DNA from: Bacteroidales bacterium
GTDB lineage: Bacteria; Bacteroidota; Bacteroidia; Bacteroidales; UBA932
Assembly (NCBI GenBank): GCA_017480345.1
Contig: JAFVAU010000006.1
Coordinates: 1 to 64,000 of the forward strand
DNA length: 64,000 nt
Direction: 5' to 3'
Every line of letters starts with the position of its first letter. The stretch's first letter is position 1. Positions 1 through 64,000 of this stretch are shown in pieces. Position numbers and translations under genes: made by a program. The notes under the pieces are model-generated. The model saw only the letters and a program-made list of their open reading frames with translations. It was not told where the DNA came from and ran no database searches.

Positions 1-2
1 TT

Positions 3-92
3 CGATTCATCGATGACTACAACTATCACCGTCATCACCAGGGAATCGACCGACAGATACCAAGCAAGCTCTACCTACGGTCGGCTGCTTGA
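3..92 (+). pseudogene. C-terminal end of an rve-type (DDE) transposase, cut by the window edge
   Basis: Reading frame 3 is open from the window edge to a TGA at 90-92 and encodes 29 residues that begin RFIDDYNYHRHHQGIDRQIP. A YNxxRxHQGI...P..LY tail is typical of the last helix of integrase-core transposases of the IS3/IS481 type. Only the end is present, so the exact family and whether the element is intact cannot be judged. I could not identify a terminal inverted repeat downstream with confidence. The other two forward frames give no recognisable protein. Confidence 0.6.
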
Positions 93-172
93 CATTAACT
101 AACAACAGGACGGTACCTGTCTAAAAAACGGAAGTACTATAACTGCAACGGTACTCAGCCTGTTTTGTGCGT

Positions 173-208
173 TTTGCTTATTCGTCGGAATAATTGTATA
201 TTCGTCGG
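173..208 (+). promoter_or_regulatory. Probable dinB promoter with a 10-bp direct repeat
   Basis: TATTCGTCGG occurs at 179-188 and again at 199-208, one 20-bp period apart. A TTTG at 173-176 and a near-consensus -7 box TATATTCG at 197-204 (consensus TAnnTTTG) are 20 bp apart, the usual Bacteroidetes spacing. The second repeat overlaps the -7 box and the first lies in the spacer. This is where a repressor of a damage-inducible polymerase would be expected to sit. The operator role is inferred. Confidence 0.4.
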
Positions 209-259
209 GTTTTTTGGAGATTAAAGAATAAATCCTCACCATCTACTGATAAGGCTTGA

Positions 260-1417
260 TTGAAGCGGATCATCTTTCATATTGACGTTAATTCGGCCTT
301 CCTGAGTTGGACGGCCGTGAAGATGCTGGGGGAAGGACACAGCGACATCCGCCTTATCCCTTCCGTGGTGTCCGGGGACCCTTCTGACCGGCGGAGCATC
401 ATCACGGCGGCCTCCATTCCGGCCAAGAAGCTGGGCATCAAGACGGCGCAGCCCGTTTCCATGGCGCTCCGCACCTGTCCCAGCCTGCTCATTGTGAGCG
501 GCGACTGGGCCTGGTACAAGCAGTGTTCGCAGGGTTTTATCGGCATTTGCCGCTCCTATTCTCCCGTGCTGGAGCAATTCTCCATTGATGAGTGCTTCAT
601 TGACATGACTTTCCGTTGCGGCAAGGAGGATCCGGTGACCATCGCCATGCGGCTGAAGGATGAGGTGAAGGGGAAACTGGGCTTTACGGTGAATGTGGGT
701 ATCGGCTCCAACAAGCTGCTGGCCAAGATGGCTTCGGACTTTGAGAAACCGGACAAGGTGCACACCCTCTGGGAAAGCGAGGTGGAGCAGAAGATGTGGC
801 CGCTCCCGGTGCGGGACCTCCTTTGGGTGGGAAAGAAAACCGAAGAAAGGCTCACTTCCTACGGCATCCGTACCATCGGCCAGCTGGCAAAGGCCGATTT
901 GGCCTTCCTCACGCGGCTGGTGGGCAGCAAGTTCGCCGCCCAATTGCACGAGAATGCCAACGGGCGGGACCGTTCGCCCGTGGAGACGGAGACCCAGGAG
1001 GCCAAGAGCTATAGCGCGGAAAGGACTTTCTCCAAGGACCTGCTGGACCCCAAGGACATTGACAAGGCGCTGTTCAACGTGGCCTGCATCGTGGCGCACC
1101 GTATCCGGAAAGACAAGTTCCGGGCCTCCACGGTGTCCATGTTCGTGAAATACAAAGACTTTTCCGTGTCCCAGAAACAGTGCCAGACAGACATTCCCAC
1201 GGACGTGACGGCCGTCATCCTCAATGAGGCGCGGAGGCTTCTTCCGGAGGCCTGGGACGGGAAGACGCCCATCCGGCAGATTGGCCTGGGGGTATCCAAG
1301 CTCACGCACGATTCCGCCATCCAGATGTCCCTTTTCGAAGACCCCAAGATGGAGTATTACCGGGAGTGGGACCGTAAGTATGACGAGGAAAAACTCAAGA
1401 AAAATGCAGACAGATAA
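260..1417 (+). CDS. dinB: DNA polymerase IV, Y-family translesion polymerase
   Basis: A 385-residue Y-family DNA polymerase, which copies across damaged template at the cost of accuracy. The N-terminus carries the metal-binding IDVNSAF motif (about residues 8-14) and the catalytic SIDE at about 108-111, followed by palm/thumb, helix-hairpin-helix and little-finger regions; the length is normal. The start is TTG at 260, chosen because the IDVN motif must follow within a few residues and no other start lies in frame; an AAGG lies 6 nt upstream. The EamA transporter gene overlaps its end by 14 bp, so the two are probably co-transcribed. The upstream direct repeat suggests damage-type control. 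Confidence 0.93.
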   Translation: MKRIIFHIDVNSAFLSWTAVKMLGEGHSDIRLIPSVVSGDPSDRRSIITAASIPAKKLGIKTAQPVSMALRTCPSLLIVSGDWAWYKQCSQGFIGICRSYSPVLEQFSIDECFIDMTFRCGKEDPVTIAMRLKDEVKGKLGFTVNVGIGSNKLLAKMASDFEKPDKVHTLWESEVEQKMWPLPVRDLLWVGKKTEERLTSYGIRTIGQLAKADLAFLTRLVGSKFAAQLHENANGRDRSPVETETQEAKSYSAERTFSKDLLDPKDIDKALFNVACIVAHRIRKDKFRASTVSMFVKYKDFSVSQKQCQTDIPTDVTAVILNEARRLLPEAWDGKTPIRQIGLGVSKLTHDSAIQMSLFEDPKMEYYREWDRKYDEEKLKKNADR

Positions 1418-2312
1418 ACTCAAAGGGCACCTTTCCATTGCAGCGGCCTACACCATCTTCGGCCTTAATCTGGTGTTCTGCAAGGACATTGCAAATTCCC
1501 ATACGGTGTCTCCGTATGTGCTCTTTACCCTGCGGGCCATCGGGGCCAGCGCCCTGTTCTGGCTGCTGTCGCTTTTCATGCCCCGGGAAAAGGTGGAAAA
1601 GGGAGATTACTGGAAGATTGCCGCCGCCTCCCTGGTAGGGCTCTTTATCCCGCAGATGACTTTCCTCATGGCCATTACCATGACATCGGCCATCGATACC
1701 GCCATCATAGGCACCTTGGGGCCCATTTTCACGATGATTTTCGCCTTCCTCTTCCTGGGGGAGCCCATCACGGGGAAGAAGGCCGGCGGCGTGGCCCTGA
1801 GCTTTGCCGGCATCCTTTTCCTCATTTTCAACTCCGTCCATGGGGGCGGGGCCTCCGTGACATCGCCCTGGGGCGTGGTGCTCCTGCTGGTGAACAGCCT
1901 CAGCTTTTCGCTCTATCTGGGCGTCTTCCGACCGCTGATTTCCAAGTACAGCGTGGTCACCTTCATGAAGTGGACCTTCCTCTTCTCCCTGCTGGTGTCG
2001 CTGCCCTTGTCGGCCAAGGGCCTTGTGACAACGGACTTTGCCGCCATTCCGGTGAATGTGCGCTGGGAGATAGGCTATCTTATCTTCTTTGCCACCTTCG
2101 TGGCCTACTTCCTGATTCCGTACGGCCAGAAGTTCATCCGGCCCACCCTGGTGAGCATGTATTCCTACGTCCAGCCCATCATTGCCGCCATCGTGAGCAT
2201 CTGGGCCGGACTGGACACCCTCACCTGGCAGAAGGTCCTTGCCTCCTGCCTTGTGGTGGGAGGCGTAGTGCTGGTGAGCAAGAGCCGCGCGGCGGGAGAA
2301 GAAAAGGCATAA
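1404..2312 (+). CDS. EamA/DMT-family membrane transporter
   Basis: A 302-residue protein with about ten hydrophobic segments in two EamA repeats, the drug/metabolite transporter fold, located in the inner membrane. The second half ends with the typical YSYVQPIIAAIVS segment. The ATG at 1404 is used because it lies 14 bp inside the end of dinB and starts the protein just before the first membrane helix; the longer frame upstream is the dinB shadow. The substrate is unknown; relatives export amino acids, metabolites or drugs. The next genes face the other way, so this probably ends the transcript. Confidence 0.88.
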   Translation: MQTDKLKGHLSIAAAYTIFGLNLVFCKDIANSHTVSPYVLFTLRAIGASALFWLLSLFMPREKVEKGDYWKIAAASLVGLFIPQMTFLMAITMTSAIDTAIIGTLGPIFTMIFAFLFLGEPITGKKAGGVALSFAGILFLIFNSVHGGGASVTSPWGVVLLLVNSLSFSLYLGVFRPLISKYSVVTFMKWTFLFSLLVSLPLSAKGLVTTDFAAIPVNVRWEIGYLIFFATFVAYFLIPYGQKFIRPTLVSMYSYVQPIIAAIVSIWAGLDTLTWQKVLASCLVVGGVVLVSKSRAAGEEKA

Positions 2313-2357
2313 AAATTTTTTGTAAGTAAGTGTCTTCCAGACCGTTACAAAACACCG

Positions 2358-2456
2358 CCAGCCCGAAGAGTCCTTTTTATCGGCCTTCGGGCTGGAAGCA
2401 TTTTGCAAAGTGGCTGTGTATTAAACACTTGGCACTTGCGCCAAAGCCTGGCGCAA
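2358..2456. terminator. Two hairpins between convergent genes
   Basis: An 11-bp perfect inverted repeat (CCAGCCCGAAG at 2358-2368, CTTCGGGCTGG at 2385-2395) with a 16-nt loop is followed by an 8-bp inverted repeat (TTGCGCCA at 2436-2443, TGGCGCAA at 2449-2456) with a 5-nt loop. They lie between the rightward transporter gene and the leftward small membrane-protein gene. They have no long T tract, so termination is an inference from position. Confidence 0.5.
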
Positions 2457-2475
2457 ACGCGTTATGGCAACATCG

Positions 2476-2679
2476 TCATCTCTCCTTGGTAAAAACGTAC
2501 ACTGCCAAAGTAGGTAGAACGACCAGAAGAATTAACGAAATCTCCACCAACCAGTAGGAGCCGAAATAATCCACCAGCGTCTGGAATTTCAAGACGCCGT
2601 CCACCAGAAAGACCAAGAGGGCGAACCAGCAGACAAAAAATATTGCTGCAAACTTGAGTTTTCTCTTTTTCAGTTTCAT
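2476..2679 (-). CDS. Small two-helix membrane protein
   Basis: A 67-residue protein with a basic N-terminus (MKLKKRKLK) and two hydrophobic helices at about residues 10-30 and 42-62. It is not recognised as a named family. The ATG overlaps the TAA of the HerA-like ATPase gene by one base (TAATG), so translation is probably coupled. It may anchor or modulate its neighbour, but that is inference from position only. The overlap, and an open frame with sensible topology, support it as a real gene. Confidence 0.6.
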   Translation of the reverse strand: MKLKKRKLKFAAIFFVCWFALLVFLVDGVLKFQTLVDYFGSYWLVEISLILLVVLPTLAVYVFTKER

Positions 2680-4316
2680 TATTTCACTAGATTTCCCAGA
2701 ATGCTGCGGGTGAGCTCTTTGGTGAGGGTGCTGGTGGCACTCTTGGTGGCCTTGGTCACCATCTTGGAACCGGTGGAGGTGGTGCTCTTCTTCTTGGTGC
2801 CAGTGACCTTGGAGGTGACGGCGTCCGTGGCGGCGGCAACGGCCACGCCGGTGACGGCGCTCAGCACGGATTTGAGCACCTTGGAGGCAATGCTGTTCTT
2901 GGCTTTCTTGGCCTTTTCCTTCTCCAGCTTCTCCTGCTCCTTGGCCAGACGGGCCTGCTCCTTGGCCTGAGCGGCGGCCTGCTTTTCGGCCTCGGCGGCA
3001 GCCTCAATCTCGGCCTTCTGGCGCTCCGCCTCCAGGGTGGCGGCGGTGATGAGCTCGTAGGCGCTTTCGCGGTCGATGGGGTTGTCGTATCGGCCATAAA
3101 GGCGGCTGCGCTTGATAAGCGTCTCCCGCTCGCCCTCGGAAATGGCGCCAATCTGGCTCAGCGGGAAGAGAATCTTGGCGCGCTCCACGATGGAAGGCGT
3201 GCCCTTCTCGTCCAGGAAGGAAACCAGGGCTTCGCCGGTACCCAGCTCCAACAAGGTCTCGTAGGTTTTGAAGGCGGGGTTGGGGCGGAAGGTATCGGCC
3301 GCCACCTTCACGGCCTTCTGGTCCTGCGGCGTGTAGGCGCGTAGGGCATGCTGCACGCGGTTGCCCAGCTGGCCCAGGATGTTGGAAGGAATATCCGTGG
3401 GGCTCTGGGTGATGAACCAGATGCCCACGCCCTTGGAACGGATGAGGCGGATTACCTGCTCAATCTTGTCCGTGAGGGCCTTGGACGTGCCGTCAAATAG
3501 CATGTGGGCCTCGTCAAAGAAGAAGACCAGCTTGGGCTTGTCCATCTCTCCCACTTCCGGCAGGGTGGCGTACAGCTCGGAGAGCAGCCAGAGCAGGAAG
3601 GTGGAGTAGAGCTTGGGCTGGAGCATGAGTTTGTCGGCCGCCAGCACGTTCATGATGCCCTTTCCGCCCTCGCACTGCAGGAGGTCGTAGATATCAAAGT
3701 CCGGCTCTCCGAAGAACTTCTCCGCACCCTGGTTCTCCAAGGCCAGGAGGGCCCGCTGGATGGCGCCCACGGAGGCGGCGGTCACATTGCCGTATTGGGT
3801 GGTGTATTCGGCCGCATTCTGGCCCACAAAGTTGAGCATGGCCCTAAGGTCCTTCATGTCAATGAGAAGGAGGCCGTTTTCATCGGCAATCTTGAAGACG
3901 ATGTTCAGCACGCCGGTCTGGGTTTCATTGAGGCCCATCAGGCGGCCCAGCATGTCCGGGCCCATGCGGGAGATGGTGGAACGCATGGGGTGGCCCTGCT
4001 CTCCGTAAACGTCAAAAAAGCGCACCGGGCAGCTCTGGAACTGAGGGTCGGAGATGCCGAATTCCGGCAGGCGCTTCTCAATGAAGCCGGAGAGCTTGCC
4101 CACCTGGGAGATGCCACTGAGGTCTCCCTTCATATCGGCCATGAAGCAGGGGACGCCGTCTTGGCAGAAAGTCTCTGCCAATACCTGCAGGGTGACGGTT
4201 TTACCGGTACCGGTGGCACCGGCGATGAGTCCGTGACGGCAAGCCATCTTGCTCACCAGGGAGAGGGGTCCGTTGGAGGAGTGGGCAATGTACAGCCCTC
4301 TTTCTTTGTCCAGCAT
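2679..4316 (-). CDS. HerA-like (DUF853) P-loop ATPase
   Basis: A 545-residue ATPase of the DUF853/YjgR branch of HerA-FtsK helicase-like proteins. Walker A GATGTGKT is at residues 33-40 and Walker B FFFDEAH at about 265-271, followed by the RSKGVGIWFITQSP sensor segment typical of the family. After about residue 430 comes a Lys/Glu/Ala-rich coiled-coil stretch and an Ala/Thr/Ser/Lys-rich tail. The cellular role of the family is poorly defined; an ATP-driven action on DNA is assumed from homology. It lies 2 bp after cstA and is coupled to the small membrane protein downstream. Confidence 0.85.
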   Translation of the reverse strand: MLDKERGLYIAHSSNGPLSLVSKMACRHGLIAGATGTGKTVTLQVLAETFCQDGVPCFMADMKGDLSGISQVGKLSGFIEKRLPEFGISDPQFQSCPVRFFDVYGEQGHPMRSTISRMGPDMLGRLMGLNETQTGVLNIVFKIADENGLLLIDMKDLRAMLNFVGQNAAEYTTQYGNVTAASVGAIQRALLALENQGAEKFFGEPDFDIYDLLQCEGGKGIMNVLAADKLMLQPKLYSTFLLWLLSELYATLPEVGEMDKPKLVFFFDEAHMLFDGTSKALTDKIEQVIRLIRSKGVGIWFITQSPTDIPSNILGQLGNRVQHALRAYTPQDQKAVKVAADTFRPNPAFKTYETLLELGTGEALVSFLDEKGTPSIVERAKILFPLSQIGAISEGERETLIKRSRLYGRYDNPIDRESAYELITAATLEAERQKAEIEAAAEAEKQAAAQAKEQARLAKEQEKLEKEKAKKAKNSIASKVLKSVLSAVTGVAVAAATDAVTSKVTGTKKKSTTSTGSKMVTKATKSATSTLTKELTRSILGNLVK

Positions 4317-4318
4317 AG

Positions 4319-5776
4319 TTATTTTCTGTTTTTACGATAATTCCAAATATAGAAGCCCGGGAAGGCAAAGATGGCCGATACCGCCGCAATCCAGGGCGTA
4401 TACTCCTGAGGCAGGCCGAATCCGATCTTGTCCACCAGGATAAAAGTAATGCATACAGCTGTCATGAACACGGCCGGAATCATTGTCACCAGGAACCACC
4501 AGCCCTTTTTCTCCTTCTCCAGATAAGTGGTGGCCGTCCACAGCATGATAGCGGCCAGCGCCTGGTTGCTCCAGCCAAAGTAACGCCAGATAACATTGAA
4601 ACCGTTGGCATCGGAGATGTTGTACCACAGCAGGAAGGCCGATATCGCAAAGAGCGGAATGGCAAGCATGAGGCGGCTGGCAAGCTTTTTCTGGGGCAGA
4701 TGCAAAAAGTCTGCGATGATGAGCCGGGCGCTGCGGAAAGCCGTATCTCCGGAAGTGATGGGAGCGGCCACCACGCCCAGCACAGCCAAAATGCCACCGG
4801 CCAGGCCCAGCCAGCCCTTGGAAACCTTGGTAACCACAGTAGGAGCGGCTGCGCTGATGTCCGAGCCCACCTGGGCGGCACCGCCGTCGAAGAAGAACCA
4901 GGAGGCCACCGCCGCCCAGATAAGGGCCACAAGGCCTTCAGTAATCATGGAGCCGTAGAAGATGGGGCGTCCCAGCTTCTCATTGTCAATGCAACGGGCC
5001 ATCATGGGGCTCTGCGTGGCATGGAAACCGGAAATGGCACCGCAGGCAATGGTGATGAACAGACATGGGAAAATGGACTGGTCCTTGAGTCCCACCTTGT
5101 CCTGCCAACCGGTAAGGCCGTCCCAGATTTCCGGGAGATGGGGCCACTTCATGAACAGACAGACCATGAGTGCAGCCGCCATGAACAGCAGCGCCACGGC
5201 AAAAACAGGATAAATCTTGCCGATAAGCTTGTCAATGGGCAGCAGCGTGGCAATGACATAATACAGGAAGATGATGCCCACCCACAGCATGATGGAACTC
5301 TCGCTGCCGTCACCGGCCATATCTCCCAGGATAAGGGCCGGGCTGTACACGAACACGGTTCCTACCAGGGCCAGCAAAACCAGGGAGAACACCAGCATGG
5401 CAATCTTGGTGGCCTTGCTCATGTATTTGCCCACCAGTTCGGGGACTCCCACGCCTCCGTTACGCACAGACATCATGCCCACCATATAGTCATGTACGGC
5501 GCCGGCAAAAATGCAGCCGAATACAATCCACAGATAGCTGGCCGGGCCGAATTTGGCTCCCATGATGGCGCCGAAGATGGGCCCTGTTCCGGCAATGTTC
5601 AGGAACTGGACCATAAACACCCGCCAGGAAGGCATCCGGATAAAATCCACGCCGTCGGCCTTGGTGATGGCCGGCGTGGGGCGCTTGGGATCCGGACCGA
5701 ACATCCGTTCCACAAAGGCTCCATAGATGATATAACCCAAAACCAGGGCCACCATGCTGAGAAGAAATGAATACAT
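4319..5776 (-). CDS. cstA: CstA-family carbon-starvation/peptide or pyruvate transporter
   Basis: A 485-residue multi-pass membrane protein. The N-terminal FNIAGTGPIFGAIMGAKFGP segment and the following VHDYMVGMMSVRNGG are hallmarks of CstA, inner-membrane transporters induced by carbon starvation and linked to peptide or pyruvate uptake. The protein is shorter than the enterobacterial form of about 700 residues, but this length is usual in Bacteroidales. Its ATG shares one base with the rsmD TAA (TAATG), so it is the third gene of a leftward set DUF3822-rsmD-cstA-herA-like. The exact substrate cannot be read from the sequence. Confidence 0.88.
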   Translation of the reverse strand: MYSFLLSMVALVLGYIIYGAFVERMFGPDPKRPTPAITKADGVDFIRMPSWRVFMVQFLNIAGTGPIFGAIMGAKFGPASYLWIVFGCIFAGAVHDYMVGMMSVRNGGVGVPELVGKYMSKATKIAMLVFSLVLLALVGTVFVYSPALILGDMAGDGSESSIMLWVGIIFLYYVIATLLPIDKLIGKIYPVFAVALLFMAAALMVCLFMKWPHLPEIWDGLTGWQDKVGLKDQSIFPCLFITIACGAISGFHATQSPMMARCIDNEKLGRPIFYGSMITEGLVALIWAAVASWFFFDGGAAQVGSDISAAAPTVVTKVSKGWLGLAGGILAVLGVVAAPITSGDTAFRSARLIIADFLHLPQKKLASRLMLAIPLFAISAFLLWYNISDANGFNVIWRYFGWSNQALAAIMLWTATTYLEKEKKGWWFLVTMIPAVFMTAVCITFILVDKIGFGLPQEYTPWIAAVSAIFAFPGFYIWNYRKNRK

Positions 5777-6306
5777 TATTCAAAAAAACTAAAATGAACA
5801 CGCCCGTAGTGGCGTTCTTTGACAAAATGGGGATGGTCTGCGAAAGAATGCTCGTCTCCGTGTTCCAGAATGAAGTAGCAGCCCGGGTGCAGCAGGTCCA
5901 GGGAGAAAACAAGGTCCGGGATGCCGGCGAGATTCTCCAGGGCATAGGGAGGATCGGCAAAGATGATGTCGAACTTTTCCCGGCAGATGGGGAGGAAATC
6001 GAAGACGTTGTCCCGCACCATGGTCACGTTCTGCAGACCCAGGCGGGCGGCCTCCGTCTTGATGAAACTGGCATTCTCCCGGGCCATCTCCACGCAGTAG
6101 ACGCGGGAGGCGCTGCGGGAAGCGAATTCAAAGGCAATGGAGCCGGTGCCTCCGAAGAGGTCCAGCACCTTGAGGTCTTCAAATTCGTATTCGTTGTCCA
6201 GGATGTTGAAGAGGCCTTCCTTGGCAAAGTCCGTGGTGGGACGCGCCTTGTAACCGGAAGGCGGCAGAATCACTTTTCCCTTGAGCCTTCCGCCAATGAT
6301 TCTCAT
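5776..6306 (-). CDS. rsmD: 16S rRNA (guanine-966-N2)-methyltransferase RsmD
   Basis: A 176-residue SAM-dependent methyltransferase that modifies 16S rRNA in the small subunit. It opens with MRIIGGRLKG, the usual RsmD start, has the SAM-binding LDLFGGTGS loop at about 48-56 and the catalytic DPPY at 118-121. The ATG at 6306 is chosen over the longer frame because it gives the canonical N-terminus and overlaps the DUF3822 stop as ATGA. The DUF3822-rsmD pairing is familiar from other Bacteroidales. Confidence 0.93.
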   Translation of the reverse strand: MRIIGGRLKGKVILPPSGYKARPTTDFAKEGLFNILDNEYEFEDLKVLDLFGGTGSIAFEFASRSASRVYCVEMARENASFIKTEAARLGLQNVTMVRDNVFDFLPICREKFDIIFADPPYALENLAGIPDLVFSLDLLHPGCYFILEHGDEHSFADHPHFVKERHYGRVHFSFFE

Positions 6307-6992
6307 AGCTGCACCACCCCCTTGAAATAGCGGTACAGGGACATGCTGGCCTCCGAGTCCAGGGGTGTGCGGAAGCACACGGTGGACACTTCCGGATTCA
6401 GCTGCAGCTGCTTGAGACTGAGGAAAAGGAAATACTGGGCCGTGGTGAAGTCCGGGGCCCGGAACACATTGGCCAGGCGGAGGCTCTTGCCCTGGGCGAT
6501 GACCAGATGCAGCCACTCCCCTGCCCAGGAGGCCACAATCTTGTTGTAGTCCTGGATGGAGTCCAGTTGGCTGAGGAGATAGTACATCTCCGGCAGCACA
6601 CGCACCGGCTCCCCGGAAGTGGGAAGCACCGTCTGGGCCATCACCTTGGAAAGGTTCTCCCCGATGGAATTGGAGAAAACCAGCACGGAGGCAAGGGAAG
6701 GGATTTCCATGGTTTCCACAAAATCTCCCTCCTGAAGCGGGCAAACCTCCGAGAGGGCCCCGCGGGCCGACTGGGGGTCGAAAAACACCTCCGGGACCAG
6801 GCACACCTTGGGCGTAAGGAGGGAGATGTCCACCTTGTCGTATCTGTGCTGGAATTCCGGCGTGGTAAAAAGGGTCTCCGGCCCCCGCCAGGAGCGGGGG
6901 TGGAGACCATCTGAAGGATATACCTTAAAAGAATATCCACTCAAGGAAACTTGAATGGATATTCCTGTATATGTCCGAGGGGCGGAGTCCAT
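6303..6992 (-). CDS. DUF3822-family protein
   Basis: A 229-residue soluble protein matching the Bacteroidetes-restricted DUF3822 family, which typically precedes rsmD. The function is unknown; an actin/FtsA-like fold has been suggested for such proteins, but I see no ATP-binding motif I could defend. There is no signal peptide or membrane helix. Its end overlaps the rsmD start by 4 bp (ATGA). Eight bases separate its start from the next gene upstream, so it belongs to the same leftward transcript. Confidence 0.75.
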   Translation of the reverse strand: MDSAPRTYTGISIQVSLSGYSFKVYPSDGLHPRSWRGPETLFTTPEFQHRYDKVDISLLTPKVCLVPEVFFDPQSARGALSEVCPLQEGDFVETMEIPSLASVLVFSNSIGENLSKVMAQTVLPTSGEPVRVLPEMYYLLSQLDSIQDYNKIVASWAGEWLHLVIAQGKSLRLANVFRAPDFTTAQYFLFLSLKQLQLNPEVSTVCFRTPLDSEASMSLYRYFKGVVQL

Positions 6993-7000
6993 AGAAGGAA

Positions 7001-7702
7001 CTACTCCCAGTTACCGGCGTTGTTGTTAGGAGCGGTTACGCTACCCACCTGCAGGCCTTCGTACTTGTTCTGGTCCTTGCGCTCGGCGTCCAGGTTGATG
7101 CGGAGCTGGTTGTCCAGGCCTTTGCACAGGGCCTTGTAAGGCATACGGGCCTCAAACAGCGGAACGTGCACACCGGATACGAGCTTGATGGTGGATTCCA
7201 TCTCCGTTTTGGCGCCTCCGGAGAAAGGAATGTAGTACAGGGAGTCTATGCAGAAATCCGGACGGCTCACGAAGAGGGTGTCCTTCACGGGAATCTGGGT
7301 GGTAACGGAGTACACCACGGGAGTTCCCTTGGCATAGGCTTCCTGGAGTTTCTCCAGCATCTGGTCTGCCTTGAGTTTCTTGTTGGCCTTCTTGATGGCC
7401 TCGGTGTTGGCAACGGCCACGGAGTCATCCATGGAGCCGATCTGCATCACGATGTTCATCTTACCGGTCTCGTAGAACATCTTGAGGGAGTCTACAGTGG
7501 GGCTGAAGCGACCGGTTTCACTCTTGAAAGCGACCTGCAGGGTGCGGATGTCTTTCAGGCGCTGGATGGCCACCTGGGAACGGGCGGCTACCTCCTTGTT
7601 GAACTTTACCGGCTTCTGCACACTCTTGACGGTGAGCCAGGCAAGAAGAACGATAAGGGCTGCCAGGGCGCACTCAACGGCGATTTTAACTGTTTTGTTC
7701 AT
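7001..7702 (-). CDS. Single-pass membrane protein of unknown function
   Basis: A 233-residue protein with one N-terminal membrane helix (about residues 7-25) and a periplasmic remainder. The segment after the helix (RLKDIRTLQVAFKSETGRF) resembles the N-terminal helix of pilin-like proteins, but there is no prepilin peptidase site. The rest has no motif I recognise. It is the first gene of the leftward set leading to DUF3822, rsmD and cstA, with its own -7 box just upstream (7737-7744). Confidence 0.7.
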   Translation of the reverse strand: MNKTVKIAVECALAALIVLLAWLTVKSVQKPVKFNKEVAARSQVAIQRLKDIRTLQVAFKSETGRFSPTVDSLKMFYETGKMNIVMQIGSMDDSVAVANTEAIKKANKKLKADQMLEKLQEAYAKGTPVVYSVTTQIPVKDTLFVSRPDFCIDSLYYIPFSGGAKTEMESTIKLVSGVHVPLFEARMPYKALCKGLDNQLRINLDAERKDQNKYEGLQVGSVTAPNNNAGNWE

Positions 7703-7736
7703 TATTTTAGTGTTTTATAATTTTCCAAACTTCCGA

Positions 7737-7785
7737 CAAAGTTAACAAAATGATTTCTCAAAAGCAATAATCTTTTGTAAATTTG
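7737..7785. promoter_or_regulatory. Divergent promoters between 7702 (-) and nrnA (+)
   Basis: On the minus strand TAACTTTG (plus coordinates 7737-7744) matches the Bacteroidetes -7 box, about 35 bp before the leftward gene. On the plus strand TAAATTTG at 7778-7785 lies 17 bp before the nrnA ATG. The two face apart across a roughly 100-bp AT-rich gap. The -33 elements are weak. Confidence 0.5.
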
Positions 7786-7802
7786 CCATCGCAAATTGTT
7801 TC

Positions 7803-8888
7803 ATGCCCTCCATGAACCTGGACCAAGAGAAGATACGCAGCCTGAAGGCCCTGCTGGATACCGCCCGCGAGGTGGTTGTGGTAGCCCACACCCATCCCGA
7901 CGGAGACGCCCTGGGCTCTACGGCCGCCCTGTCCCTCTACCTCCGGGAGCAGCTGGGCAAGCAGGTCACCTGCATCCTTCCGGACACGCCTCCGGAGAAC
8001 CTGGACTTCCTGAGGGCCCCCTCCGTCCCCTATCTTTTCAACGACAAAGCCCCCCGGGAGGCCGCCGCCACCATCCAAAAGGCCGATATGACAGTCCTCC
8101 TGGACTGCAACGCCTTCTCCCGCACGGAAGGGCTGCAAAAAGCCCTGGAAGAATCCCCCGCCGTCAAGGTTCTGATAGACCATCACCTGAATCCGGACAG
8201 CGCAAGTTTCCGCCTGGTCTTCTCCACCCCGGAGATTTCCAGCGCCAGTGAACTGCTGTACTGGATATTGAAAGCAATGGTTCCGGAAAACACCCCTTCC
8301 TCCGCGTCGCTTCGCGAACCTGTACGGGCAAATGCTCCGGAAGGGGTGTTTTCCGGAGCCATCGGCCTGTCCCTGATGGCCGGCATGACCACGGACACCA
8401 ACAATTTCGCCAATTCCGTCTATCCCTCCACCTTCCGGATGGCTTCGGAACTGATTGCCGCCGGAGTGGACCGCGACGCCCTGCTGGAAAAGCTCTACCA
8501 GAGCTACCGGGAGAACCGCGTGAGGCTCATGGGCTATATGCAGTGCGAAGGTCTCCACATCCTGGAAGAGGGGGCGGCCTATATGATTCTCACGAAGGAA
8601 ATCCAGGACCGCTTCAACCTCAAGGACGGAGAGTCCGAAGGGCTGGTGAACGTCCCCCTCACCATCGGCAAAGTGCGCCTGAGCGTGCTCCTGAAGGAAG
8701 ACGGAGACCATTTCCGGGTATCCGTCCGTTCCAAGAAGGGGACATCGGCCCAAAACCTGGCGCAGCGCTTTTTCCATGGCGGCGGGCACGAGAACGCCGC
8801 CGGCGGCAAGCTTTTCCCCGGGCAGGATTTCACTCCCGGAAAGGCCGATGAATACCTCCGTCAAACCTTAAAGGACTATCTCCGATGA
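7803..8888 (+). CDS. nrnA: DHH/DHHA1 phosphoesterase, NrnA-type oligoribonuclease / pAp phosphatase
   Basis: A 361-residue phosphoesterase that in this family degrades 2-5-nt RNAs and dephosphorylates 3'-phosphoadenosine 5'-phosphate. Metal-binding motifs are HPDGDALGS at 31-39 and DHH at 126-128; the C-terminal DHHA1 domain has GGGHENAAGG at 326-335. All key residues are present. Residues of about 160-185 are an in-frame insertion encoded by a large palindrome (separate entry), lying between the DHH motif and the next conserved block; whether it is tolerated as a surface loop is unknown. It overlaps the next gene by ATGA and starts a run of lipoprotein and transporter genes. Confidence 0.9.
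   Translation: MPSMNLDQEKIRSLKALLDTAREVVVVAHTHPDGDALGSTAALSLYLREQLGKQVTCILPDTPPENLDFLRAPSVPYLFNDKAPREAAATIQKADMTVLLDCNAFSRTEGLQKALEESPAVKVLIDHHLNPDSASFRLVFSTPEISSASELLYWILKAMVPENTPSSASLREPVRANAPEGVFSGAIGLSLMAGMTTDTNNFANSVYPSTFRMASELIAAGVDRDALLEKLYQSYRENRVRLMGYMQCEGLHILEEGAAYMILTKEIQDRFNLKDGESEGLVNVPLTIGKVRLSVLLKEDGDHFRVSVRSKKGTSAQNLAQRFFHGGGHENAAGGKLFPGQDFTPGKADEYLRQTLKDYLR
8282..8357. repeat. Palindromic insertion inside nrnA (19-bp arms)
   Basis: Positions 8282-8300 and 8339-8357 are perfect reverse complements (19 bp) separated by 38 nt that contain a smaller hairpin (CGCG at 8303-8306 and 8313-8316). The length keeps the reading frame and adds about 26 residues to NrnA. It looks like a palindromic element inserted into a gene, comparable in kind to the Rickettsia palindromic elements. 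No other copy was noticed in the window. Confidence 0.75.
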
Positions 8889-9436
8889 AACGAAGCACCG
8901 TCATCCTCCTTCTCATCCTCATGGCAGCCTGCTCCAAGCAGTCGCTGCAGAGCGCCTATGACAAGCAGGCAAGCTATATCGAGGGCTTCGTATCGGCCCA
9001 GATGAAAAAGGATACGCTGGCCACGCTCACCAAGAACGGGAACGTGTACCGGCTCACCCTGCACGACACCCTGGACGTGGACCGGGACTCCCTGAAGCCC
9101 GGCGGCATGGTGTCCCTGGTATACGGCTGTTTCACCCTCACCGGCAATTCCATCTCCCTGAGCAATCTGGTTTCCACCAACTGGAAGGAACTGGCTCAGG
9201 CGGCCAAATGGACGCTCACGGATTCCACCCACTTCAAGCTGGACACCCTGATGCTGGACAACAGCCTGGTGGAAGGCCTGGCCGCCGGCCTGGAAGGCGT
9301 GCAGCAGTGGGATGAGGGTTACATCCTCTTTACCGGAAAATATGGCTTCGGAAAAAACGAGCGGGGCACGATTCCTGCAAGAAGTGCCCTGGCCTATTAC
9401 TATTTTATTGAAAATATAAGCAATGAAGAAGAATAG
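8885..9436 (+). CDS. FKBP-like lipoprotein
   Basis: A 183-residue lipoprotein with signal peptide and lipobox MAAC (cysteine about 16). The C-terminal part (LVEGLAAGLEGVQQWDEGYILF...IPARSALAYYYFIE) follows the FKBP peptidyl-prolyl isomerase pattern of a GLxxGLxxM-like turn, a glycine-rich strand and a final IPxxSxLxF segment. Several FKBP active-site aromatics are not obvious, so isomerase activity is uncertain and a folding or binding role in the periplasm is equally possible. It overlaps nrnA by ATGA and the next FKBP-like gene by 14 bp. Confidence 0.65.
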   Translation: MKRSTVILLLILMAACSKQSLQSAYDKQASYIEGFVSAQMKKDTLATLTKNGNVYRLTLHDTLDVDRDSLKPGGMVSLVYGCFTLTGNSISLSNLVSTNWKELAQAAKWTLTDSTHFKLDTLMLDNSLVEGLAAGLEGVQQWDEGYILFTGKYGFGKNERGTIPARSALAYYYFIENISNEEE

Positions 9437-10508
9437 ATATATCATCCTTTTGGGCGCCCTGGCCCTTATGACGGTCTCTGCCTGCATCAAAGAAGACAGC
9501 ACCAGCAACGCCACCTATCAGAAGCAATACCTCCAGCTGTGGATAGACACCTACCATCCCGGCGTCAGCCAGAACAGCGACGGGCTGTACATCCTGGAAG
9601 ACATTCCGGGAACGGGGTCTGCCATTGAATGGGGAGAGAATGACGACTACGTCTATGCCGATGTCACCATCCGCACCCTGGACGGCACCATCTCCTCCTC
9701 CACGGACATCAAACTGGCCCAGCAGCTGGGCACCTATGACAAAAAGAACGGCGTCTATTACGGCCCCCGCTTCTACAAGATAGGGGAAGGAAGCAGCTAT
9801 GCCGGCGTGGACGCCCTGTACAATGGCATGAACTTGGGCGGCACCCGCACGGCAGTGATTCCGTCCTGGATGATTACCACCTCCCGCTACAACACCCAGC
9901 AGGAGTACCTGAACAATCTTCCCTCCAATTCCTCCCACCTCATCTACACCGTCAGGCCCAGGATGCAGTGCGAAGACCCCACCATGGTGGAACTGGACAG
10001 CCTGAAGAAATATGTGACCGCGCACTACGGGGATTTGGCTTCCATCTCGTACAAGGACGACGAGGCGGCCGACGGCACCTTCTACTTCATCTCCGACCTC
10101 ACCAACGCGGATATGGGAGAGGAAGAATCGGAACCGACCAAACGCACTTCCACCACCACCGCCACCATTAACTATACGGGAAGGCTGCTGAACGGCCAGG
10201 TGTTTGACACCACCGTGGAGAAAGTGGCCAAGGATGCCGGCATCTATAACGCCAGCAAGACCTACTCCCCCGTGAGCATCACTTTCGCGGAAAAGTGGAG
10301 CGAGATATCCATGGGCGGCTCCACCAGCCTCATCGACGGCTTCAAGGGGGCCCTCTTCCAGATGAATTACCCGGGAGAGAAGGCCACCGCCCTGTTCACC
10401 TCCACCCACGGATACGGAGAAACCGGAGACACCCAGACCAACAAGATACCCGGCTACTCCCCGCTCATCTTCGAGTTTGAACTGGTCACCGTCTCCGATC
10501 TTGAGTAA
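9423..10508 (+). CDS. FKBP-type peptidyl-prolyl isomerase lipoprotein
   Basis: A 361-residue lipoprotein (lipobox VSAC). The C-terminal 150 residues form an FKBP domain: a YTGRLLNGQVFDTT segment, an insertion, then SLIDGFKGALFQMNYPGEKATALF and a final SPLIFEFELV strand. The N-terminal half may hold a second, diverged FKBP-like unit (a similar order of strands, with a GMNLGGTRTAVIPS segment). It would assist protein folding in the periplasm. It overlaps the preceding lipoprotein gene, and the MATE gene follows after 3 bp, so the three are likely co-transcribed. Confidence 0.8.
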   Translation: MKKNRYIILLGALALMTVSACIKEDSTSNATYQKQYLQLWIDTYHPGVSQNSDGLYILEDIPGTGSAIEWGENDDYVYADVTIRTLDGTISSSTDIKLAQQLGTYDKKNGVYYGPRFYKIGEGSSYAGVDALYNGMNLGGTRTAVIPSWMITTSRYNTQQEYLNNLPSNSSHLIYTVRPRMQCEDPTMVELDSLKKYVTAHYGDLASISYKDDEAADGTFYFISDLTNADMGEEESEPTKRTSTTTATINYTGRLLNGQVFDTTVEKVAKDAGIYNASKTYSPVSITFAEKWSEISMGGSTSLIDGFKGALFQMNYPGEKATALFTSTHGYGETGDTQTNKIPGYSPLIFEFELVTVSDLE

Positions 10509-10511
10509 GCC

Positions 10512-11912
10512 ATGAGCGCAAGCGCAATCCCTACCGAACTGGGGACCAAGCCCATCGGCGCCCTCATCAAGCAATACGCCGTTCCTGGCATCATAGCCAT
10601 GACGGCGTCTTCGCTGTATAATATGGTGGACAGCATCTATATCGGCCATATCGCCGATGTGGGTTCCCTTTCCATCGCCGGCCTGGCCGTCACCTTCCCC
10701 CTGATGAACATCTCTACCGCCTTCGGGACACTGGTGGGGGTGGGTGCCGCCACCATGATTTCCGTGCTCCTGGGCCAGAAGAACTACGGCGCCGCCCAGA
10801 AGGTCCTTTGCAACGACATCACCCTCAACATCATCACGGGCGTTATTTTCACCATCGTTTCCCTGTTGTGGATGGACCCTATCCTGCGCTTTTTCGGCGC
10901 ATCGGACGCCACCCTGCCCTTCGCCCGGGAATACATGATTGTCATTGCGCTGGGCAACGCCGTCACGCACCTGTACTTCGGCCTCAACTCCATCGTGCGC
11001 TCCTCCGGCAATCCCAAGCTGGCCATGGGGCTCACGCTGTTCACCGTCATTTCCAACGCCATCCTGGACCCCATCTTCATCTTTGTCCTGGGCATGGGCA
11101 TCAAGGGTGCGGCCCTGGCCACCGTCCTGTGCCAGTGCATGTCGCTGGGCTATACGCTCTGGTATTTCCTGAATCCGGAGCGCTTCCTGCATCTGCCCCG
11201 TTCCCGGAAGGTTTTCCGCGTGGACTGGAAGATTGCGAAGGATTCCCTGGCCATCGGCCTGGGACCCTTCCTGATGAACCTGGCCAGCTGCATCGTGGTG
11301 CTTTTCATCAACCAGCAGCTGGTGAAATGGGGCGGAGACCTGGCCATCGGCGCCTATGGCATCGTGAACCGCATCTCCTTCCTCTTCGTGATGGTGGTGA
11401 TGGGATTCAACCAGGGCATGCAGCCCATCGCCGGTTACAACTACGGTGCCCGCCAGTACGGCCGCGTGCGGGAAGTCTATGTGAAGACGGCCCTCTGGGC
11501 CACGCTGGTGACCACCGTGGGCTTCATTGTTTCGGAATTCCTATCCGGCCCCACCGTGAATATTTTCACTAACGACCCCGTGCTCCTGGAAAAGGCCGCC
11601 CGGGGCCTTCAGAAGATGAATATCGTCTTCCCCATCGTGGGTTTCCAGATGGTCACCACCAACCTGTTCCAGTGCCTGGGCATGGTGAAAAAGTCCGTCT
11701 TCCTCTCCCTCTCCCGGCAGCTTCTTTTCCTGCTGCCGTGCATCTACATCCTGCCGCCGCTTCTGGAATCCGAGAACGGCGTGTGGTACTCCTTCCCCAT
11801 CTCCGACAGCATCGCCGCCCTCCTCACCGCCATTCTGGCCGTGGGGCTGCTCAGAAAGCTGAGCCGCCTGAAAGACGGAGACGACCCTTCCATCCTGGGA
11901 AGTCAGATTTAA
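10512..11912 (+). CDS. MATE-family efflux transporter
   Basis: A 466-residue inner-membrane protein with about twelve hydrophobic helices in two MatE repeats. The N-terminal YAVPGIIAMTASSLYNMVDSI segment is the family signature, and an equivalent motif recurs in the second half (GFNQGMQPIAGYNYGARQYG). MATE proteins export cationic drugs or metabolites using Na+ or H+ gradients; the substrate here is unknown. The start at 10512 follows the FKBP stop by 3 bp. Confidence 0.9.
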   Translation: MSASAIPTELGTKPIGALIKQYAVPGIIAMTASSLYNMVDSIYIGHIADVGSLSIAGLAVTFPLMNISTAFGTLVGVGAATMISVLLGQKNYGAAQKVLCNDITLNIITGVIFTIVSLLWMDPILRFFGASDATLPFAREYMIVIALGNAVTHLYFGLNSIVRSSGNPKLAMGLTLFTVISNAILDPIFIFVLGMGIKGAALATVLCQCMSLGYTLWYFLNPERFLHLPRSRKVFRVDWKIAKDSLAIGLGPFLMNLASCIVVLFINQQLVKWGGDLAIGAYGIVNRISFLFVMVVMGFNQGMQPIAGYNYGARQYGRVREVYVKTALWATLVTTVGFIVSEFLSGPTVNIFTNDPVLLEKAARGLQKMNIVFPIVGFQMVTTNLFQCLGMVKKSVFLSLSRQLLFLLPCIYILPPLLESENGVWYSFPISDSIAALLTAILAVGLLRKLSRLKDGDDPSILGSQI

Positions 11913-11922
11913 CTCGTTCAGA

Positions 11923-12540
11923 ATGACAAAAGACATGCATACCATCATCAATGTGGGCCGAAGCTTCGGCAGCGGCGGCGGCTTCGTGGCCAAGGCCATC
12001 GGAGGGAAACTGGGCATCCCTGTTTTTGACAACGAGCTCATCTCCAAGACGGCCGAGGAAAGCGGCTACTCGGGGAGTCTCTTTGCCCATGGGGAGGAAA
12101 AGAGCCTGTTTTCCGTTTCCAGTTTCTTCGCCTCCGGCCGCCTGAGCTACCTGGACAGCGGTTATGTGAACGACAACGTGCTCTTCAACATCCAGAGCGA
12201 GGTCATCCGCCAGATTGCCGACAAGGGGGACGCCGTCATTATCGGCCGATGTGCGGATTACATCCTTAGGGACCGTCCCTGCCTGAATGTCTTTGTGGGC
12301 GGGCCGGAGGAATACCGCATCCGTCGGCTCATGGAAAACGAGCACCTGAGCGCCGCCGAAGCCGAAAAGCTGATGCGCCGGAAAGACCGCACCCGCGAAA
12401 CCTATTATAATTATTACACCTTCGGAGCCTGGGGACAGGCCTCCAACTACCACCTCTGCGTGGACAGTTCCATTCTGGGAATCGAGGGAACAGCCGACTA
12501 CATCATCGACTTTGGCAGGAGGGCCGGTCTGGTAAAATAG
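11923..12540 (+). CDS. Cytidylate kinase-like family protein
   Basis: A 205-residue P-loop protein of the cytidylate-kinase-like family (Cytidylate_kin2). The start IINVGRSFGSGGGFVAKAIG is a modified Walker A with the serine/glycine-rich loop seen in this family, followed by VFDNELI and IIGRCADYIL. It is distinct from essential Cmk; members are proposed to phosphorylate nucleotides, but the substrate is unproven. An alternative ATG lies four codons downstream. The next gene begins on the last base of its TAG. Confidence 0.8.
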   Translation: MTKDMHTIINVGRSFGSGGGFVAKAIGGKLGIPVFDNELISKTAEESGYSGSLFAHGEEKSLFSVSSFFASGRLSYLDSGYVNDNVLFNIQSEVIRQIADKGDAVIIGRCADYILRDRPCLNVFVGGPEEYRIRRLMENEHLSAAEAEKLMRRKDRTRETYYNYYTFGAWGQASNYHLCVDSSILGIEGTADYIIDFGRRAGLVK

Positions 12541-13829
12541 TGACGCTCCGGAAAATCATATACTGGTCCCTTCCCCTGGTGGTTCTGCTGGGGGCGGGCT
12601 TCGGCCTGCGGCTTCGCGGCCAGGAGGAACCGGCTCCCCGGCAGGAGGAAGAGCCGGCCATTCCCGTCAATTGGGTGGAAGACCTCAATTCGGCCATCAC
12701 CAACGACCTCTCCCGTCTTCCCGCCATGGACCAGGTGGTGGACAGTTTCATGAACCATTGGTCGCTCAAGGGGGCCACCCTGGTGGTCATGCGCAACGAC
12801 TCCCTCCTCTATGCCCGCGGCTATGGAAAGGCCGATCCGGACACCCCCATGACCCCCGGCACCCGCATGCGGCTGGCCTCCGTGTCCAAGCTCCTCACAG
12901 CTATCGGCATCATGCGGCTGCAGGAAGAAGGGAAAGTGTTTCTGGATTCCCCGGTTTTCGGGCCCTACGGCGTTCTGAACGAATACGACCGCTACATCCG
13001 GGACGACAATTACTACCTCATTACGGTGGAGCACCTGCTGCGGCATCAGGCCGGGTTCACCTCCCGCGGCGGAGACGTGATGTTCTCCACGGCCAAATTC
13101 ATGCAGCGGCATGGCATCAAGGAGCCACCCACCACGGATTATCTGGTACAGAAGGAGTTGGGGAAGCCGCTCTACTATGAGCCGGGCACCTATCAGGAAT
13201 ACTCCAACTTTGGTTATCTTCTGGCCTCCCTGGTCATTGAGAAAGTTTCCGGCATGCCTTACGAGGAGTTCATGCAGCGCGAAGTCTTTGAGCCGGCCCT
13301 CTGCCACGGCTTCCGCCTGGGAGGAGACTACCTCAAGGACCGTCAGCCGGGAGAGACGCGCTACTTCACGCAGCCGGACGACAAGCCCGTAGCCTCTTTC
13401 GACGGCCAGTACGCCTCCGTTTCCCGTTGCTACGGCGGCAACTACATCTCCGGCCTGTACGGGGCCGGCGGCTGGGTGGGATCGGCCGTGGAACTGGCCC
13501 GGCTGGTGGCCTGCATCGACGGCGGCGGCCCGGTCCCGGACCTGCTGGACCCCTTCAGCGTGAACCAGATGACGGTGTGGTTCGACGACGACACCTACGG
13601 CCTGGGCTGGCTGGACTGCCGCCCTGAAGGCGAATGGACGCGCACCGGCTCCTTTGCCGGAACATCGGCCCTTATCAAGAAATACGCCGACGGCGAATGC
13701 TGGATTTTCATCACCAACACCTCCACCTGGCGGGGCTCCCGCTTCACCCGCAACACCGCCGACCTCTGCAAGAACCTCCGCGGCCGCTTTGACTCCCAGC
13801 TCCCCGTCCGGGATTTGTTCCGGGAGTAA
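12540..13829 (+). CDS. Serine hydrolase, class C beta-lactamase/penicillin-binding-protein fold
   Basis: A 429-residue exported protein with an N-terminal hydrophobic signal/anchor. It has the SxxK nucleophile motif in RLASVSKLL, the YxN motif as YSN in QEYSNFGYL and a late RTGSFAGTS in place of HTG/KTG. This fold includes esterases, D-amino acid peptidases and true beta-lactamases; nothing here selects between them. The GTG start at 12540 shares its G with the preceding TAG. Copy A of the palindromic repeat starts on the very next base after its TAA. Confidence 0.85.
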   Translation: MTLRKIIYWSLPLVVLLGAGFGLRLRGQEEPAPRQEEEPAIPVNWVEDLNSAITNDLSRLPAMDQVVDSFMNHWSLKGATLVVMRNDSLLYARGYGKADPDTPMTPGTRMRLASVSKLLTAIGIMRLQEEGKVFLDSPVFGPYGVLNEYDRYIRDDNYYLITVEHLLRHQAGFTSRGGDVMFSTAKFMQRHGIKEPPTTDYLVQKELGKPLYYEPGTYQEYSNFGYLLASLVIEKVSGMPYEEFMQREVFEPALCHGFRLGGDYLKDRQPGETRYFTQPDDKPVASFDGQYASVSRCYGGNYISGLYGAGGWVGSAVELARLVACIDGGGPVPDLLDPFSVNQMTVWFDDDTYGLGWLDCRPEGEWTRTGSFAGTSALIKKYADGECWIFITNTSTWRGSRFTRNTADLCKNLRGRFDSQLPVRDLFRE

Positions 13830-13948
13830 TTTTTGGTGACAGCCAACTCCCTGACTATCATAGACTTGTAATACATTTCTCGTTCAAAATTTGAACGAGA
13901 AATATCCTATAACACGCTGTGAGACAGCAAGTTAGTTGTCACCAAAAA
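13830..13948 (+). repeat. Nested palindromic repeat, copy A (119 bp)
   Basis: The outer arms TTTTTGGTGACA (13830-13841) and TGTCACCAAAAA (13937-13948) are perfect complements. The inner arms TTTCTCGTTCAAA (13876-13888) and TTTGAACGAGAAA (13890-13902) are also perfect. Both pairs are centred on base 13889. The sequence between outer and inner arms is diverged but pairs partly. The first arm is type alpha (contains ACTTGTAATACA), the second type beta (contains GTGTTATAGG when read inward). It lies between convergent genes, starting directly after a stop codon. Confidence 0.95.
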
Positions 13949-13954
13949 CAGGCT

Positions 13955-15064
13955 TTACTCCACCCCGAAGCGGTAGATGGTGGTGGAGCGGTAAGTTTGG
14001 GAAGGCAATAGGAGAACGGAAGGGAAGTCCGGATGATTCACGGCATCGGGCCAAGCCTGGGCTTCCAGGGTAAAAGCGCTGCGGAAGGGAAGCGGCTTTC
14101 CGTTTTTGCCCTTTTCCGTTCCGTCAAAGAAATTGCCGCTGTAGAACTGTAGCCCTTTCTGGTCCGTGATAACCTCCACCGTCCGGCCCGTAACAGGATC
14201 CTTAATCTCACAAACACTCCTCAGACCTTCGCCGTCTAAGCACCAATTGTGGTCATAGCCATGGCCATAACGTAGCTGCTGCTCATCTTCCCGGATGGAA
14301 TAGCCGATGCGGCGAGGTGCCCGGAAATCAAAGGGAGTCCCCTCAACCGGCGCAATTTCTCCGGTAGGAAGGTTCATGGAATCGATGGGCGTATAGGCCG
14401 ACGCATGGATGCAGAGGATATACTCCTCCACAAAACCCTCTCCTTCCCCTTGCAGGCAAAAGAAGGGGTGGAAGGTCATGTTGAGCGGGGTGCGTTTATT
14501 GCTTGTCCCGCTGATTTCGACCTTGAAATCGGCCCGGGAGAGCGAATAGCAAACCCGCAGGTTCCGGTTGCCGGGGAAACCTCCTTCCCCATTGGGGCAG
14601 AAAAGGGAAAGCACAAGGGAGGTATCCGTGGCCGATTCTACCGTCCACGCATGCATGTCCAGCCCCTTGAACCCTCCGTGCAGGGTATTGAGCCCATTGT
14701 CGTTGGCATCGGTGTGCCAGGTCTCACCCTCCACCTGAAAAGCGGCGTGGCTGATGCGGTTGGCCACCGGCCCCACAATGGCGCCCAAAAAGCGCTGGCC
14801 GCCGGGATGCAGGTAGGACTCCAGATTGTCGTGCCCCACCATGATGTCCGTATACTTCCCATTCCGGTCCGGGGTATAGATGGAAACCACCCGGGCGCCG
14901 AAATTGGTAATCTGAACGGCCATATTCTTATTCTTCAGGGTGTACAGATCAATGGGAACGCCCTCTGCCTCTCCCTGGAAGGCTTCACGGGGGATAAGCT
15001 GGTAAGTGGGCGCGTTACAGGCAAGTGCCAGTGCGCATGCGCAAAGTGCAAAAAACTTTTTCAT
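13955..15064 (-). CDS. galM: Aldose 1-epimerase (galactose mutarotase) lipoprotein
   Basis: A 369-residue protein of the GalM family, which interconverts alpha and beta anomers of sugars. A lipobox LAC at about residues 14-16 indicates a periplasmic or outer-membrane lipoprotein, common for Bacteroidetes mutarotases. Family motifs visible are FGARVVSIYTPDR, VGPVANRIS, the histidine in LNTLHGGFKGLDM and a late GLQFYSGNF segment with its glutamate downstream. Length is typical. It follows ettA by 8 bp on the same strand, and copy A of the repeat lies just beyond its stop. Confidence 0.92.
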   Translation of the reverse strand: MKKFFALCACALALACNAPTYQLIPREAFQGEAEGVPIDLYTLKNKNMAVQITNFGARVVSIYTPDRNGKYTDIMVGHDNLESYLHPGGQRFLGAIVGPVANRISHAAFQVEGETWHTDANDNGLNTLHGGFKGLDMHAWTVESATDTSLVLSLFCPNGEGGFPGNRNLRVCYSLSRADFKVEISGTSNKRTPLNMTFHPFFCLQGEGEGFVEEYILCIHASAYTPIDSMNLPTGEIAPVEGTPFDFRAPRRIGYSIREDEQQLRYGHGYDHNWCLDGEGLRSVCEIKDPVTGRTVEVITDQKGLQFYSGNFFDGTEKGKNGKPLPFRSAFTLEAQAWPDAVNHPDFPSVLLLPSQTYRSTTIYRFGVE

Positions 15065-15072
15065 AGAGGTTC

Positions 15073-16749
15073 TTACTCCATCAACTTCTTGTATTTGAAG
15101 CGTTTGGGCTCCGTGTCTCCCAGGCGCATCTTGCGGTTGGCTTCGTATTCCTGGTAGTTTCCTTCAAAGAACACCACCTTGCCCTCGCCTTCGTAGGCCA
15201 GGATGTGGGTGGCAATGCGGTCCAGGAACCAGCGGTCGTGGCTCACCACAACGGCACAGCCGGCAAAGCCGTCCAGACCCTCTTCCAGGGCGCGGATGGT
15301 GTTCACGTCCACGTCGTTGGTGGGTTCGTCCAGCAGGAGCACGTTACCCTCGTCTTTCAGCGTGAGGGCCAGGTGCAGGCGGTTGCGCTCACCGCCGGAG
15401 AGGACGCCGCAGAGCTTTTCCTGATCGGCCCCGGAGAAATTGAAGCGGGACACCCAGGCGCGGGCGTTCACGTCCCGGCCGCCCATCCGCACCCACTCGG
15501 AATTGCCGGCGATGGTCTCGTACACCGTCTTGTCCGGGTCTATGGAGCGGTGCTGCTGGTCCACATAGGATATCTTGACGGTCTCTCCAATCTCAATGCT
15601 GCCGCTGTCCGGCTGCTCAATGCCCATGATGAGGCGGAAAAGGGTGGTTTTACCCGCTCCATTGGGGCCGATGACACCCACAATCCCTGCCGGCGGCAGC
15701 TCGAAGCTCAGGTGCTCGAACAGAAGCTTGTCCCCATAGGCCTTGGAAACGTCGTTGAAACGGATGACCTTGTTGCCCAAATGCGGGCCGTTGGGAATAT
15801 AGATTTCCAGGTTGGCTTCCTTCTGTTTGGTATCGGCCGATGCCAGCTTCTCGTAAGCGCCCAGACGGGCCTTCTGCTTGGCCTGGCGGGCCTTGGGAGC
15901 CATCCGGACCCACTCCAACTCCCGCTCCAGCGTTTTGCGGCGCTTGGATTCCGCCTTCTCTTCCTGCGCCAGGCGCTTGGTCTTCTGGTCCAGCCAGGAG
16001 GAGTAGTTGCCCTTCCAGGGAATGCCCTCGCCGCGGTCCAGTTCCAGGATCCAGCCGGCCACGTTGTCCAGGAAGTAGCGGTCATGGGTGACGGCAATCA
16101 CCGTACCCTTGTACTGCTGCAGATGGGCTTCCAGCCACTGGATGGATTCGGTGTCCAGGTGGTTGGTGGGTTCGTCCAGGAGCAGCACGTCCGGCTCCTG
16201 CAGCAGCAGGCGGCACAGAGCCACCCGGCGGCGCTCACCCCCGGAGAGCTCCTTGATTTTCTGCTCCGAAGGCGGGCACTGCAGGGCATCCATGGCCCTT
16301 TCCAACTTGGAGTCTATCTCCCAGCCATTCACATGGTCTATCTGCTCGGTGAGCTCTCCCTGCCGCTCGATGAGACGGTTCATCTCGTCGTCGTCCATGG
16401 GCTCCATGAACTTGAGGGAAATCTCGTTGTACTCGGCCAGAATGTCCATGACGGGCTGAACCCCCTCCTGGACCACTTCCAGCACGGTTTTTTCCGGGTC
16501 CATCTGCGGCTCCTGCTCCAGATAACCCACGGTGTAGCCCGGGGCCCACACCACTTCTCCCTTGTACTGCTTCTCCACCCCCGCAATAATCTTGAGGAGG
16601 GTACTCTTACCGGACCCGTTCAGGCCGATGATGCCAATCTTAGCCCCGTAGAAGAAGCCCAGGTAGATGTCCTTAAGGATGACTTTGTTGTTGTGGGGCA
16701 ATATCTTGGACACCCCGTTCATGGAGAAGATTATTTTTTCGTCGGCCAT
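15073..16749 (-). CDS. ettA: ABC-F translational throttle protein EttA
   Basis: A 558-residue soluble ABC-F protein with two nucleotide-binding domains and no membrane part. The first Walker A is GLNGSGKST and the second GPNGAGKTT; both LSGGE signatures and both LLLDEPTN Walker B segments are present. The arm and linker lengths and the start MADEKIIFSMNGVSK fit EttA, which binds the ribosomal E site and gates entry into elongation according to energy state. A -7 box TATCTTTG lies 19 bp upstream (plus 16769-16776). Confidence 0.93.
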   Translation of the reverse strand: MADEKIIFSMNGVSKILPHNNKVILKDIYLGFFYGAKIGIIGLNGSGKSTLLKIIAGVEKQYKGEVVWAPGYTVGYLEQEPQMDPEKTVLEVVQEGVQPVMDILAEYNEISLKFMEPMDDDEMNRLIERQGELTEQIDHVNGWEIDSKLERAMDALQCPPSEQKIKELSGGERRRVALCRLLLQEPDVLLLDEPTNHLDTESIQWLEAHLQQYKGTVIAVTHDRYFLDNVAGWILELDRGEGIPWKGNYSSWLDQKTKRLAQEEKAESKRRKTLERELEWVRMAPKARQAKQKARLGAYEKLASADTKQKEANLEIYIPNGPHLGNKVIRFNDVSKAYGDKLLFEHLSFELPPAGIVGVIGPNGAGKTTLFRLIMGIEQPDSGSIEIGETVKISYVDQQHRSIDPDKTVYETIAGNSEWVRMGGRDVNARAWVSRFNFSGADQEKLCGVLSGGERNRLHLALTLKDEGNVLLLDEPTNDVDVNTIRALEEGLDGFAGCAVVVSHDRWFLDRIATHILAYEGEGKVVFFEGNYQEYEANRKMRLGDTEPKRFKYKKLME

Positions 16750-16768
16750 AGTTCTATGTGTAATTTTC

Positions 16769-16776
16769 CAAAGATA
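16769..16776 (-). promoter_or_regulatory. -7 box of ettA
   Basis: On the minus strand TATCTTTG matches TAnnTTTG and lies 19 bp before the ettA ATG. The -33 position holds no clear TTTG. Repeat copy B ends about 27 bp further upstream. Confidence 0.5.
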
Positions 16777-16803
16777 ACACTTTTCTTTGGAATAATAGGT
16801 AAA

Positions 16804-16922
16804 AATTTGGTGACAACTAAGTTACTGTGTCACAGCGTGTTATAGGATATTTCTCGTTCGAATTTTGAACGAGAAATGTATTACAAGTCAATGATAGTCA
16901 GAGAGTTAGTTGTCACCACTAA
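16804..16922 (-). repeat. Nested palindromic repeat, copy B (119-bp footprint)
   Basis: GGTGACA at 16809-16815 pairs with TGTCACC at 16911-16917, and TTTCTCGTTC at 16850-16859 with GAACGAGAAA at 16867-16876; both pairs are centred on 16863. The 109-bp core length equals that of all other copies. The arms are in the reverse order of copy A (beta first), so A and B form a large inverted pair around galM-ettA. The msrA stop codon lies inside the footprint at 16919-16921. Confidence 0.93.
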
Positions 16923-17830
16923 AGCACCTCTGCAAGGAGTTCCAGCCAGGCGGCGTCCACGGAGTCAAAGGTGGCGTACTCGTCGGAATCGATGTCCAGG
17001 ACGGCGACAACCTCGCCGCCGGGGCCGATGACCGGCACCACAATCTCCGACTTGGACAGGCTGCTGCAGGCAATGTGGCCGGGGAACTCCTCCACATCCG
17101 GCACCACCAGCGTCCGGCGCTCCTTCCAGGCCGATCCGCAGACGCCCTTGCCGAAGCCTATCCGCTGACAGGCGGCAGGGCCCTGGAAAGGCCCCAGCAC
17201 CAGCTGATCCCCCGCCACCCGGTAAAAGCCCGTCCAGAAGAAACGCATCCGCTCCGCCAGGAGGGCGCTCATGTTGGCCATGCGGGCAATCAGATCCGTC
17301 TCGTCTCCCAGGAAAAGCTTCACGTCCTGATACAGGCGCAGATAGCGGAAGGTCTTGAGGGAAAGATGGCAATAGCCTTCAGGGTTCTTGTCCAAATAGT
17401 TTTGGTGATACTCCTCGGCCGGATAAAAGTTTTTGAGCGGCTCCAGCTGCGTCACCAGAGGGACGCCCAACTTGTCAGAGACCTCCCGGAAAACTTCCTC
17501 TATGATGGGTCTGTCCTCCCCGGAGGTATAAAAAACGCCGCTGCGGTAGCGTGTGCCCTCGTCATGGCCCTGCCGGTTGAGCGTGAGCGGGTCCGTCACC
17601 GTGAAAAACAGCCGCGTGAGGAGCCTGAGACTCACCCGCTCCGGATTGTAACGCACCCGTACCGTCTCCGCAAAGCCGGTGGTGTCCGTATAAACTTCCT
17701 TATAAGTAGGGTCCTGCGTATTTCCGTTGGCATAGCCGGGCATGGCCTGGGACACGCCGTCCACACCCTTGAAGAAATGCTCCACGCCCCAGAAGCATCC
17801 TCCGGCAAAGTAAATCTCTTTCATGGTCAC
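16919..17830 (-). CDS. msrA: MsrA fused to free-methionine-(R)-sulfoxide reductase (fRMsr)
   Basis: A 303-residue two-enzyme protein. Residues 1 to about 165 are peptide methionine-(S)-sulfoxide reductase with the active-site GCFWG (11-15) and the YHQNYL motif. Residues of about 190-303 are a GAF-type fRMsr domain (GPFQGPAACQRIGFGKGVCG ... FPGHIACSS), with cysteines at 221, 231 and 255; the 10- and 24-residue spacings equal those of the catalytic cysteines of E. coli fRMsr (84, 94, 118). One chain could thus repair S-sulfoxides in proteins and R-sulfoxide of free methionine. The start is GTG at 17830 or, more likely, ATG at 17824, because a -7 box overlaps the GTG. Confidence 0.88.
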   Translation of the reverse strand: MTMKEIYFAGGCFWGVEHFFKGVDGVSQAMPGYANGNTQDPTYKEVYTDTTGFAETVRVRYNPERVSLRLLTRLFFTVTDPLTLNRQGHDEGTRYRSGVFYTSGEDRPIIEEVFREVSDKLGVPLVTQLEPLKNFYPAEEYHQNYLDKNPEGYCHLSLKTFRYLRLYQDVKLFLGDETDLIARMANMSALLAERMRFFWTGFYRVAGDQLVLGPFQGPAACQRIGFGKGVCGSAWKERRTLVVPDVEEFPGHIACSSLSKSEIVVPVIGPGGEVVAVLDIDSDEYATFDSVDAAWLELLAEVL

Positions 17831-17859
17831 AAAGTTAATAGCTTTCCCGGTATTTCAAA
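17830..17859 (-). promoter_or_regulatory. Probable msrA promoter close to its start codon
   Basis: On the minus strand TTTG (plus 17856-17859) is followed after 18 bp by TAACTTTG (plus 17830-17837), and the ATG begins only 5 bp later at 17824. The box overlaps the stop codon of the GH127 gene. The transcript would begin at or next to the start codon. Confidence 0.5.
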
Positions 17860-19841
17860 TCCCAAGGGACAATCCGAGTGGGAAATTCCGCTATTCTCAG
17901 TGTGGTGCAGCCGTAAGGGATGAGTTCCAGCGTGACATCCTCCCCAGTATCATTCCCCTCTTCTGTCCAGAAAGCCACGGATTCCACATCCGTCCAGTGG
18001 GGCAGCGTCCGCGCCGGAACGCGGAGCAGGACCGGAGCCCCTTCCAGCGTCCAGGGATAGGGCGGAACGGAGCGGAATTCCACGGCGCAGTCATCGGCCT
18101 TGAAACGGTCCCGCATGAGACAGTAGTTCCAAGGAGTGGGACTGCTCACCTCCCAGGCGCCTTCCCCGTAATAGCGGTCCCGGCCCTCGAAGGGCTTCCA
18201 GGTCCACTGTTCCTCCATCTTGAGGGCATACACCAGCGGGCCGCACACCACGCTCCAGGCCTTGTCATACCACTCTTCCGTCTTCACCTCCATGGGAAAG
18301 GTCAGTTCAATGACATCGCCCTTCTTCCATTCCCGCATCAGGCAAAGGAGTCCTTCCGATGTAGAAGCCTCCACCGCTTCCCCGTTCACGCTCACAAAGG
18401 CCGATGCACACCATTCCGGCACCCGGAAATAGAGCGGGAAAGCCGCCTTCCTCACCTTTCGGGAAGGGAAGGAAAGCCGGAAACGGAGGGTTTCCCGGAA
18501 GGGATACTCCGTCTCTTCCTCCACACACACCTCCACGCCGCCTGCCACCCGGGCCGTCACCCGGCTGGGGGCATAGACCAGCGCCGCCAGGCCGCCGTCG
18601 GCCGATGCATACCAGAGATTCTGCGTAAACTTGGGCCAGCCCTGGTGCATGTTGGACAGGCAGCAGGGATAGCCGTTCAGCGTACCGAAGAGCACATCCG
18701 TGTCATCGTGCGGGGTGGAAAAGGGCCGCCAGCTTCGGGTGGCCGATACCTGGTTGACCTGCTGATAATACTGCTTTCCCGTGAAATCGTCGTTTACCTG
18801 GGTGGGAAGGGCGTTGAAGGCCACGCGCTCCAGATAATCGGCCCAATGGGGCGCGCCGGTAATGCGGAGGAGGGTCTCCAGCGAGTACATCATTTCCACC
18901 GCCGTGCAGAGCTCGCTGCCGCGGGAGGGATGGCCCCAATGGAGCATCTCGTCGCCGGCCCAGAGCCCGGTGGGAAGCCCCACGGTATGACGGATGCTTT
19001 CTTCCGCCTTCGCCAGGGACTCCAGGTCCCGGGCATCATGGGAGTACTGCCACCACACGCCGGGAGCCTTGAATCCCTGCCCCAGGTTCACGCAGTGCAC
19101 ACTCCCCTGCCGGGCAAAGATGGCTCCGTCCAGAAAAAGTCCCGTCCAGTCCGTGGTCTGGGAATGAAGCAACTCTCCCAGTTTCAGCAGCTCCGGGTCT
19201 CCGGTGAGGTTATAGAGCCAATAGACCACATCAAAGTTGTCGGCGCCCCTCCATCGGCCCCAATCCGTCCAATGGTCCAGCGGGAATTCCTCCAATTGGG
19301 AGAGCTGGTAATGGAAATAGCCGGTAAGACAGTCAATGGCCTCTGTGTCTCCGGTGGCCATATAGTATTGTTTCAGGATTTTGACGGCCACCATCTTGGG
19401 CCACCAGTCATGCGTCTGGCCCCGCTGGAGGCCATACACGAAGGGATGGTCCTGCGCCGGTCCCAGATAACCGTCCGGCTGCTGGGAAGCCAGAATGGAC
19501 TTTACCCAGCGAAGGGCCTTATCCTTGAGCGCGGCATCGTTCAGCAGATACGCGAGCGGAAGCAGGCCGTCCACCCAGTAAGGTCCTCTCTCCCAGGCAT
19601 CTCCGTCTCCTCCCAACCAGGCGTTGGAAGGGCCCATCACCTGCGGATAAACCTGATCCAGATGGCCGGTCAGGCCATCGGCCTGCCTTTGAAGCTGCTC
19701 CTGCAGCCATCCCCGGGCCTGAATGGCGCCCAAGGGCAACTCGGCAAAGCGGGTTTCCTCCAATGGAGCCCGGTTAAACACTTGGGAATGGGCCGATAAA
19801 GCGAGCAGCAGCCCCCCTGCGAGCAAGAAAACTCTTCTCAT
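17835..19841 (-). CDS. GH127-like glycoside hydrolase (beta-L-arabinofuranosidase fold)
   Basis: A 668-residue secreted protein with a cleavable signal peptide ending near AHSQ. It matches the DUF1680/GH127 family, (alpha/alpha)6-barrel enzymes that remove beta-L-arabinofuranose and use a zinc-bound cysteine nucleophile. The required residues are present: E310-x-C312 in SELCTAVE and the double cysteine C393-C394 in YPCCLSNMHQGWP. The related GH146-type specificity cannot be excluded. The ATG at 19841 gives a normal signal peptide; the longer frame upstream is the end of the GH3 gene. It is the last of three leftward glycan genes. Confidence 0.87.
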   Translation of the reverse strand: MRRVFLLAGGLLLALSAHSQVFNRAPLEETRFAELPLGAIQARGWLQEQLQRQADGLTGHLDQVYPQVMGPSNAWLGGDGDAWERGPYWVDGLLPLAYLLNDAALKDKALRWVKSILASQQPDGYLGPAQDHPFVYGLQRGQTHDWWPKMVAVKILKQYYMATGDTEAIDCLTGYFHYQLSQLEEFPLDHWTDWGRWRGADNFDVVYWLYNLTGDPELLKLGELLHSQTTDWTGLFLDGAIFARQGSVHCVNLGQGFKAPGVWWQYSHDARDLESLAKAEESIRHTVGLPTGLWAGDEMLHWGHPSRGSELCTAVEMMYSLETLLRITGAPHWADYLERVAFNALPTQVNDDFTGKQYYQQVNQVSATRSWRPFSTPHDDTDVLFGTLNGYPCCLSNMHQGWPKFTQNLWYASADGGLAALVYAPSRVTARVAGGVEVCVEEETEYPFRETLRFRLSFPSRKVRKAAFPLYFRVPEWCASAFVSVNGEAVEASTSEGLLCLMREWKKGDVIELTFPMEVKTEEWYDKAWSVVCGPLVYALKMEEQWTWKPFEGRDRYYGEGAWEVSSPTPWNYCLMRDRFKADDCAVEFRSVPPYPWTLEGAPVLLRVPARTLPHWTDVESVAFWTEEGNDTGEDVTLELIPYGCTTLRIAEFPTRIVPWDLKYRESY

Positions 19842-19851
19842 GACGCCAAAA

Positions 19852-22068
19852 CTATAATTTGAATTCCAGACGGGCGCGGATATCGGCCGACGAAGAGCCC
19901 ACCAGCGCCTCGAAATCACCCGGCTCCGCCACCCAGGCATGCCGGGCGGCATCAAAGAAGCTAAGGTCTTCCCGGCCAATCATAAAGCTCACTTTCCGGC
20001 TCTCCGAAGGCTGGAGATACACCTTCTGAAAGCCCTTGAGTTCCTTGGCCGGACGCTCTACGGAAGCCTGAGGGTCAGAGATATAAAGCTGGACCACCTC
20101 CGCGCCGGCCACGGAGCCGGTATTGGTCAGCGTCAGCTGGACTTTCCAGCCATCGGCCGCCTTTTTCACGGAAGCGTCGCTGTATTCAAAACAGGTATAG
20201 CTGAGGCCATGGCCGAAGGGGTACTGCACAGGAATCTGACGGGTGTCATACCAGCGGTAGCCGATGAAAACCCCTTCGTCATAGTATTCCTGCCACCACT
20301 GCTTGCCTTCCTCCTTCACGCCGGGATACTGACGTTCCGTCTTGAGAGGACCGTCGGAAAGGGCCAGCGGCATGGTGAAGGGCAGCTTGCCGGAAGGATT
20401 CACCACCCCGGTGAGTACATCTACAAGGGCGTGGCCGCTTTCGGAACCGCCGTACCAGCCCTGTACGATGGCATTCACCCGATCCGCCCAGGGCATGGCC
20501 ACCGGAGAGCCCGAAATGTTCACCACCACCAGCTTGGCAGAAACCTCCGCCAGGGCTTCGATAAGCACATCCTGACCATAAGGCAGGACGATATCGGCCC
20601 GGTCGGTGCCCTCGTTGTCCTGGCCGGCGCTCTTGTTGAGACCGCCGATGTAGAGCACCACATCGGCCTCACGGGCGGCGGAGACGGCATCGGCCAGCAA
20701 TTGGGCGGCGCTGCGGCTCTCACTCAGGTCCTGACCGGTGACCACCTTGTTGTAATCCGTGGTAATGTCTCCCACATAGCCCCGCTGCCATTCCACCTGC
20801 ACCTTGCCGTCATAGACTTCATGCAGGGCGTCCAGGGGAATCACTTCGTATTTGGTCTTGAGGTTGGAGGAGCCACCGCCCACCACCATCATCTTGTAGG
20901 CGTTCTCCCCCACCACCAGCAGTTTCCCGCCTTCGGGGACGCTTAGCGGCAGGGTTCCGTCATTCTTGAGCAGCACCAGGCCTTCTGCGGCAATACGGCG
21001 CGCGGCGGCAAAATGTTCCGGAGAAGTGAAGCTTCCATAATGGGGTTCAGGAGACATGGCGGTGCGGAACACGGTGCGCAGGATGCGACGCACCTTGTCA
21101 TCCAACTGCTCCTCGGTGGCCCTTCCATCACGCAGACGCGCCAGGAAAGGACGGGCCAGATGATAGTTGTTATAACTGTCGGAGGCGGCGCCTCTGAGAC
21201 CGTTGGTCCAGGTGCCCATCTCAATGTCCAGGCCGTTGGAAACGGCCTCGTCGTCGTCCCGGCAGCCTCCCCAGTCGCTCACCACCACGCCGTCAAAGCC
21301 CCACTCGCCCTTCAGGATGTCGCAGAGGAGCTTTTTGTTGTGGCAGTTGAACTGTCCGTTATACAAATTGTAGGAGCCCATGATGGCCCAGGCACCGCCT
21401 TCCACCACCGCCTTCCGGAAGGCCGGCAAATAAATCTCATAGAGCGTGCGGTCGTCCACGATGGAATTGGTGGCCGTGCGGCGGGTTTCCTGGTTGTTCA
21501 CGGCAAAGTGCTTTACACAGGCGGCCACGCCGTTGGACTGAACGCCCTGAACATAGGGAACCACCAGTTCTCCGGCCAGATAAGGGTCTTCTCCCATGTA
21601 TTCAAAAGTACGGCCGTTCAGGGGCGTCCGGCCCATGTTAATGCCGGGGCCCAGCAGGATGTCTTTCCGGCGATAACGCGCTTCCTGGCCGATACAGTCT
21701 CCGTACAGGCGGGAAAGCTCCCGGTCCCAGGTGGCGGCCAGGTTCACCAGCGCAGGAAACGCGGTGCAGGAGTCATTGGTCCAGCCGGCCTGGTCCCACT
21801 CGTCCCAGAGCACCTCCGGACGGATGCCGTGCGGGCCGTCCGTATGCCAGAGTTCCGGAATGCCCAGACGGGGCACGCCGGCGCTGGAGAACTTGGACTG
21901 AGCATGCGTCATGCCCACTTTCTCTTCCAGCGTCATGCGGGAAAGGGCGTCTTCCACCCTGTCTTCCAAGGGAGTCGAAGGGGTCAGATACACCGGGCCG
22001 CCGCCGGTTTTGGGAGCACAGGAGAAAAGCGTCAGGGCCAGCAGGGCCGAAGGAATCAATGCGCGCAT
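19852..22068 (-). CDS. GH3 beta-glycosidase lipoprotein
   Basis: A 738-residue lipoprotein (lipobox LFSC) of glycoside hydrolase family 3. The (beta/alpha)8 domain has KHFAVNNQE at 186-194 and the nucleophile aspartate D265 in VVVSDWG; the second domain holds the typical GGSSNLKTKYEV loop; a fibronectin-type-III-like domain closes the protein (about 620-738). GH3 enzymes release beta-linked glucose, xylose or related sugars; the sequence does not settle which. It lies 5 bp after the upstream gene and 10 bp before the GH127-like gene. Confidence 0.92.
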   Translation of the reverse strand: MRALIPSALLALTLFSCAPKTGGGPVYLTPSTPLEDRVEDALSRMTLEEKVGMTHAQSKFSSAGVPRLGIPELWHTDGPHGIRPEVLWDEWDQAGWTNDSCTAFPALVNLAATWDRELSRLYGDCIGQEARYRRKDILLGPGINMGRTPLNGRTFEYMGEDPYLAGELVVPYVQGVQSNGVAACVKHFAVNNQETRRTATNSIVDDRTLYEIYLPAFRKAVVEGGAWAIMGSYNLYNGQFNCHNKKLLCDILKGEWGFDGVVVSDWGGCRDDDEAVSNGLDIEMGTWTNGLRGAASDSYNNYHLARPFLARLRDGRATEEQLDDKVRRILRTVFRTAMSPEPHYGSFTSPEHFAAARRIAAEGLVLLKNDGTLPLSVPEGGKLLVVGENAYKMMVVGGGSSNLKTKYEVIPLDALHEVYDGKVQVEWQRGYVGDITTDYNKVVTGQDLSESRSAAQLLADAVSAAREADVVLYIGGLNKSAGQDNEGTDRADIVLPYGQDVLIEALAEVSAKLVVVNISGSPVAMPWADRVNAIVQGWYGGSESGHALVDVLTGVVNPSGKLPFTMPLALSDGPLKTERQYPGVKEEGKQWWQEYYDEGVFIGYRWYDTRQIPVQYPFGHGLSYTCFEYSDASVKKAADGWKVQLTLTNTGSVAGAEVVQLYISDPQASVERPAKELKGFQKVYLQPSESRKVSFMIGREDLSFFDAARHAWVAEPGDFEALVGSSSADIRARLEFKL

Positions 22069-22073
22069 AAATA

Positions 22074-22919
22074 TCAGGATTCTTGAAGGGTGTATTGCAA
22101 AGTCCAGTGCAGGGTATCTCCCGGCCGGGCTTCCAGTTTATTATAGGGTTCCAGGCAGGCAATGCGGTGATTGGCCCAGAGAACGGTCTTGAAGGCCGGG
22201 ACATCGGCCCGCACATGGACGGAAAGGCGGCCTTCCCGCAAATTCAGCTCATAAGGCATCCCTTCCTCCCCTTTCCGGTGAATGTTGCCCGTATAGACGG
22301 ACTCCCCTTCCTTTATCGGGCGAGAAAAACGGATGCCGCCGGGGGTGAAGCCCACGGAATCATACACGGCCCGCCAATCACCCTCCGGCTCGAAGGGAAA
22401 GTCGATTTCCCGGGAAGGGCCCACCGCCAGCTTCCCCAGGGTGAAGAAGTTGTGGTTATAGACATCGGCCTCCAGCGGGAATTCCGGGGTAAGGGCATGG
22501 CCGATGAAAAAGCGTCCGCCGTCCTGCAGGCTGATGACTTTTTCGTAGCGATAAAAGCCCTCCAGCCGATGGAGGAAGCGGGCCTGCCGCCCATCGGCCT
22601 CCACGGTCCACTGCCCGGCATCCAAGAGCGGATACAGGCAGAAGCGGTCGTAGGTCTTGCTGTCGGCCTTTAACAGGCCCACCCCTATTTTAAGGATGCG
22701 GCCATCCGGCAGGCCGACGGGAGAGAATTCCTCCGCCGGCCCCTGCACGGCATCGTGCATGGTGGGGCTGTAGGAGGTGAACCAGGGGGCGCAGAGTTCC
22801 GTATCCCGGAAGCGAAGGCTCCCGAAGACGCCGCTCCTGTCGAAGCGCGTGCCCTCGTAGAAGCCATCCTGTGGATGATGCAGGGAAAGGCTCAGACCGG
22901 AATGGGACAACTGAATCAT
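22074..22919 (-). CDS. Galactose-mutarotase-like fold protein, function unassigned
   Basis: A 281-residue protein without a signal peptide. The order of strands and the segments LEGFYRYEKVISLQDGGRFFIGHALTP and DVYNHNFFTLGK resemble the beta-sandwich of the galactose-mutarotase superfamily, but I do not see the full histidine/glutamate set of active GalM. It may bind or epimerise a sugar in the cytoplasm. It is the first gene of the leftward GH3/GH127 operon and diverges from the MFS gene. Confidence 0.6.
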   Translation of the reverse strand: MIQLSHSGLSLSLHHPQDGFYEGTRFDRSGVFGSLRFRDTELCAPWFTSYSPTMHDAVQGPAEEFSPVGLPDGRILKIGVGLLKADSKTYDRFCLYPLLDAGQWTVEADGRQARFLHRLEGFYRYEKVISLQDGGRFFIGHALTPEFPLEADVYNHNFFTLGKLAVGPSREIDFPFEPEGDWRAVYDSVGFTPGGIRFSRPIKEGESVYTGNIHRKGEEGMPYELNLREGRLSVHVRADVPAFKTVLWANHRIACLEPYNKLEARPGDTLHWTLQYTLQES

Positions 22920-22928
22920 ATCCGCTTA

Positions 22929-22996
22929 CAAAATTAGGGAAATTTTTATTGTAGAATGCAATTTTTTTCATATTTTTGCACCACAGTACACCACAG
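22929..22996. promoter_or_regulatory. Divergent promoter region with direct-repeat operator
   Basis: Leftward: TAATTTTG on the minus strand (plus 22929-22936) lies 9 bp before the ATG at 22919. Rightward: TATTTTTG at 22971-22978 is a -7 box 34 bp before the MFS ATG. Immediately after it ACCACA occurs at 22980-22985 and again at 22990-22995, separated by GTAC. The same 16-bp element follows a -7 box near 46430. Its position over the transcription start suggests repressor control. Confidence 0.6.
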
Positions 22997-23012
22997 ATAA
23001 AATCCTGCTTGC

Positions 23013-24260
23013 ATGAAAAGAATGGGCAAATACTATAAATGGGAAGTACTGGCCCTGCTGTGGGTGGCCTTCCTGCTCAACCAGGGAGACCGCCAGGTCT
23101 TCAATTCCGTACTTCCGCTCATCCGGGACAACCTGAACCTTACGGACACGTCTGTAAGCCTGATTGCCGTATTCTTCAACCTGTTCTACGCCGCCATGGT
23201 TCCCATCGGCGGCTGGATGGGAGACCGCTTCTCCCGCAAATGGGTGTGCACCCTGAGCATCCTGTTCTGGAGCGTAGCCACCATGTTCACGGGACTGGCA
23301 GGCGGCGTGTTCATGCTCATCCTCACCCGTTCCATCGCCACCGGCGGCGGAGAGGCCTTCTTCGGCCCGGCCAATTATTCCCTTCTGGGACAATATCATA
23401 CGGACACGCGCGCGCGTGCCATGTCCATCCACCAGACCTCCTACTATGTGGGTGTCATCCTGGCCGGTTGGCTGGCAGGTTATATAGGCGACAAACTGGG
23501 CTGGCAGTATGCCTTCTATATCTTTGGCGGCGCCGGAGTGGTCTGGGCCGCCGTGATGGCCATCAGGCTGAAGGATCTCCCGAGGGCCGAGATGCCCGGT
23601 CAGGACGGGAATGATGTCAAACCGGGCATCCTGGACGGGTTCAAGACTGTGTTTACTACGCCCACGGCACTTATGGTTACGCTGGGCTTCTGCGGTTTCA
23701 TCTTCGTGATTACGGGCTACATGACCTGGGTGCCCACCTTCCTGCAGGAGAATTTTGGCCAGAGCGGAGCCCAGGCCGGACTCAATTCCATGCTCTGGAC
23801 CTATGTGGCGGCCTTTGCGGGCGTACTCATTGCCGGTACCCTGTCGGACAGATGGGCCGCCAAGGATCCTAAGAAGCGGATGATTATCCAGGGCGCAGGC
23901 CTTATCCTGGGCGCAGCCTTCCTCCCCTTCATGGGAAGCGTCCGCAGCCTCTGGCTCCTGTACCTGTGTTTTGCAGGCTGGGGCTTCTTCAGGGCCTTTT
24001 TCGACGCTAACATCTATGCCGCCCTGTACGATGTCACGCCGGAGCATCTGCATGCCAGCTGCTCATCGGCCATGATCATGACCGGCTTTGCCGTAGGAGC
24101 CACCGCCCCCTATGTGCTGGCCGTCATCAAGGAGAGCACGGGCAGCCTCAACGCCACCTTCCCCATCCTGGGGGTCATCTGGCTCATCTGCGGCCTGGCC
24201 TGCCTGTGGGTAAGCGCCAAATACTATAACCGAGACCACACTAAAATCAATAACCGATAA
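23013..24260 (+). CDS. MFS transporter, sugar/organic-acid type
   Basis: A 415-residue major-facilitator protein with twelve predicted helices, in the inner membrane. GDRQVFNSVLPLI in helix 1 and the helix 2-3 loop GGWMGDRFSRKW (GxxxDRxxRK) are family signatures and recall the anion:cation symporter (hexuronate/sialate-like) group. The cytoplasmic loop after helix 6 contains EMPGQDGNDV, encoded by a palindromic repeat (separate entry). It heads the rightward glycan operon and probably imports the sugar released by the enzymes below. The ATG at 23013 lies 17 bp after the operator-like repeat. Confidence 0.88.
   Translation: MKRMGKYYKWEVLALLWVAFLLNQGDRQVFNSVLPLIRDNLNLTDTSVSLIAVFFNLFYAAMVPIGGWMGDRFSRKWVCTLSILFWSVATMFTGLAGGVFMLILTRSIATGGGEAFFGPANYSLLGQYHTDTRARAMSIHQTSYYVGVILAGWLAGYIGDKLGWQYAFYIFGGAGVVWAAVMAIRLKDLPRAEMPGQDGNDVKPGILDGFKTVFTTPTALMVTLGFCGFIFVITGYMTWVPTFLQENFGQSGAQAGLNSMLWTYVAAFAGVLIAGTLSDRWAAKDPKKRMIIQGAGLILGAAFLPFMGSVRSLWLLYLCFAGWGFFRAFFDANIYAALYDVTPEHLHASCSSAMIMTGFAVGATAPYVLAVIKESTGSLNATFPILGVIWLICGLACLWVSAKYYNRDHTKINNR
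23591..23630. repeat. Palindrome inside the MFS gene
   Basis: GATGCCCGGT (23591-23600) and ACCGGGCATC (23621-23630) are perfect complements around a 20-nt loop. The preceding G plus this stretch encodes EMPGQDGNDV. The same 30-nt segment, 26 of 30 identical by eye and in the same frame, occurs in the DUF4855 fusion gene near 38809. Confidence 0.6.
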
Positions 24261-25720
24261 TGGAAGCAAAAGATAAACTCCGGAAAGCCAAGGCGGGTCT
24301 GCTGCTCATTGCATCTCCCCGCTTCAAGAACCTGAACGGTCCCAAACGCGGAACGTACCACGAGCGCAAGCTCAAAGTGGTGGAAGACACCAAAGCCGGC
24401 ATGGACTTCCTGGATCTGGTGGATCCGGGCATCGTCTATGAAAGGGAGGACGCCAGGAAAGCCCTGAACCTCTTTTTCAACGAGAAAGTGGACTTTGTCT
24501 ATGCGGAATTCCTCTCCTGGAGCGAGGATTTCGCCTGGATCCGTTTCCTGCGCGACTGCCCGGACATGCCCATCCTCTTCTGCAACGTGGCCAAAGACCG
24601 GATGAGCTTTGAAACCTCCCTGGACGAGGATGACTTTGTGGATTACCTCTGCGCCGGCACGCTGGTGGGCTCCCTGGAAGCTTCCGGCAGCCTCAAACGC
24701 GTTCCCCGCAAGAACGTGCGCACCGTGATGGGCACCCGGAAGGAGATAACGGAGAAAGTGAGGATTTATGCCGATGCCGCCCGCACCCGCAGCATCCTCC
24801 GGGAGTCTTCCGTGGGCCTCATGGCCAACATGAACGAGGCCATGTGGAGCACCTACTTCGACAACTATGACCTCTTCACCAAGATAGGCCCGGAGATTCA
24901 TTACCTTCCCTACAGCGACTACGGGACGGAAATCGAAAACCTCTCCCCGGAAGAAGTGCAGTCTTATGCCCATGAACTCACCGCCCGGTATAAAATGATG
25001 GAGGACGTGGACTACGACAAGTTCATCGGCTGCGTAAAGGCCACCCTGGGCATCAAGAAACTGGCCCAGAAGAACAACATAGACTGCTATGTGTACAACG
25101 ACATAGACCAGGCCACCTTCCGCACGGCCGGCTGCCGGGCCGGATTCTACCCGCAGTGGTTCAACGAGAACGTGAGCGTCCTGGTGCCGGAGGCCGATAT
25201 CGGCGCCGGACTGGCCACCTACATCCTCAAACTCCTGAGCGGAAAGAATGTGAATTTCATAGAGCCGTTCCATATAGAGGACGACTTCGGCACCTTCGCC
25301 GGAGGCCATGCCGGTCCCAACGACCACAACGACCCCGCCTGGCAGCAGAACGTCATCATCTCCCGGGACGTACGCTTCGCCAAAACCTCCTGGAAGTATG
25401 CCGGCGCCCCCTTTGCCTGGTACCGCATCAGCCCCGGCATGAAGACTGTCGCCGGCCTGTATGAGGAAGACGGAAAATACAAACTGGTCACCTTCATGGC
25501 CGAAAGCCTGAGCGAGAAAGACACACCCCAGAGCGGCAAGAAGCATCTGCTGGCCACCTACACCCACACCATCTTCAAGCCGGTGCTGCCGGTGAAGGAG
25601 CTCTTCGAACGCGTGCTCAAGGTGGGCGTGACACAGCACTATGCCATCGTGGACGGAGACTACCGCCCGCAGCTGGAGGCCCTGGCGGAAATGATGGGAT
25701 TTGAATTTTATAGCTTATGA
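24260..25720 (+). CDS. L-fucose/L-arabinose isomerase-family protein
   Basis: A 486-residue protein resembling the FucI/AraA-like isomerase group, which interconverts aldoses and ketoses with a divalent metal. The central EIHYLPYSDYG and the C-terminal GGHAGPNDHND ... SRDVRFAKTS block resemble the substrate-binding end of these enzymes, with several conserved histidines and acidic residues. The exact sugar cannot be named. The ATG overlaps the MFS TAA by one base (TAATG), and the next gene overlaps its end, so the three are translated together. Confidence 0.75.
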   Translation: MEAKDKLRKAKAGLLLIASPRFKNLNGPKRGTYHERKLKVVEDTKAGMDFLDLVDPGIVYEREDARKALNLFFNEKVDFVYAEFLSWSEDFAWIRFLRDCPDMPILFCNVAKDRMSFETSLDEDDFVDYLCAGTLVGSLEASGSLKRVPRKNVRTVMGTRKEITEKVRIYADAARTRSILRESSVGLMANMNEAMWSTYFDNYDLFTKIGPEIHYLPYSDYGTEIENLSPEEVQSYAHELTARYKMMEDVDYDKFIGCVKATLGIKKLAQKNNIDCYVYNDIDQATFRTAGCRAGFYPQWFNENVSVLVPEADIGAGLATYILKLLSGKNVNFIEPFHIEDDFGTFAGGHAGPNDHNDPAWQQNVIISRDVRFAKTSWKYAGAPFAWYRISPGMKTVAGLYEEDGKYKLVTFMAESLSEKDTPQSGKKHLLATYTHTIFKPVLPVKELFERVLKVGVTQHYAIVDGDYRPQLEALAEMMGFEFYSL

Positions 25721-27588
25721 GTTTCATGTACAACCCCTACCCGTTTCACGACCCCAAGCCCGTGAATCGGCCGGAATTAAGCGAAAAAACCGTTGAATCC
25801 ATCGTTGGCGGCGGCAGCCAGAAGGTTGCCAAGGCCTTTATGACCGCCATCGCCCCCAAGGTGAAACAGGAGGGCGCCATTGTGGCCTTCGACGGTTACA
25901 CGAGCACCAAATGGGATTTATTGGTGAGTCTCCTGGCCCGGGAGTGCGATGTCTTCGGCTTCCAAGTGGAGTTTGTGGACAGCGCCGCCCGCACCTTCAA
26001 GAGCGGAGATCAAATCGATGCCATCATCGACCCGCTGCTCATCTGGGACAAGAAAATAGACCCCACGCTGCTGTATGGAAAGGTCTATCATGGCGGTTAT
26101 ATCGGCCTGATGGACCCGAAGAAGGTGGAAGCCTTCAAGAAGGAGCTTCCCGCCCTCAAGGCCCCGGGAACGCTGGTGCTTGTGTACGGTTACGGTTCCC
26201 TTATCCGGGAGCTGCGCAGCCTGTACGACGTCAAGTGCTGGTTTGACATCACGCCCATGAACAGCATGCTGCGCATCCGCGCCGGCGAATACGCCAACCT
26301 GGGCAAAAAGCACACGGGTATCATCAACCGCACCATCCGCCGCTGCTATTACTGCGACTTTGAGAACGCCGTCCAGCTGCGCAAGGAACTCTTTGGGGAG
26401 AACGCCCTGGACTGGTATTTCCTGGACAATGACCGGGCCAACCTGCAGATGATGCCCTTCAGCAGTTTTGCCGATATCTGCGCCCAGTTGGTGAAATATC
26501 CCTTCCGCGCCAAACCCTGCTATCTGGAAGGGGTCTGGGGCGGCAGCTACATGAAGGAAAAGCGCCACCTCCCTGAGAAGATGCGCAACGCCGCCTGGGT
26601 GTTCGACTTCATCCCCATGGAAGTGAGCGTGCTGGTAAAGGCCGGAGAGGAACTCCTGGACATCAACTACTGCTCCTTCGTCCACAAGGAGGGCGTGGCC
26701 CTCATGAGCGAGAAGTGCGTGAAGAAGTACAAGGGCTACTTCCCCATCCGTTTCAACTGGGACGACAGCTACCACTCTACCGGCAACATGAGCATCCAGT
26801 GCCATTCCGGAGGAGAATTCAACGTGAAGAACTATAACGAGTTCGGCCGGCAGGACGAGAGTTATTACGTGGTGGTCACCGGCCAGGACGCCAAGACTTT
26901 CATCGGATTCCGGGACGATGCCGACATCCCCGCCTTCTTCAAGGAGATTGAGGCGGCCGATACGGAGCACAAGCCCTGTGACTACATGAAATATGTGAGC
27001 TACGAGGAATCCAGGCCCGGCCTGCAGGTGATGCTGCCTGCCGGAACCATCCATTCCAGCGGCCGCAACCAGGTTATCCTGGAAATTGGCTCGCTCACCA
27101 TCGGCTCGTATACCTATAAAATGTACGACTACCTGCGCCTGGACTTTGACGGGAAGCAGCGTCCCATCCATACCCACCTGGGAGAACTCAACGTGAACCA
27201 GGAGCGCCGCACTTCCGTGATCCACGACCCCCAGAGCAAGGATTACATTGTCCAGAAACCCCGCTTGGACGACTCAGGTGATGGATGGAAGGAATTCATC
27301 CTGGGCGAGAATCCGCAGATGTACATCTCCCTGCGCCGCCTGGAATTCGAGAAGCAGTGCCAGCAGGACACAAAGGGAGAGAAATTCCATGTGCTCACGC
27401 TGGTGGACGGAGACCGTATCCGCATCCGCAGCGCGCAGTATCCGGAGCGTTTCTTCGACCTGGACTTCATGGAAATTGCCTGCGTTCCGGCCTCCATGGG
27501 CAAATATGTCATTGAAAACCTGGGTAAAGAGCCCATCAGCGTACACAAGACCTGTCTGAGAGACGGATATGAAAACGATCCTGCTTGA
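25717..27588 (+). CDS. Mannose-6-phosphate isomerase-like cupin protein with an extra N-terminal domain
   Basis: A 623-residue protein. The C-terminal half (about 330-620) has class I phosphomannose-isomerase features: QCHSGGEF (about 367-374) in place of QxHP, a following acidic ESYYVV strand and a late histidine in AGTIHSSGRNQ. The first 300 residues (GAIVAFDGYTSTKWDLLVS...) resemble nucleoside or sugar kinase-like domains but lack a clear P-loop. The whole could isomerise a phosphorylated sugar made by the ROK kinase encoded next. Start and stop overlap both neighbours. The substrate is unknown. Confidence 0.7.
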   Translation: MSFMYNPYPFHDPKPVNRPELSEKTVESIVGGGSQKVAKAFMTAIAPKVKQEGAIVAFDGYTSTKWDLLVSLLARECDVFGFQVEFVDSAARTFKSGDQIDAIIDPLLIWDKKIDPTLLYGKVYHGGYIGLMDPKKVEAFKKELPALKAPGTLVLVYGYGSLIRELRSLYDVKCWFDITPMNSMLRIRAGEYANLGKKHTGIINRTIRRCYYCDFENAVQLRKELFGENALDWYFLDNDRANLQMMPFSSFADICAQLVKYPFRAKPCYLEGVWGGSYMKEKRHLPEKMRNAAWVFDFIPMEVSVLVKAGEELLDINYCSFVHKEGVALMSEKCVKKYKGYFPIRFNWDDSYHSTGNMSIQCHSGGEFNVKNYNEFGRQDESYYVVVTGQDAKTFIGFRDDADIPAFFKEIEAADTEHKPCDYMKYVSYEESRPGLQVMLPAGTIHSSGRNQVILEIGSLTIGSYTYKMYDYLRLDFDGKQRPIHTHLGELNVNQERRTSVIHDPQSKDYIVQKPRLDDSGDGWKEFILGENPQMYISLRRLEFEKQCQQDTKGEKFHVLTLVDGDRIRIRSAQYPERFFDLDFMEIACVPASMGKYVIENLGKEPISVHKTCLRDGYENDPA

Positions 27589-28366
27589 CATAGGCGGAAC
27601 CTTTATCAAGTGTTCCGACTCCCGTCAGTTCCCGATTTCCAGCGAAGGAAGCCGGGAAGGGATTGTAACTGCCATCCGGAGGGCCATCGGCCCCATGGAC
27701 GGGCTGGAAGGCATTGGCGTGGCCATTCCCGGACCTTTTGATTTCCACCGCGGAATCTTCCTGATGGAGCACAAATTCGCCGCCGTTTACGGAGAATCAT
27801 TCCGTGAACTGGTCCGGATTCCGGACAGCATCTCCATCCGCTTCATGCATGATGTAAACGCCGCCCTGCAGGGGAATATCCACCTGCTGGATTTGTATGG
27901 GCAGAATGTCGCCCTGGTTACCTTGGGAACAGGGCTGGGCTTCAGTTATGCCCTCCAGGGCCATATTTTCACCAACGAAAAGGGGTCTCCGGCGCGGGGA
28001 ATCTGGAACCTCCCCTATGGAGGCGGCATCCTGGAAGACTTCGTGAGCGGCCGCGGAATCCGTGTCCGTTATTCCCGCAAGACGGGAGATGCCACCCAGA
28101 GTGCACTGTCCATTGCCAAGAAGGCTTTTGCAGGAGAGAAGGCGGCCTTGGAGATTTACGCCCAGACGGGAGAGATTCTGGGAGAGGCCCTGGCCCCCAT
28201 CCTCCAGGAACTGAAAATTGACGCCCTCCTGATGGGAGGACAGATTTCCCGTTCCCTGGAACTGATGAAAACGACTCTGCAAAATGCCCTGCCCGGCATG
28301 CCCATCATCAAGGCTCCGGAACAGGCAGTTTTTACAGGACTGGGAACTTTGTTTGAAAACAATTAA
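27569..28366 (+). CDS. ROK-family sugar kinase or regulator-like protein without the zinc motif
   Basis: A 265-residue ROK protein. The N-terminal phosphate loop DIGGTFIKC (about 7-15), VAIPGPFDF, the catalytic HDVNAA (N/D pair, about 89-94) and VTLGTGLGFS are present. The usual cysteine-rich zinc motif (CxCGxxGCxE) is absent: that region reads GIWNLPYGGGILEDF. There is no DNA-binding domain, so kinase activity is more likely than repression. It would phosphorylate the sugar produced by the isomerase encoded just upstream. The gene overlaps its predecessor by 20 bp; SusC follows after 15 bp. Confidence 0.82.
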   Translation: MKTILLDIGGTFIKCSDSRQFPISSEGSREGIVTAIRRAIGPMDGLEGIGVAIPGPFDFHRGIFLMEHKFAAVYGESFRELVRIPDSISIRFMHDVNAALQGNIHLLDLYGQNVALVTLGTGLGFSYALQGHIFTNEKGSPARGIWNLPYGGGILEDFVSGRGIRVRYSRKTGDATQSALSIAKKAFAGEKAALEIYAQTGEILGEALAPILQELKIDALLMGGQISRSLELMKTTLQNALPGMPIIKAPEQAVFTGLGTLFENN

Positions 28367-28381
28367 TAAGATATTTATTAT

Positions 28382-31300
28382 ATGACAGTATTCCAAAGAA
28401 TCCTCCTTGCGGGAATCGTGGGCCTTGCCTCCCTGAGCATGCAGGCCCAGAACCGCAGCGTGAAAGGACGCGTCTTGGACGAGACGGACACCCCTGTTGC
28501 GGGCGCCTTTGTCACCGTCAAGGGAGAAACCCGCGGCGTCATGACCGACGAAGGCGGCCGGTTCGACATCTCCGTCAAGCCCTCCGACTTCCTGATTGTC
28601 AGCTTCCTGGGCTACGAGGACGAAGAAGTCTCCGTGGGTCAGAAAACGGACATCCTGGTGAAGCTGGTGCCCCAGACCAACACCCTGGACGAGGTTGTGA
28701 TGGTGGCATACGGCGCCCAGAAGAAAGCCTCCGTGATTGGCTCCATCACCACGGTGGACGCCCAGCAGCTGCAGGCTCCCATCGGCACCCTGTCCACCGG
28801 ACTGGCCGGCAAACTGGCCGGCGTGGTGGCCGTCCAGCATAGCGGCGAACCCGGTTCCAGCGCAGAATTCTGGATCCGCGGCGTGAACACCTTCGGCGCC
28901 AACGCCTATCCGCTCATCCTGGTGGATGGTGTGGAACGCTCCATGGACCTGGTGGACGTGGAAGACATCGCCTCCTTCTCCATCCTGAAGGATGCCACGG
29001 CCACGGCCCTTTACGGTGTGCGCGGCGCCAACGGTATCGTACTCATCACCACCAAGCGGGGCAGCGAGTCCAAACCCAAGGTAAACGTCAAGATCGAGAC
29101 GGGCATCACTTCCCCCACCCAACTTCCCCAAATGGCATCGGCCGAACAGTTCATCAACTACCTCAACACCATGCAGCCGGGGACCATCGACGAGTACAGC
29201 CGTTCCATGTACCTGGCCGGGGCCGATGTCCGTAACCAGCCGGTCTATCCGGACGGAGACCCCATCGCCATCCGTTACAGCGACCTGTACCCCAACATTG
29301 ACTGGATCCATGAGATTTTCAAGAACCAGGCGATGACCACCAAGGCCAATGTCAACGTGACCGGCGGCACCAAGAACGTACGGTACTACGCAGGCGGCTC
29401 CTACTACTTCGAAGACGGTATCTTCAACGTGGACAAGAACGACCGCTACAATTCCCAGATGAACTACCGCCGGTTCAACTTCCGCACCAACGTGGACATC
29501 AACATCACCAAGAGCACCACGCTGGGCATGGACTTGAGCACCCAGTTCACCAAGAAGAACCAACCCGGTACGGGGCTTTCCAACATCTACAACTATGTGA
29601 TGCAGATCACCCCCATCGGCTTCCCCAAGGTGTTCAGCGACGGAACCCTCTCCAACCCGGAAACCGGTTCCAACCCCTACAACATGATCAACAACATGGG
29701 TTACGCCACCATCAATACGCAGAATGCGCAGACCACGGTGTCCCTGACCCAGGACTTTTCCGATATCATCACCGAAGGCCTCACCGCCAAGGTGCAGGTT
29801 TCCTGGGACGCCCGCACGGCATCCTCCGTCACCAACGGCATCCTGCCCCGCGTGTACTACCTGCACACGGATCCGGACACCCAGAAGTATAACTACGTGG
29901 CCCAGAACAACACCGCCGGATACATCAACGTATCCAGCAGCGCCCAGAGCGGCTACACCGTCCTCAACGTGGAGGCATCGGCCAATTATGAGCGCACCTT
30001 CGCCAGCGCCCACCGCGTGAGCGGCATGTTCCTGTACTATCTGAGAGACCGTTCCAACACGCACCCCGGCTACGACTATTGGGAAACCTTCCCGCGCAAG
30101 AGCCTGGGTATTGCCGGCCGTGCCACCTACAGCTTCAAGGACCGCTATTTCGCCGAGTTCAACTTCGGTTACAACGGTTCCGAGAACTTCTCCCCGGGCC
30201 ACCGCTTCGGCTTCTTCCCCTCCGCCGCCCTGGGTTACATCATCTCCAACGAACCCTTCTGGGAGCCCATCAAGACCTGGGTAAACCTGTTCAAGATCAA
30301 GGCTTCCATCGGCAAGGTGGGTAACGACCAGATTGGCGGCAGCCGCCGTTTCGGCTACAACACCACCATGGATATCACCGGCATCGGCGGATTCAGCTGG
30401 GGCGAGACGCAGCCCTCCTATGTGACGGGCGTGGCCACCGGTGAGATTGGCAACCCGGACATCACCTGGGAAGAAGCCCTCAAACGCAATGTGGGCGTGG
30501 AACTGAGTTTCTTCCGTGACCAGCTCCGCTTCCAATTCGACTACTTCAACGACGTCCGCAGCGGCATCTTCCTCCCGCGTGAGTCCCTCCCGGACGCCGT
30601 GGGCCTGCGGAAGACGCAGTACATCAATATCGGCAAGATGCAGAATGCCGGTTTTGACATGAGCGCCCAGTTTGACCACAACTTCCCGGGCGGTCTCCTG
30701 CTGTCGGCCCGCGGAAACTTCACCTTCAACCGCAACCGCCGCATCTATGACGACAAACCGGAGCAGGTGTATCCCTACCAGAACACCGCCGGCTACGCCA
30801 ACGGACAGCAGCGCGGCCTTATAGCCGAAGGCCTGTTCATGAACCAGGAAGAGATTGACACCTGGCCCAACCAGTACAACTACACCCTCTATCCCGGTGA
30901 CATCAAGTACCGGGACGTGAACGGAGACGGTATCGTGAACGACTTTGACATGGTGCCCATCGGCTACACCACCGTTCCGGAAATCAACTACGGTTTCGGC
31001 CTCAGCCTGAACTGGAAGGGCATCGACGCCAGCGTCTTCTTCAGCGGCATGGCCCATATGACCCGCTTCATCGGCGGGTACAACCTGTACGGCGGCGCCG
31101 CCACCAACGTGCTCATCCAGGGCCAGATTTTTGCCGATGTGGCCGAGCGCAGCTGGACGGTGAACCCCACTCCGGACGCCGAGTATCCCCGCTTCTCCGT
31201 GGAGCCGGCCCGAAACAACATGGTGCGTTCCACCTTCTGGCAGAAAGACATGAGCTTCCTGCGCCTAAAGAATGCCGAGCTGGGTTACACCTTCCCCAAG

Positions 31301-31468
31301 AAATGGACCCAGAAGGCCCATATCTCCACCCTCCGCATCTATTTGCAGGGTGTGAACCTCCTCACCTTCTCCAAGTTCAAGCTCTGGGATCCGGAGCTGG
31401 AGTCCTCTTACGGAAACGTGTATCCGCTCACCCGGAACATCAGTCTTGGTCTTAATCTGAATTTCTAG
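28382..31468 (+). CDS. susC: SusC/RagA-family TonB-linked outer-membrane transporter
   Basis: A 1028-residue TonB-dependent receptor. After the signal peptide (…SMQAQ) comes a carboxypeptidase-regulatory-like beta-sandwich (about 25-100), the plug domain (VNTFGANAYPLILVDGVE, SILKDATATALYGVRGANGV-type signature) and a 22-strand barrel ending in an aromatic residue (…SLGLNLNF). With SusD it forms the pedal-bin complex that imports oligosaccharides across the outer membrane. No anti-sigma-interaction (STN) domain is seen, so control is probably through the GntR regulator. SusD follows after 3 bp. Confidence 0.95.
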   Translation: MTVFQRILLAGIVGLASLSMQAQNRSVKGRVLDETDTPVAGAFVTVKGETRGVMTDEGGRFDISVKPSDFLIVSFLGYEDEEVSVGQKTDILVKLVPQTNTLDEVVMVAYGAQKKASVIGSITTVDAQQLQAPIGTLSTGLAGKLAGVVAVQHSGEPGSSAEFWIRGVNTFGANAYPLILVDGVERSMDLVDVEDIASFSILKDATATALYGVRGANGIVLITTKRGSESKPKVNVKIETGITSPTQLPQMASAEQFINYLNTMQPGTIDEYSRSMYLAGADVRNQPVYPDGDPIAIRYSDLYPNIDWIHEIFKNQAMTTKANVNVTGGTKNVRYYAGGSYYFEDGIFNVDKNDRYNSQMNYRRFNFRTNVDINITKSTTLGMDLSTQFTKKNQPGTGLSNIYNYVMQITPIGFPKVFSDGTLSNPETGSNPYNMINNMGYATINTQNAQTTVSLTQDFSDIITEGLTAKVQVSWDARTASSVTNGILPRVYYLHTDPDTQKYNYVAQNNTAGYINVSSSAQSGYTVLNVEASANYERTFASAHRVSGMFLYYLRDRSNTHPGYDYWETFPRKSLGIAGRATYSFKDRYFAEFNFGYNGSENFSPGHRFGFFPSAALGYIISNEPFWEPIKTWVNLFKIKASIGKVGNDQIGGSRRFGYNTTMDITGIGGFSWGETQPSYVTGVATGEIGNPDITWEEALKRNVGVELSFFRDQLRFQFDYFNDVRSGIFLPRESLPDAVGLRKTQYINIGKMQNAGFDMSAQFDHNFPGGLLLSARGNFTFNRNRRIYDDKPEQVYPYQNTAGYANGQQRGLIAEGLFMNQEEIDTWPNQYNYTLYPGDIKYRDVNGDGIVNDFDMVPIGYTTVPEINYGFGLSLNWKGIDASVFFSGMAHMTRFIGGYNLYGGAATNVLIQGQIFADVAERSWTVNPTPDAEYPRFSVEPARNNMVRSTFWQKDMSFLRLKNAELGYTFPKKWTQKAHISTLRIYLQGVNLLTFSKFKLWDPELESSYGNVYPLTRNISLGLNLNF

Positions 31469-31471
31469 CGT

Positions 31472-33481
31472 ATGAAAAAGATATATGCACTGATGGCCCT
31501 CTGTATCCTTGCCATCTCCTGTGATTCCTTCTTCGACATCAACCTCAAGGACCAGGCTACTTTGGAAGACACCATGAGCCGTTCTTCCACCGTAAAACGC
31601 TATCTGGCCCATCTGTACTCCTATATTCCCCGGGAAGAGAACACCCGTGCCTATGAAGGCGGAACTGTCCTGAGGAGCGACGAGTCGCTGAATGCCAAGT
31701 CGCAGTACGAAACCTACTGGTACACCGTACGCCGCGGGGAGTACGACGCCTCCACCACCAACAGCGAAGCCAACGCCAACATCTGGAAGCGCTACTATGT
31801 GGCCATCAACGAGTGCACCACCTTCCTGGACAATGTAAAGATGGACGTGGAAGACAGCCCCGAGCTGATTACCCAGATGGAGGGCGAAGCCCGCTTCCTC
31901 CGCGCATACTACTATTTCATCCTCCTCCGCCAGTATGGCCCCGTCATCATCTGGGGAGACAAGGCGGCCGACCAGAATGTCATCGCCGAGGAACTGGACC
32001 GCAACACCCTGGAAGAGAATGTGAATTTCATTGTCTCCGAGCTGGACAAGGCCATCTCCATGCTGGCCTATGAAGTGAATGATCCCGGTCTGGGTCTGAG
32101 CCTTTCCTCCAACAAGGGCCGTGTCACCAAGGGCGCCGCCATGGCCCTGAAGGCCCGCGTACTGCTGTATGCCGCCTCCCCGCTCTACAACGGGCAGAAC
32201 GGCACCGGCATGTATGCTTCCCTGCAGAATCACCGCGGAGAAAAGCTGTTCCCCGCCTACGATGCCTCCAAATGGGACAAAGTGGCCCAGGCCGCCAAGG
32301 ATGTGATTGAGCTGAACCGCTATTCTCTCACCAAGGTGGCCGATAAACCCACGGCCATCCAGAATGCGGCCGCCTCCTACCAGACCGTCTGGTTCCAGGG
32401 ATGGGACACCAACCGGGAAATCATCTGGGGATGGTGGTACCGCGCCTGGGGCGACGAATCCTTGGGCAGCGGCTGTGACATCGCCTACGCCGCCCCCGCC
32501 GGTGGCAAGATTGCCCTGGCCGGCTATTCCCTCAACTCTCCTTCCCTCAAGCTGGTAGACGCCTATCCCATGTGGGAGACGGGCCGATACCCCATCCTGG
32601 GCTATGAGAAGACCGCCGGCCTGCTGGACCTGAGCCGTCCCATCGTGGACGAAGCATCCGGTTACAAGGGCAGCGGCTTCACGGACAATTACCAGCAAGT
32701 GGTGGATGTGGACTCCAGTTGGGCCAAGCCCTTCAAGGCCCACAACTCCACCGTGGGACGCGACGCCCGCTACTACGCCAACTTCGTTCCCAACGGCTTC
32801 TGGTGGCCCTCTTCCACCACCAACAGCGGCGGTCCCGTACGCTTCACCTGCTACAACTCCGCCGAAGCTTCCTCCCCTTATTCCGCCACGGAAGCCTGCA
32901 ACCGCGTGGGCTATGTCTGGCGCCGCCTCTACAAGGCGGAGAATCCCCTCAAGGACCTCACCGCCGACTACCAGAGCATGCGCTATGTCTACCCTGCCTT
33001 CCGCCTGGCCGAGGTTTACCTCACCTATGCGGAAGCCTGCAACGAGAAGACCACGCGTGATGCGGACCAGGCCATCTACTATCTGGACCAGGTAAGGGAC
33101 CGCTCCGGCCTGCCCGGCATCCGCACAGCCTATCCGGACATCGACTTTGACAGCGCCGAGGCCACTTCCACCGTGAGCGGCGTTTCCCGCACCGGCCGCG
33201 AATGGCTGCGCTGGGTGATCCTCCAGGAAAAGATGTGCGAGTTCGCCTTCGAAGGCCAGCGCCACTATGACATGCTCCGCTGGATGAAGGCCGAAGAAGA
33301 GTACAACACGGAAAACTGGACCCTGCATGTGACCGCCAAGAACTATGAAGAGTCTTACGAGCGTGTCAGCGACGACTACATTGGCGGACGGGCCAACTTC
33401 CGCACCCGCGACTATCTTTTCCCCTTCGGCAGCGCCCAGCGCTCTGAAATGACCAACTTCACCCAGAACCCCGGCTGGTAG
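31472..33481 (+). CDS. susD: SusD/RagB-family glycan-binding lipoprotein
   Basis: A 669-residue surface lipoprotein (lipobox AISC). The N-terminal ARFLRAYYYFILLRQYG helix and the later YPAFRLAEVYLTYAEACNE segment are the SusD-like helical repeats; the C-terminal part has EFAFEGQRHYDMLRWMKAEE, the usual signature. It caps the SusC barrel and binds the incoming glycan. Its length is at the long end for the family. It is paired with susC and followed 19 bp later by the SusE/F-position lipoprotein. Confidence 0.95.
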   Translation: MKKIYALMALCILAISCDSFFDINLKDQATLEDTMSRSSTVKRYLAHLYSYIPREENTRAYEGGTVLRSDESLNAKSQYETYWYTVRRGEYDASTTNSEANANIWKRYYVAINECTTFLDNVKMDVEDSPELITQMEGEARFLRAYYYFILLRQYGPVIIWGDKAADQNVIAEELDRNTLEENVNFIVSELDKAISMLAYEVNDPGLGLSLSSNKGRVTKGAAMALKARVLLYAASPLYNGQNGTGMYASLQNHRGEKLFPAYDASKWDKVAQAAKDVIELNRYSLTKVADKPTAIQNAAASYQTVWFQGWDTNREIIWGWWYRAWGDESLGSGCDIAYAAPAGGKIALAGYSLNSPSLKLVDAYPMWETGRYPILGYEKTAGLLDLSRPIVDEASGYKGSGFTDNYQQVVDVDSSWAKPFKAHNSTVGRDARYYANFVPNGFWWPSSTTNSGGPVRFTCYNSAEASSPYSATEACNRVGYVWRRLYKAENPLKDLTADYQSMRYVYPAFRLAEVYLTYAEACNEKTTRDADQAIYYLDQVRDRSGLPGIRTAYPDIDFDSAEATSTVSGVSRTGREWLRWVILQEKMCEFAFEGQRHYDMLRWMKAEEEYNTENWTLHVTAKNYEESYERVSDDYIGGRANFRTRDYLFPFGSAQRSEMTNFTQNPGW

Positions 33482-33500
33482 CCTGTAAAAGCGATATCTT

Positions 33501-35510
33501 ATGAAAAAGAAATTATTATACTCCCTCCTGGTCCTGGGCATCGTCCTCAGCTGCGTCCCGGACGACCGGAACAACAACATGGTGGACGACAGCTTCGGCG
33601 TGGCCGCCAAAACGCTGGTACAGGACGTGTCGGTACACGCCGGCAGTTGCACCGTAGGCCTGGTCAAGAACGGAAAGGGGCAGCAGAGCGGCACCCTCCG
33701 CATCGTCACCGACGCAACCAAGGTGCAGGCCGCCCTGGACCGGTTCAACAAAGACAACAACAGTTCCTACAAAGGCATCATGCCCGCTTCCATTTACTGG
33801 GAGAATACCACTTTCTCCTTCCGCCAGGAAGACATTGTGAAGAACCTCAACCTGAGTTGGGATCCCGAACTGGTGGGCTACCTGATGGGCGACGAATCAA
33901 ATTATGTCATCCCCATCCTTTTGGAAGGTGAAGGCGTGCAGGTGAACGAAGGCCGGAGTTTCATGGTCATCCGCCTCACCCGTTCCAGCCTCTCCGTGGT
34001 TCAGGCCAGCCAGGCCCGCACCGTGGCCAGAAAGAACGTGGAACCGGGCCCGGACGGGCAGACCCCGGAACTTCAGGAAATCATCACCCTGGACCTGAAC
34101 CTATCCCAGGCCGTCAAGGGTGTGGGCATGAGTTTCCCCGTCGTGGCCGATCCTTCCCTCATCGAAACGTTCAACGCCACCCAGGACATTGACTATGCCC
34201 CGGCACCGGAAGGCCTGGTCACCGTCCTGGACAAGCAGGTGAGCATTGCCGAAGGCAGCTTGGGCAACACCTACCGCATCCAGATTGACAAGGCCAAACT
34301 GACCGGAAGCGACGGCAAGATGCTGGACTTCCCTCCCTATGTGATGCCCATCCGGGTGAAGAAAGAAGGCGTGAGCGCCACCCGTGACGGAAAGGAATTC
34401 GACCTGCACGGAATGAAATACGGGAATATGGTTACCTATATCACCGTTTCACCGGCCCGGAAGGGCATTTCCGTGGTGGCCCGCGAGTGGGGACTCTATT
34501 CTGAAAGCGCTGCCTGGTACAGCGAGCTGGATGGTTTCACCGCCGGAGCAGACCGCACCGTAGCCATGGACAAGGACTATGTCTATGTAAGCCTTTCCTC
34601 AGCGGTCGGCGGCATCTACGCCCTCAGCCGCACCAGCGGCGTATTTGTCAAGAAACTGGATGTGAGTCCCGCCTTAGGAAGGGGGAACACCTTCCCGGTC
34701 TCCTGCGTACGCACCGTCAAGAATACCGCCGGTAACGATATCCTCACCTTCTGCTCCCTCAAGGGAGACAGCGGACAGCACCTATATGTCTATGCCTATG
34801 TGAACGGAACCGATGCCGCTCCGGTCCAGATTCTGGACTTCGCCAAGGACAACAAGGGCGGTGTGGAAGACTGGCGCCGTTACGGAGACCGCTACACGGT
34901 TACCGGCACCTGGCAGGACGGACAGCTGTGGTTCCAGACCTGGAGCGACGGCGGTACGGCCAAGACCATCGGCTTTACGCTGAAGAACGGTGCCGTCACC
35001 AATCCGGAAGACCCCATTGACTACTACATCGCAGGTCCCAAGGCCGGCATCAAGGATGTGGTGTGGTATCCCGGCTGGAACAACGTCCTCATCACGGAAA
35101 ACGGCAAGGGAACCATCTTCAAGCCCGGAGCGGCCGGTCCCAACGGCTGGATCAAGTGGGACCAGGTGGAAGTAATGGAAGACCTTTCCCTCACCTACGG
35201 ATACAATTTCTTCGAGTTCCACGACCAGAACTTCATCGCCTACGCACAGGTGGAAGGAGAGAATGCCGTGCGGGGACGCCTAGTCATCATGGATGACGAC
35301 AGCGCCGCGCCCGCCGACTTCCCCGCCCAGCTCAAGGCTCGTTCGAACGTCCGGGAATTTCCCATCCAGCATGAGGAAGACTTCGAGGCCAAATCGGCCG
35401 TGACAGCCTCCTCCTCCGTGGCCGACTGCACCGTCTGGGATATCTCCGGAAACACTTACATCGCCGTACTGGTACAAGGCTGCGGACTCAGCGTATTCCA
35501 GCTGCAGTAA
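33501..35510 (+). CDS. SusE/F-position surface lipoprotein (DUF1735-like, beta-propeller-like C-terminus)
   Basis: A 669-residue lipoprotein (lipobox VLSC). The N-terminal 330 residues contain two DUF1735-like beta-sandwich units, the second after a TPELQEIITLDLNLSQ linker. The C-terminal 330 residues (from about AREWGLYSES) form a repeated-strand domain, perhaps a propeller, clearly similar to the C-terminus of the lipoprotein at 44336-46378: DRTVAMDKDYVYVSLSS, VSCVRTVKNTAGNDIL and YAYVNGTDAAP have counterparts there. I suspect the DUF4623/DUF5018 group but cannot confirm it. It probably binds glycan at the cell surface. Its TAA overlaps the next ATG (TAATG). Confidence 0.75.
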   Translation: MKKKLLYSLLVLGIVLSCVPDDRNNNMVDDSFGVAAKTLVQDVSVHAGSCTVGLVKNGKGQQSGTLRIVTDATKVQAALDRFNKDNNSSYKGIMPASIYWENTTFSFRQEDIVKNLNLSWDPELVGYLMGDESNYVIPILLEGEGVQVNEGRSFMVIRLTRSSLSVVQASQARTVARKNVEPGPDGQTPELQEIITLDLNLSQAVKGVGMSFPVVADPSLIETFNATQDIDYAPAPEGLVTVLDKQVSIAEGSLGNTYRIQIDKAKLTGSDGKMLDFPPYVMPIRVKKEGVSATRDGKEFDLHGMKYGNMVTYITVSPARKGISVVAREWGLYSESAAWYSELDGFTAGADRTVAMDKDYVYVSLSSAVGGIYALSRTSGVFVKKLDVSPALGRGNTFPVSCVRTVKNTAGNDILTFCSLKGDSGQHLYVYAYVNGTDAAPVQILDFAKDNKGGVEDWRRYGDRYTVTGTWQDGQLWFQTWSDGGTAKTIGFTLKNGAVTNPEDPIDYYIAGPKAGIKDVVWYPGWNNVLITENGKGTIFKPGAAGPNGWIKWDQVEVMEDLSLTYGYNFFEFHDQNFIAYAQVEGENAVRGRLVIMDDDSAAPADFPAQLKARSNVREFPIQHEEDFEAKSAVTASSSVADCTVWDISGNTYIAVLVQGCGLSVFQLQ

Positions 35511-37057
35511 TGCGCCTGCGTACCCTCATCTATGCTGCCGTGTTCCTTCTCCTCGCCTCCTGCGGGGGGAAGGAACCTGCGGTAAAGCCTGCCAATCCGG
35601 CCATCCGCGTCCAGCTTAAGGAAGTGGATGCCTTCCGGGCCCGCTTTGAGGTATCCACCATAGAGACGGCTTCCGTCCGTTATGGCGTAGGAACTACGGA
35701 AAGCGAAGCCCGAGAGATGGGGCAGAGCGTCCGGACGGAAGACAATCGTACCAGCACGCTCACCCTTACGGTGGAGAACCTGCAGCAGGACACGGATTAT
35801 ATCTTCTGCGCACAGGGAACCGGCCCGGCCGAAGAGGAGGGTTCTGTGGTCAAACTGGAGTTTTCCACTCCGGCAGGGCCCTCCGGCCTCTACTCCTGGG
35901 AAAAAGCCCGTGACGCCGCGCCGGAATTTGCCGACATCAGCCTCATCACCCGGGGCCAGCACAACTACAATCCCCCGCTCTGGACGGCCGAGCGCTTTGC
36001 GCCGCACGTGAGCTACCAGGATGCCGACGGCGAGCACTGGCTCTTCGACGCCTTCCTGTGCACGGAGGGCTACGACGGCGTCCGCGGGCTCACCATGAGC
36101 ATCCAGGCCGGCGGGAGGGCATCGGCCATCAAGGAATCCTGGGAAGAGCTGCTGGACTACTGGTTCCGCAAAGGGAGCACCCTGGACCAGCTGGACCAGG
36201 CCGTGAATGCGGCGGCCAGCCGTATCGGCAACCCGCATACACCCCGTTATGTGGTCATCACCCTCCCAGACCCCATCATGTTCCAGAACTTCTCCAACAA
36301 GGCCTCCAGTACCACCTACTGGGGCACGCTGGACGGGGAAGTCATGGATTTTTCCCGCCTGGAGCACCAATTGAAGGTGTATCAATGGTTCATTGACCAA
36401 AGCCGGGAACGTTTCCGGGCCCTTTCCCCAAAATACCTGGAACTGGCCGGATTTTACGTTCTCTCCGAAGAACTGCCCTTAGCCAAGAGCTTCTATGACT
36501 CCCTTGGCTTCAGCTGCGACACGGCAGATACCTGGAATGCCGCCTACAAGCGCTGGGAAAGCATTTTGCCCGCCACAGCCGCCTACTTGAGAAGCTGCCG
36601 CGAAGGGCTCTACTGGATTCCCTATTTCTGCGCCCCCGGCCACCGCGTCTGGAAACAGCTGGGCTTTGACATGGCCTGGATGCAGCCCAACCACTACTGG
36701 GACACCGCCAACCAGCACCCCATGAGCCGGAGCGTGAGCGCCATGCGCAACTACGGACTTGGGATGGAGCTGGAATTCGAATATTCCATGGTCTATGACC
36801 AGATGAAAAATGGCCGATGGGGCCCTGACGGCGCCGGAAGCCCCACTTTCACCGAGGCCGATATCCCGGCCCTGCGGGACCGTCTCCGCGAATATATGAA
36901 CGCCTTCAAAGACAACGGCTTCTACGGAAAAAGGTCCGTGGCCCTCTACTCCGGAACGGACGCCTTCACCCAACTGGGCACCTCCCCGGATGCCCGGGAC
37001 CGGGAAATGTACCTGGAAATTTGTAACTTTATCGCCGGATCCGAACTCAAAAAATGA
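35510..37057 (+). CDS. DUF4855 lipoprotein with Fn3-like N-terminus
   Basis: A 515-residue lipoprotein (lipobox LLASC). Residues of about 28-125 look like a fibronectin-III-type sandwich; residues of about 145-510 match DUF4855, a Bacteroides-type family of unknown function with a probable TIM-barrel shape. Conserved segments include PDPIMFQNFSNKASSTTYWG, AWMQPNHYWD and ELEFEYSMVYDQM. The two glutamates in MELEFEY are plausible catalytic residues by analogy with glycoside hydrolases; this is inference. The next protein repeats the whole domain. Overlaps: TAATG upstream, ATGA downstream. Confidence 0.8.
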   Translation: MRLRTLIYAAVFLLLASCGGKEPAVKPANPAIRVQLKEVDAFRARFEVSTIETASVRYGVGTTESEAREMGQSVRTEDNRTSTLTLTVENLQQDTDYIFCAQGTGPAEEEGSVVKLEFSTPAGPSGLYSWEKARDAAPEFADISLITRGQHNYNPPLWTAERFAPHVSYQDADGEHWLFDAFLCTEGYDGVRGLTMSIQAGGRASAIKESWEELLDYWFRKGSTLDQLDQAVNAAASRIGNPHTPRYVVITLPDPIMFQNFSNKASSTTYWGTLDGEVMDFSRLEHQLKVYQWFIDQSRERFRALSPKYLELAGFYVLSEELPLAKSFYDSLGFSCDTADTWNAAYKRWESILPATAAYLRSCREGLYWIPYFCAPGHRVWKQLGFDMAWMQPNHYWDTANQHPMSRSVSAMRNYGLGMELEFEYSMVYDQMKNGRWGPDGAGSPTFTEADIPALRDRLREYMNAFKDNGFYGKRSVALYSGTDAFTQLGTSPDARDREMYLEICNFIAGSELKK

Positions 37058-40000
37058 AAAAGCTTTTCCTACTCCTGTCACTGGCCCTATCCCTTACATG
37101 TCAGGCCAAACCCCAAGAGCCCCGCACCTTCGAGGACCTTACGCTGGTGGGATACTGGCACCGCACGCCCCATCACTGGGACGCCGCCCGTTTTGCCCCC
37201 CATGTGAGCTGGCAGGCCCCCGACGGCTCCGAGCATTGGCTGTTCCAGGCCTTCCTTTTCCTGGAAGGCAGCGACTGGGTGCATAACAAAACCTTTGTCC
37301 TGGGGCCCGGAGAAAGCGCCGACAAGGAAATCTGGCAGTATCAGCTGAACCTCTGGCTGGGGCCGGAGGGCTGTGTGAAGGAACTGGACAAGGCCTGTGC
37401 GGAGGTGGCAGCGCGCATCGGCGCTCCCGCGAAGAAGCGGGGCGTAATCATCGGCATACCGGATGCCATCATGTTCCAAAACTTCTCCGACAAGACTTCC
37501 TCCACCACCTACTGGGGAGACGGGCTGGATTTTGCCGATACACAGGACCGGCTCAAAGCCCTGTACTGGTACATCGACAACGCCCGGGAGCTTTTTGCCA
37601 AGCTGGATACGCAGTACCTGGAGCTTGCCGGCTTCTACATCACATCGGAAGAGATCTACCTTCCCTACGACATCGACGTCAACTGCCGCTACAAGAACTG
37701 GGAGGTGATTGCCCCCGCCCTGGCTCAGTATTGCCATGCCTCCGGACAGGGCCTCTACTGGATTCCCTATCACATGGGCCCCGGCTACAAATACTGGAAA
37801 GACCTGGGGATAGACCAGGCCTGGATGCAGCCCAACTGGTACTGGGACCACAAGGCCGGTGAGCGCCATCCCTTTGCCAAGACCATCAATGCCATCCGGG
37901 AGGCCGACATGAGCGGCATGGAGCTGGAATTCGAGTATTCCGCAGTACTCAGCGAAATGAAGGAAGGCGTGATGGGACCGGACGGTGCCGGAAAGCTCAC
38001 CTTCACCCGGGCCGATGTGGGCGCCCTCCAGAACCGCGTGCGCCATTACATGCAGGAATTCAAGGATGCCGGTTTCTACGGAAATAAATCCATCGCCCTC
38101 TACTCGGGCTCCAACGCCCTCACCCAGCTGGCCATCTCACCGGAAGCCCGGGATCAAGCCCTCTACGACGACATCTGCCGCTTCGTGCTGGGGAACCGTG
38201 GAGAGCTGGAACAGACCCAAATAGAAATTGACGCGCAGGGCCGCCTTCAGAAACTCGCTCTCGAAGGACGGAACTATGCCGGCGGGCAGCCTCTCTGGCG
38301 CCTGTATTACAACACACCGGAACAAAAAGAAATCGAGGTGTCCGGGGCCGATGAGACTCCGGTGGTACGCCATGTGGCGGACACCGTATTTTTGGATTAT
38401 AGCCGGGTTGGAGGGGGCACAAACATCAATCTTTTCCTGAAAATCTGGACGGAAGGCACCCTGGTCCGCTTCGGGGCCACCGTGGAAAACAACGAACCCC
38501 ACACCATTGTCCGGGAGTTGCAATATCCCCTGATAGGCCATCTGCAGATTCCGGAGGAATACAAGCTCCTCACCACGCACACCGGCGGACAGGTTTTTGA
38601 GAATCCGGTGAGAAAGATTGCCAACGTGGACACCCGGGCACTGTACATGACCCCCGCCCAGAAATTCCGCCAGTACGACCTCCAGTACCCCCGCAACGCG
38701 GCTTCCAACTGTTTTGCCTTTACCGGAGAGCGGGACGGGTTGTACTTCGGCAGCCACGACACGTCCCTCCAGCAAACCTGGCACGGTCTCCGCGCCTATC
38801 CGAAGGAGATGCCCGGTCAAGCCGGGCATGACGTCATTGCCTGCTCCGACCGGCAATCTCCCATCGGCCATGTTACCGAAGATTTTACCGAGTTGGAAGC
38901 GGGCTTCTATCGCTATCCCAACGCCATGTGCGGTGACCGCTGGAGCAACGACGCCTCCGTGGTAGTGCCCTACAAGGGAAACTGGACGGCCACATCCCGC
39001 ATTTACCGCCGCTGGGCCGACACATGGTGGCATCACGCCCCGGTGCCGCAGTGGGTGCAGGACATGACCGGCTGGCAGCGCATCATCTTCAAGCACCAGT
39101 ACGGAGAGTACCTCCGTAAGTACACGGACCTGCCGGGCCGCATCGCCCGGGCCGGCGAATCCGTGGGCTGCAACGCCGTGCTGGCCTTCGGCTGGTGGAA
39201 GGAAGGGATGGACAACGGCTATCCCAACTACACCATCGACGACACGCAGGGCGGCGAAAAGGCCTGGAAACAGGCCATCGCCGATTACCGTTCCCTCGGA
39301 AACCGGCTGCTACTATACTATAACGGCCGTCTGATAGACGTGGAAAGCGATTTCTACCGGGGCGGCGGGTCGCAGGTGGCCAACAAGGACAACACCGGCC
39401 GCGAATTCACGGAGCACTACAAATTCACCGGCCAGGGTACCACCCTGGGCTACTACGACTCCCGCACCTTCGTGATTGCCGACATGTCCAAACGCCTGTG
39501 GCGGGACCAGCTCGTCGCCTGGGCCGACCGGGCCATGGACTACGGGGCCGACGCCGTCTTCTACGACCAGCTGGGCGTGGCGGAGGAGTTCCCCAACTGG
39601 GACCTCTCCCGCGAATACCCCGTCCAGGATATCTTCACCGGCCGATACAAGGCCGACGCCCTGAAGGAAATCCGGGACCATATCAAGGCCCGCAACCCCG
39701 AGTTCGCCCTGGGCACGGAATGGCTGAGCGACTGCACTAGCCAGTTCTGTGACTTCGTGCATATTGTGGAATTCACCGCCCTGCCGGAAAGCTTCCCCGA
39801 ATGGTTCCGCTATACCTTCCCGGAGGTGGTCTGGAGCGACCGCTGCGTGCGGGACGACAACGACGTACCCCGTCGCGTGAACAACACGCTCCTCAAGGGC
39901 CTCCGCAATGACATAGAAGTGTTCCGTTGCCGTGGACTCATTGACGAAACGTCTGTGTACCAGCAGCATCTGGCCCAGGTGAACGCCATCCGCCATGCCT

Positions 40001-40266
40001 TCCCGGACTTGCTCCTGGAGGGCCGGTACACCGCCACCGACGGCTTCCGCTGCACCAACCCGGCCATGACGGCCCGCAGCTACACCGCAGGAAAGCGTAT
40101 GGCCGTGGTGGTCACCAACACCGGTGAAAAAAGGCAGAAAGGCCGCATCGAAGTGCCGGGCTATGAACTCCGGGAAAGCCGGAGCATCGGCCGGCCCAAA
40201 TGTGCCGGCAACCTGCTGGAACTGGGAACCCATGAGCTGGTGGTACTTGTATTCGAGAAAAAGTAA
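37054..40266 (+). CDS. DUF4855 domain fused to a glycoside-hydrolase-like (DUF6259-type) domain
   Basis: A 1070-residue secreted protein. Residues of about 25-385 repeat the DUF4855 domain of the preceding gene (PDAIMFQNFSDKTSSTTYWG, QAWMQPNWYWD, MELEFEYSAVLSEM). Residues of about 390-1070 form a beta-sandwich followed by a TIM-barrel-like part with DAVFYDQLGV and GTEWLSD, placing an aspartate and a glutamate where retaining glycosidases have theirs; this suggests the DUF6259 group. No activity is known to me for either part. Residues 585-594 (EMPGQAGHDV) come from a palindromic repeat. It sits between DUF4855 and NAGPA genes in the operon. Confidence 0.75.
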   Translation: MKKLFLLLSLALSLTCQAKPQEPRTFEDLTLVGYWHRTPHHWDAARFAPHVSWQAPDGSEHWLFQAFLFLEGSDWVHNKTFVLGPGESADKEIWQYQLNLWLGPEGCVKELDKACAEVAARIGAPAKKRGVIIGIPDAIMFQNFSDKTSSTTYWGDGLDFADTQDRLKALYWYIDNARELFAKLDTQYLELAGFYITSEEIYLPYDIDVNCRYKNWEVIAPALAQYCHASGQGLYWIPYHMGPGYKYWKDLGIDQAWMQPNWYWDHKAGERHPFAKTINAIREADMSGMELEFEYSAVLSEMKEGVMGPDGAGKLTFTRADVGALQNRVRHYMQEFKDAGFYGNKSIALYSGSNALTQLAISPEARDQALYDDICRFVLGNRGELEQTQIEIDAQGRLQKLALEGRNYAGGQPLWRLYYNTPEQKEIEVSGADETPVVRHVADTVFLDYSRVGGGTNINLFLKIWTEGTLVRFGATVENNEPHTIVRELQYPLIGHLQIPEEYKLLTTHTGGQVFENPVRKIANVDTRALYMTPAQKFRQYDLQYPRNAASNCFAFTGERDGLYFGSHDTSLQQTWHGLRAYPKEMPGQAGHDVIACSDRQSPIGHVTEDFTELEAGFYRYPNAMCGDRWSNDASVVVPYKGNWTATSRIYRRWADTWWHHAPVPQWVQDMTGWQRIIFKHQYGEYLRKYTDLPGRIARAGESVGCNAVLAFGWWKEGMDNGYPNYTIDDTQGGEKAWKQAIADYRSLGNRLLLYYNGRLIDVESDFYRGGGSQVANKDNTGREFTEHYKFTGQGTTLGYYDSRTFVIADMSKRLWRDQLVAWADRAMDYGADAVFYDQLGVAEEFPNWDLSREYPVQDIFTGRYKADALKEIRDHIKARNPEFALGTEWLSDCTSQFCDFVHIVEFTALPESFPEWFRYTFPEVVWSDRCVRDDNDVPRRVNNTLLKGLRNDIEVFRCRGLIDETSVYQQHLAQVNAIRHAFPDLLLEGRYTATDGFRCTNPAMTARSYTAGKRMAVVVTNTGEKRQKGRIEVPGYELRESRSIGRPKCAGNLLELGTHELVVLVFEKK
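38809..38833. repeat. Small palindromic repeat inside the DUF4855 fusion gene
   Basis: ATGCCCGG (38809-38816) and CCGGGCAT (38822-38829) flank a 5-nt loop, followed by GACG. It encodes MPGQAGHD in frame, within EMPGQAGHDV. A diverged copy in the same frame is in the MFS gene at 23591-23630. Confidence 0.6.
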
Positions 40267-40273
40267 CTGAACT

Positions 40274-41635
40274 ATGAAAAACCGATTTTTCCTCCTCCCG
40301 GCCCTGCTGACGGCCTTCATGGGCTGTTCCGGAAAAAATACCCCGGAACCCGCTTCGCTTCCCGCCGCCACCGCCCTCAAAGCCAGTGCGATTTCTCAGA
40401 CATCGGCCCTTCTGGAATGGCAGGACAACTGCACGGACGAAGACGGCTATTACGTGTTCCTGAGCGGAATCGATGTCCGTCCCCGGGCCACGCTGCCGGC
40501 CAACAGCAGTTCCTACACCTTCCAGGACCTGGAAGCGGGGAAAACCTACCGCCTGGGCGTACAGGCCTTCAAGAAAGGGAACATCCTTTCCGCCATGGCC
40601 GTATCGGAAGCCGTCACCCTCCCGGTTCCGGAGCCCGAACCGGAACCCGAACCGGAGCCGGAGGATGACCCCAATCCCATCCAGCCGGTCACTTTCTCCT
40701 GGAACGAAGTGACGGGAACGGAACTTCCTGCCGCCGTAAAGCTGTTCAAGACGGAAGGAACGCTGAACGGCCGTCCGCTCCGGGCCTGGTATGCCGTGGC
40801 GGATTGCAGCGGAGACGTCCGCTTCCGCGTCCTTTTCCCCGGAAACGGGAACAAAAAGACCATTGACGCACAGGCATCGGCCCAGGAGAAATGCCTGGTA
40901 CTCATTAACGGAGGTATCTTTGGCGCCAGCGGAAAGCCCAACGGCTTCGCCCTGTACGACGGACAGCAGACGCCCTGGTTCCGCGTAGAAGACGATAACT
41001 GGGACGTAGACCGCCAGTATTGGGGCCCCAAGGTGGAGGGAAAGGCCGATGGCAAGCTTCACACTGTGTCCCGCGGCCTGTTTGGCGTAGATGCCGGCGG
41101 CAAACCCGGCGTCTACTGGTCCTACACCCCGTCCCATGGGACCGTTTATGTATATGACCAACCCATCCCCAGCGTGGAAGGAGAGGCCGTATGCCCCGGC
41201 GGAACAGACAGTTATCCTTGCGAAAGGGCATCCTGGGAGCCTTACAACGCCATTACTTGCGGCCCGGTACTGCTCCAGCGCGGGAAGTGTCCCATCAACG
41301 ACAAAAAGACCGACAAGGGCTATTGGGAGACCAACTACGAGATGTGGTCGGGAGACATTTTCGGTGTGGCCGAACGCCATGACCGCACGGCCGTGGGCTA
41401 TTTGGAAGACGGCCGCGTGGTCCTTTGCGTCGTAGACGGAAGGATTGACGCGTCCCAAGGCGCCACTACCCTTGAAATGGCCGCCATCATGAAGGGCCTG
41501 GGCTGCGTAGGAGCACTCAACCTGGACGGCGGCGGCTCCACCGGCATGTGGGTGAAGGGAGCAGGCCATGTCAACGACACCTCCGCCGAAGCCAGCAGGC
41601 CGGTCATCACCACCCTGGGATTTTTCTCAAAATGA
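40274..41635 (+). CDS. NAGPA-type phosphodiester glycosidase lipoprotein with Fn3 domain
   Basis: A 453-residue lipoprotein (lipobox FMGC). Residues of about 30-118 are a fibronectin-III domain, then a PEPEPEP linker, then a phosphodiester-glycosidase (NAGPA) domain ending with the hallmark NLDGGGSTGM and a C-terminal ARPV-like segment (SRPVITTLGF). The mammalian relative removes GlcNAc from GlcNAc-1-phospho-6-mannose; bacterial members are thought to cut other sugar-1-phosphodiesters. Together with GH20 and GH89 nearby this points to GlcNAc-containing, possibly phosphodiester-linked glycans. It overlaps the GH20 gene by ATGA. Confidence 0.88.
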   Translation: MKNRFFLLPALLTAFMGCSGKNTPEPASLPAATALKASAISQTSALLEWQDNCTDEDGYYVFLSGIDVRPRATLPANSSSYTFQDLEAGKTYRLGVQAFKKGNILSAMAVSEAVTLPVPEPEPEPEPEPEDDPNPIQPVTFSWNEVTGTELPAAVKLFKTEGTLNGRPLRAWYAVADCSGDVRFRVLFPGNGNKKTIDAQASAQEKCLVLINGGIFGASGKPNGFALYDGQQTPWFRVEDDNWDVDRQYWGPKVEGKADGKLHTVSRGLFGVDAGGKPGVYWSYTPSHGTVYVYDQPIPSVEGEAVCPGGTDSYPCERASWEPYNAITCGPVLLQRGKCPINDKKTDKGYWETNYEMWSGDIFGVAERHDRTAVGYLEDGRVVLCVVDGRIDASQGATTLEMAAIMKGLGCVGALNLDGGGSTGMWVKGAGHVNDTSAEASRPVITTLGFFSK

Positions 41636-43101
41636 AGCTGATTATCATCCTGGCAGCCGCCCTGGGACTGGTACCGGCACCGGTAAAGCATACGCCGGAA
41701 AAGGATGGGACATCCTTTAAAGAAGCTGTAGCGCAATTGGAGCCCTGGCAGCAGGAAGAAGCATACCGCATTACCTTCTATGAAAAGCGCATCAAGGTTG
41801 AGGCGCTCACCCCTCAGGGGCGTTTTCGGGCACAGAAGACACTGGAGCAGCTGGAACTGCTAGGAGAGAGGCCGGAAGGGACAATCTTCGACTATCCGCG
41901 CCTGCGGCACCGGGGGCTCATGCTGGACGAGTCCCGGAGTTTCCATGGCATCGAATTTTTGAAAAAGCAGATAGACGCCATGGCCCTGCTGAAGCTCAAT
42001 GTGCTTCACCTGCATTTGGACGACAGCGCCGGCTGGCGGCTGGAAAGCGAGTCCTATCCGGACCTTACCGCCCTCACCGCCTGGCGCATGGGCTATACCT
42101 ATCATGAGTGGGAAGCCGGCCGTTACCAATTTGCCAAGGCCGATACGCCCGGCGCCTCCGGCGGATACTACACCAAGGCCCAGATGAAGGAACTGGTGGC
42201 CTATGCCGCCGGGCGTTATATCACCATTATTCCGGAAATTGAGATGCCCGGCCATTCCATGGAGGTGGGCTACGCCTATCCCCAGGTTCTTTGCGAACTT
42301 CCGGACGGACGCCTGCACACCGGCGCCTGGGACCTGTGCCCGGGCAATGAAGCCACCTACCGGCTTTTGGAAGCCGTCCTTAAGGAAGTGATGGAAGTCT
42401 TCCCCTCCCCGCTCATCCATATCGGCGGAGACGAGGCCACCATGAAAACCTGGTCGCAGTGCGTGAACTGCGCCCGCCGGATGCAGGAAGAAGGCTACAC
42501 GGAGGTGAAACAGCTGCAGGGGTATCTGGTACGCCGGATTGAGCGTTTTGTGGCCGCAAACGGACGCCGGATCATCGGCTGGGACGAAATCCTGGAAACG
42601 GGCGTGCCGCAAAATGCCGTGGTCCAAAGCTGGCGGGGTTCCTCCGGCGGTGTCCGTGCATCGGCCCAGGGGCACGACGTCATCATGTCTCCCAATACGC
42701 ACTGCTACTTCAATTACTACCAAGACCTTATCCGGAAAGAGCCCAAGGCCGTGGGTGAACTGGTTTCCCTCCGCTTCGCCTATGGCTATGAGCCGCTGGC
42801 CTCGGGAATGGATGCCAATCATCTCCTGGGGGTACAGGCCAATCTTTGGACGGAACTCATCCCCACCTCCGAGCATGCCGAATACATGCTCTACCCTCGC
42901 CTGCTGGCGCTGGCGGAGACAGCGTGGACGCCGGCATCGGCCAAAGAATACAAAGGTTTCCGGAAGCGTGCCCGCGCCCTGGTGGATGTACTCCGTGCCC
43001 GGGGGTACAACACTTTTGACATGGATACGGAAAGCGACCTGGCCCGCAGCGGGCTCCAACGTTTCCCGCCGGAGGGCGTTCCCATCCCCATTGACGATTA
43101 A
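41632..43101 (+). CDS. GH20 beta-N-acetylhexosaminidase
   Basis: A 489-residue secreted protein. A short signal peptide precedes a reduced GH20b domain (about 18-85, shorter than usual) and the catalytic barrel. The catalytic pair D267-E268 lies in HIGGDEAT, and LHLHLDDSAGWR and EIEMPGHSM are family landmarks. It removes terminal beta-GlcNAc or GalNAc. The ATG at 41632 is chosen because it gives the signal peptide and the ATGA overlap with the preceding stop; the longer frame is a shadow of NAGPA. It is the last enzyme gene of the rightward operon. Confidence 0.92.
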   Translation: MKLIIILAAALGLVPAPVKHTPEKDGTSFKEAVAQLEPWQQEEAYRITFYEKRIKVEALTPQGRFRAQKTLEQLELLGERPEGTIFDYPRLRHRGLMLDESRSFHGIEFLKKQIDAMALLKLNVLHLHLDDSAGWRLESESYPDLTALTAWRMGYTYHEWEAGRYQFAKADTPGASGGYYTKAQMKELVAYAAGRYITIIPEIEMPGHSMEVGYAYPQVLCELPDGRLHTGAWDLCPGNEATYRLLEAVLKEVMEVFPSPLIHIGGDEATMKTWSQCVNCARRMQEEGYTEVKQLQGYLVRRIERFVAANGRRIIGWDEILETGVPQNAVVQSWRGSSGGVRASAQGHDVIMSPNTHCYFNYYQDLIRKEPKAVGELVSLRFAYGYEPLASGMDANHLLGVQANLWTELIPTSEHAEYMLYPRLLALAETAWTPASAKEYKGFRKRARALVDVLRARGYNTFDMDTESDLARSGLQRFPPEGVPIPIDD

Positions 43102-43115
43102 TCCGGATTTTTTCT

Positions 43116-43123
43116 TACCTTTG
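43116..43123 (+). promoter_or_regulatory. -7 box of the GntR regulator gene
   Basis: TACCTTTG matches TAnnTTTG and lies 24 bp before the GntR ATG. A TTG at 43091-43093 is about 22 bp upstream. The regulator can therefore be transcribed apart from the operon. Confidence 0.5.
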
Positions 43124-43147
43124 TAAAAATCACAGACACTGAAACTT

Positions 43148-44173
43148 ATGAAAATCCAGATAGATGCATCCGGGAAGGATCCCATTTACAAACAGCTGGT
43201 CACCCAGGTGGAGAAAGCGCTGCATGCCGGCAAATTGAAAGCCGGAGAGCAGATTCCTTCCATGAACGAACTGGCCGCCGCGCTGGACATTTCCAAAGAG
43301 ACGGTCAAGAAGTCCTACGGCATCCTGGTGGACAAAGGAGTCATAGTGCCCAAGCAGGGAAAGGGTTTCTATGCGGCCGATGTGAATACGGACGTGAAGC
43401 CGCAGATTCTGGTCCTCTTTGACAAATTTTCCGTCTATAAGCAGATTCTGTTCAACGCTTTCGCGGAGAAACTGGAGGGCCAGGCAGAAATCACCATCCT
43501 GAACCACAACCAGAGCATCGACCTGCTGGAACATTACCTGGATGACAACCTGGACCGTTTTGACTACTATATCCTGGCACCGCACTTCCCGTTGGACGCC
43601 CCCACCCAAGCCAAGGTGGTAAAGCAGCTTGCCCGCATCCCCTTCCGCAAGCTCATCATGCTGGACCGCCTGCAACCCCACTTCCCGGGCCAGTATGGTG
43701 CCGTATACCAGGACTTTGAAAACGACATCTACCAAGGCCTCACGGAAGGGCTGGGGGCCAAGCGACGTACCCGGATGATGCGGGTGATCACCCTTCCCAT
43801 GTCCCTGTATGGCAGCCATATCAAAAAAGGCGTGAAGCGTTTCACCACGGAGTACGACATTCCGGTGGAATTCCTGAACGCCGTTCCGGAGGACATCCGC
43901 CCCGGAGACACCTTCCTGGTGCTCAACTCCCAGCTGGACGCCGGCCTGGTGGCCCTGGCCCGCCAAATCCAGCAGGCCGGGCTCCGCATCGGCGAAGACG
44001 TGTTCATTGTCTCCTACAACGAATCCGACATGAACGAGTTGGTGCTGGGAGGTCTCACCACCGTAAGTACGGACTTCCGCGAGATGGGCCGATTGGCCGC
44101 CGAAATGGTCCTCTCCCACCATCTTACCAAGGAACACTGCCCCTTCCACATGAACCGCCGCCGCACCTTCTGA
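43148..44173 (+). CDS. GntR-family regulator with LacI-like sugar-sensing domain
   Basis: A 341-residue regulator. Residues 1-75 are a GntR winged helix (DPIYKQLVTQVEKALHAGKL, IPSMNELAAALDISKETVKK); residues of about 85-335 are a periplasmic-binding-protein type 1 fold as in LacI regulators, with a VFIVSYNESDMNELVLGGLT segment near the end. Such proteins in Bacteroidetes repress sugar operons until the sugar binds. It lies after GH20 with its own promoter. The direct repeat ACCACA-GTAC-ACCACA near 22980 and 46430 is a candidate target, unproven. Repeat copy C begins on the base after its TGA. Confidence 0.87.
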   Translation: MKIQIDASGKDPIYKQLVTQVEKALHAGKLKAGEQIPSMNELAAALDISKETVKKSYGILVDKGVIVPKQGKGFYAADVNTDVKPQILVLFDKFSVYKQILFNAFAEKLEGQAEITILNHNQSIDLLEHYLDDNLDRFDYYILAPHFPLDAPTQAKVVKQLARIPFRKLIMLDRLQPHFPGQYGAVYQDFENDIYQGLTEGLGAKRRTRMMRVITLPMSLYGSHIKKGVKRFTTEYDIPVEFLNAVPEDIRPGDTFLVLNSQLDAGLVALARQIQQAGLRIGEDVFIVSYNESDMNELVLGGLTTVSTDFREMGRLAAEMVLSHHLTKEHCPFHMNRRRTF

Positions 44174-44292
44174 TTTTTGGTGACAACCAATTCACTGATT
44201 CACAGTACGTTATAACACATTTCTCGTTCAAAAAACGAACGAGAAATGTGCTACAAGTGGCTAATAGACAGCACATTAGCTGTCACCAAAAA
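44174..44292 (-). repeat. Nested palindromic repeat, copy C (119 bp)
   Basis: The outer arms TTTTTGGTGACA (44174-44185) and TGTCACCAAAAA (44281-44292) and the inner arms TTTCTCGTTC (44220-44229) and GAACGAGAAA (44237-44246) are all centred on 44233. Arm order is beta-alpha, like copy B. It begins directly after the GntR stop and lies between convergent genes. Its right end provides the T-run of the next terminator, read leftward. Confidence 0.95.
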
Positions 44293-44318
44293 GGGCAGCC
44301 CGTGCGGACTGCCCTTTG
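44289..44318 (-). terminator. Terminator of the leftward lipoprotein gene
   Basis: Read on the minus strand, AAAGGGCAG and CTGCCCTTT form a 9-bp stem with a 10-nt loop, followed by T residues contributed by the end of repeat copy C. It lies 18 bp beyond the stop of the gene at 44336-46378. Confidence 0.75.
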
Positions 44319-44335
44319 ATGAAAGGTACGTTGGA

Positions 44336-46378
44336 TTATTTCAAGTACATCTTGAAGACAGAGACACCTACATTAAAGAGGTGGCCGACAACATAAACAC
44401 AATCGGTACCGGGGATAACGGCGCAGTTAGCCATTTCCTGACCTGCGATGGAAGGACTATCAACGAAGTACACTTCATTGAATTCCTCCGCCGTTGTGGC
44501 GTTATTCTTATTCTGGATAGGGAATTCATACACCACCTTATCAGCCTCCATAGAAGCCAGGAAGGTTTCTGCGGAACCCTGATCTTCAATAATCTTAAGG
44601 CGTGCACGGGCAGCATTGCCTTCATTGTTATAGAATCCTTTCTTTACATAAGCAATGTATTTCTTGCCGCCAAATTCAAAAGGAGTGATACCAAACTTGC
44701 GAGCCATCACAGAGTTATCGATCCCCGTCCAATCAACACCAGCACTGTCAACATTCAGGTAACCTTCGTTATCCTTATAGTTAAAGAAACGACCAATGCT
44801 GGGAGTAACAACAAGAGCCTGTTTGGCCGCAACGTTGTACTTATAGACAGAGCCCATCCCGGCAGCACCGGTATACCCCATCTGGCCACCCATCACAGTA
44901 CCAACTTCTCCATTGGTAATATCCCACTTAAAGGACACAGGATTCTTGCCAGCAATATTGGTACGGGCCCAAATCTCACCCTTATTCCAATCTCCGGAAA
45001 CAGTAAAGAAGTCGCCGACACGGCGCTCGTTAGTACCCCAGCTAATTATACGAGTAGGGGCAGCATCAATACCGTCCTTCCAAGCATAGACATTGAACGT
45101 ATAATCTCCATCAAACGCCAAGGAACCGGCAAGAAGGATATATTTACTTGTCGAAGGATTATAAATGGTCCGTACGCAAGCTGTTGAGAAGAGACCACCT
45201 GCAACACCGGTAATATTGACTTCTTTGCATACACTGGGATCTTTAAGACTGATAGCCAGAATGCCCTTTGTGGAAGAACTCGCAGCAGCAAAATATACAT
45301 ATTCATCATCTGCAGCCATAGTACGGTCATTACCCGCGATAAAAGCATGTTCTGTCGCGTACTCGCTAGTCCACGCCTTTCCAAGAGCTACGGGATATTT
45401 GCCCCAAACACGCTCTACCGTCAGAACTTTCTCTGCACTCTTGACCAGCTGGACAATCTTAATGGACTGAACCTGCTTCTTGTTGTCGGAACGCAGAATG
45501 TTGATGGTGGCCTCACGAGGCTCTCCGGTGGTGTTTTCAGCGAGCGCGAGGGTGAGCTTATGGGTGACAGCGACCTTGGTGTCGGGGACGACGGTAATCC
45601 AGTCAACGGTGGGTTTCTCAATTTCAACGTCAACATTGGAAACCAAACCGATCACGAAGTTACCGGCATCGCCGGAAATGGCCTGATACTCCTCCTCCTC
45701 GGTAACAACCGTGGTCTCGGCCTTTACGAAGAAGCTGAGTTTGCGCATGGAGAAGAGACCCTCTTCGTTCTGGGCCCATGCCAGTACGCTGCCGTTCACG
45801 GCAGGAGTGGGGGCGGTCACAACAATTTTGGAGGCTTCTGCATCTACCACTGCAGCATAGTTGCCGCCGGCGAAGACATCCACGGACGTGGTGCTGTTGG
45901 CATTCTCAACCTTGTAGGCAAATTCAACCTTTGCACCGGCTTCCAGCTCGGCCTCGGGGTTCTCGATCACGAGTTTGAAAGCCTTGGCGAAGGGGATGAA
46001 GATCTTGGTACCATCCTGCTTCTCGAAGGTAACGCCGTTCTCGTCGGAAGTTACATCCTTGAAGAAAGCGTCTCCATCTGCACCGGGCTTTCCATCTTCA
46101 CCCTGCTTACCATCATATAAAACGACGGTCTTGCCATTGTCGCCATAGAAAGTAACGGTGTGCTGGCCGGGGACGGAGTTGTCGATGCTGGCTACATAAC
46201 CGCCGGCTTTCCAGACATCAATCACGGCCTGCATGGCCTGCTGATTGGCTTTGAGCGTGTTAACTTCAGAAGTCAGGCTGTCCACCTTGCCCCTGAGTTC
46301 AGTGTCGTCATACTTTGCGCAGCCCGCCATGGCAAGGCCCAGCGAGAAAGCAAACAGAAGTTTAATTAATTTCTTCAT
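44336..46378 (-). CDS. Surface lipoprotein with collagen-like, BACON and propeller-like domains
   Basis: A 680-residue lipoprotein (lipobox MAGC). In order: a short coiled coil (VDSLTSEVNTLKANQQAMQ), a DUF4988-like part with collagen-like GKQGEDGKPGADGD, a beta-sandwich, a BACON domain (about 225-310, often glycan- or mucin-binding) and a C-terminal domain (about 315-680) homologous to the C-terminus of the SusE/F-like protein at 33501-35510. Its 3' half is visibly AT-richer than its neighbours, with codons rare elsewhere in the window, which suggests transfer or domain exchange. The operator-like repeat at its promoter ties it to the main operon. Confidence 0.8.
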   Translation of the reverse strand: MKKLIKLLFAFSLGLAMAGCAKYDDTELRGKVDSLTSEVNTLKANQQAMQAVIDVWKAGGYVASIDNSVPGQHTVTFYGDNGKTVVLYDGKQGEDGKPGADGDAFFKDVTSDENGVTFEKQDGTKIFIPFAKAFKLVIENPEAELEAGAKVEFAYKVENANSTTSVDVFAGGNYAAVVDAEASKIVVTAPTPAVNGSVLAWAQNEEGLFSMRKLSFFVKAETTVVTEEEEYQAISGDAGNFVIGLVSNVDVEIEKPTVDWITVVPDTKVAVTHKLTLALAENTTGEPREATINILRSDNKKQVQSIKIVQLVKSAEKVLTVERVWGKYPVALGKAWTSEYATEHAFIAGNDRTMAADDEYVYFAAASSSTKGILAISLKDPSVCKEVNITGVAGGLFSTACVRTIYNPSTSKYILLAGSLAFDGDYTFNVYAWKDGIDAAPTRIISWGTNERRVGDFFTVSGDWNKGEIWARTNIAGKNPVSFKWDITNGEVGTVMGGQMGYTGAAGMGSVYKYNVAAKQALVVTPSIGRFFNYKDNEGYLNVDSAGVDWTGIDNSVMARKFGITPFEFGGKKYIAYVKKGFYNNEGNAARARLKIIEDQGSAETFLASMEADKVVYEFPIQNKNNATTAEEFNEVYFVDSPSIAGQEMANCAVIPGTDCVYVVGHLFNVGVSVFKMYLK

Positions 46379-46423
46379 AGTGATACTGAATTAGTTATTG
46401 TTAAAAGTTGTTTTTTACTTTAG

Positions 46424-46485
46424 TGTGGTGTACTGTGGTATCAGGTGCAAAGTTAAAAAATTTATCCGAGAAAACAGTATCTTTG
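46424..46485. promoter_or_regulatory. Divergent promoters with a second copy of the direct-repeat operator
   Basis: Minus strand: TAACTTTG (plus 46448-46455) is followed 8 bp later by ACCACA-GTAC-ACCACA (plus 46424-46439), the same 16-bp element as at 22980-22995 and in the same orientation relative to transcription. Plus strand: TATCTTTG at 46478-46485 lies 18 bp before the GH89 ATG. The shared element implies shared control of the leftward lipoprotein and the rightward operon at 23013. Confidence 0.65.
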
Positions 46486-46503
46486 TAAAGAAATTTTAAC
46501 AAA

Positions 46504-49326
46504 ATGAAGAAAATCAACCTGCTCGCCCTCTGTGTCACCTGCCTTACCCTGGCTTGCAGCACACCTTCGGAACGCGCAGCCGGGGACTTGGCCCGCCGCA
46601 TCGCCCCCCAGTACAACATCCGCTTCAAGGAAATCCCTTCCCAAGAAGACACATACAAACTATATACTGAAGGGGAAAAGATAATCATAGAAGGAAACAA
46701 CGCCCTTGCCATGTCGGTGGGCCTGAACCGCTACCTCAACGACTGCTGCGGAGTCACCGTCTCCTGGTATGCCGATGAAAAGCCGCAACTGCCATCGGCC
46801 CAACCTGTGGTGGCAGAGCCCCTGACGGGAAAGGCCCTGGTGCCCCAGCGCTTCTTCCTGAACTACTGCACGTTTGGCTATACCATGCCCTGGTGGAAAT
46901 GGGAGCAGTGGGAGCATTTCATTGACTGGATGGCCCTGCACGGCATCAATCTGCCCCTGGCCATTACCGGACAGGAGGCCCTGTGGCAGGAGCTCTGGCG
47001 CCAGCACGGCCTCACGGACGAAGAAATCCGCGCCTACTTCACCGGCCCCGCCTACCTTCCCTGGCACCGCATGAACAACATAGACGGCGTGGACGGTCCC
47101 CTGCCCCAGGGATGGATAGACGGGCAGAAGGAGCTGCAGAAAAAGATTCTCAAGCGTGAAAGGGCCCTGGGCATGCGCCCGGTGCTTCCCGCCTTCGGAG
47201 GGCATGTGCCCGGGAAACTGAAGGAGCAATACCCGGATGCCGCCATCACGGACGTGGTACGCTGGGGCGGCTTCCCCCAGGAGAACCACTGCTGCTTCCT
47301 GTCCCCGCAGGACAGCCTGTACAGCCAGATCCAGCAGGAGTACCTGGCCATCCAGACCCGGGAGTTCGGTACGGACCACATCTACGGCTTCGACCTTTTC
47401 AACGAGGTGGACCCGCCTTCCTGGGATCCGGCAACCCTGGCCGATATCGCCCGCGGCGCCTACGGCAGCCTGGCCCAGGCCGACCCGGAGGCCCAATGGC
47501 TCCAGATGGGCTGGCTCTTCTACAACGACCGCCGGCACTGGACGCCGGACATTGTGAAAGCCTACTTGGAGGCCGTTCCCAAGGGGAAAGTGACCATCCT
47601 GGACTACTACACGGAAAACATCCCCGTCTGGGAACGCACGGAAGGCTTCTACGGGCAGCCGTACATCCTCTGCTACCTGGGCAACTTTGGCGGAAACACC
47701 CGTTTCGCCGGCCCCTTCCACACGGAAGGGAGACGCCTCACCGAAGGGCTGGAAGCCGGCGCAGCGGGCATCGGCTGCACATTGGAAGGCTTCGGCCTCA
47801 ACCAATGGTTCTACGAATATGTGATGGACCGCGCCTGGGAGAGCGGGGCCGATGACAGCCGCTGGCTCCAAAGCATGGACCGCCGCCGCGGCAGCCCCGT
47901 AGGTTTCTGGCAGCAAATGGCCGACAGCATCTACCTGAGAGGCTCCTTCTCCGAAGGCTCCCTCATCTGCGGCCGCCCCTGCGAGAAAGGCTATCATCAC
48001 TGGACCGTGATTAACCAGCCGCCCTATGAGAATGAAACCCTGGTGCGGCTCTGGCGGAAGCTGCTCGCCCATCCGGCGGCATCGGCCACGTGGAAGGAGG
48101 ATGCCGTGAACATGGGCTCACAGGTGCTGGGCAACCATTTTGCCACCCTCCGAGACGCTTTTGTGGAAGCCTGCCATGCCAAAGATGCCGCCCAGGCGGA
48201 AAGCCTGGCGGCCGATATGCGCCTGCTGCTGAAGCACTGCGCCGCCCTCACCGCCTGCGACCCGCACAGCCGCCTGGACAATTGGCTGAAGGCGGCCGAA
48301 GCCTGGGCAGCCACGCCCCAGGAGGAGGCCTACTACCGGCACGATGCCTGGCAACTGATTACCATCTGGGGCAGCGCACCCAACCTGAACGACTACGCTT
48401 CCCGCCTCTGGAGCGGGCTCATCAGCCATTACTATGTCCCCCGCTGGGAACTGTTCATCCAGGAGGAACTCCGCTGCCTGAAGGAAGGACGCCGCTTTGA
48501 CCAGGCCGCCTTCGACCTCCGCTGCCGGGAGCTGGAGGAAAAGATTGTATCGGCCTGTCCCCTGGTGGATGACGGAGAAGCGGCCGATGTCCTGGAACTG
48601 AGCCGAGAACTGCTGACAAAGTGGTTTCCCCGGGAAGAAACCCTCCTGAGCTACAATGTGGGGGCCTTCGGGAAATACGGAGACAGCCTGCCGGGCATCG
48701 CCCGCCTCATGCAGGAAAACGGCGTCACGCTGGCGGCCCTGCAGGAGACCGACAGTTGCAACCGGAGGCACGGGACCTTTCAGGTGAAAGAGCTGGCCGA
48801 CAAACTGGGCGGCTGGAAGTTCCATTTTGCATCGGCCTTTCCCTTCGCCGGAGGGGCCTACGGGAATGGGACGCTGAGCCGAAGTCCCCTTTTGGCCAGC
48901 CATGGCATACCCCTGCCCCAGGCCGATGGCAGCGAGCCCCGGAGCGCATCGGTGGTGGAAACCTCCAGCTGCGTCTTCGCCTCCGTGCATCTTGACTTCA
49001 AGAGCGCCGAAGCGGCCAAGGAGCAGGCCCGCACGCTGAACGCCTGGTTCACGGAGCATTATGCCGCCTGCGCCAAGCCCGTCTTCCTCTGCGGAGACAT
49101 GAACGCCCGGCCGGACAGCGAGGTGCTGGAAGTATTGCAGGAAGTTTGGCAGCCGCTTTCCGGGACGGATTATACTTTCTCTACCGAGAACCCGCACGAA
49201 TGCATAGACTTTGTGCTGGCCCTGAAAGCCGCCGCTCCCGTGCAAGTGCTTTCCTCCGAAGTGCTTTCAGAAGGTACATCCCGCCTTTCCGACCATTTCC
49301 CCCTGCTTGTCAAAGTCAAGTTCTGA
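46504..49326 (+). CDS. GH89 alpha-N-acetylglucosaminidase fused to an endonuclease/exonuclease/phosphatase-family domain
   Basis: A 940-residue lipoprotein (lipobox LAC). Residues 1 to about 700 are a complete NAGLU/GH89 enzyme: N-terminal domain, barrel with NEVDPP (E301) and CTLEGFGLNQWFYE (E428), and the helical C-terminal domain. GH89 removes terminal alpha-GlcNAc, for example from mucin or heparan-type chains. Residues of about 712-940 are an endonuclease/exonuclease/phosphatase-type hydrolase with all metal motifs: LSYNVGAFG, LAALQETD, CGDMNARPD and SDHFPL. The second domain may cut a phosphodiester on the same glycan. The frame is continuous. I have not seen this fusion described. Confidence 0.88.
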   Translation: MKKINLLALCVTCLTLACSTPSERAAGDLARRIAPQYNIRFKEIPSQEDTYKLYTEGEKIIIEGNNALAMSVGLNRYLNDCCGVTVSWYADEKPQLPSAQPVVAEPLTGKALVPQRFFLNYCTFGYTMPWWKWEQWEHFIDWMALHGINLPLAITGQEALWQELWRQHGLTDEEIRAYFTGPAYLPWHRMNNIDGVDGPLPQGWIDGQKELQKKILKRERALGMRPVLPAFGGHVPGKLKEQYPDAAITDVVRWGGFPQENHCCFLSPQDSLYSQIQQEYLAIQTREFGTDHIYGFDLFNEVDPPSWDPATLADIARGAYGSLAQADPEAQWLQMGWLFYNDRRHWTPDIVKAYLEAVPKGKVTILDYYTENIPVWERTEGFYGQPYILCYLGNFGGNTRFAGPFHTEGRRLTEGLEAGAAGIGCTLEGFGLNQWFYEYVMDRAWESGADDSRWLQSMDRRRGSPVGFWQQMADSIYLRGSFSEGSLICGRPCEKGYHHWTVINQPPYENETLVRLWRKLLAHPAASATWKEDAVNMGSQVLGNHFATLRDAFVEACHAKDAAQAESLAADMRLLLKHCAALTACDPHSRLDNWLKAAEAWAATPQEEAYYRHDAWQLITIWGSAPNLNDYASRLWSGLISHYYVPRWELFIQEELRCLKEGRRFDQAAFDLRCRELEEKIVSACPLVDDGEAADVLELSRELLTKWFPREETLLSYNVGAFGKYGDSLPGIARLMQENGVTLAALQETDSCNRRHGTFQVKELADKLGGWKFHFASAFPFAGGAYGNGTLSRSPLLASHGIPLPQADGSEPRSASVVETSSCVFASVHLDFKSAEAAKEQARTLNAWFTEHYAACAKPVFLCGDMNARPDSEVLEVLQEVWQPLSGTDYTFSTENPHECIDFVLALKAAAPVQVLSSEVLSEGTSRLSDHFPLLVKVKF

Positions 49327-49335
49327 TTTTTTTCG

Positions 49336-49349
49336 TATCTTTGGAGGAT
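49336..49349 (+). promoter_or_regulatory. -7 box and Shine-Dalgarno-like sequence of polA
   Basis: TATCTTTG (49336-49343) overlaps a GGAGG (49343-49347) just before the ATG at 49350. If the box is a real promoter the leader is only a few bases long; if not, the GGAGG is an unusually strong ribosome site for this phylum. The two readings cannot both be fully right. Confidence 0.4.
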
Positions 49350-51971
49350 ATGCCAGGAAAACTTTTTCTCATAGACGGGCACGCGTTGGTTTTCAAGATG
49401 TACTATGCCTTCCTGCGCAGGCCCATGATCAACTCCAAGGGGGAGGACATGTCCATCCTCTTCGGCTTCACCAAATACCTGCTGGAGATGCTGGAAAGGG
49501 AGAAGCCCACGCATGTGGCGGTGGCCTTCGACCCTCCGGGAGGCACCTTCCGGAACCAGCTGTACCCGGAGTACAAGGGCACGCGCCCCCCTACCCCGCA
49601 GCTGGTCATCGACGCCCTGGAGCCCCTTACGGAGCTGATGGAGAAGATGAACATCCCGGTGCTCATGATGCCCGGCTTCGAGGCCGATGACGTCCTGGGC
49701 TCCGTGGCGGCCCAGTACGCCTCTCACACGCTGGATGTGTACCTGGTCACCCCCGACAAGGACTACGGGCAGCTGATAGGCCCGCACACCTTCCAACTCA
49801 AACCCGGCAAGAGCGGGTCGGAGGCGGAACTGGTGAATACGGACGCCCTGTGTGAGAAATGGGGCATATCCGAACCCGCCCAGGTGATTGACATGCTCTC
49901 CATCTGCGGAGACACGGCTGACAACGTGCCCGGCGTGAAGGGCGTGGGAGAAGTGGGCGCCGCCAAGCTCATCGCCAAGTACGGCAGCGTGGAGAACATC
50001 TACGCCCACCTTTCGGAATTGTCGGCCAAACAACAGGAAATGTTCCGGGAAGCGCAGCCGCACATGGCCCTTTCCAAGCAGCTGGTCACCATCAAGACAG
50101 ATATCGGCCTGCCTGTGAGCGTAGAGGACATGCGCTATACGGGAGTCTTTGACTCCGCCATCCACGAACTCTTCCAAAAATACGAGTTCTCCTCGCTGAA
50201 AAAATACCTTACGGGCACAAAAAAGGCCGAAAATGTACTCGAAGAGGCCCAAAACGGGTTTGCGGGCACAAAAAAGGCCGATTTTGTGCTCGAACCCCGG
50301 GAAGTGGACTTCCGCACGCTCGAAGCCGCCCGGCCGGAGAAAATCGGCCTGGTGCATACGGGCGGCAAACTGCTGATTTCCGCCCCGGGACAGCTGGTGT
50401 GCTCCGCGTACCCCGCCGAAGCCAGGGAACTGCTGGAAGACCCTTCCGTAGCCAAATACGGTGTGGACCTCAAACGCATCTCCAAGCTCCTGCACGAAGA
50501 AGGAATAAGCCTGGAGGGCACCTGGAACGACATCGAGCTCATGCACTACGTCCTGAATCCGGAACGGAGCCATGAGCTGCGGGCCCTGGCGCAGACGTAC
50601 CTGGGCGTGTCCTTAGAATCATCGGCCCCGGCCACTACCGGCTCCCTTTTCGATGAGGTCTCCGAAGAAGAGGACTCCCCCCGCCTGAAGGAGGCGGCCG
50701 TGCTGCTGCCGCTGGGAGACAAGCTCAAGGAGAACCTGCCGGATTTCTACTACCAGATGGAGGAGCCGCTGGCCAAGGTGCTTACGCAGATGGAGCTGGA
50801 TGGCGTGAAAGTGGACCTGTCCCAGCTCAAGGTCTTTGCCGACGGGCTCCGGAAAGAGCTGGTGGAGCGGGAAAGCCGCATCCGGGAAATGGCCGATGAG
50901 CCGCAGCTGAACATCTCCTCCCCCAAGCAGGTGGGAGAGCTCCTGTTTGACAAGCTGGCCCTGGACCCCAAGGCCAAGAAGAGCGGTGCCAAGGGCCAGT
51001 ACAGCACGGACGAGGCCACCCTCCTCACCATCGCGGAGCGGCACCCCATCGTGAACGAAATCCTGGAATACCGGGCTGTCAAAAAGCTCCTTTCCACCTA
51101 TATCGAGCCCTTCCCTTCGTACATTTCCCCCAAGGACGGGCGTGTGCATACCACCTTCAACCAGGCCCTCACGGCCACCGGACGCCTGTCCAGCTCCAAC
51201 CCCAACCTGCAGAACATCCCCATCCGCACGGAGCGCGGCAAGGAAATCCGCAAGGCCTTTGTGCCGGGCACCCCGGACGGGGTCATCGTATCGGCCGATT
51301 ATTCCCAGATCGAACTGCGGATCATGGCCCATCTGAGCTGCGACGCCCATCTGACGCAGGCCTTCCGCGACGGCGAGGACGTGCACGCCGCCACCGCCGC
51401 CAAAATCTTCGGCATTCCCGTTTCCGAGGTCACGCGGGAGCAGCGCGGCATGGCCAAGACGGCCAACTTCGGCATCATGTACGGCATCTCTTCCTTCGGC
51501 CTGGCCCAGCGGCTGCACCTGCCGCGGAGCGCCGCCAAGGCCCTTATCGAAGACTATTTCACCGCCTTCCCGGCCATCCGCTCCTTCATTGACGACTCGG
51601 TGGCCTTCGCACGGGAGAACGGCTATGTGGAAACCCTCTTCGGCCGCCGGCGCTACCTGCCGGACATCAGCGCACGCAATGCCACCGTCCGGGCCCTGGC
51701 GGAGCGCAATGCCGTGAACGCCCCCATCCAGGGGACATCGGCCGATATCATCAAACTGGCCATGATCCAGGTAGCCGCCCGCCTGAAGGAAAAGGGCCTG
51801 AAGAGCAAGATGGTGCTGCAGATTCACGACGAACTGCTGTTTGACGCCATTCCCTCCGAGGTGCCGGAGCTCCAGGCGCTGGTGAAAGACGTGATGGAGC
51901 ATGTGATGAGCCTGAGCGTTCCCCTTACGGTGGAATGCAGCGCGGGCGCCAACTGGCTGGAAGCTCATTAG
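49350..51971 (+). CDS. polA: DNA polymerase I
   Basis: An 873-residue DNA polymerase I for gap filling and Okazaki-fragment processing. It has an N-terminal 5'-3' exonuclease (MPGKLFLIDGHALVFKMYYA, GFEADDVLGS, PDKDYGQL), a diverged 3'-5' exonuclease-like domain (about 330-500) without clear proofreading carboxylates, and the polymerase domain with DYSQIELR, RGMAKTANFGIMYG and QIHDELLFD. The ATG at 49350 begins the canonical N-terminus; the longer upstream frame is a shadow. The linker at about residues 288-321 holds a 17-residue in-frame tandem duplication. The sigma factor gene follows after 3 bp. Confidence 0.95.
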   Translation: MPGKLFLIDGHALVFKMYYAFLRRPMINSKGEDMSILFGFTKYLLEMLEREKPTHVAVAFDPPGGTFRNQLYPEYKGTRPPTPQLVIDALEPLTELMEKMNIPVLMMPGFEADDVLGSVAAQYASHTLDVYLVTPDKDYGQLIGPHTFQLKPGKSGSEAELVNTDALCEKWGISEPAQVIDMLSICGDTADNVPGVKGVGEVGAAKLIAKYGSVENIYAHLSELSAKQQEMFREAQPHMALSKQLVTIKTDIGLPVSVEDMRYTGVFDSAIHELFQKYEFSSLKKYLTGTKKAENVLEEAQNGFAGTKKADFVLEPREVDFRTLEAARPEKIGLVHTGGKLLISAPGQLVCSAYPAEARELLEDPSVAKYGVDLKRISKLLHEEGISLEGTWNDIELMHYVLNPERSHELRALAQTYLGVSLESSAPATTGSLFDEVSEEEDSPRLKEAAVLLPLGDKLKENLPDFYYQMEEPLAKVLTQMELDGVKVDLSQLKVFADGLRKELVERESRIREMADEPQLNISSPKQVGELLFDKLALDPKAKKSGAKGQYSTDEATLLTIAERHPIVNEILEYRAVKKLLSTYIEPFPSYISPKDGRVHTTFNQALTATGRLSSSNPNLQNIPIRTERGKEIRKAFVPGTPDGVIVSADYSQIELRIMAHLSCDAHLTQAFRDGEDVHAATAAKIFGIPVSEVTREQRGMAKTANFGIMYGISSFGLAQRLHLPRSAAKALIEDYFTAFPAIRSFIDDSVAFARENGYVETLFGRRRYLPDISARNATVRALAERNAVNAPIQGTSADIIKLAMIQVAARLKEKGLKSKMVLQIHDELLFDAIPSEVPELQALVKDVMEHVMSLSVPLTVECSAGANWLEAH
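50212..50289 (+). repeat. Tandem duplication with hairpin in polA
   Basis: CGGGCACAAAAAAGGCCGA occurs at 50212-50230 and 50263-50281, a 51-bp (17-codon) period, giving GTKKAENVLE and GTKKADFVLE. GCACAAAA (50266-50273) also pairs with TTTTGTGC (50282-50289). It lies in the linker between the nuclease and the central domain. Confidence 0.7.
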
Positions 51972-51974
51972 CCT

Positions 51975-52544
51975 ATGGAAGCAAAAGAAAAAGAACTGGT
52001 TCTGAAGGCCATGCAGGGAGACCAGATGGCCTACCGGATGTTGTATCAGATACATGAAAAAGCGGTCCGGGGACGTGTGAGCGGCTATTTCCATTGGAAG
52101 GCCGATGCCGACGACGTGGTGCTGGAAAGCTTCCAGAAGGCCTTCGCCGCACTGGGCAGTTTTGACACGGAGCGGGAATTCCGCCCCTGGCTCCTGACCA
52201 TCGCCACCCGCACCGCCCTGGACCACCTGGAAAGCATCCAGCGGGAGAGCCAGAAGAAAGAAGGCATCCTCCACAAGACCGATTCCTCCGAAGGGAGCGC
52301 TCCGCTTACGGACTTCACGCCGGAGGAGGAGATTATCAACGACGAAATGCACGAGCGCCTGATGGGCTATATTGACGAACTGCCCAGCCTGTACAAAGAC
52401 GTGATGATCAAGTATATGATAGAAGAGCTGGAATACGAGGAGATTGCCAAGGAACTGGATCTGGAACTCAATACGGTGCGCACCCGCATCCGCCGGGGCA
52501 AGGAGCACCTGTCCAAAATGATGTTAAGGGGGGAAGTGGAATGA
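51975..52544 (+). CDS. ECF-type RNA polymerase sigma factor
   Basis: A 189-residue sigma-70 family factor with region 2 (about 20-90, DADDVVLESFQKAFAALGSF and FRPWLLTIATRTALDHLE) and region 4 (about 125-180, LPSLYKDVMIKYMIEELEYEEIAKELDLELNTVRTRIRRGKEHL). It redirects RNA polymerase to a target regulon. No anti-sigma gene is adjacent, which is not unusual in Bacteroidetes. It lies 3 bp after polA and overlaps rsmG by ATGA, so it may be expressed constitutively with housekeeping genes. Confidence 0.9.
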   Translation: MEAKEKELVLKAMQGDQMAYRMLYQIHEKAVRGRVSGYFHWKADADDVVLESFQKAFAALGSFDTEREFRPWLLTIATRTALDHLESIQRESQKKEGILHKTDSSEGSAPLTDFTPEEEIINDEMHERLMGYIDELPSLYKDVMIKYMIEELEYEEIAKELDLELNTVRTRIRRGKEHLSKMMLRGEVE

Positions 52545-53164
52545 ACGGTTTTGAACTTACGCCGCTGCAGCAGGAGCGTTTTGACGCCCTGGATGCCTTG
52601 TACCGGGAATGGAACGCGCAGATTAACGTGATTTCCCGCAAAGACATTGACAACCTGTACAGCCACCATGTGCTGCATTCGCTGGCCATCGGCCGATATT
52701 TGTCCGAGGTGCCGGGCCTGTGGGACAGCTTTGCCACCGGCAGCATCCTGGATGTGGGTACCGGCGGCGGCTTCCCGGGCATTCCGCTGGCCATCCTGTT
52801 CCCGGAGGCGTCCTTCGTGCTCTGCGATTCCGTGGGGAAGAAGACCATCGTGGCATCGGCCGTTTCCCAGGCCCTGGGACTCACCAATGTGGAAGTGGTG
52901 AATGCCCGTGCAGAGTCCCTGGGACGCAGTTTCGACTATGTTGTATCCCGCGCCGTGGCCTCCCTTCCAGACTTCTATCCCTGGGTGAAAGGGAGCTACC
53001 GCAAGGGTATCCTGTACCTAAAAGGCGGAGACGTGAACCCGGAAATTGCCCAGGTGATGGCCCATTATCACCTTCCTGCCGGCAGCGTACACACCTGGAG
53101 AATCTCCTCCTGGCTGGACGACCCATGGTATGAAGGAAAACTGGTCATCCACATTGAAAAATAA
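52541..53164 (+). CDS. rsmG: 16S rRNA (guanine-527-N7)-methyltransferase RsmG
   Basis: A 207-residue SAM-dependent methyltransferase (GidB) that modifies G527 of 16S rRNA; loss confers low-level streptomycin resistance in other bacteria. Visible motifs are LYREWNAQINVISRKD, the SAM loop ILDVGTGGGFPGIPLAI and FDYVVSRAVA. Length is normal. The start overlaps the sigma factor stop as ATGA. Confidence 0.95.
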   Translation: MNGFELTPLQQERFDALDALYREWNAQINVISRKDIDNLYSHHVLHSLAIGRYLSEVPGLWDSFATGSILDVGTGGGFPGIPLAILFPEASFVLCDSVGKKTIVASAVSQALGLTNVEVVNARAESLGRSFDYVVSRAVASLPDFYPWVKGSYRKGILYLKGGDVNPEIAQVMAHYHLPAGSVHTWRISSWLDDPWYEGKLVIHIEK

Positions 53165-53196
53165 TTTGGCGGTTTCGCTTAGATTTACTACCTTTG
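53165..53196 (+). promoter_or_regulatory. rpmH promoter
   Basis: TTTG at 53165-53168, a 20-bp spacer and TACCTTTG at 53189-53196 make a full Bacteroidetes -33/-7 promoter. It is the best-formed promoter in the window. The rpmH ATG lies 36 bp after the box. Confidence 0.8.
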
Positions 53197-53232
53197 CAAT
53201 CCATTACGCGAAAAATATAAAAAAGAGATATC

Positions 53233-53385
53233 ATGAAAAGAACATTTCAACCTTCCCGTCGCAAGCGTGTGAATAAGCACGGCTTCCGTGCCCGCATGGC
53301 TTCCGCCAACGGCCGCCGCGTCCTGAACGCCCGCCGTCGTCACGCCCGCAAAAAGCTCTCCGTATCTGACGAAGACCGCTGGTAG
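53233..53385 (+). CDS. rpmH: 50S ribosomal protein L34
   Basis: A 50-residue, very basic protein beginning [20 protein letters not shown], the universal L34 signature, and ending in an acidic DEDRW tail. It is a structural protein of the large subunit. In many bacteria rpmH is next to rnpA near the origin; here it follows rsmG with its own promoter and terminator and no rnpA is adjacent. Confidence 0.97.
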
Positions 53386-53411
53386 TCCGCTTTTTGCCAC
53401 CCAGACACTTA

Positions 53412-53447
53412 CCGCAGACCTTTCCCGGCCTGCGGTTTTTGTTTGTT
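53412..53447 (+). terminator. Rho-independent terminator of rpmH
   Basis: CCGCAG (53412-53417) pairs with CTGCGG (53430-53435), followed by a T-rich run to 53447. The run is directly followed by repeat copy D. Confidence 0.85.
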
Positions 53448-53564
53448 GGAGGTGACAAGCAAGTACTTGATTCTCATAGACTTGCATACTATTTCTCGTT
53501 CGATTTTTGAACGAGAAATGTATAGGAAGTTAGTGATAATCAATGAGTTGGCTGTCACCAATAT
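53446..53564 (+). repeat. Nested palindromic repeat, copy D (119-bp footprint), left boundary of the transposase unit
   Basis: GGTGACA (53451-53457) pairs with TGTCACC (53553-53559), and TTTCTCGTTC (53492-53501) with GAACGAGAAA (53509-53518); the common centre is 53505. Core length is 109 bp as in the other copies. The arm order resembles copy A and is opposite to copy E, so D and E face each other across the transposase unit. Confidence 0.93.
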
Positions 53565-53578
53565 TACGCGCAAAGGCG

Positions 53579-53586
53579 TATCTTTG
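53579..53586 (+). promoter_or_regulatory. -7 box directly before the 53591 gene
   Basis: TATCTTTG matches TAnnTTTG and ends 4 bp before the ATG at 53591. Repeat copy D occupies the -33 region and upstream. Confidence 0.45.
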
Positions 53587-53590
53587 CAGT

Positions 53591-54133
53591 ATGACGGCAC
53601 TGTTGGCACTATATTACCTGACAGGCGCGGCGCTGGAAAGCCCGCAGGGGCTTTACGGAGACCGCCTGGAAGAGATGGAGACGGAGGAACTGCTTTCCTT
53701 CGTGAGGCGGGCGTCGCAGGAGATGGAACGGCGGGGCGTGAGACCACCGCCGCCGGCCCAGAAGGTAAGGGTGACGCGGGAGCTCAGGATTTTTATCGGC
53801 CCAAGTGAGCTCAAAGTAAGGCCGATGGCAAAATCCGTCCTGCTCCTCTTCCTGAGGCACCCGGAGGGAATCCCGCTCAAGCAGATGACCTCCTTCGAGG
53901 GAGAGCTCCGAAGCTTTTACCGGCGGGTGAGCCGAAGTTCAGACCCGTCGGCCATCGATGAAAGGGTGGCGCGGATGCTGGAGAGCTTCAACAACGAGCT
54001 CAACGTGAACATCGCCAGGGTGAACCGGGCGGTGGCTCTCCTTACGGACAGCATCCCGGACTATCAGATTGGTGGGATGGCCGGGGCCCCCAAGCGCATT
54101 TTGCTGGACCGGAGCTGGGTGGTTTGGGAGTGA
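53591..54133 (+). CDS. Unrecognised protein with a possible winged-helix domain, in the transposase unit
   Basis: A 180-residue protein. Residues of about 1-50 are a helical, acidic segment; residues 58-175 follow the order of an OmpR-type winged helix: strands (ELRIFIGPSELKVR), helix (MAKSVLLLFLRHPEG), IPLKQM, an Arg/Ser-rich helix region, a recognition-like helix (LNVNIARVNRAVALL) and a closing hairpin (YQIGG...KRILLDRSW). I know no named family. It lies between repeat D and the RAYT-like gene on the same strand, so a role in controlling or assisting the transposase, or a regulator carried with it, is possible. The ATG at 53591 is preferred because of the -7 box; an ATG at 53543 lies inside the repeat. 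Confidence 0.6.
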   Translation: MTALLALYYLTGAALESPQGLYGDRLEEMETEELLSFVRRASQEMERRGVRPPPPAQKVRVTRELRIFIGPSELKVRPMAKSVLLLFLRHPEGIPLKQMTSFEGELRSFYRRVSRSSDPSAIDERVARMLESFNNELNVNIARVNRAVALLTDSIPDYQIGGMAGAPKRILLDRSWVVWE

Positions 54134-54135
54134 AA

Positions 54136-54189
54136 AATCGTAAGAAACACACAAAAAGCATGTAAAACAACACAACTTTTTTTACGATT
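54136..54189. repeat. Inverted repeat upstream of the transposase gene
   Basis: AATCGTAA (54136-54143) and TTACGATT (54182-54189) are perfect complements separated by 38 nt of A-rich sequence, ending 39 bp before the transposase ATG. It could be a terminator-like structure or a recognition hairpin. Confidence 0.5.
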
Positions 54190-54228
54190 CTTGCTTCCTT
54201 CCCATCTTGTGGATATCTTGCGTCCGTT

Positions 54229-55149
54229 ATGAAGACGCGAAAAGTATATCCCGGCGAGGTGCATCACGTTTGCCAGCAGACGGTGGGCGGCGTGCTCGTT
54301 TTCTACACCGTCAACGATTTTCTCGTATTCTTCTCCATCGTGTGCACGGCGGCAGGCCGATTCGGCATCCGCCTCCTGGCCCTCTGCCCCATGGTGGACC
54401 ATACGCATCTGGTGGTGGTGGCCCCCGGGGAGACGGCGCTCGCCCGCTTTGTGCAGGAGTATACCCATCTCTTTTCCTATGAGTGGAACAAGTCTCGGGG
54501 CCGAAAGGGGCCGCTCTTCAAACACCGCTACATGAGTTCCGTCAAACTGGGCAACAAACAGGCCCGGACCACCATCAATTACTGCAACAACAATCCCGTA
54601 GAGCGGAAACTGGTGCAGGAGGCCCAGGACTACCGCTGGAATTTCCTGCGCTATGCCCGACAGACGCATCCGTATTCCAGCGTCCGGAAACCCTCCGAAC
54701 TGTCGTCCAAGCTGCGGGACATCCTTCGGGAAGCCGGACGCATCCGGGAGGGAGGCGGGCATCTGAAGTACTGTCAGCTGGAACGATGGTGCAAAGGTCT
54801 CCGCGAAGGGCAGATGCAGTATCTGGCCGATTGTCTTGTGGGCCTGTGGAACGTCATCGATTATGGAGAAGCCATCAGCTATTACGGGAACTACGAGGCC
54901 ATGCTGCGCTCCTTCCGGGACAACACCGGCAGCGACTATGACATCCGCGAAGACCGCCACAGCTATTCAGACGCCGTGTACGGGGATTGCACCCGGATTC
55001 TGCTGAAGGAGGGGCATATCGGCCATCCGCGTGAGATACCTTCCCTGCCCCTATCCCTCAGGAAGGCCCTGGCCGATGAGCTCCGACGCCGCACAACCGC
55101 CTTTCCCCGTCAGATTGCCAAATACCTCCACCTGACAGGTGACAAGTAA
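54229..55149 (+). CDS. RAYT-like Y1 (HUH) transposase
   Basis: A 306-residue Y1_Tnp protein of the IS200-like/REP-associated (RAYT) type. The HUH motif is H58-x-H60 in DHTHLVV; the candidate nucleophile is Y118 in INYCNNNPVERKL, matching the YIxxNPV motif of the family. RAYTs nick and join single-stranded DNA at hairpin repeats. Residues of about 205-306 are an extra C-terminal part ending in an HTH-like TTAFPRQIAKYLHL. Repeats D and E bound the unit, and the last codons GGT GAC AAG TAA are the outer end of repeat E. No usual IS ends were seen, as expected for a RAYT. Confidence 0.85.
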   Translation: MKTRKVYPGEVHHVCQQTVGGVLVFYTVNDFLVFFSIVCTAAGRFGIRLLALCPMVDHTHLVVVAPGETALARFVQEYTHLFSYEWNKSRGRKGPLFKHRYMSSVKLGNKQARTTINYCNNNPVERKLVQEAQDYRWNFLRYARQTHPYSSVRKPSELSSKLRDILREAGRIREGGGHLKYCQLERWCKGLREGQMQYLADCLVGLWNVIDYGEAISYYGNYEAMLRSFRDNTGSDYDIREDRHSYSDAVYGDCTRILLKEGHIGHPREIPSLPLSLRKALADELRRRTTAFPRQIAKYLHLTGDK

Positions 55150-55251
55150 CTCGTTGATACTCTGCCATATACAATACATTTCTCGTTCGTTTTTTGAACG
55201 AGAAATGTATTATAAGTCAATGACAGCCAATTACTTAGCTGTCACCAAAAT
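55133..55251 (-). repeat. Nested palindromic repeat, copy E (119-bp footprint), overlapping the transposase stop
   Basis: GGTGACA (55138-55144) pairs with TGTCACC (55240-55246), and TTTCTCGTTC (55179-55188) with GAACGAGAAA (55196-55205); the common centre is 55192. The footprint begins inside the transposase gene, providing its final GDK and stop, and ends on the base before the stop codon of the leftward GPH symporter gene (55252-55254). Confidence 0.95.
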
Positions 55252-56595
55252 TTACTTCTTGATAGGATACAGGCGCAGGAGCAGCAGGATGAGGAGGGCA
55301 ATAGCGGCCGGGAACAGCGAGAACAGGGCCCAGATCATGGTCTGGACAGACTCCATGTTGCTGATGTTGATGATGGTTTCTCCCGTTGCCGGATCCGTAC
55401 TGGAAACGAAGCCCGCAATGCCCAGCAGCATGGCCACCAGGGCGCCGGAAATGGCCGACCCGAACTTCTGGGCCATGGTGCCGGAAGAGAAGATGAGGCC
55501 GGTGGAGGAAGTGCCGTTCTTCTCGGTGGCATAGTCCGCCACATCGGCATACATGCTCCAGATAAGCGGAGAATAAAGGCCGATGCCGATGGAAGTGACA
55601 ATCACATTGGCAATCATCACCCAAATCCAGGCCGGATCCATGGGGATGAAGAAGAACAGGATGGAGGAGACGGCGCAGATGATGGCCGCCCAGGCGAAGG
55701 CCTTGTGCTTGGAACCCACCTTCTTGGTGAACCAGGGGCAGAGGCCGCCAAAGACCATACAAGTGGCTTCTCCGAACATCATAAAGACGGTATAATTGAT
55801 TACCAGGCCCATGACGGTGACATCTCCGTGCAGGCAGTATTCCATCAGATAGGCGGCCACGGCATAGCGGAAACCGTTGAAGAAATTGGTGCAGATACCG
55901 ATGAGGGTAAGATAAATCCAGGGCTTGTTCTTGAACAGGTCTGCAAAGGGCTTGAAGGAGAACTTCTCTGCACGGACGGGTTTCAGGCGTTCCTTCGTGA
56001 GAAGGCCGCAAGCCAGGGTTCCCAGCGCCGCCACGGCACCCAGCAGAACACCCAGGACGGCATACTGATGCTTGGCATCACCGCCCACCATCCGCTGGAG
56101 GTAAGGGAAGGAGAACAGCATCACGAAGCCCATGGCATAGGCTCCCACCATCCGGTAGGAGGAGAACTGGTTCTTCTCGTTGTCATCGTCCGTCATTACG
56201 CCCAGAAGGGAGCCGTAAGGCACATTCACCGCCGTGTACACTACCATCATAAGGAGGTACAGCGCATAGGCGTAGACACGCTTTCCGGCAGGCCCCAGGT
56301 CCGGGGTATAGAGCAGCAGGGCAAACACCAGACCCAGCGGAATGGCTCCAAAGATGAGCCAGGGCCGATAGGTTCCCCAGCGGGACTGCGTCCGGTCTGC
56401 GATGGCGCCCATCATAGGGTCCGTGACCACGTCGAACAGACGGGCCACCAGCATGAGGGCCGCCGCATCCGCCACGGTGAGACCGAAGACGTTGGTGAAG
56501 AAGAAAGGGAAAGCGATGGACATGACCTTCCAGGTGATTCCGCCGGCGGCGGCGTCACCCAGGGCATAGCCTATTTTCTCAGATAATTTGGCCAT
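55252..56595 (-). CDS. GPH-family sugar:cation symporter (MelB-like)
   Basis: A 447-residue inner-membrane protein with about twelve helices. The N-terminal KIGYALGDAAAGGITWKVM and the conserved ARLFDVVTDPMMGAIADRT (with the D-x-x-x-D cation site) and SRWGTYRPW are signatures of the glycoside-pentoside-hexuronide symporters. The substrate is unknown. It is not part of the SusCD operon. Repeat E abuts its stop codon. Confidence 0.92.
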   Translation of the reverse strand: MAKLSEKIGYALGDAAAGGITWKVMSIAFPFFFTNVFGLTVADAAALMLVARLFDVVTDPMMGAIADRTQSRWGTYRPWLIFGAIPLGLVFALLLYTPDLGPAGKRVYAYALYLLMMVVYTAVNVPYGSLLGVMTDDDNEKNQFSSYRMVGAYAMGFVMLFSFPYLQRMVGGDAKHQYAVLGVLLGAVAALGTLACGLLTKERLKPVRAEKFSFKPFADLFKNKPWIYLTLIGICTNFFNGFRYAVAAYLMEYCLHGDVTVMGLVINYTVFMMFGEATCMVFGGLCPWFTKKVGSKHKAFAWAAIICAVSSILFFFIPMDPAWIWVMIANVIVTSIGIGLYSPLIWSMYADVADYATEKNGTSSTGLIFSSGTMAQKFGSAISGALVAMLLGIAGFVSSTDPATGETIINISNMESVQTMIWALFSLFPAAIALLILLLLRLYPIKK

Positions 56596-56607
56596 AGTAT
56601 AACAGTG

Positions 56608-58560
56608 TTAGGCGGTTAAATTCTTGACGGTAAGGCTCAGGAGGGTGAGGTCGTCATTGGGAGCGGCACCGCTGCGATGCTTCTCCACCTCTTCCTGCAG
56701 CATCCGGATGATACCCTGGGCATCCATGTGGGACACCCCGTTCATGAGCTTAATCAGGCGGTCGTTTCCAAAGAGTTCGTACTGGGGGTTCTCCGCCTCG
56801 TTAAGGCCGTCCGTGTACAGGAGAATCTTCCATTCGCGGATGTCCGGGATACGCTCTCCCTGGAACTCGAAGCCGTCCCAGGTACCCAGGGCCAGGTTCA
56901 CATACTGCATGGGCAGGAACCGGGCCTCCTTGCCGGGTTCGCATACCACGGGCGGGTTGTGGCCGCAGTTGCAGTAGCTCAGTTCTCCGGTCTTGAGATT
57001 GGCTTTGCCGATGAACATGGTCACGAACATTCCCTGATCATTTTCGGCCGAAAGGACGTGGTTAATCTTGCCGGCAATTTCCTCAGGGCTTTTTCCCTGC
57101 TGGGCGATGACGCGGAAGAGGTTTCTTGTCACGGCCATGAACAGGGAGGCGGGAACGCCCTTGCCGGATACATCTCCGATGCAGAAATACAGGCACTCGT
57201 TCTCCACGAAGAAATCATACAGGTCTCCTCCCACTTCCTTGGCGGGGGTCATGGAGGCATACAGGTCTATGTCCTCCCTTTCCGGGAAGGGCGGGAAGAT
57301 GCGGGGCACCATGCTCATCTGGATATCCCGGGCCACATACAGTTCCTTTTCGATGGAGGCTTTTTCGGCCGATGTATTCTTGATTTCCTCGATGTACTTC
57401 ACCAGGGACTGCTGCATTTCGGAGAAGGAATGCACCAGCCTGCCTATTTCGTCTATCCGTCCCGTATCGGGGAGGGCCACGTCAAAGTTACCGTCGGCGA
57501 TGGTTTCGGCCTCCTCGGCCAGGCTTCTCATGGGGGCAATCTCCAGGCGGAAAACGGTGCTCAGGATGATGTGCATGATGAGCATCCCCAGGATGAAGAT
57601 GAGAATCACCACGTTCCTGAGGCGGTTGTAGCCGTAGAAGATGTCCCTTTCCGGGCACACGATGGCGGCGCTGAAACCGGTCTCTCCCAAAGGCTGATAG
57701 AAAACGTAGCAGAGTTCTCCGTTCAGGGTGATTTGCTTCATCCCTTCTTCTCCGGCTACCATGGCCTTGCCAAGGGCCGTCCTCTCCGGATTGTCTTGCT
57801 CCAGGGACTCCGTGAAGATACTCTGGTAGAGGAGCTTCTCCGGATCCGGATGGACGAAGAAGGTGCCGCCCTTACCTATCATGAAGCTATAGGAATGGGG
57901 GTACGGTTTTACGGCAGAGATGGTCTCAGAAAGCCAACGGAGGGAAAGGTCCGAAGCGATGGTGCCCACATATTTCCCCTTTTCGTCCTCTATCCGCTTG
58001 CAGTAAGAGAGTATCATGTTGTTCTGGACGGCGTCCTCTTCGGGATCTTCGTCCAGGAAGGGCTCCGTCCAGGTGGAATGGCCCAGCAGCTTGGGCAGCT
58101 GGTACCAGTCCATATAGAAGTATTCGTAGGACTCGCTGCCCTCCTGCTCCACCGTCGCCACCCCATTCTCCTGTCTGGAGTAGACGGAGAAGTACCGGCC
58201 CTTGCTCGGATAATAATAGGGTTCGAAGGAAATGGAGCAGCCTGCCAGTTCCGGGTTGTTATTCACAATGGCGCGGGCGTAAACATACATGGAATCCGGC
58301 GTATTCAGGTGACGGCCCACCAGCCAGCCGGTATTGTTTGTGGCCACCTCCACCTGATCCAGGATGTTGTTCACACGCAGGACCGTGTTGTTCAGAAGCT
58401 GGGTGGCGTGTTCTTTGGCTTCCCTCTGCACGGCGTAACGGGCCTGCGCAAAGAGAAAAACCAGGGCCACGGCAAAGACAATGGAGGCCAGGGTTGCGAC
58501 CAGGATATTAAGCCTTCGGGAAAAAGACGCCCGGAAGTAATCAAAGGGTTTGTATGCCAT
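56608..58560 (-). CDS. Membrane sensor with HAMP and SpoIIE-type PP2C phosphatase domains
   Basis: A 650-residue signalling protein: a membrane helix (about 17-40), an extracytoplasmic dCache-like sensor (about 45-305), a second helix (about 310-330), a HAMP linker (about 330-385), a short coiled coil and a SpoIIE-type serine phosphatase (about 400-645). The metal-binding aspartates are visible in AKEVGGDLYDFF, CIGDVSGKGVPASLF and APNDDLTLL. Such proteins dephosphorylate anti-anti-sigma-like partners; no partner gene is adjacent. The substrate-binding protein gene ends 2 bp upstream of its start, so ligand sensing by the pair is likely. Confidence 0.9.
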   Translation of the reverse strand: MAYKPFDYFRASFSRRLNILVATLASIVFAVALVFLFAQARYAVQREAKEHATQLLNNTVLRVNNILDQVEVATNNTGWLVGRHLNTPDSMYVYARAIVNNNPELAGCSISFEPYYYPSKGRYFSVYSRQENGVATVEQEGSESYEYFYMDWYQLPKLLGHSTWTEPFLDEDPEEDAVQNNMILSYCKRIEDEKGKYVGTIASDLSLRWLSETISAVKPYPHSYSFMIGKGGTFFVHPDPEKLLYQSIFTESLEQDNPERTALGKAMVAGEEGMKQITLNGELCYVFYQPLGETGFSAAIVCPERDIFYGYNRLRNVVILIFILGMLIMHIILSTVFRLEIAPMRSLAEEAETIADGNFDVALPDTGRIDEIGRLVHSFSEMQQSLVKYIEEIKNTSAEKASIEKELYVARDIQMSMVPRIFPPFPEREDIDLYASMTPAKEVGGDLYDFFVENECLYFCIGDVSGKGVPASLFMAVTRNLFRVIAQQGKSPEEIAGKINHVLSAENDQGMFVTMFIGKANLKTGELSYCNCGHNPPVVCEPGKEARFLPMQYVNLALGTWDGFEFQGERIPDIREWKILLYTDGLNEAENPQYELFGNDRLIKLMNGVSHMDAQGIIRMLQEEVEKHRSGAAPNDDLTLLSLTVKNLTA

Positions 58561-58562
58561 AA

Positions 58563-59510
58563 TTACCGGGCGATGATTTGCTGATAGGTTACTTCACTCA
58601 AAAGAAGCTGGCTTTCCAGCATAAGGTCGTTGGCCAGTTTCACCATATCCGGCCTCAGGCGGAATTCCCGCTCACCGGAATCCGGGTCTATCTGGAGTTT
58701 GAGGACTTCCTCCAATTGGAGTTTCTGCATAACGCGGTTGGTGGCCACGTGGTGCATCCTCACATACTTCATGACTATTTCAAGGGCCTCTTCCGGGTGC
58801 TCTGCGCAGTACAGCCATCCCCGCTTGCTGGCCTGAGCAAATTTTTGCGCCGCCTCCTTGTTCTTCCGGTAGTTGGACTCCAGCATATACACGCCGTCTT
58901 CCTGCACGTTGTAGCCATGGTCCCGGAAACGGTAAGTGTTCTCCTCCGTGAGCTCTACGCCGCACTGTTTGAGGAGGTAGTATTCGTTGTAGCTCATGGC
59001 CAGGATGGCATCTATGGCGCCCGCAAGGAAGAGGTTGATGCTGGTGGCATAACGGACCCATTGGTAGTCGAGGTCTTCCTTGAGGCACATTGCCAGGGCT
59101 ATCTGGTCAAAACCCACGCTCCAGGTACCCACCCGGATGCCCTTTTGCCCGGCAGGATTCTTGCCATTGCGGGAAACAATCACCAACCCGTTGTTCATGG
59201 AGGTCTGGAGAATGTTCACCAGCGGTATGCCGTTGTCTATAAACTCCATGGCCTGGCACAGCTGGATGGTGGTCAACTGGCTTTTCCCGGATTGAAGACG
59301 GACAAGGGCCGATTCCGTAGAACTGGGGTGGACAATCTCCACCTCGATTCCCGCATCTTTGTAAAAACCCAGTTCCTGGGCCACGTAATACCCTGCAAAC
59401 TGGGCCTGAGCAGTCCACTGCGGGGTAAAAACCAGCTTCTCCTGTGCCTGGACCATCCCATAAAAGGACAGCCCTGCCAGTAGCGCCAAAATGCGGGAAA
59501 GATATTTCAT
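58563..59510 (-). CDS. NMT1/THI5-like periplasmic substrate-binding protein
   Basis: A 315-residue exported protein (signal peptide to about VQAQ) of the NMT1/SsuA-type type 2 periplasmic-binding fold: FTPQWTAQAQFAGYYVAQEL, GKSQLTTIQLCQAMEF and VGTWSVGFDQIALAM. Relatives bind thiamine precursors, sulfonates or taurine for ABC importers, but no permease or ATPase gene is nearby. It is co-transcribed with the SpoIIE-type sensor, so it may present a ligand to that sensor. The ATG at 59510 gives the signal peptide; the upstream extension lies beyond a -7 box and is not used. Confidence 0.85.
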   Translation of the reverse strand: MKYLSRILALLAGLSFYGMVQAQEKLVFTPQWTAQAQFAGYYVAQELGFYKDAGIEVEIVHPSSTESALVRLQSGKSQLTTIQLCQAMEFIDNGIPLVNILQTSMNNGLVIVSRNGKNPAGQKGIRVGTWSVGFDQIALAMCLKEDLDYQWVRYATSINLFLAGAIDAILAMSYNEYYLLKQCGVELTEENTYRFRDHGYNVQEDGVYMLESNYRKNKEAAQKFAQASKRGWLYCAEHPEEALEIVMKYVRMHHVATNRVMQKLQLEEVLKLQIDPDSGEREFRLRPDMVKLANDLMLESQLLLSEVTYQQIIAR

Positions 59511-59515
59511 AAGGG

Positions 59516-59523
59516 CAAATATA
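59516..59523 (-). promoter_or_regulatory. -7 box directly before the binding-protein gene
   Basis: On the minus strand TATATTTG ends 5 bp before the ATG at 59510, implying a transcript that starts at or very near the start codon. Confidence 0.5.
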
Positions 59524-59607
59524 CTCATTTTACAGGAAATATCCACTATGACGCTTTCAATGTGCCCCATCCTTCCGGGATTCTTCCACCGTCATCCGCG
59601 GAAAACC

Positions 59608-60069
59608 TTAGTACGCAGCCATCTGCCGCGAGATGTTCAGTTGCTGGATTTTGTAGGTATCCTGGCCGGAAGAAGTGGCATAGATGGTTACCTGGAAAAG
59701 TTCTCCCCCGGCATTCAGCAGGCCGATAAGATATTTCTTGTTGGTTTCGGAGGCCCGGTGGGTTACCTCGAAGGAGCGCGGGGTGTTGGAGGCGAAGAAG
59801 TTCCTCAGGATTTCCCGGGCCTGCTTCTTGGAGCAGTTGCGGGAAGTGGAGAGCACCGTCACGTCCAGATTGTCCGCGAACCAGCTGGAAAGCGAGGCCA
59901 CATCTCCGGCGGCCAGGTATTTGGTGATGGAAGAAAATACGGAAAACTCTCCCTGGGGCCGGGACTGGGGAAGGGCCACGAAATTGCGGGTCTGCTGCAC
60001 CTGGCCATAAGAAAGGAGGCAGACGCAGAGGGCGGCCGCCGTCACAAGAATATGCAGGTTTTTATTCAT
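59608..60069 (-). CDS. DUF4783-family periplasmic protein
   Basis: A 153-residue exported protein with a signal peptide ending near SYGQ. The segments YLAAGDVASLSSWFADN, CSKKQAREILRNFFASN and the closing YKIQQLNI fit the Bacteroidetes DUF4783 family, which has an NTF2-like cone fold of unknown function. It diverges from rlmH across a 51-bp gap. Confidence 0.8.
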   Translation of the reverse strand: MNKNLHILVTAAALCVCLLSYGQVQQTRNFVALPQSRPQGEFSVFSSITKYLAAGDVASLSSWFADNLDVTVLSTSRNCSKKQAREILRNFFASNTPRSFEVTHRASETNKKYLIGLLNAGGELFQVTIYATSSGQDTYKIQQLNISRQMAAY

Positions 60070-60105
60070 GCTGCCAGCTTACTTGCAAATTCCGAGCCGA
60101 ATCGT

Positions 60106-60113
60106 TACATTTG
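60106..60113 (+). promoter_or_regulatory. -7 box of rlmH
   Basis: TACATTTG matches TAnnTTTG and ends 7 bp before the rlmH ATG at 60121, again implying a very short or absent leader. Confidence 0.5.
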
Positions 60114-60120
60114 CAGTGAT

Positions 60121-60594
60121 ATGAACATCGTGCTCCTTACCGTAGGGAAGACCGACGTCAAGTGGGTCAAAGAAGGCCTGGACCTGTATGCGTCCCGGCT
60201 GGGGCACTACGTTCCCTTCCGGGTAACGGAAATTCCGGAGCTCAGGAAGGTATCGGCCCTGACGCAGGCGCAGATCAAGGAAAAGGAGGGAGAGCTTATT
60301 CTGAGGCAGTTGGGCCCGCAGGACGTGCTGGTGCTCCTGGACGAACACGGGCACGAGTACCGCTCGCTGGAATTTGCGGACCACCTGCAGAAACTCCTTT
60401 CCCGCGGAGCCAAGAACCTGGTGTTCTGCGTGGGCGGGGCCTATGGCTTTTCCGACGCCGTCTACGCCCACTCGCAGGACAAGATTTCGCTCTCCCGCAT
60501 GACTTTTTCCCACCAGATGGTGCGCACGGTTTTTGCAGAGCAGCTGTACCGCGCCTTCACCATCCTGAAGGGAGAACCTTATCACCATGAATAA
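60121..60594 (+). CDS. rlmH: 23S rRNA (pseudouridine-1915-N3)-methyltransferase RlmH
   Basis: A 157-residue SPOUT methyltransferase acting on helix 69 of 23S rRNA in the assembled ribosome. The trefoil-knot motif is visible as LVFCVGGAYGFSDAVY, with SLSRMTFSHQMVRTVFAEQLYRA and the C-terminal GEPYHHE all typical of the family. The ATG at 60121 is chosen because it begins the canonical sequence; the 210-codon upstream extension runs through the antisense of another gene. It overlaps the kinase gene by 8 bp. Confidence 0.96.
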   Translation: MNIVLLTVGKTDVKWVKEGLDLYASRLGHYVPFRVTEIPELRKVSALTQAQIKEKEGELILRQLGPQDVLVLLDEHGHEYRSLEFADHLQKLLSRGAKNLVFCVGGAYGFSDAVYAHSQDKISLSRMTFSHQMVRTVFAEQLYRAFTILKGEPYHHE

Positions 60595-63500
60595 AAGACG
60601 GCTCATAGGGAAATGGATTGGCCTGGGACTCCTTGTCTCGGCCGTGGTGGTGTATGCCGTCTCCCTGCTGGTAGGGTCGGCCCGGTCGGACGTGGGAGCC
60701 GCCGCCCGGGAGGTGGGCCGAAGGGTGGAGCACCGCATGCTGCTTCTGGACAGCTATATCCAGAAGGCCCTCCAGGGAGATCCGGACCAATGGCCGGAGC
60801 TGGGCGGCCTGCCGGAAGACATGGTGATATACCGCTACCGGGGAGACTCCCTCCAAAGCTGGGTGAACCAGTTCCCCCTGAGAAACGACGACATCCGTCC
60901 CCTCACCCTGGTGCAGCGGATAGGAGACAGCAGAAGCTCCCTCTCTTCTCCGCTGGCCGATGCCTCCCCGCAGCCCTCCTTTGTGAACTACGGGCCCAAA
61001 TGGTACCTGGTAAAAGCCGTGGAAGGCCCTTCATCCAAGGTGATAGCCGGCCTGGAAATTGTGGACGAGCTCCAGGAAAAGAGCCTCAACCGCCACTTCC
61101 GCACCAATGAGAAATACAGCGTGAAACCGCTGTCGGCCTCTACAGGCGCCCCTGTGAGCGTAAACGGCGTCCCGCTTTTCCTCCTGGCCGATGAAACCCT
61201 GGCCCAGCCTTCAGGCACCCACTCCGCCTTGCTTTGGCTGGCCGTGGGCCTGCTCATGGCCGGACTCCTGTTCCTGCTGAACGCCTATCCCACGCTCCCC
61301 TGCCTCCTGATGGTGCTTGCGAGCCAGGGCGGAGTGCTCAGCTGGCTGTATGTGGGCGGAAGGCGTCTGTTCCAGGATTCGCAACTGTTCTCTCCCCTGC
61401 TGTATGCAGACGGTCCTTTCTTCTATTCCCTGGGCGCCGTCATCCTGGTGAACCTGGCCATCAGCCTCACAGTGTGGGACCTGTACCTGGTGCGCTGGAC
61501 CCTGCTCAAACAAATCCGGAGGAGGAATTCCCGCATCCTGGAAGCCATCCTGATGGGGCTTCTGGTCCTGATGGTCATCGGCGTAGCGGTCTATCTGCAC
61601 ATAGCGTTCCGCAGCATCCTGGTGAACTCCAGCGTGAACATGGAACTCTACAAGGTTTTCCTGCTCACCGGATACACCGCCCTGGTTTACGTCTCCTTCC
61701 TGGGGCTCTCCATCACCCTGCCCATCCTGCTGCAGATGCTCTCCCCCTTCGCCCGTACGCTCATGGGCATCCGCTACGACATGTTCACCGGCTGGAGCCG
61801 CGTGGGGTATGCCGCCGCCATCGGCATTTATTTTGCCGTCATCACCTCCATCCTGGGATTTGACAAGGAGCAGCGGCGCATAGACGTCTGGGCCGCCCGG
61901 CTGGCCATGGACCGGGATATAGCCCTGGAAATCCAGCTCCGGAGTGCGGAGAACGCCATTGCGCAGGACCCCATGATAGGGGCGCTGTCCGTCCTGCAAG
62001 GCAGCGCGGACATCATCCGCAGCCGCCTCACCAGCGCCTATATGGGACGCATCTCGCAAGACTACGACATCGCCGTCATCCTGCCCAGCCTGGAGGACAA
62101 CAATTCTTCGGCCCTCTTCCAGGAGAGAATCCGGAGCGGCGTAAGGCTGGGAGACAATTCCCATTTCTTCTACAGCAACCTTTCCTCCGGAAGAACCACC
62201 TATACCGGCCTCTTCTCCTATTATGTGGAAGGGCAGGGCTCCCAGCTGGTGCTGGTGAGCGTGGAATCCAAGCACAACCGGGAAGACCGGGGATACCTGA
62301 GCCTGCTGGGCATCTCGGATCCCGGGCGGGTGTCGCTGCCCTCGGTGTATTCCTGGGCCAAATACAATTCCGACAAACTGGTCCAGTACAAGGGCTCCTA
62401 TCCCTTCCCCACCGTCTATTCCGGCCGGCTGAAAGAACTGGCCGCCCAGCATTCCGGCGGGCATGTGGACCTGGAAGGCTGGTGCCATTTTGTACGCGAT
62501 GTCTCCCAGGACGAGATGGTCATCATCTCCCGGCCGCAGACGGAGTGGCTCTATTATGTGGTGGAGGCCTTCCTGCTGGCCATCCTGGCCTTCGTCTTCA
62601 TTACCATCCTCTCCTGGCGCAGAAGGAGTTCCGGCGGCCGCCGCTACTTCCAGAACCGGATCAATCTGGTGGTGTACATTTCCCTGCTGGTTACCCTGGT
62701 GGCCATGGCCGGATTCAGCGTCTGGTTTGTGTACAAGCGCAACAACTCCAACATGAACAGCATCATGACGGCGCGCATCAACACGCTGCAGGGCATGCTG
62801 CAAGAGCATCTGAGAGGAGTGGAAAACTCCCAGCAGCTCACCGGCACCCAGATGCTGGCCTCCGTGGAGGAAGTGGGCAACAACCTACGCTGCGACATTT
62901 CTCTCTTTGATGTGGCCGGGCGCGTGGTCATGAGCACCACTCCGGAAGTATATGACCGCATGATTCTGGGGCTCCGCCTGGACGACGACGCCTTCTACAA
63001 CATCCGCTTTGCCCACAAACGCTTCTACATGCAGCGGGAAAAGGTGAGCCGGCGCAGTTTTTACGCCCTCTACGCCCCTGTATTCAACAGCGGCGGCAAT
63101 ATGATAGCCATCGTATCCTCCCCCTTCACGGACCTCTCGCAGGACTTTGAATCCGAGGTAACGCTGCATATTGCCACGGTCATCACCATCTTCCTGCTTC
63201 TGCTGCTCATCTCCCGCTTCATCACCTTTGCCATGGTGAGCCGCCTGTTCCGCCCCCTGACGGCCCTCAGCCGCAAGATGACGGTGAGCGACGTGGACCA
63301 CCTGGAGCCTCTGGTGTATGACGGAGACGACGAGATTACCCCCCTGGTGCAGGCCTATAACCGGATGGTGCAGGACCTGGGAGAGAGTTCCCGACGCCTG
63401 GCGCAGGTGGAACGCGACAAGGCCTGGACAGACATGGCCCGCCGTGTGGCCCACGACCTCAAAAACCCGCTCACGCCCATCAAGCTGCAGCTCCAGATGC

Positions 63501-64000
63501 TCATGCGCATGAAGCAGACCGGCAATCCCCTGTGGCAGGAGCGTTTTGATGAGGTGGCGTCCACCGTCCTCTACCACGTGGACCTCCTGGCCGATTCCGC
63601 CGACCAGTTCTCCACCTTCGCCAAGATGTACGACCAAAAGGCGGAGCGCCTGGACCTGGACGCCCTGGTGAAGCAGGAGGTGGACCTCTTTGATACGCGT
63701 GACAACCTGAATATTGAGTACTTCGGCCTGCCGGGCGCCCTGGTGGAGGCGCCGCGTCCGCAGCTCACGCGCGTGGTGGTGAACCTCATCACCAACGCCA
63801 TCCAGGCCGTGGACGACATGCCCGGAGAACACAAGCTGCTGGTTTCCGTGCGCAACGCCGCCGAAGACGGTTTCTACGAGATTGTGGTGGAAGACAACGG
63901 CCCCGGCGTCTCCGAGCAGAACCAGGACAAGATTTTCACCCCGGACTTCACCACCAAGACCAGCGGCTCCGGCCTGGGCCTTGCCATCTGCCGCCGGATT
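60587..64000 (+). CDS. Very large NtrY-like sensor histidine kinase (3' end outside the window)
   Basis: At least 1138 residues, open to the window edge. It has an N-terminal helix (about 10-29), a first extracytoplasmic region (about 30-210), a block of about six membrane helices (about 213-430), a second extracytoplasmic domain (about 435-660), a helix, a third sensor region (about 705-865), a helix and HAMP (about 870-940), and HisKA with H956 in ARRVAHDLKNPLTPI. The ATPase has N-box VVNLITNAIQAV, DNGPGVS and GSGLGL. The HDLKNPLTPI box is NtrY-like, suggesting an NtrX-type response regulator downstream. It is translationally coupled to rlmH. Confidence 0.88.
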   Translation, partial: MNKRRLIGKWIGLGLLVSAVVVYAVSLLVGSARSDVGAAAREVGRRVEHRMLLLDSYIQKALQGDPDQWPELGGLPEDMVIYRYRGDSLQSWVNQFPLRNDDIRPLTLVQRIGDSRSSLSSPLADASPQPSFVNYGPKWYLVKAVEGPSSKVIAGLEIVDELQEKSLNRHFRTNEKYSVKPLSASTGAPVSVNGVPLFLLADETLAQPSGTHSALLWLAVGLLMAGLLFLLNAYPTLPCLLMVLASQGGVLSWLYVGGRRLFQDSQLFSPLLYADGPFFYSLGAVILVNLAISLTVWDLYLVRWTLLKQIRRRNSRILEAILMGLLVLMVIGVAVYLHIAFRSILVNSSVNMELYKVFLLTGYTALVYVSFLGLSITLPILLQMLSPFARTLMGIRYDMFTGWSRVGYAAAIGIYFAVITSILGFDKEQRRIDVWAARLAMDRDIALEIQLRSAENAIAQDPMIGALSVLQGSADIIRSRLTSAYMGRISQDYDIAVILPSLEDNNSSALFQERIRSGVRLGDNSHFFYSNLSSGRTTYTGLFSYYVEGQGSQLVLVSVESKHNREDRGYLSLLGISDPGRVSLPSVYSWAKYNSDKLVQYKGSYPFPTVYSGRLKELAAQHSGGHVDLEGWCHFVRDVSQDEMVIISRPQTEWLYYVVEAFLLAILAFVFITILSWRRRSSGGRRYFQNRINLVVYISLLVTLVAMAGFSVWFVYKRNNSNMNSIMTARINTLQGMLQEHLRGVENSQQLTGTQMLASVEEVGNNLRCDISLFDVAGRVVMSTTPEVYDRMILGLRLDDDAFYNIRFAHKRFYMQREKVSRRSFYALYAPVFNSGGNMIAIVSSPFTDLSQDFESEVTLHIATVITIFLLLLLISRFITFAMVSRLFRPLTALSRKMTVSDVDHLEPLVYDGDDEITPLVQAYNRMVQDLGESSRRLAQVERDKAWTDMARRVAHDLKNPLTPIKLQLQMLMRMKQTGNPLWQERFDEVASTVLYHVDLLADSADQFSTFAKMYDQKAERLDLDALVKQEVDLFDTRDNLNIEYFGLPGALVEAPRPQLTRVVVNLITNAIQAVDDMPGEHKLLVSVRNAAEDGFYEIVVEDNGPGVSEQNQDKIFTPDFTTKTSGSGLGLAICRRI

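Follow-up and report, generated by a model that had tools for sequence, protein, structure and literature searches.

A RAYT-like gene and its long palindromic repeats in a Bacteroidales genome, with repeat ends that differ between sister species at the same sites

A standing question about REP-like repeats is how they spread and what keeps them matched to the RAYT. It is raised anew by a locus in a Bacteroidales MAG (G000; 2.22 Mb in 46 contigs, 91% complete), where a gene for a RAYT-like HUH/Y1 transposase (hereafter RAYT) sits between two copies of a palindromic repeat. Is the gene the partner of these repeats or a chance neighbour, and what happens to the repeats as related species diverge? 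The window analysed here is a stretch of 64 kb from contig C4 of this MAG.

The gene, its borders and the genomic repeat family

The RAYT gene (54229..55149, + strand; 306 aa) was confirmed as an ORF, and it does lie, as the earlier note on this DNA had it, between repeat copies D and E, which are bipartite palindromes of about 109 bp. Five copies of the near-palindrome, each of about 119 bp, are found in the window. Copy D (53445..53564, core 53451-53559) forms the upstream border of the RAYT unit and copy E (55132..55251, core 55138-55246) the downstream border. The three further copies that had been noticed elsewhere were located as A (13829..13948), between ORF 12540-13829 (+), which we take to be serine hydrolase-like, and ORF 13955-15064 (-); B (16803..16922), between ORFs 15073-16749 (-) and 16919-17830 (-), presumably ABC-F-like and msrA-like; and C (44173..44292), directly past the stop of ORF 43148-44173. 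The description of D and E as mirror-oriented, facing copies was inaccurate, because over their full length the two agree more closely when aligned directly (77%) than when one is inverted (71%); each repeat unit is itself a near-palindrome. By mechanical ORFs, applied within the window only, the repeats are extragenic: A, C and E begin at or just before an ORF end, and D comes after ORF 53233-53385. Copy E overlaps the last codons of RAYT and supplies its TAA stop codon.

Between D and RAYT lies an ORF of 180 aa (53591..54133, + strand; given also as 53543-54133) with no Pfam match, which is probably a passenger host gene. Its family is separate, with matches in 31 of 120 relative genomes, and outside the RAYT clade none of its listed matches stands next to a listed RAYT match.

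All five window copies share invariant ends (GGTGACA...TGTCACC) and an invariant centre (ATTTCTCGTTC-n7-GAACGAGAAAT), and each half runs from the outer arm through CTAA, TGAnnnnCA and TTATA to an arm of the central hairpin. Folded as single-stranded DNA, the copies score 5.6 to 8.2 sd better than dinucleotide shuffles, with 0/200 shuffles as good for each. Rfam at gathering scores gave no match in the window. Two short motifs were also counted: the 8-mer GGCCGATG occurs at 60 sites over window positions 1-64000 against 4.2 expected from shuffles and is a possible genome-wide motif of the DNA-uptake-signal, Chi or KOPS type, and GGCCGAT occurs 35 times in 14 kb of repeat flanks against about 25 expected from its window density (115 in 64 kb), an enrichment near repeats that is at most slight.

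Across the source genome, blastn with the repeat returned 79 matches, strands counted apart. Five redundant contig pairs (C34/C19, C32/C13, C38/C4, C41/C3 and C42/C18; identity 99.9-100% in comparisons of 1.7-3.1 kb) count repeats twice unless removed; without them the tally is 35 distinct copies, 111-119 nt long and each complete at its two ends, which bears out the expectation of many dispersed copies genome-wide. Stop triplets lie within 12 nt outside 34/70 ends, where even base use would give about 27 by chance; this is near chance and is not evidence. Left-right pairing beyond the shared motif is clearly above permutation only in the central stem, and the idea of a cloverleaf, with lateral mini-hairpins within a half, was dropped as there was no clear covariation in G000. 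Two half-types with left/right polarity are suggestive only, shuffled pairings being as good in 1/60 trials for G000, 11/60 for G120, 0/60 for G036 and 6/60 for G037.

The protein itself points to the RAYT kind. Its HUH motif comprises H58 and H60 (motif letters DHTH), and Y118 is assigned from the motif YCNNNP as the catalytic Tyr. Pfam Y1_Tnp is matched at 28.8 bits, above the cut-off of 23, and NCBIfam REP_Tyr_transpos at 46.3 bits, below the cut-off of 80. Ten residues (F25, M55, H58, H60, K106, Y118, N121, N122, W137 and D201) are invariant in an alignment of 69 of 70 RAYT proteins, its own included; the remaining one (L102, with one in-frame TGA) was omitted there and kept in the flank tests described below. 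An AF2 model (pLDDT 95, pTM 0.93) has as its top Foldseek match, over the N-terminal half, the complex of the E. coli RAYT and a REP hairpin (4er8; E 4.5e-5, TM 0.71 by target length), followed by the IS200, IS608 and ISDra2 transposases. The protein thus has an HUH motif and a single catalytic Tyr in a RAYT-like fold, as is expected of REPIN/RAYT systems. It differs in length from the 4er8 chain (306 against 165 aa): from about residue 160 it continues as a helical C-terminal domain of ~150 aa without an assigned relative. A Pfam search with this domain from five RAYT proteins gave no match at cut-off, nor did a PDB sequence search with RAYT at E<=1.

The shared catalytic fold, with IS200, IS608 and ISDra2 among the Foldseek matches, and a unit bounded by hairpins would also suit an ordinary insertion sequence of the IS200/IS605 type, which had transposed as a whole in the past and left solo ends behind as the dispersed repeats. 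An element that moves as a whole unit is expected in several near-identical copies, whereas the 91%-complete MAG holds one close RAYT copy against 35 repeats, and these repeats are complete two-armed units rather than single ends. In addition, dN/dS of RAYT is about 0.2, a search against phages gave no match, plasmid matches reach only 31.6% identity, and the block keeps to one neighbourhood in the 14 named loci considered below. We regard the insertion-sequence explanation as improbable.

Two further Y1 genes of G000 were observed. One, distant from RAYT (L031, G000:C8:79985-83428), has its own flanking hairpin pair in other letters (flank match E 5e-19), and the other (L032) has no such pair.

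Relatives of the gene and their flanking hairpins

Matches to RAYT (E<=1e-10) occur in 45 of the 120 relative genomes, often several in each (eight in G043), and the best 70 of the 88 matches listed were examined as loci, the 18 lowest being left out. Left and right flanks match each other (>=30 bits) at 53/70 of these loci, compared with 75/4830 pairings of flanks from different loci; 17/70 loci have no flank pair at 30 bits. A score for a hairpin plus outer arm reached at least 18 in 63/139 flanks against 0/139 letter-shuffled flanks, and at least 15 in 92/139 against 3/139. Most other examined RAYT loci of the genus therefore have a repeat of their own. Judged by eye, the better-scoring flanking hairpins are about 105-120 bp long and consist of an outer arm, TAA, a TGAnnnTCA-like motif, a central hairpin and the mirror of these parts; the letters of arm and hairpin change from family to family (some of the other families have GTGG) and the architecture is similar. 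The earlier note had taken a transposase with unrelated flanks in relatives to speak against its reading. The letters of the flanks of distant RAYTs are indeed often unrelated, but such flanks are again paired palindromes of similar architecture and do not differ in kind.

The repeat of the window is present in 3/120 genomes (G000, G036 and G037, with 7 candidates scored in genomes with matches), and the RAYT identities there are 100, 70 and 68%. Among these 120 genomes the prediction that copies track the transposase clade holds, all three having a RAYT of at least 68% identity. It holds less well in nine further genomes reached via named loci, eight of which have matches to the repeat: there are 53, 17, 51, 24, 1, 3, 5, 16 and 0 matches at RAYT identities of 88, 87, 85, 70, 65, 67, 64, 57 and 54%, and repeat number is not strictly in step with RAYT identity (24 at 70%, 1 at 65%, 16 at 57%). 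When 14 other hairpin families were searched in the 120 genomes, with up to 3 candidates scored per genome, matches fell in 14 genomes, namely the 13 from which the families had been taken and, in one case, G037. A family from G005 has a further match in G036, at a distance of some 4 kb from a RAYT related to its own. By blastn these other families are small: deeper scoring of the 13 source genomes gave, among the matches listed and with strands counted apart, from at least 2 to at least 19 matches in 11/13; G036 has at least 33 and G005 at least 57 family matches among those listed, each of these genomes holding two families or a related one.

Over 53 loci, RAYT identity and repeat similarity show no Mantel correlation (rho -0.0015; 987/2000 permutations as high; L055, L069, L075, L084, L083 and L100, judged by eye to lack the architecture, were excluded). 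The nil result arises because repeats can no longer be recognised once RAYT identity falls under about 55-60%: hairpins are alike (>=30 bits) in 4/5 pairs at RAYT identities of at least 70%, in 6/20 at 55-70% and in 21/1353 below 55%.

A scan of GTDB contigs added 14 loci titled Bacteroidales or Bacteroidia, with a RAYT 88 to 54% identical; they are mostly MAGs, and their isolate names include reindeer, roe-deer rumen and RUG. The 180-aa ORF adjoins RAYT in 14/14, and a gene that we take to be rpmH is near it in 13/14, L124 being cut by the contig end. RAYT, with its one close copy in G000 and the same neighbours in both orientations of the locus, conforms to the REPIN/RAYT pattern of a low-copy gene kept vertically at one locus. 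A flanking hairpin was seen on at least one side in 13/14 loci (none in L130), and its letters vary: the outer arm is GGTGACA in the window, CTTGACA in L122, CTTGATC in L123, GTGATC in L125 and GCTGGYC in L132/L133, and the hairpin centres differ by species (ATTTCTCGTTC, ATTCCTCGTTC, AATCCTCGTTC, AGTCCTCGTTC and AATCCTCGGC, with ATCAAGTGTGGC in L135).

The orientation of the block formed by D, the ORF, RAYT and E also varies among the named loci. It is that of the window in 7/14 (L122-L124, L129, L132-L134) and inverted in 6/14 (L125-L128, L130, L131), while L135 is rearranged. In the inverted blocks L125-L128, where both hairpins are seen, these sit at the block ends, which is what recombination between the hairpins would give.

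It could be argued that an unrelated DDE transposase has the repeats as its MITEs, with RAYT merely lying between two of them, since the family consists of inverted-repeat units with T-rich outer flanks. Among the 35 copies of G000, however, no target-site duplication clearly exceeds shuffled pairing (a weak test, the copies being old), and a chance neighbourhood would give neither a cognate pair at 53/70 RAYT genes nor adjacent hairpins that vary by species in 13/14 named loci. The MITE explanation is largely refuted by the cognate pairing and is very improbable.

A REPIN/RAYT-like association, which the earlier note had suggested from the arrangement in the window, is strongly supported by the dispersed copies, the single close RAYT, the co-occurrence of gene and repeat and the cognate flanking pairs. 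We read the locus as a REPIN/RAYT-like system in a long, bipartite variant without GT[AG]G (probability about 0.8). In such a system RAYT, as an HUH nuclease, would recognise the outer arm and the conserved TAA at each end of the repeat, folded as single-stranded DNA, and cleave near the TAA; it may have copied repeats into intergenic sites, and would itself have been inherited vertically as a domesticated gene.

Repeat ends at orthologous sites in sister species

In three sister genomes, G120, G121 and G122, the same RAYT clade (88, 87 and 85% identical to that of G000; dS 0.36) occurs together with its own version of the repeat. Counted over fetched copies with the central motif, half-ends in G000 are GGTGA in 63/70 and CTTGA in 0/70, whereas those in G120 are CTTGA in 40/48 and GGTGA in 0/48, and those in G121 are CTTGA in 13/14 and GGTGA in 1/14. 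Ends in G122 are mixed (CTTGG 14/28, GGCGG/GGTGG 8/28), which is perhaps a switch in progress; both of these end types have one common base that is absent in G000 and G120.

Sites were mapped by the 140-150-bp flanks of 29/35 G000 copies (18 + 11), with D and E placed via L122-L124 and A and B compared via a 5-kb stretch; L007 and L112, near contig ends, were left out. The first batch gave 22 site-genome combinations with both flanks matched, 3 of them without the repeat, and the second 13 combinations, 2 of them without the repeat, with both flanks matched in 12 and the left flank only for L115 in G120. Two broken elements (L113 in G122, L115 in G121) were not counted, and the in-place comparison comprises 32 combinations, D/E included, with L003 in G122 kept although its left half is missing. 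The repeat is found in both G000 and the sister at 15 orthologous sites for G120, 5 for G121 and 12 for G122. Interiors are more alike at orthologous than at non-orthologous sites (identity 0.747 v 0.550 for G120, 0.730 v 0.564 for G121 and 0.669 v 0.544 for G122).

At the 15 sites shared with G120, the 30 ends in G000 are GGTGACA (26), AGTGACA (3) and CGTGACA (1), and the same 30 ends in G120 are CTTGACA (27) and GTTGACA (3); the outer dinucleotide differs in 30/30. At site L113 an odd central stem (ACTT) is kept in three species and the arm differs. Between species whose ends differ, then, dispersed copies that occupy shared sites have the end typical of their own species, and their interiors stay site-specific. 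The difference bears no direction as to which species changed, because RAYT identities among the four species (82-88%) are near star-like.

How far this site memory extends was measured over 31 combinations (L003 in G122 dropped), with partners permuted 2000 times within species. Memory is strong at positions 12-39, where each of four blocks gave 0/2000, and some is seen at the centre, positions 40-43 (6/2000). None was seen at end positions 0-11, most of which are near-invariant and hence uninformative; at the informative positions 7-9 the agreement was 0.634 against 0.622 permuted (sd 0.025; 694/2000), where memory like that of the interior would give about 0.75. The boundary falls near the conserved TAA.

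The difference in place would reflect either an exchange of short tracts, the outer ~12 nt, that RAYT promotes, or selection on each copy to match RAYT. For the former, RAYT would cut near the TAA on each side and swap an end module of ~12 nt among resident copies, so that a change of specificity could sweep the genome without new insertions. The lost memory at positions 7-9 is what such an exchange would leave, and fast mutation there could mimic it; we put this forward tentatively, as a doubtful proposal. For the latter, the copies would be immobile, host-functional sites (terminator, nucleoid or bend) read by RAYT or another protein, and the concerted change of the arms would follow from selection at each site after the reader changed its specificity. 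Several observations suit this: the repeat is kept at the orthologous places counted above; interiors have diverged about as silent sites have (a raw difference of 25% from G120, compared with dS of 0.26-0.36 for three genes); and among 12 G000 sites compared the outer five bases are 98% uniform, the interior being 59% shared. The CA-N5-TTR spacing in each half, which we presume to resemble the IHF consensus WATCAANNNNTTR, may on its letters be counted on the same side. Selection on the arms alone, on the other hand, should leave memory at the polymorphic positions 7-9, which ought to be free in that model, unless those mutate fast, and the absence of memory there is as conversion predicts. 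Five sites, moreover, are without the repeat in one sister species (L005, L022, L111 and L114 in G121; L024 in G122). Selection on immobile host sites is a possible explanation, to which we give appreciable weight but less than even odds.

Gain and loss look the same at sites without the repeat, and exact borders were not obtained, because the flanks are too diverged. In G120 and G121 the gene 3' end that corresponds to the site of copy A is without the repeat, and the gene neighbour there has changed. No clean empty site or new insertion was found between G000 and the sister species, which are too diverged for this at the RAYT dS given above. At six sites (L016, L010, L025, L108, L020 and L116) the two flanks are found on a single contig of a sister (G120-G122) but separated by about 1 to 11 kb, which suggests that gene turnover or rearrangement breaks at repeats.

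Relation to published systems

A GT[AG]G foot is the hallmark of canonical REPs. It is lacking here, GGTGA being found in the 63/70 G000 halves. In other respects the locus resembles REPIN/RAYT systems, with a RAYT flanked by a dispersed repeat with inverted arms; as far as the accessible text of the REPIN description goes (Bertels and Rainey, 2011; PMC3116915), both have repeats that flank the RAYT and extragenic, dispersed units of two arms, in which the ends are conserved and the spacer, which forms a hairpin, is less so. The system here differs from that text in being without the GT[AG]G foot, in its end module of ~12 nt with a species-specific outer arm and an invariant TAA, in its strongly conserved central hairpin and in the end difference in place between species.

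The nearest published kinds are TIRtrons and TnpAREP subclass 2.6. TIRtrons, or TIRYTs, consist in the available sections of their description of a RAYT-like gene between long non-GTAG repeats, which form moderate genomic families and are in some cases 'double palindromic' (Di Nocera et al., 2013; PMC3733652). The long non-GTAG flanking repeats here likewise form a genomic family. The examples named in those sections come from other phyla, and neither an architecture common to unrelated families nor an in-place switch was found in them (PMC3733652). Subclass 2.6 of a 2018 TnpAY1 survey, in the portion accessible, belongs to Bacteroidetes and has atypical flanking structures with genomic copies (PMC6006769). 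Its motifs (NH[LIV]H, YIH[QN]NP) and median length of 179 aa, so far as given in that portion, differ from the DHTH, YCNNNP and 306 aa of our RAYT (PMC6006769), which does not fall within the subclass by motif or length.

The end difference may be set beside the REP 'orthogroup' and 'orthoswitch' of Nunvar et al. (2013; PMC3686654), where, in the text available, syntenic RAYTs of related strains are flanked by different REP classes. In the model given there, a new REP class spreads while the old copies remain and decay. Here, by contrast, the end of the other species is absent among fetched copies (GGTGA 0/48 in G120, CTTGA 0/70 in G000), and it is at shared sites that the two species differ; an end difference in place does not fit the published orthoswitch model, as far as that text presents it. 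About the molecular mechanism of orthoswitches its authors, in the same text, can only speculate (PMC3686654). The earlier note knew of no description of this repeat family. In the accessible text of open PubMed Central papers (preprints not included; PMC8266576, PMC12306157 and PMC5771137 among them) none was found of the family, nor of ends that switch in place where sites are orthologous, but the general kind is in print as REPIN, TIRtron and TnpAREP subclass 2.6 (PMC3116915; PMC3733652; PMC6006769). What is new is the end difference in place at orthologous sites.

Four sister species, with the diverged interiors as a clock, make the change readable site by site, and such a reading allows 'end conversion', 'selection per site' and 'spread and decay' to be told apart. 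For work on specificity, one genus also supplies dozens of apparent pairs of RAYT and hairpin. If the exchange of ends by RAYT is true, the rewriting of ends would represent a new form of concerted evolution, namely short-tract end conversion by an HUH nuclease.
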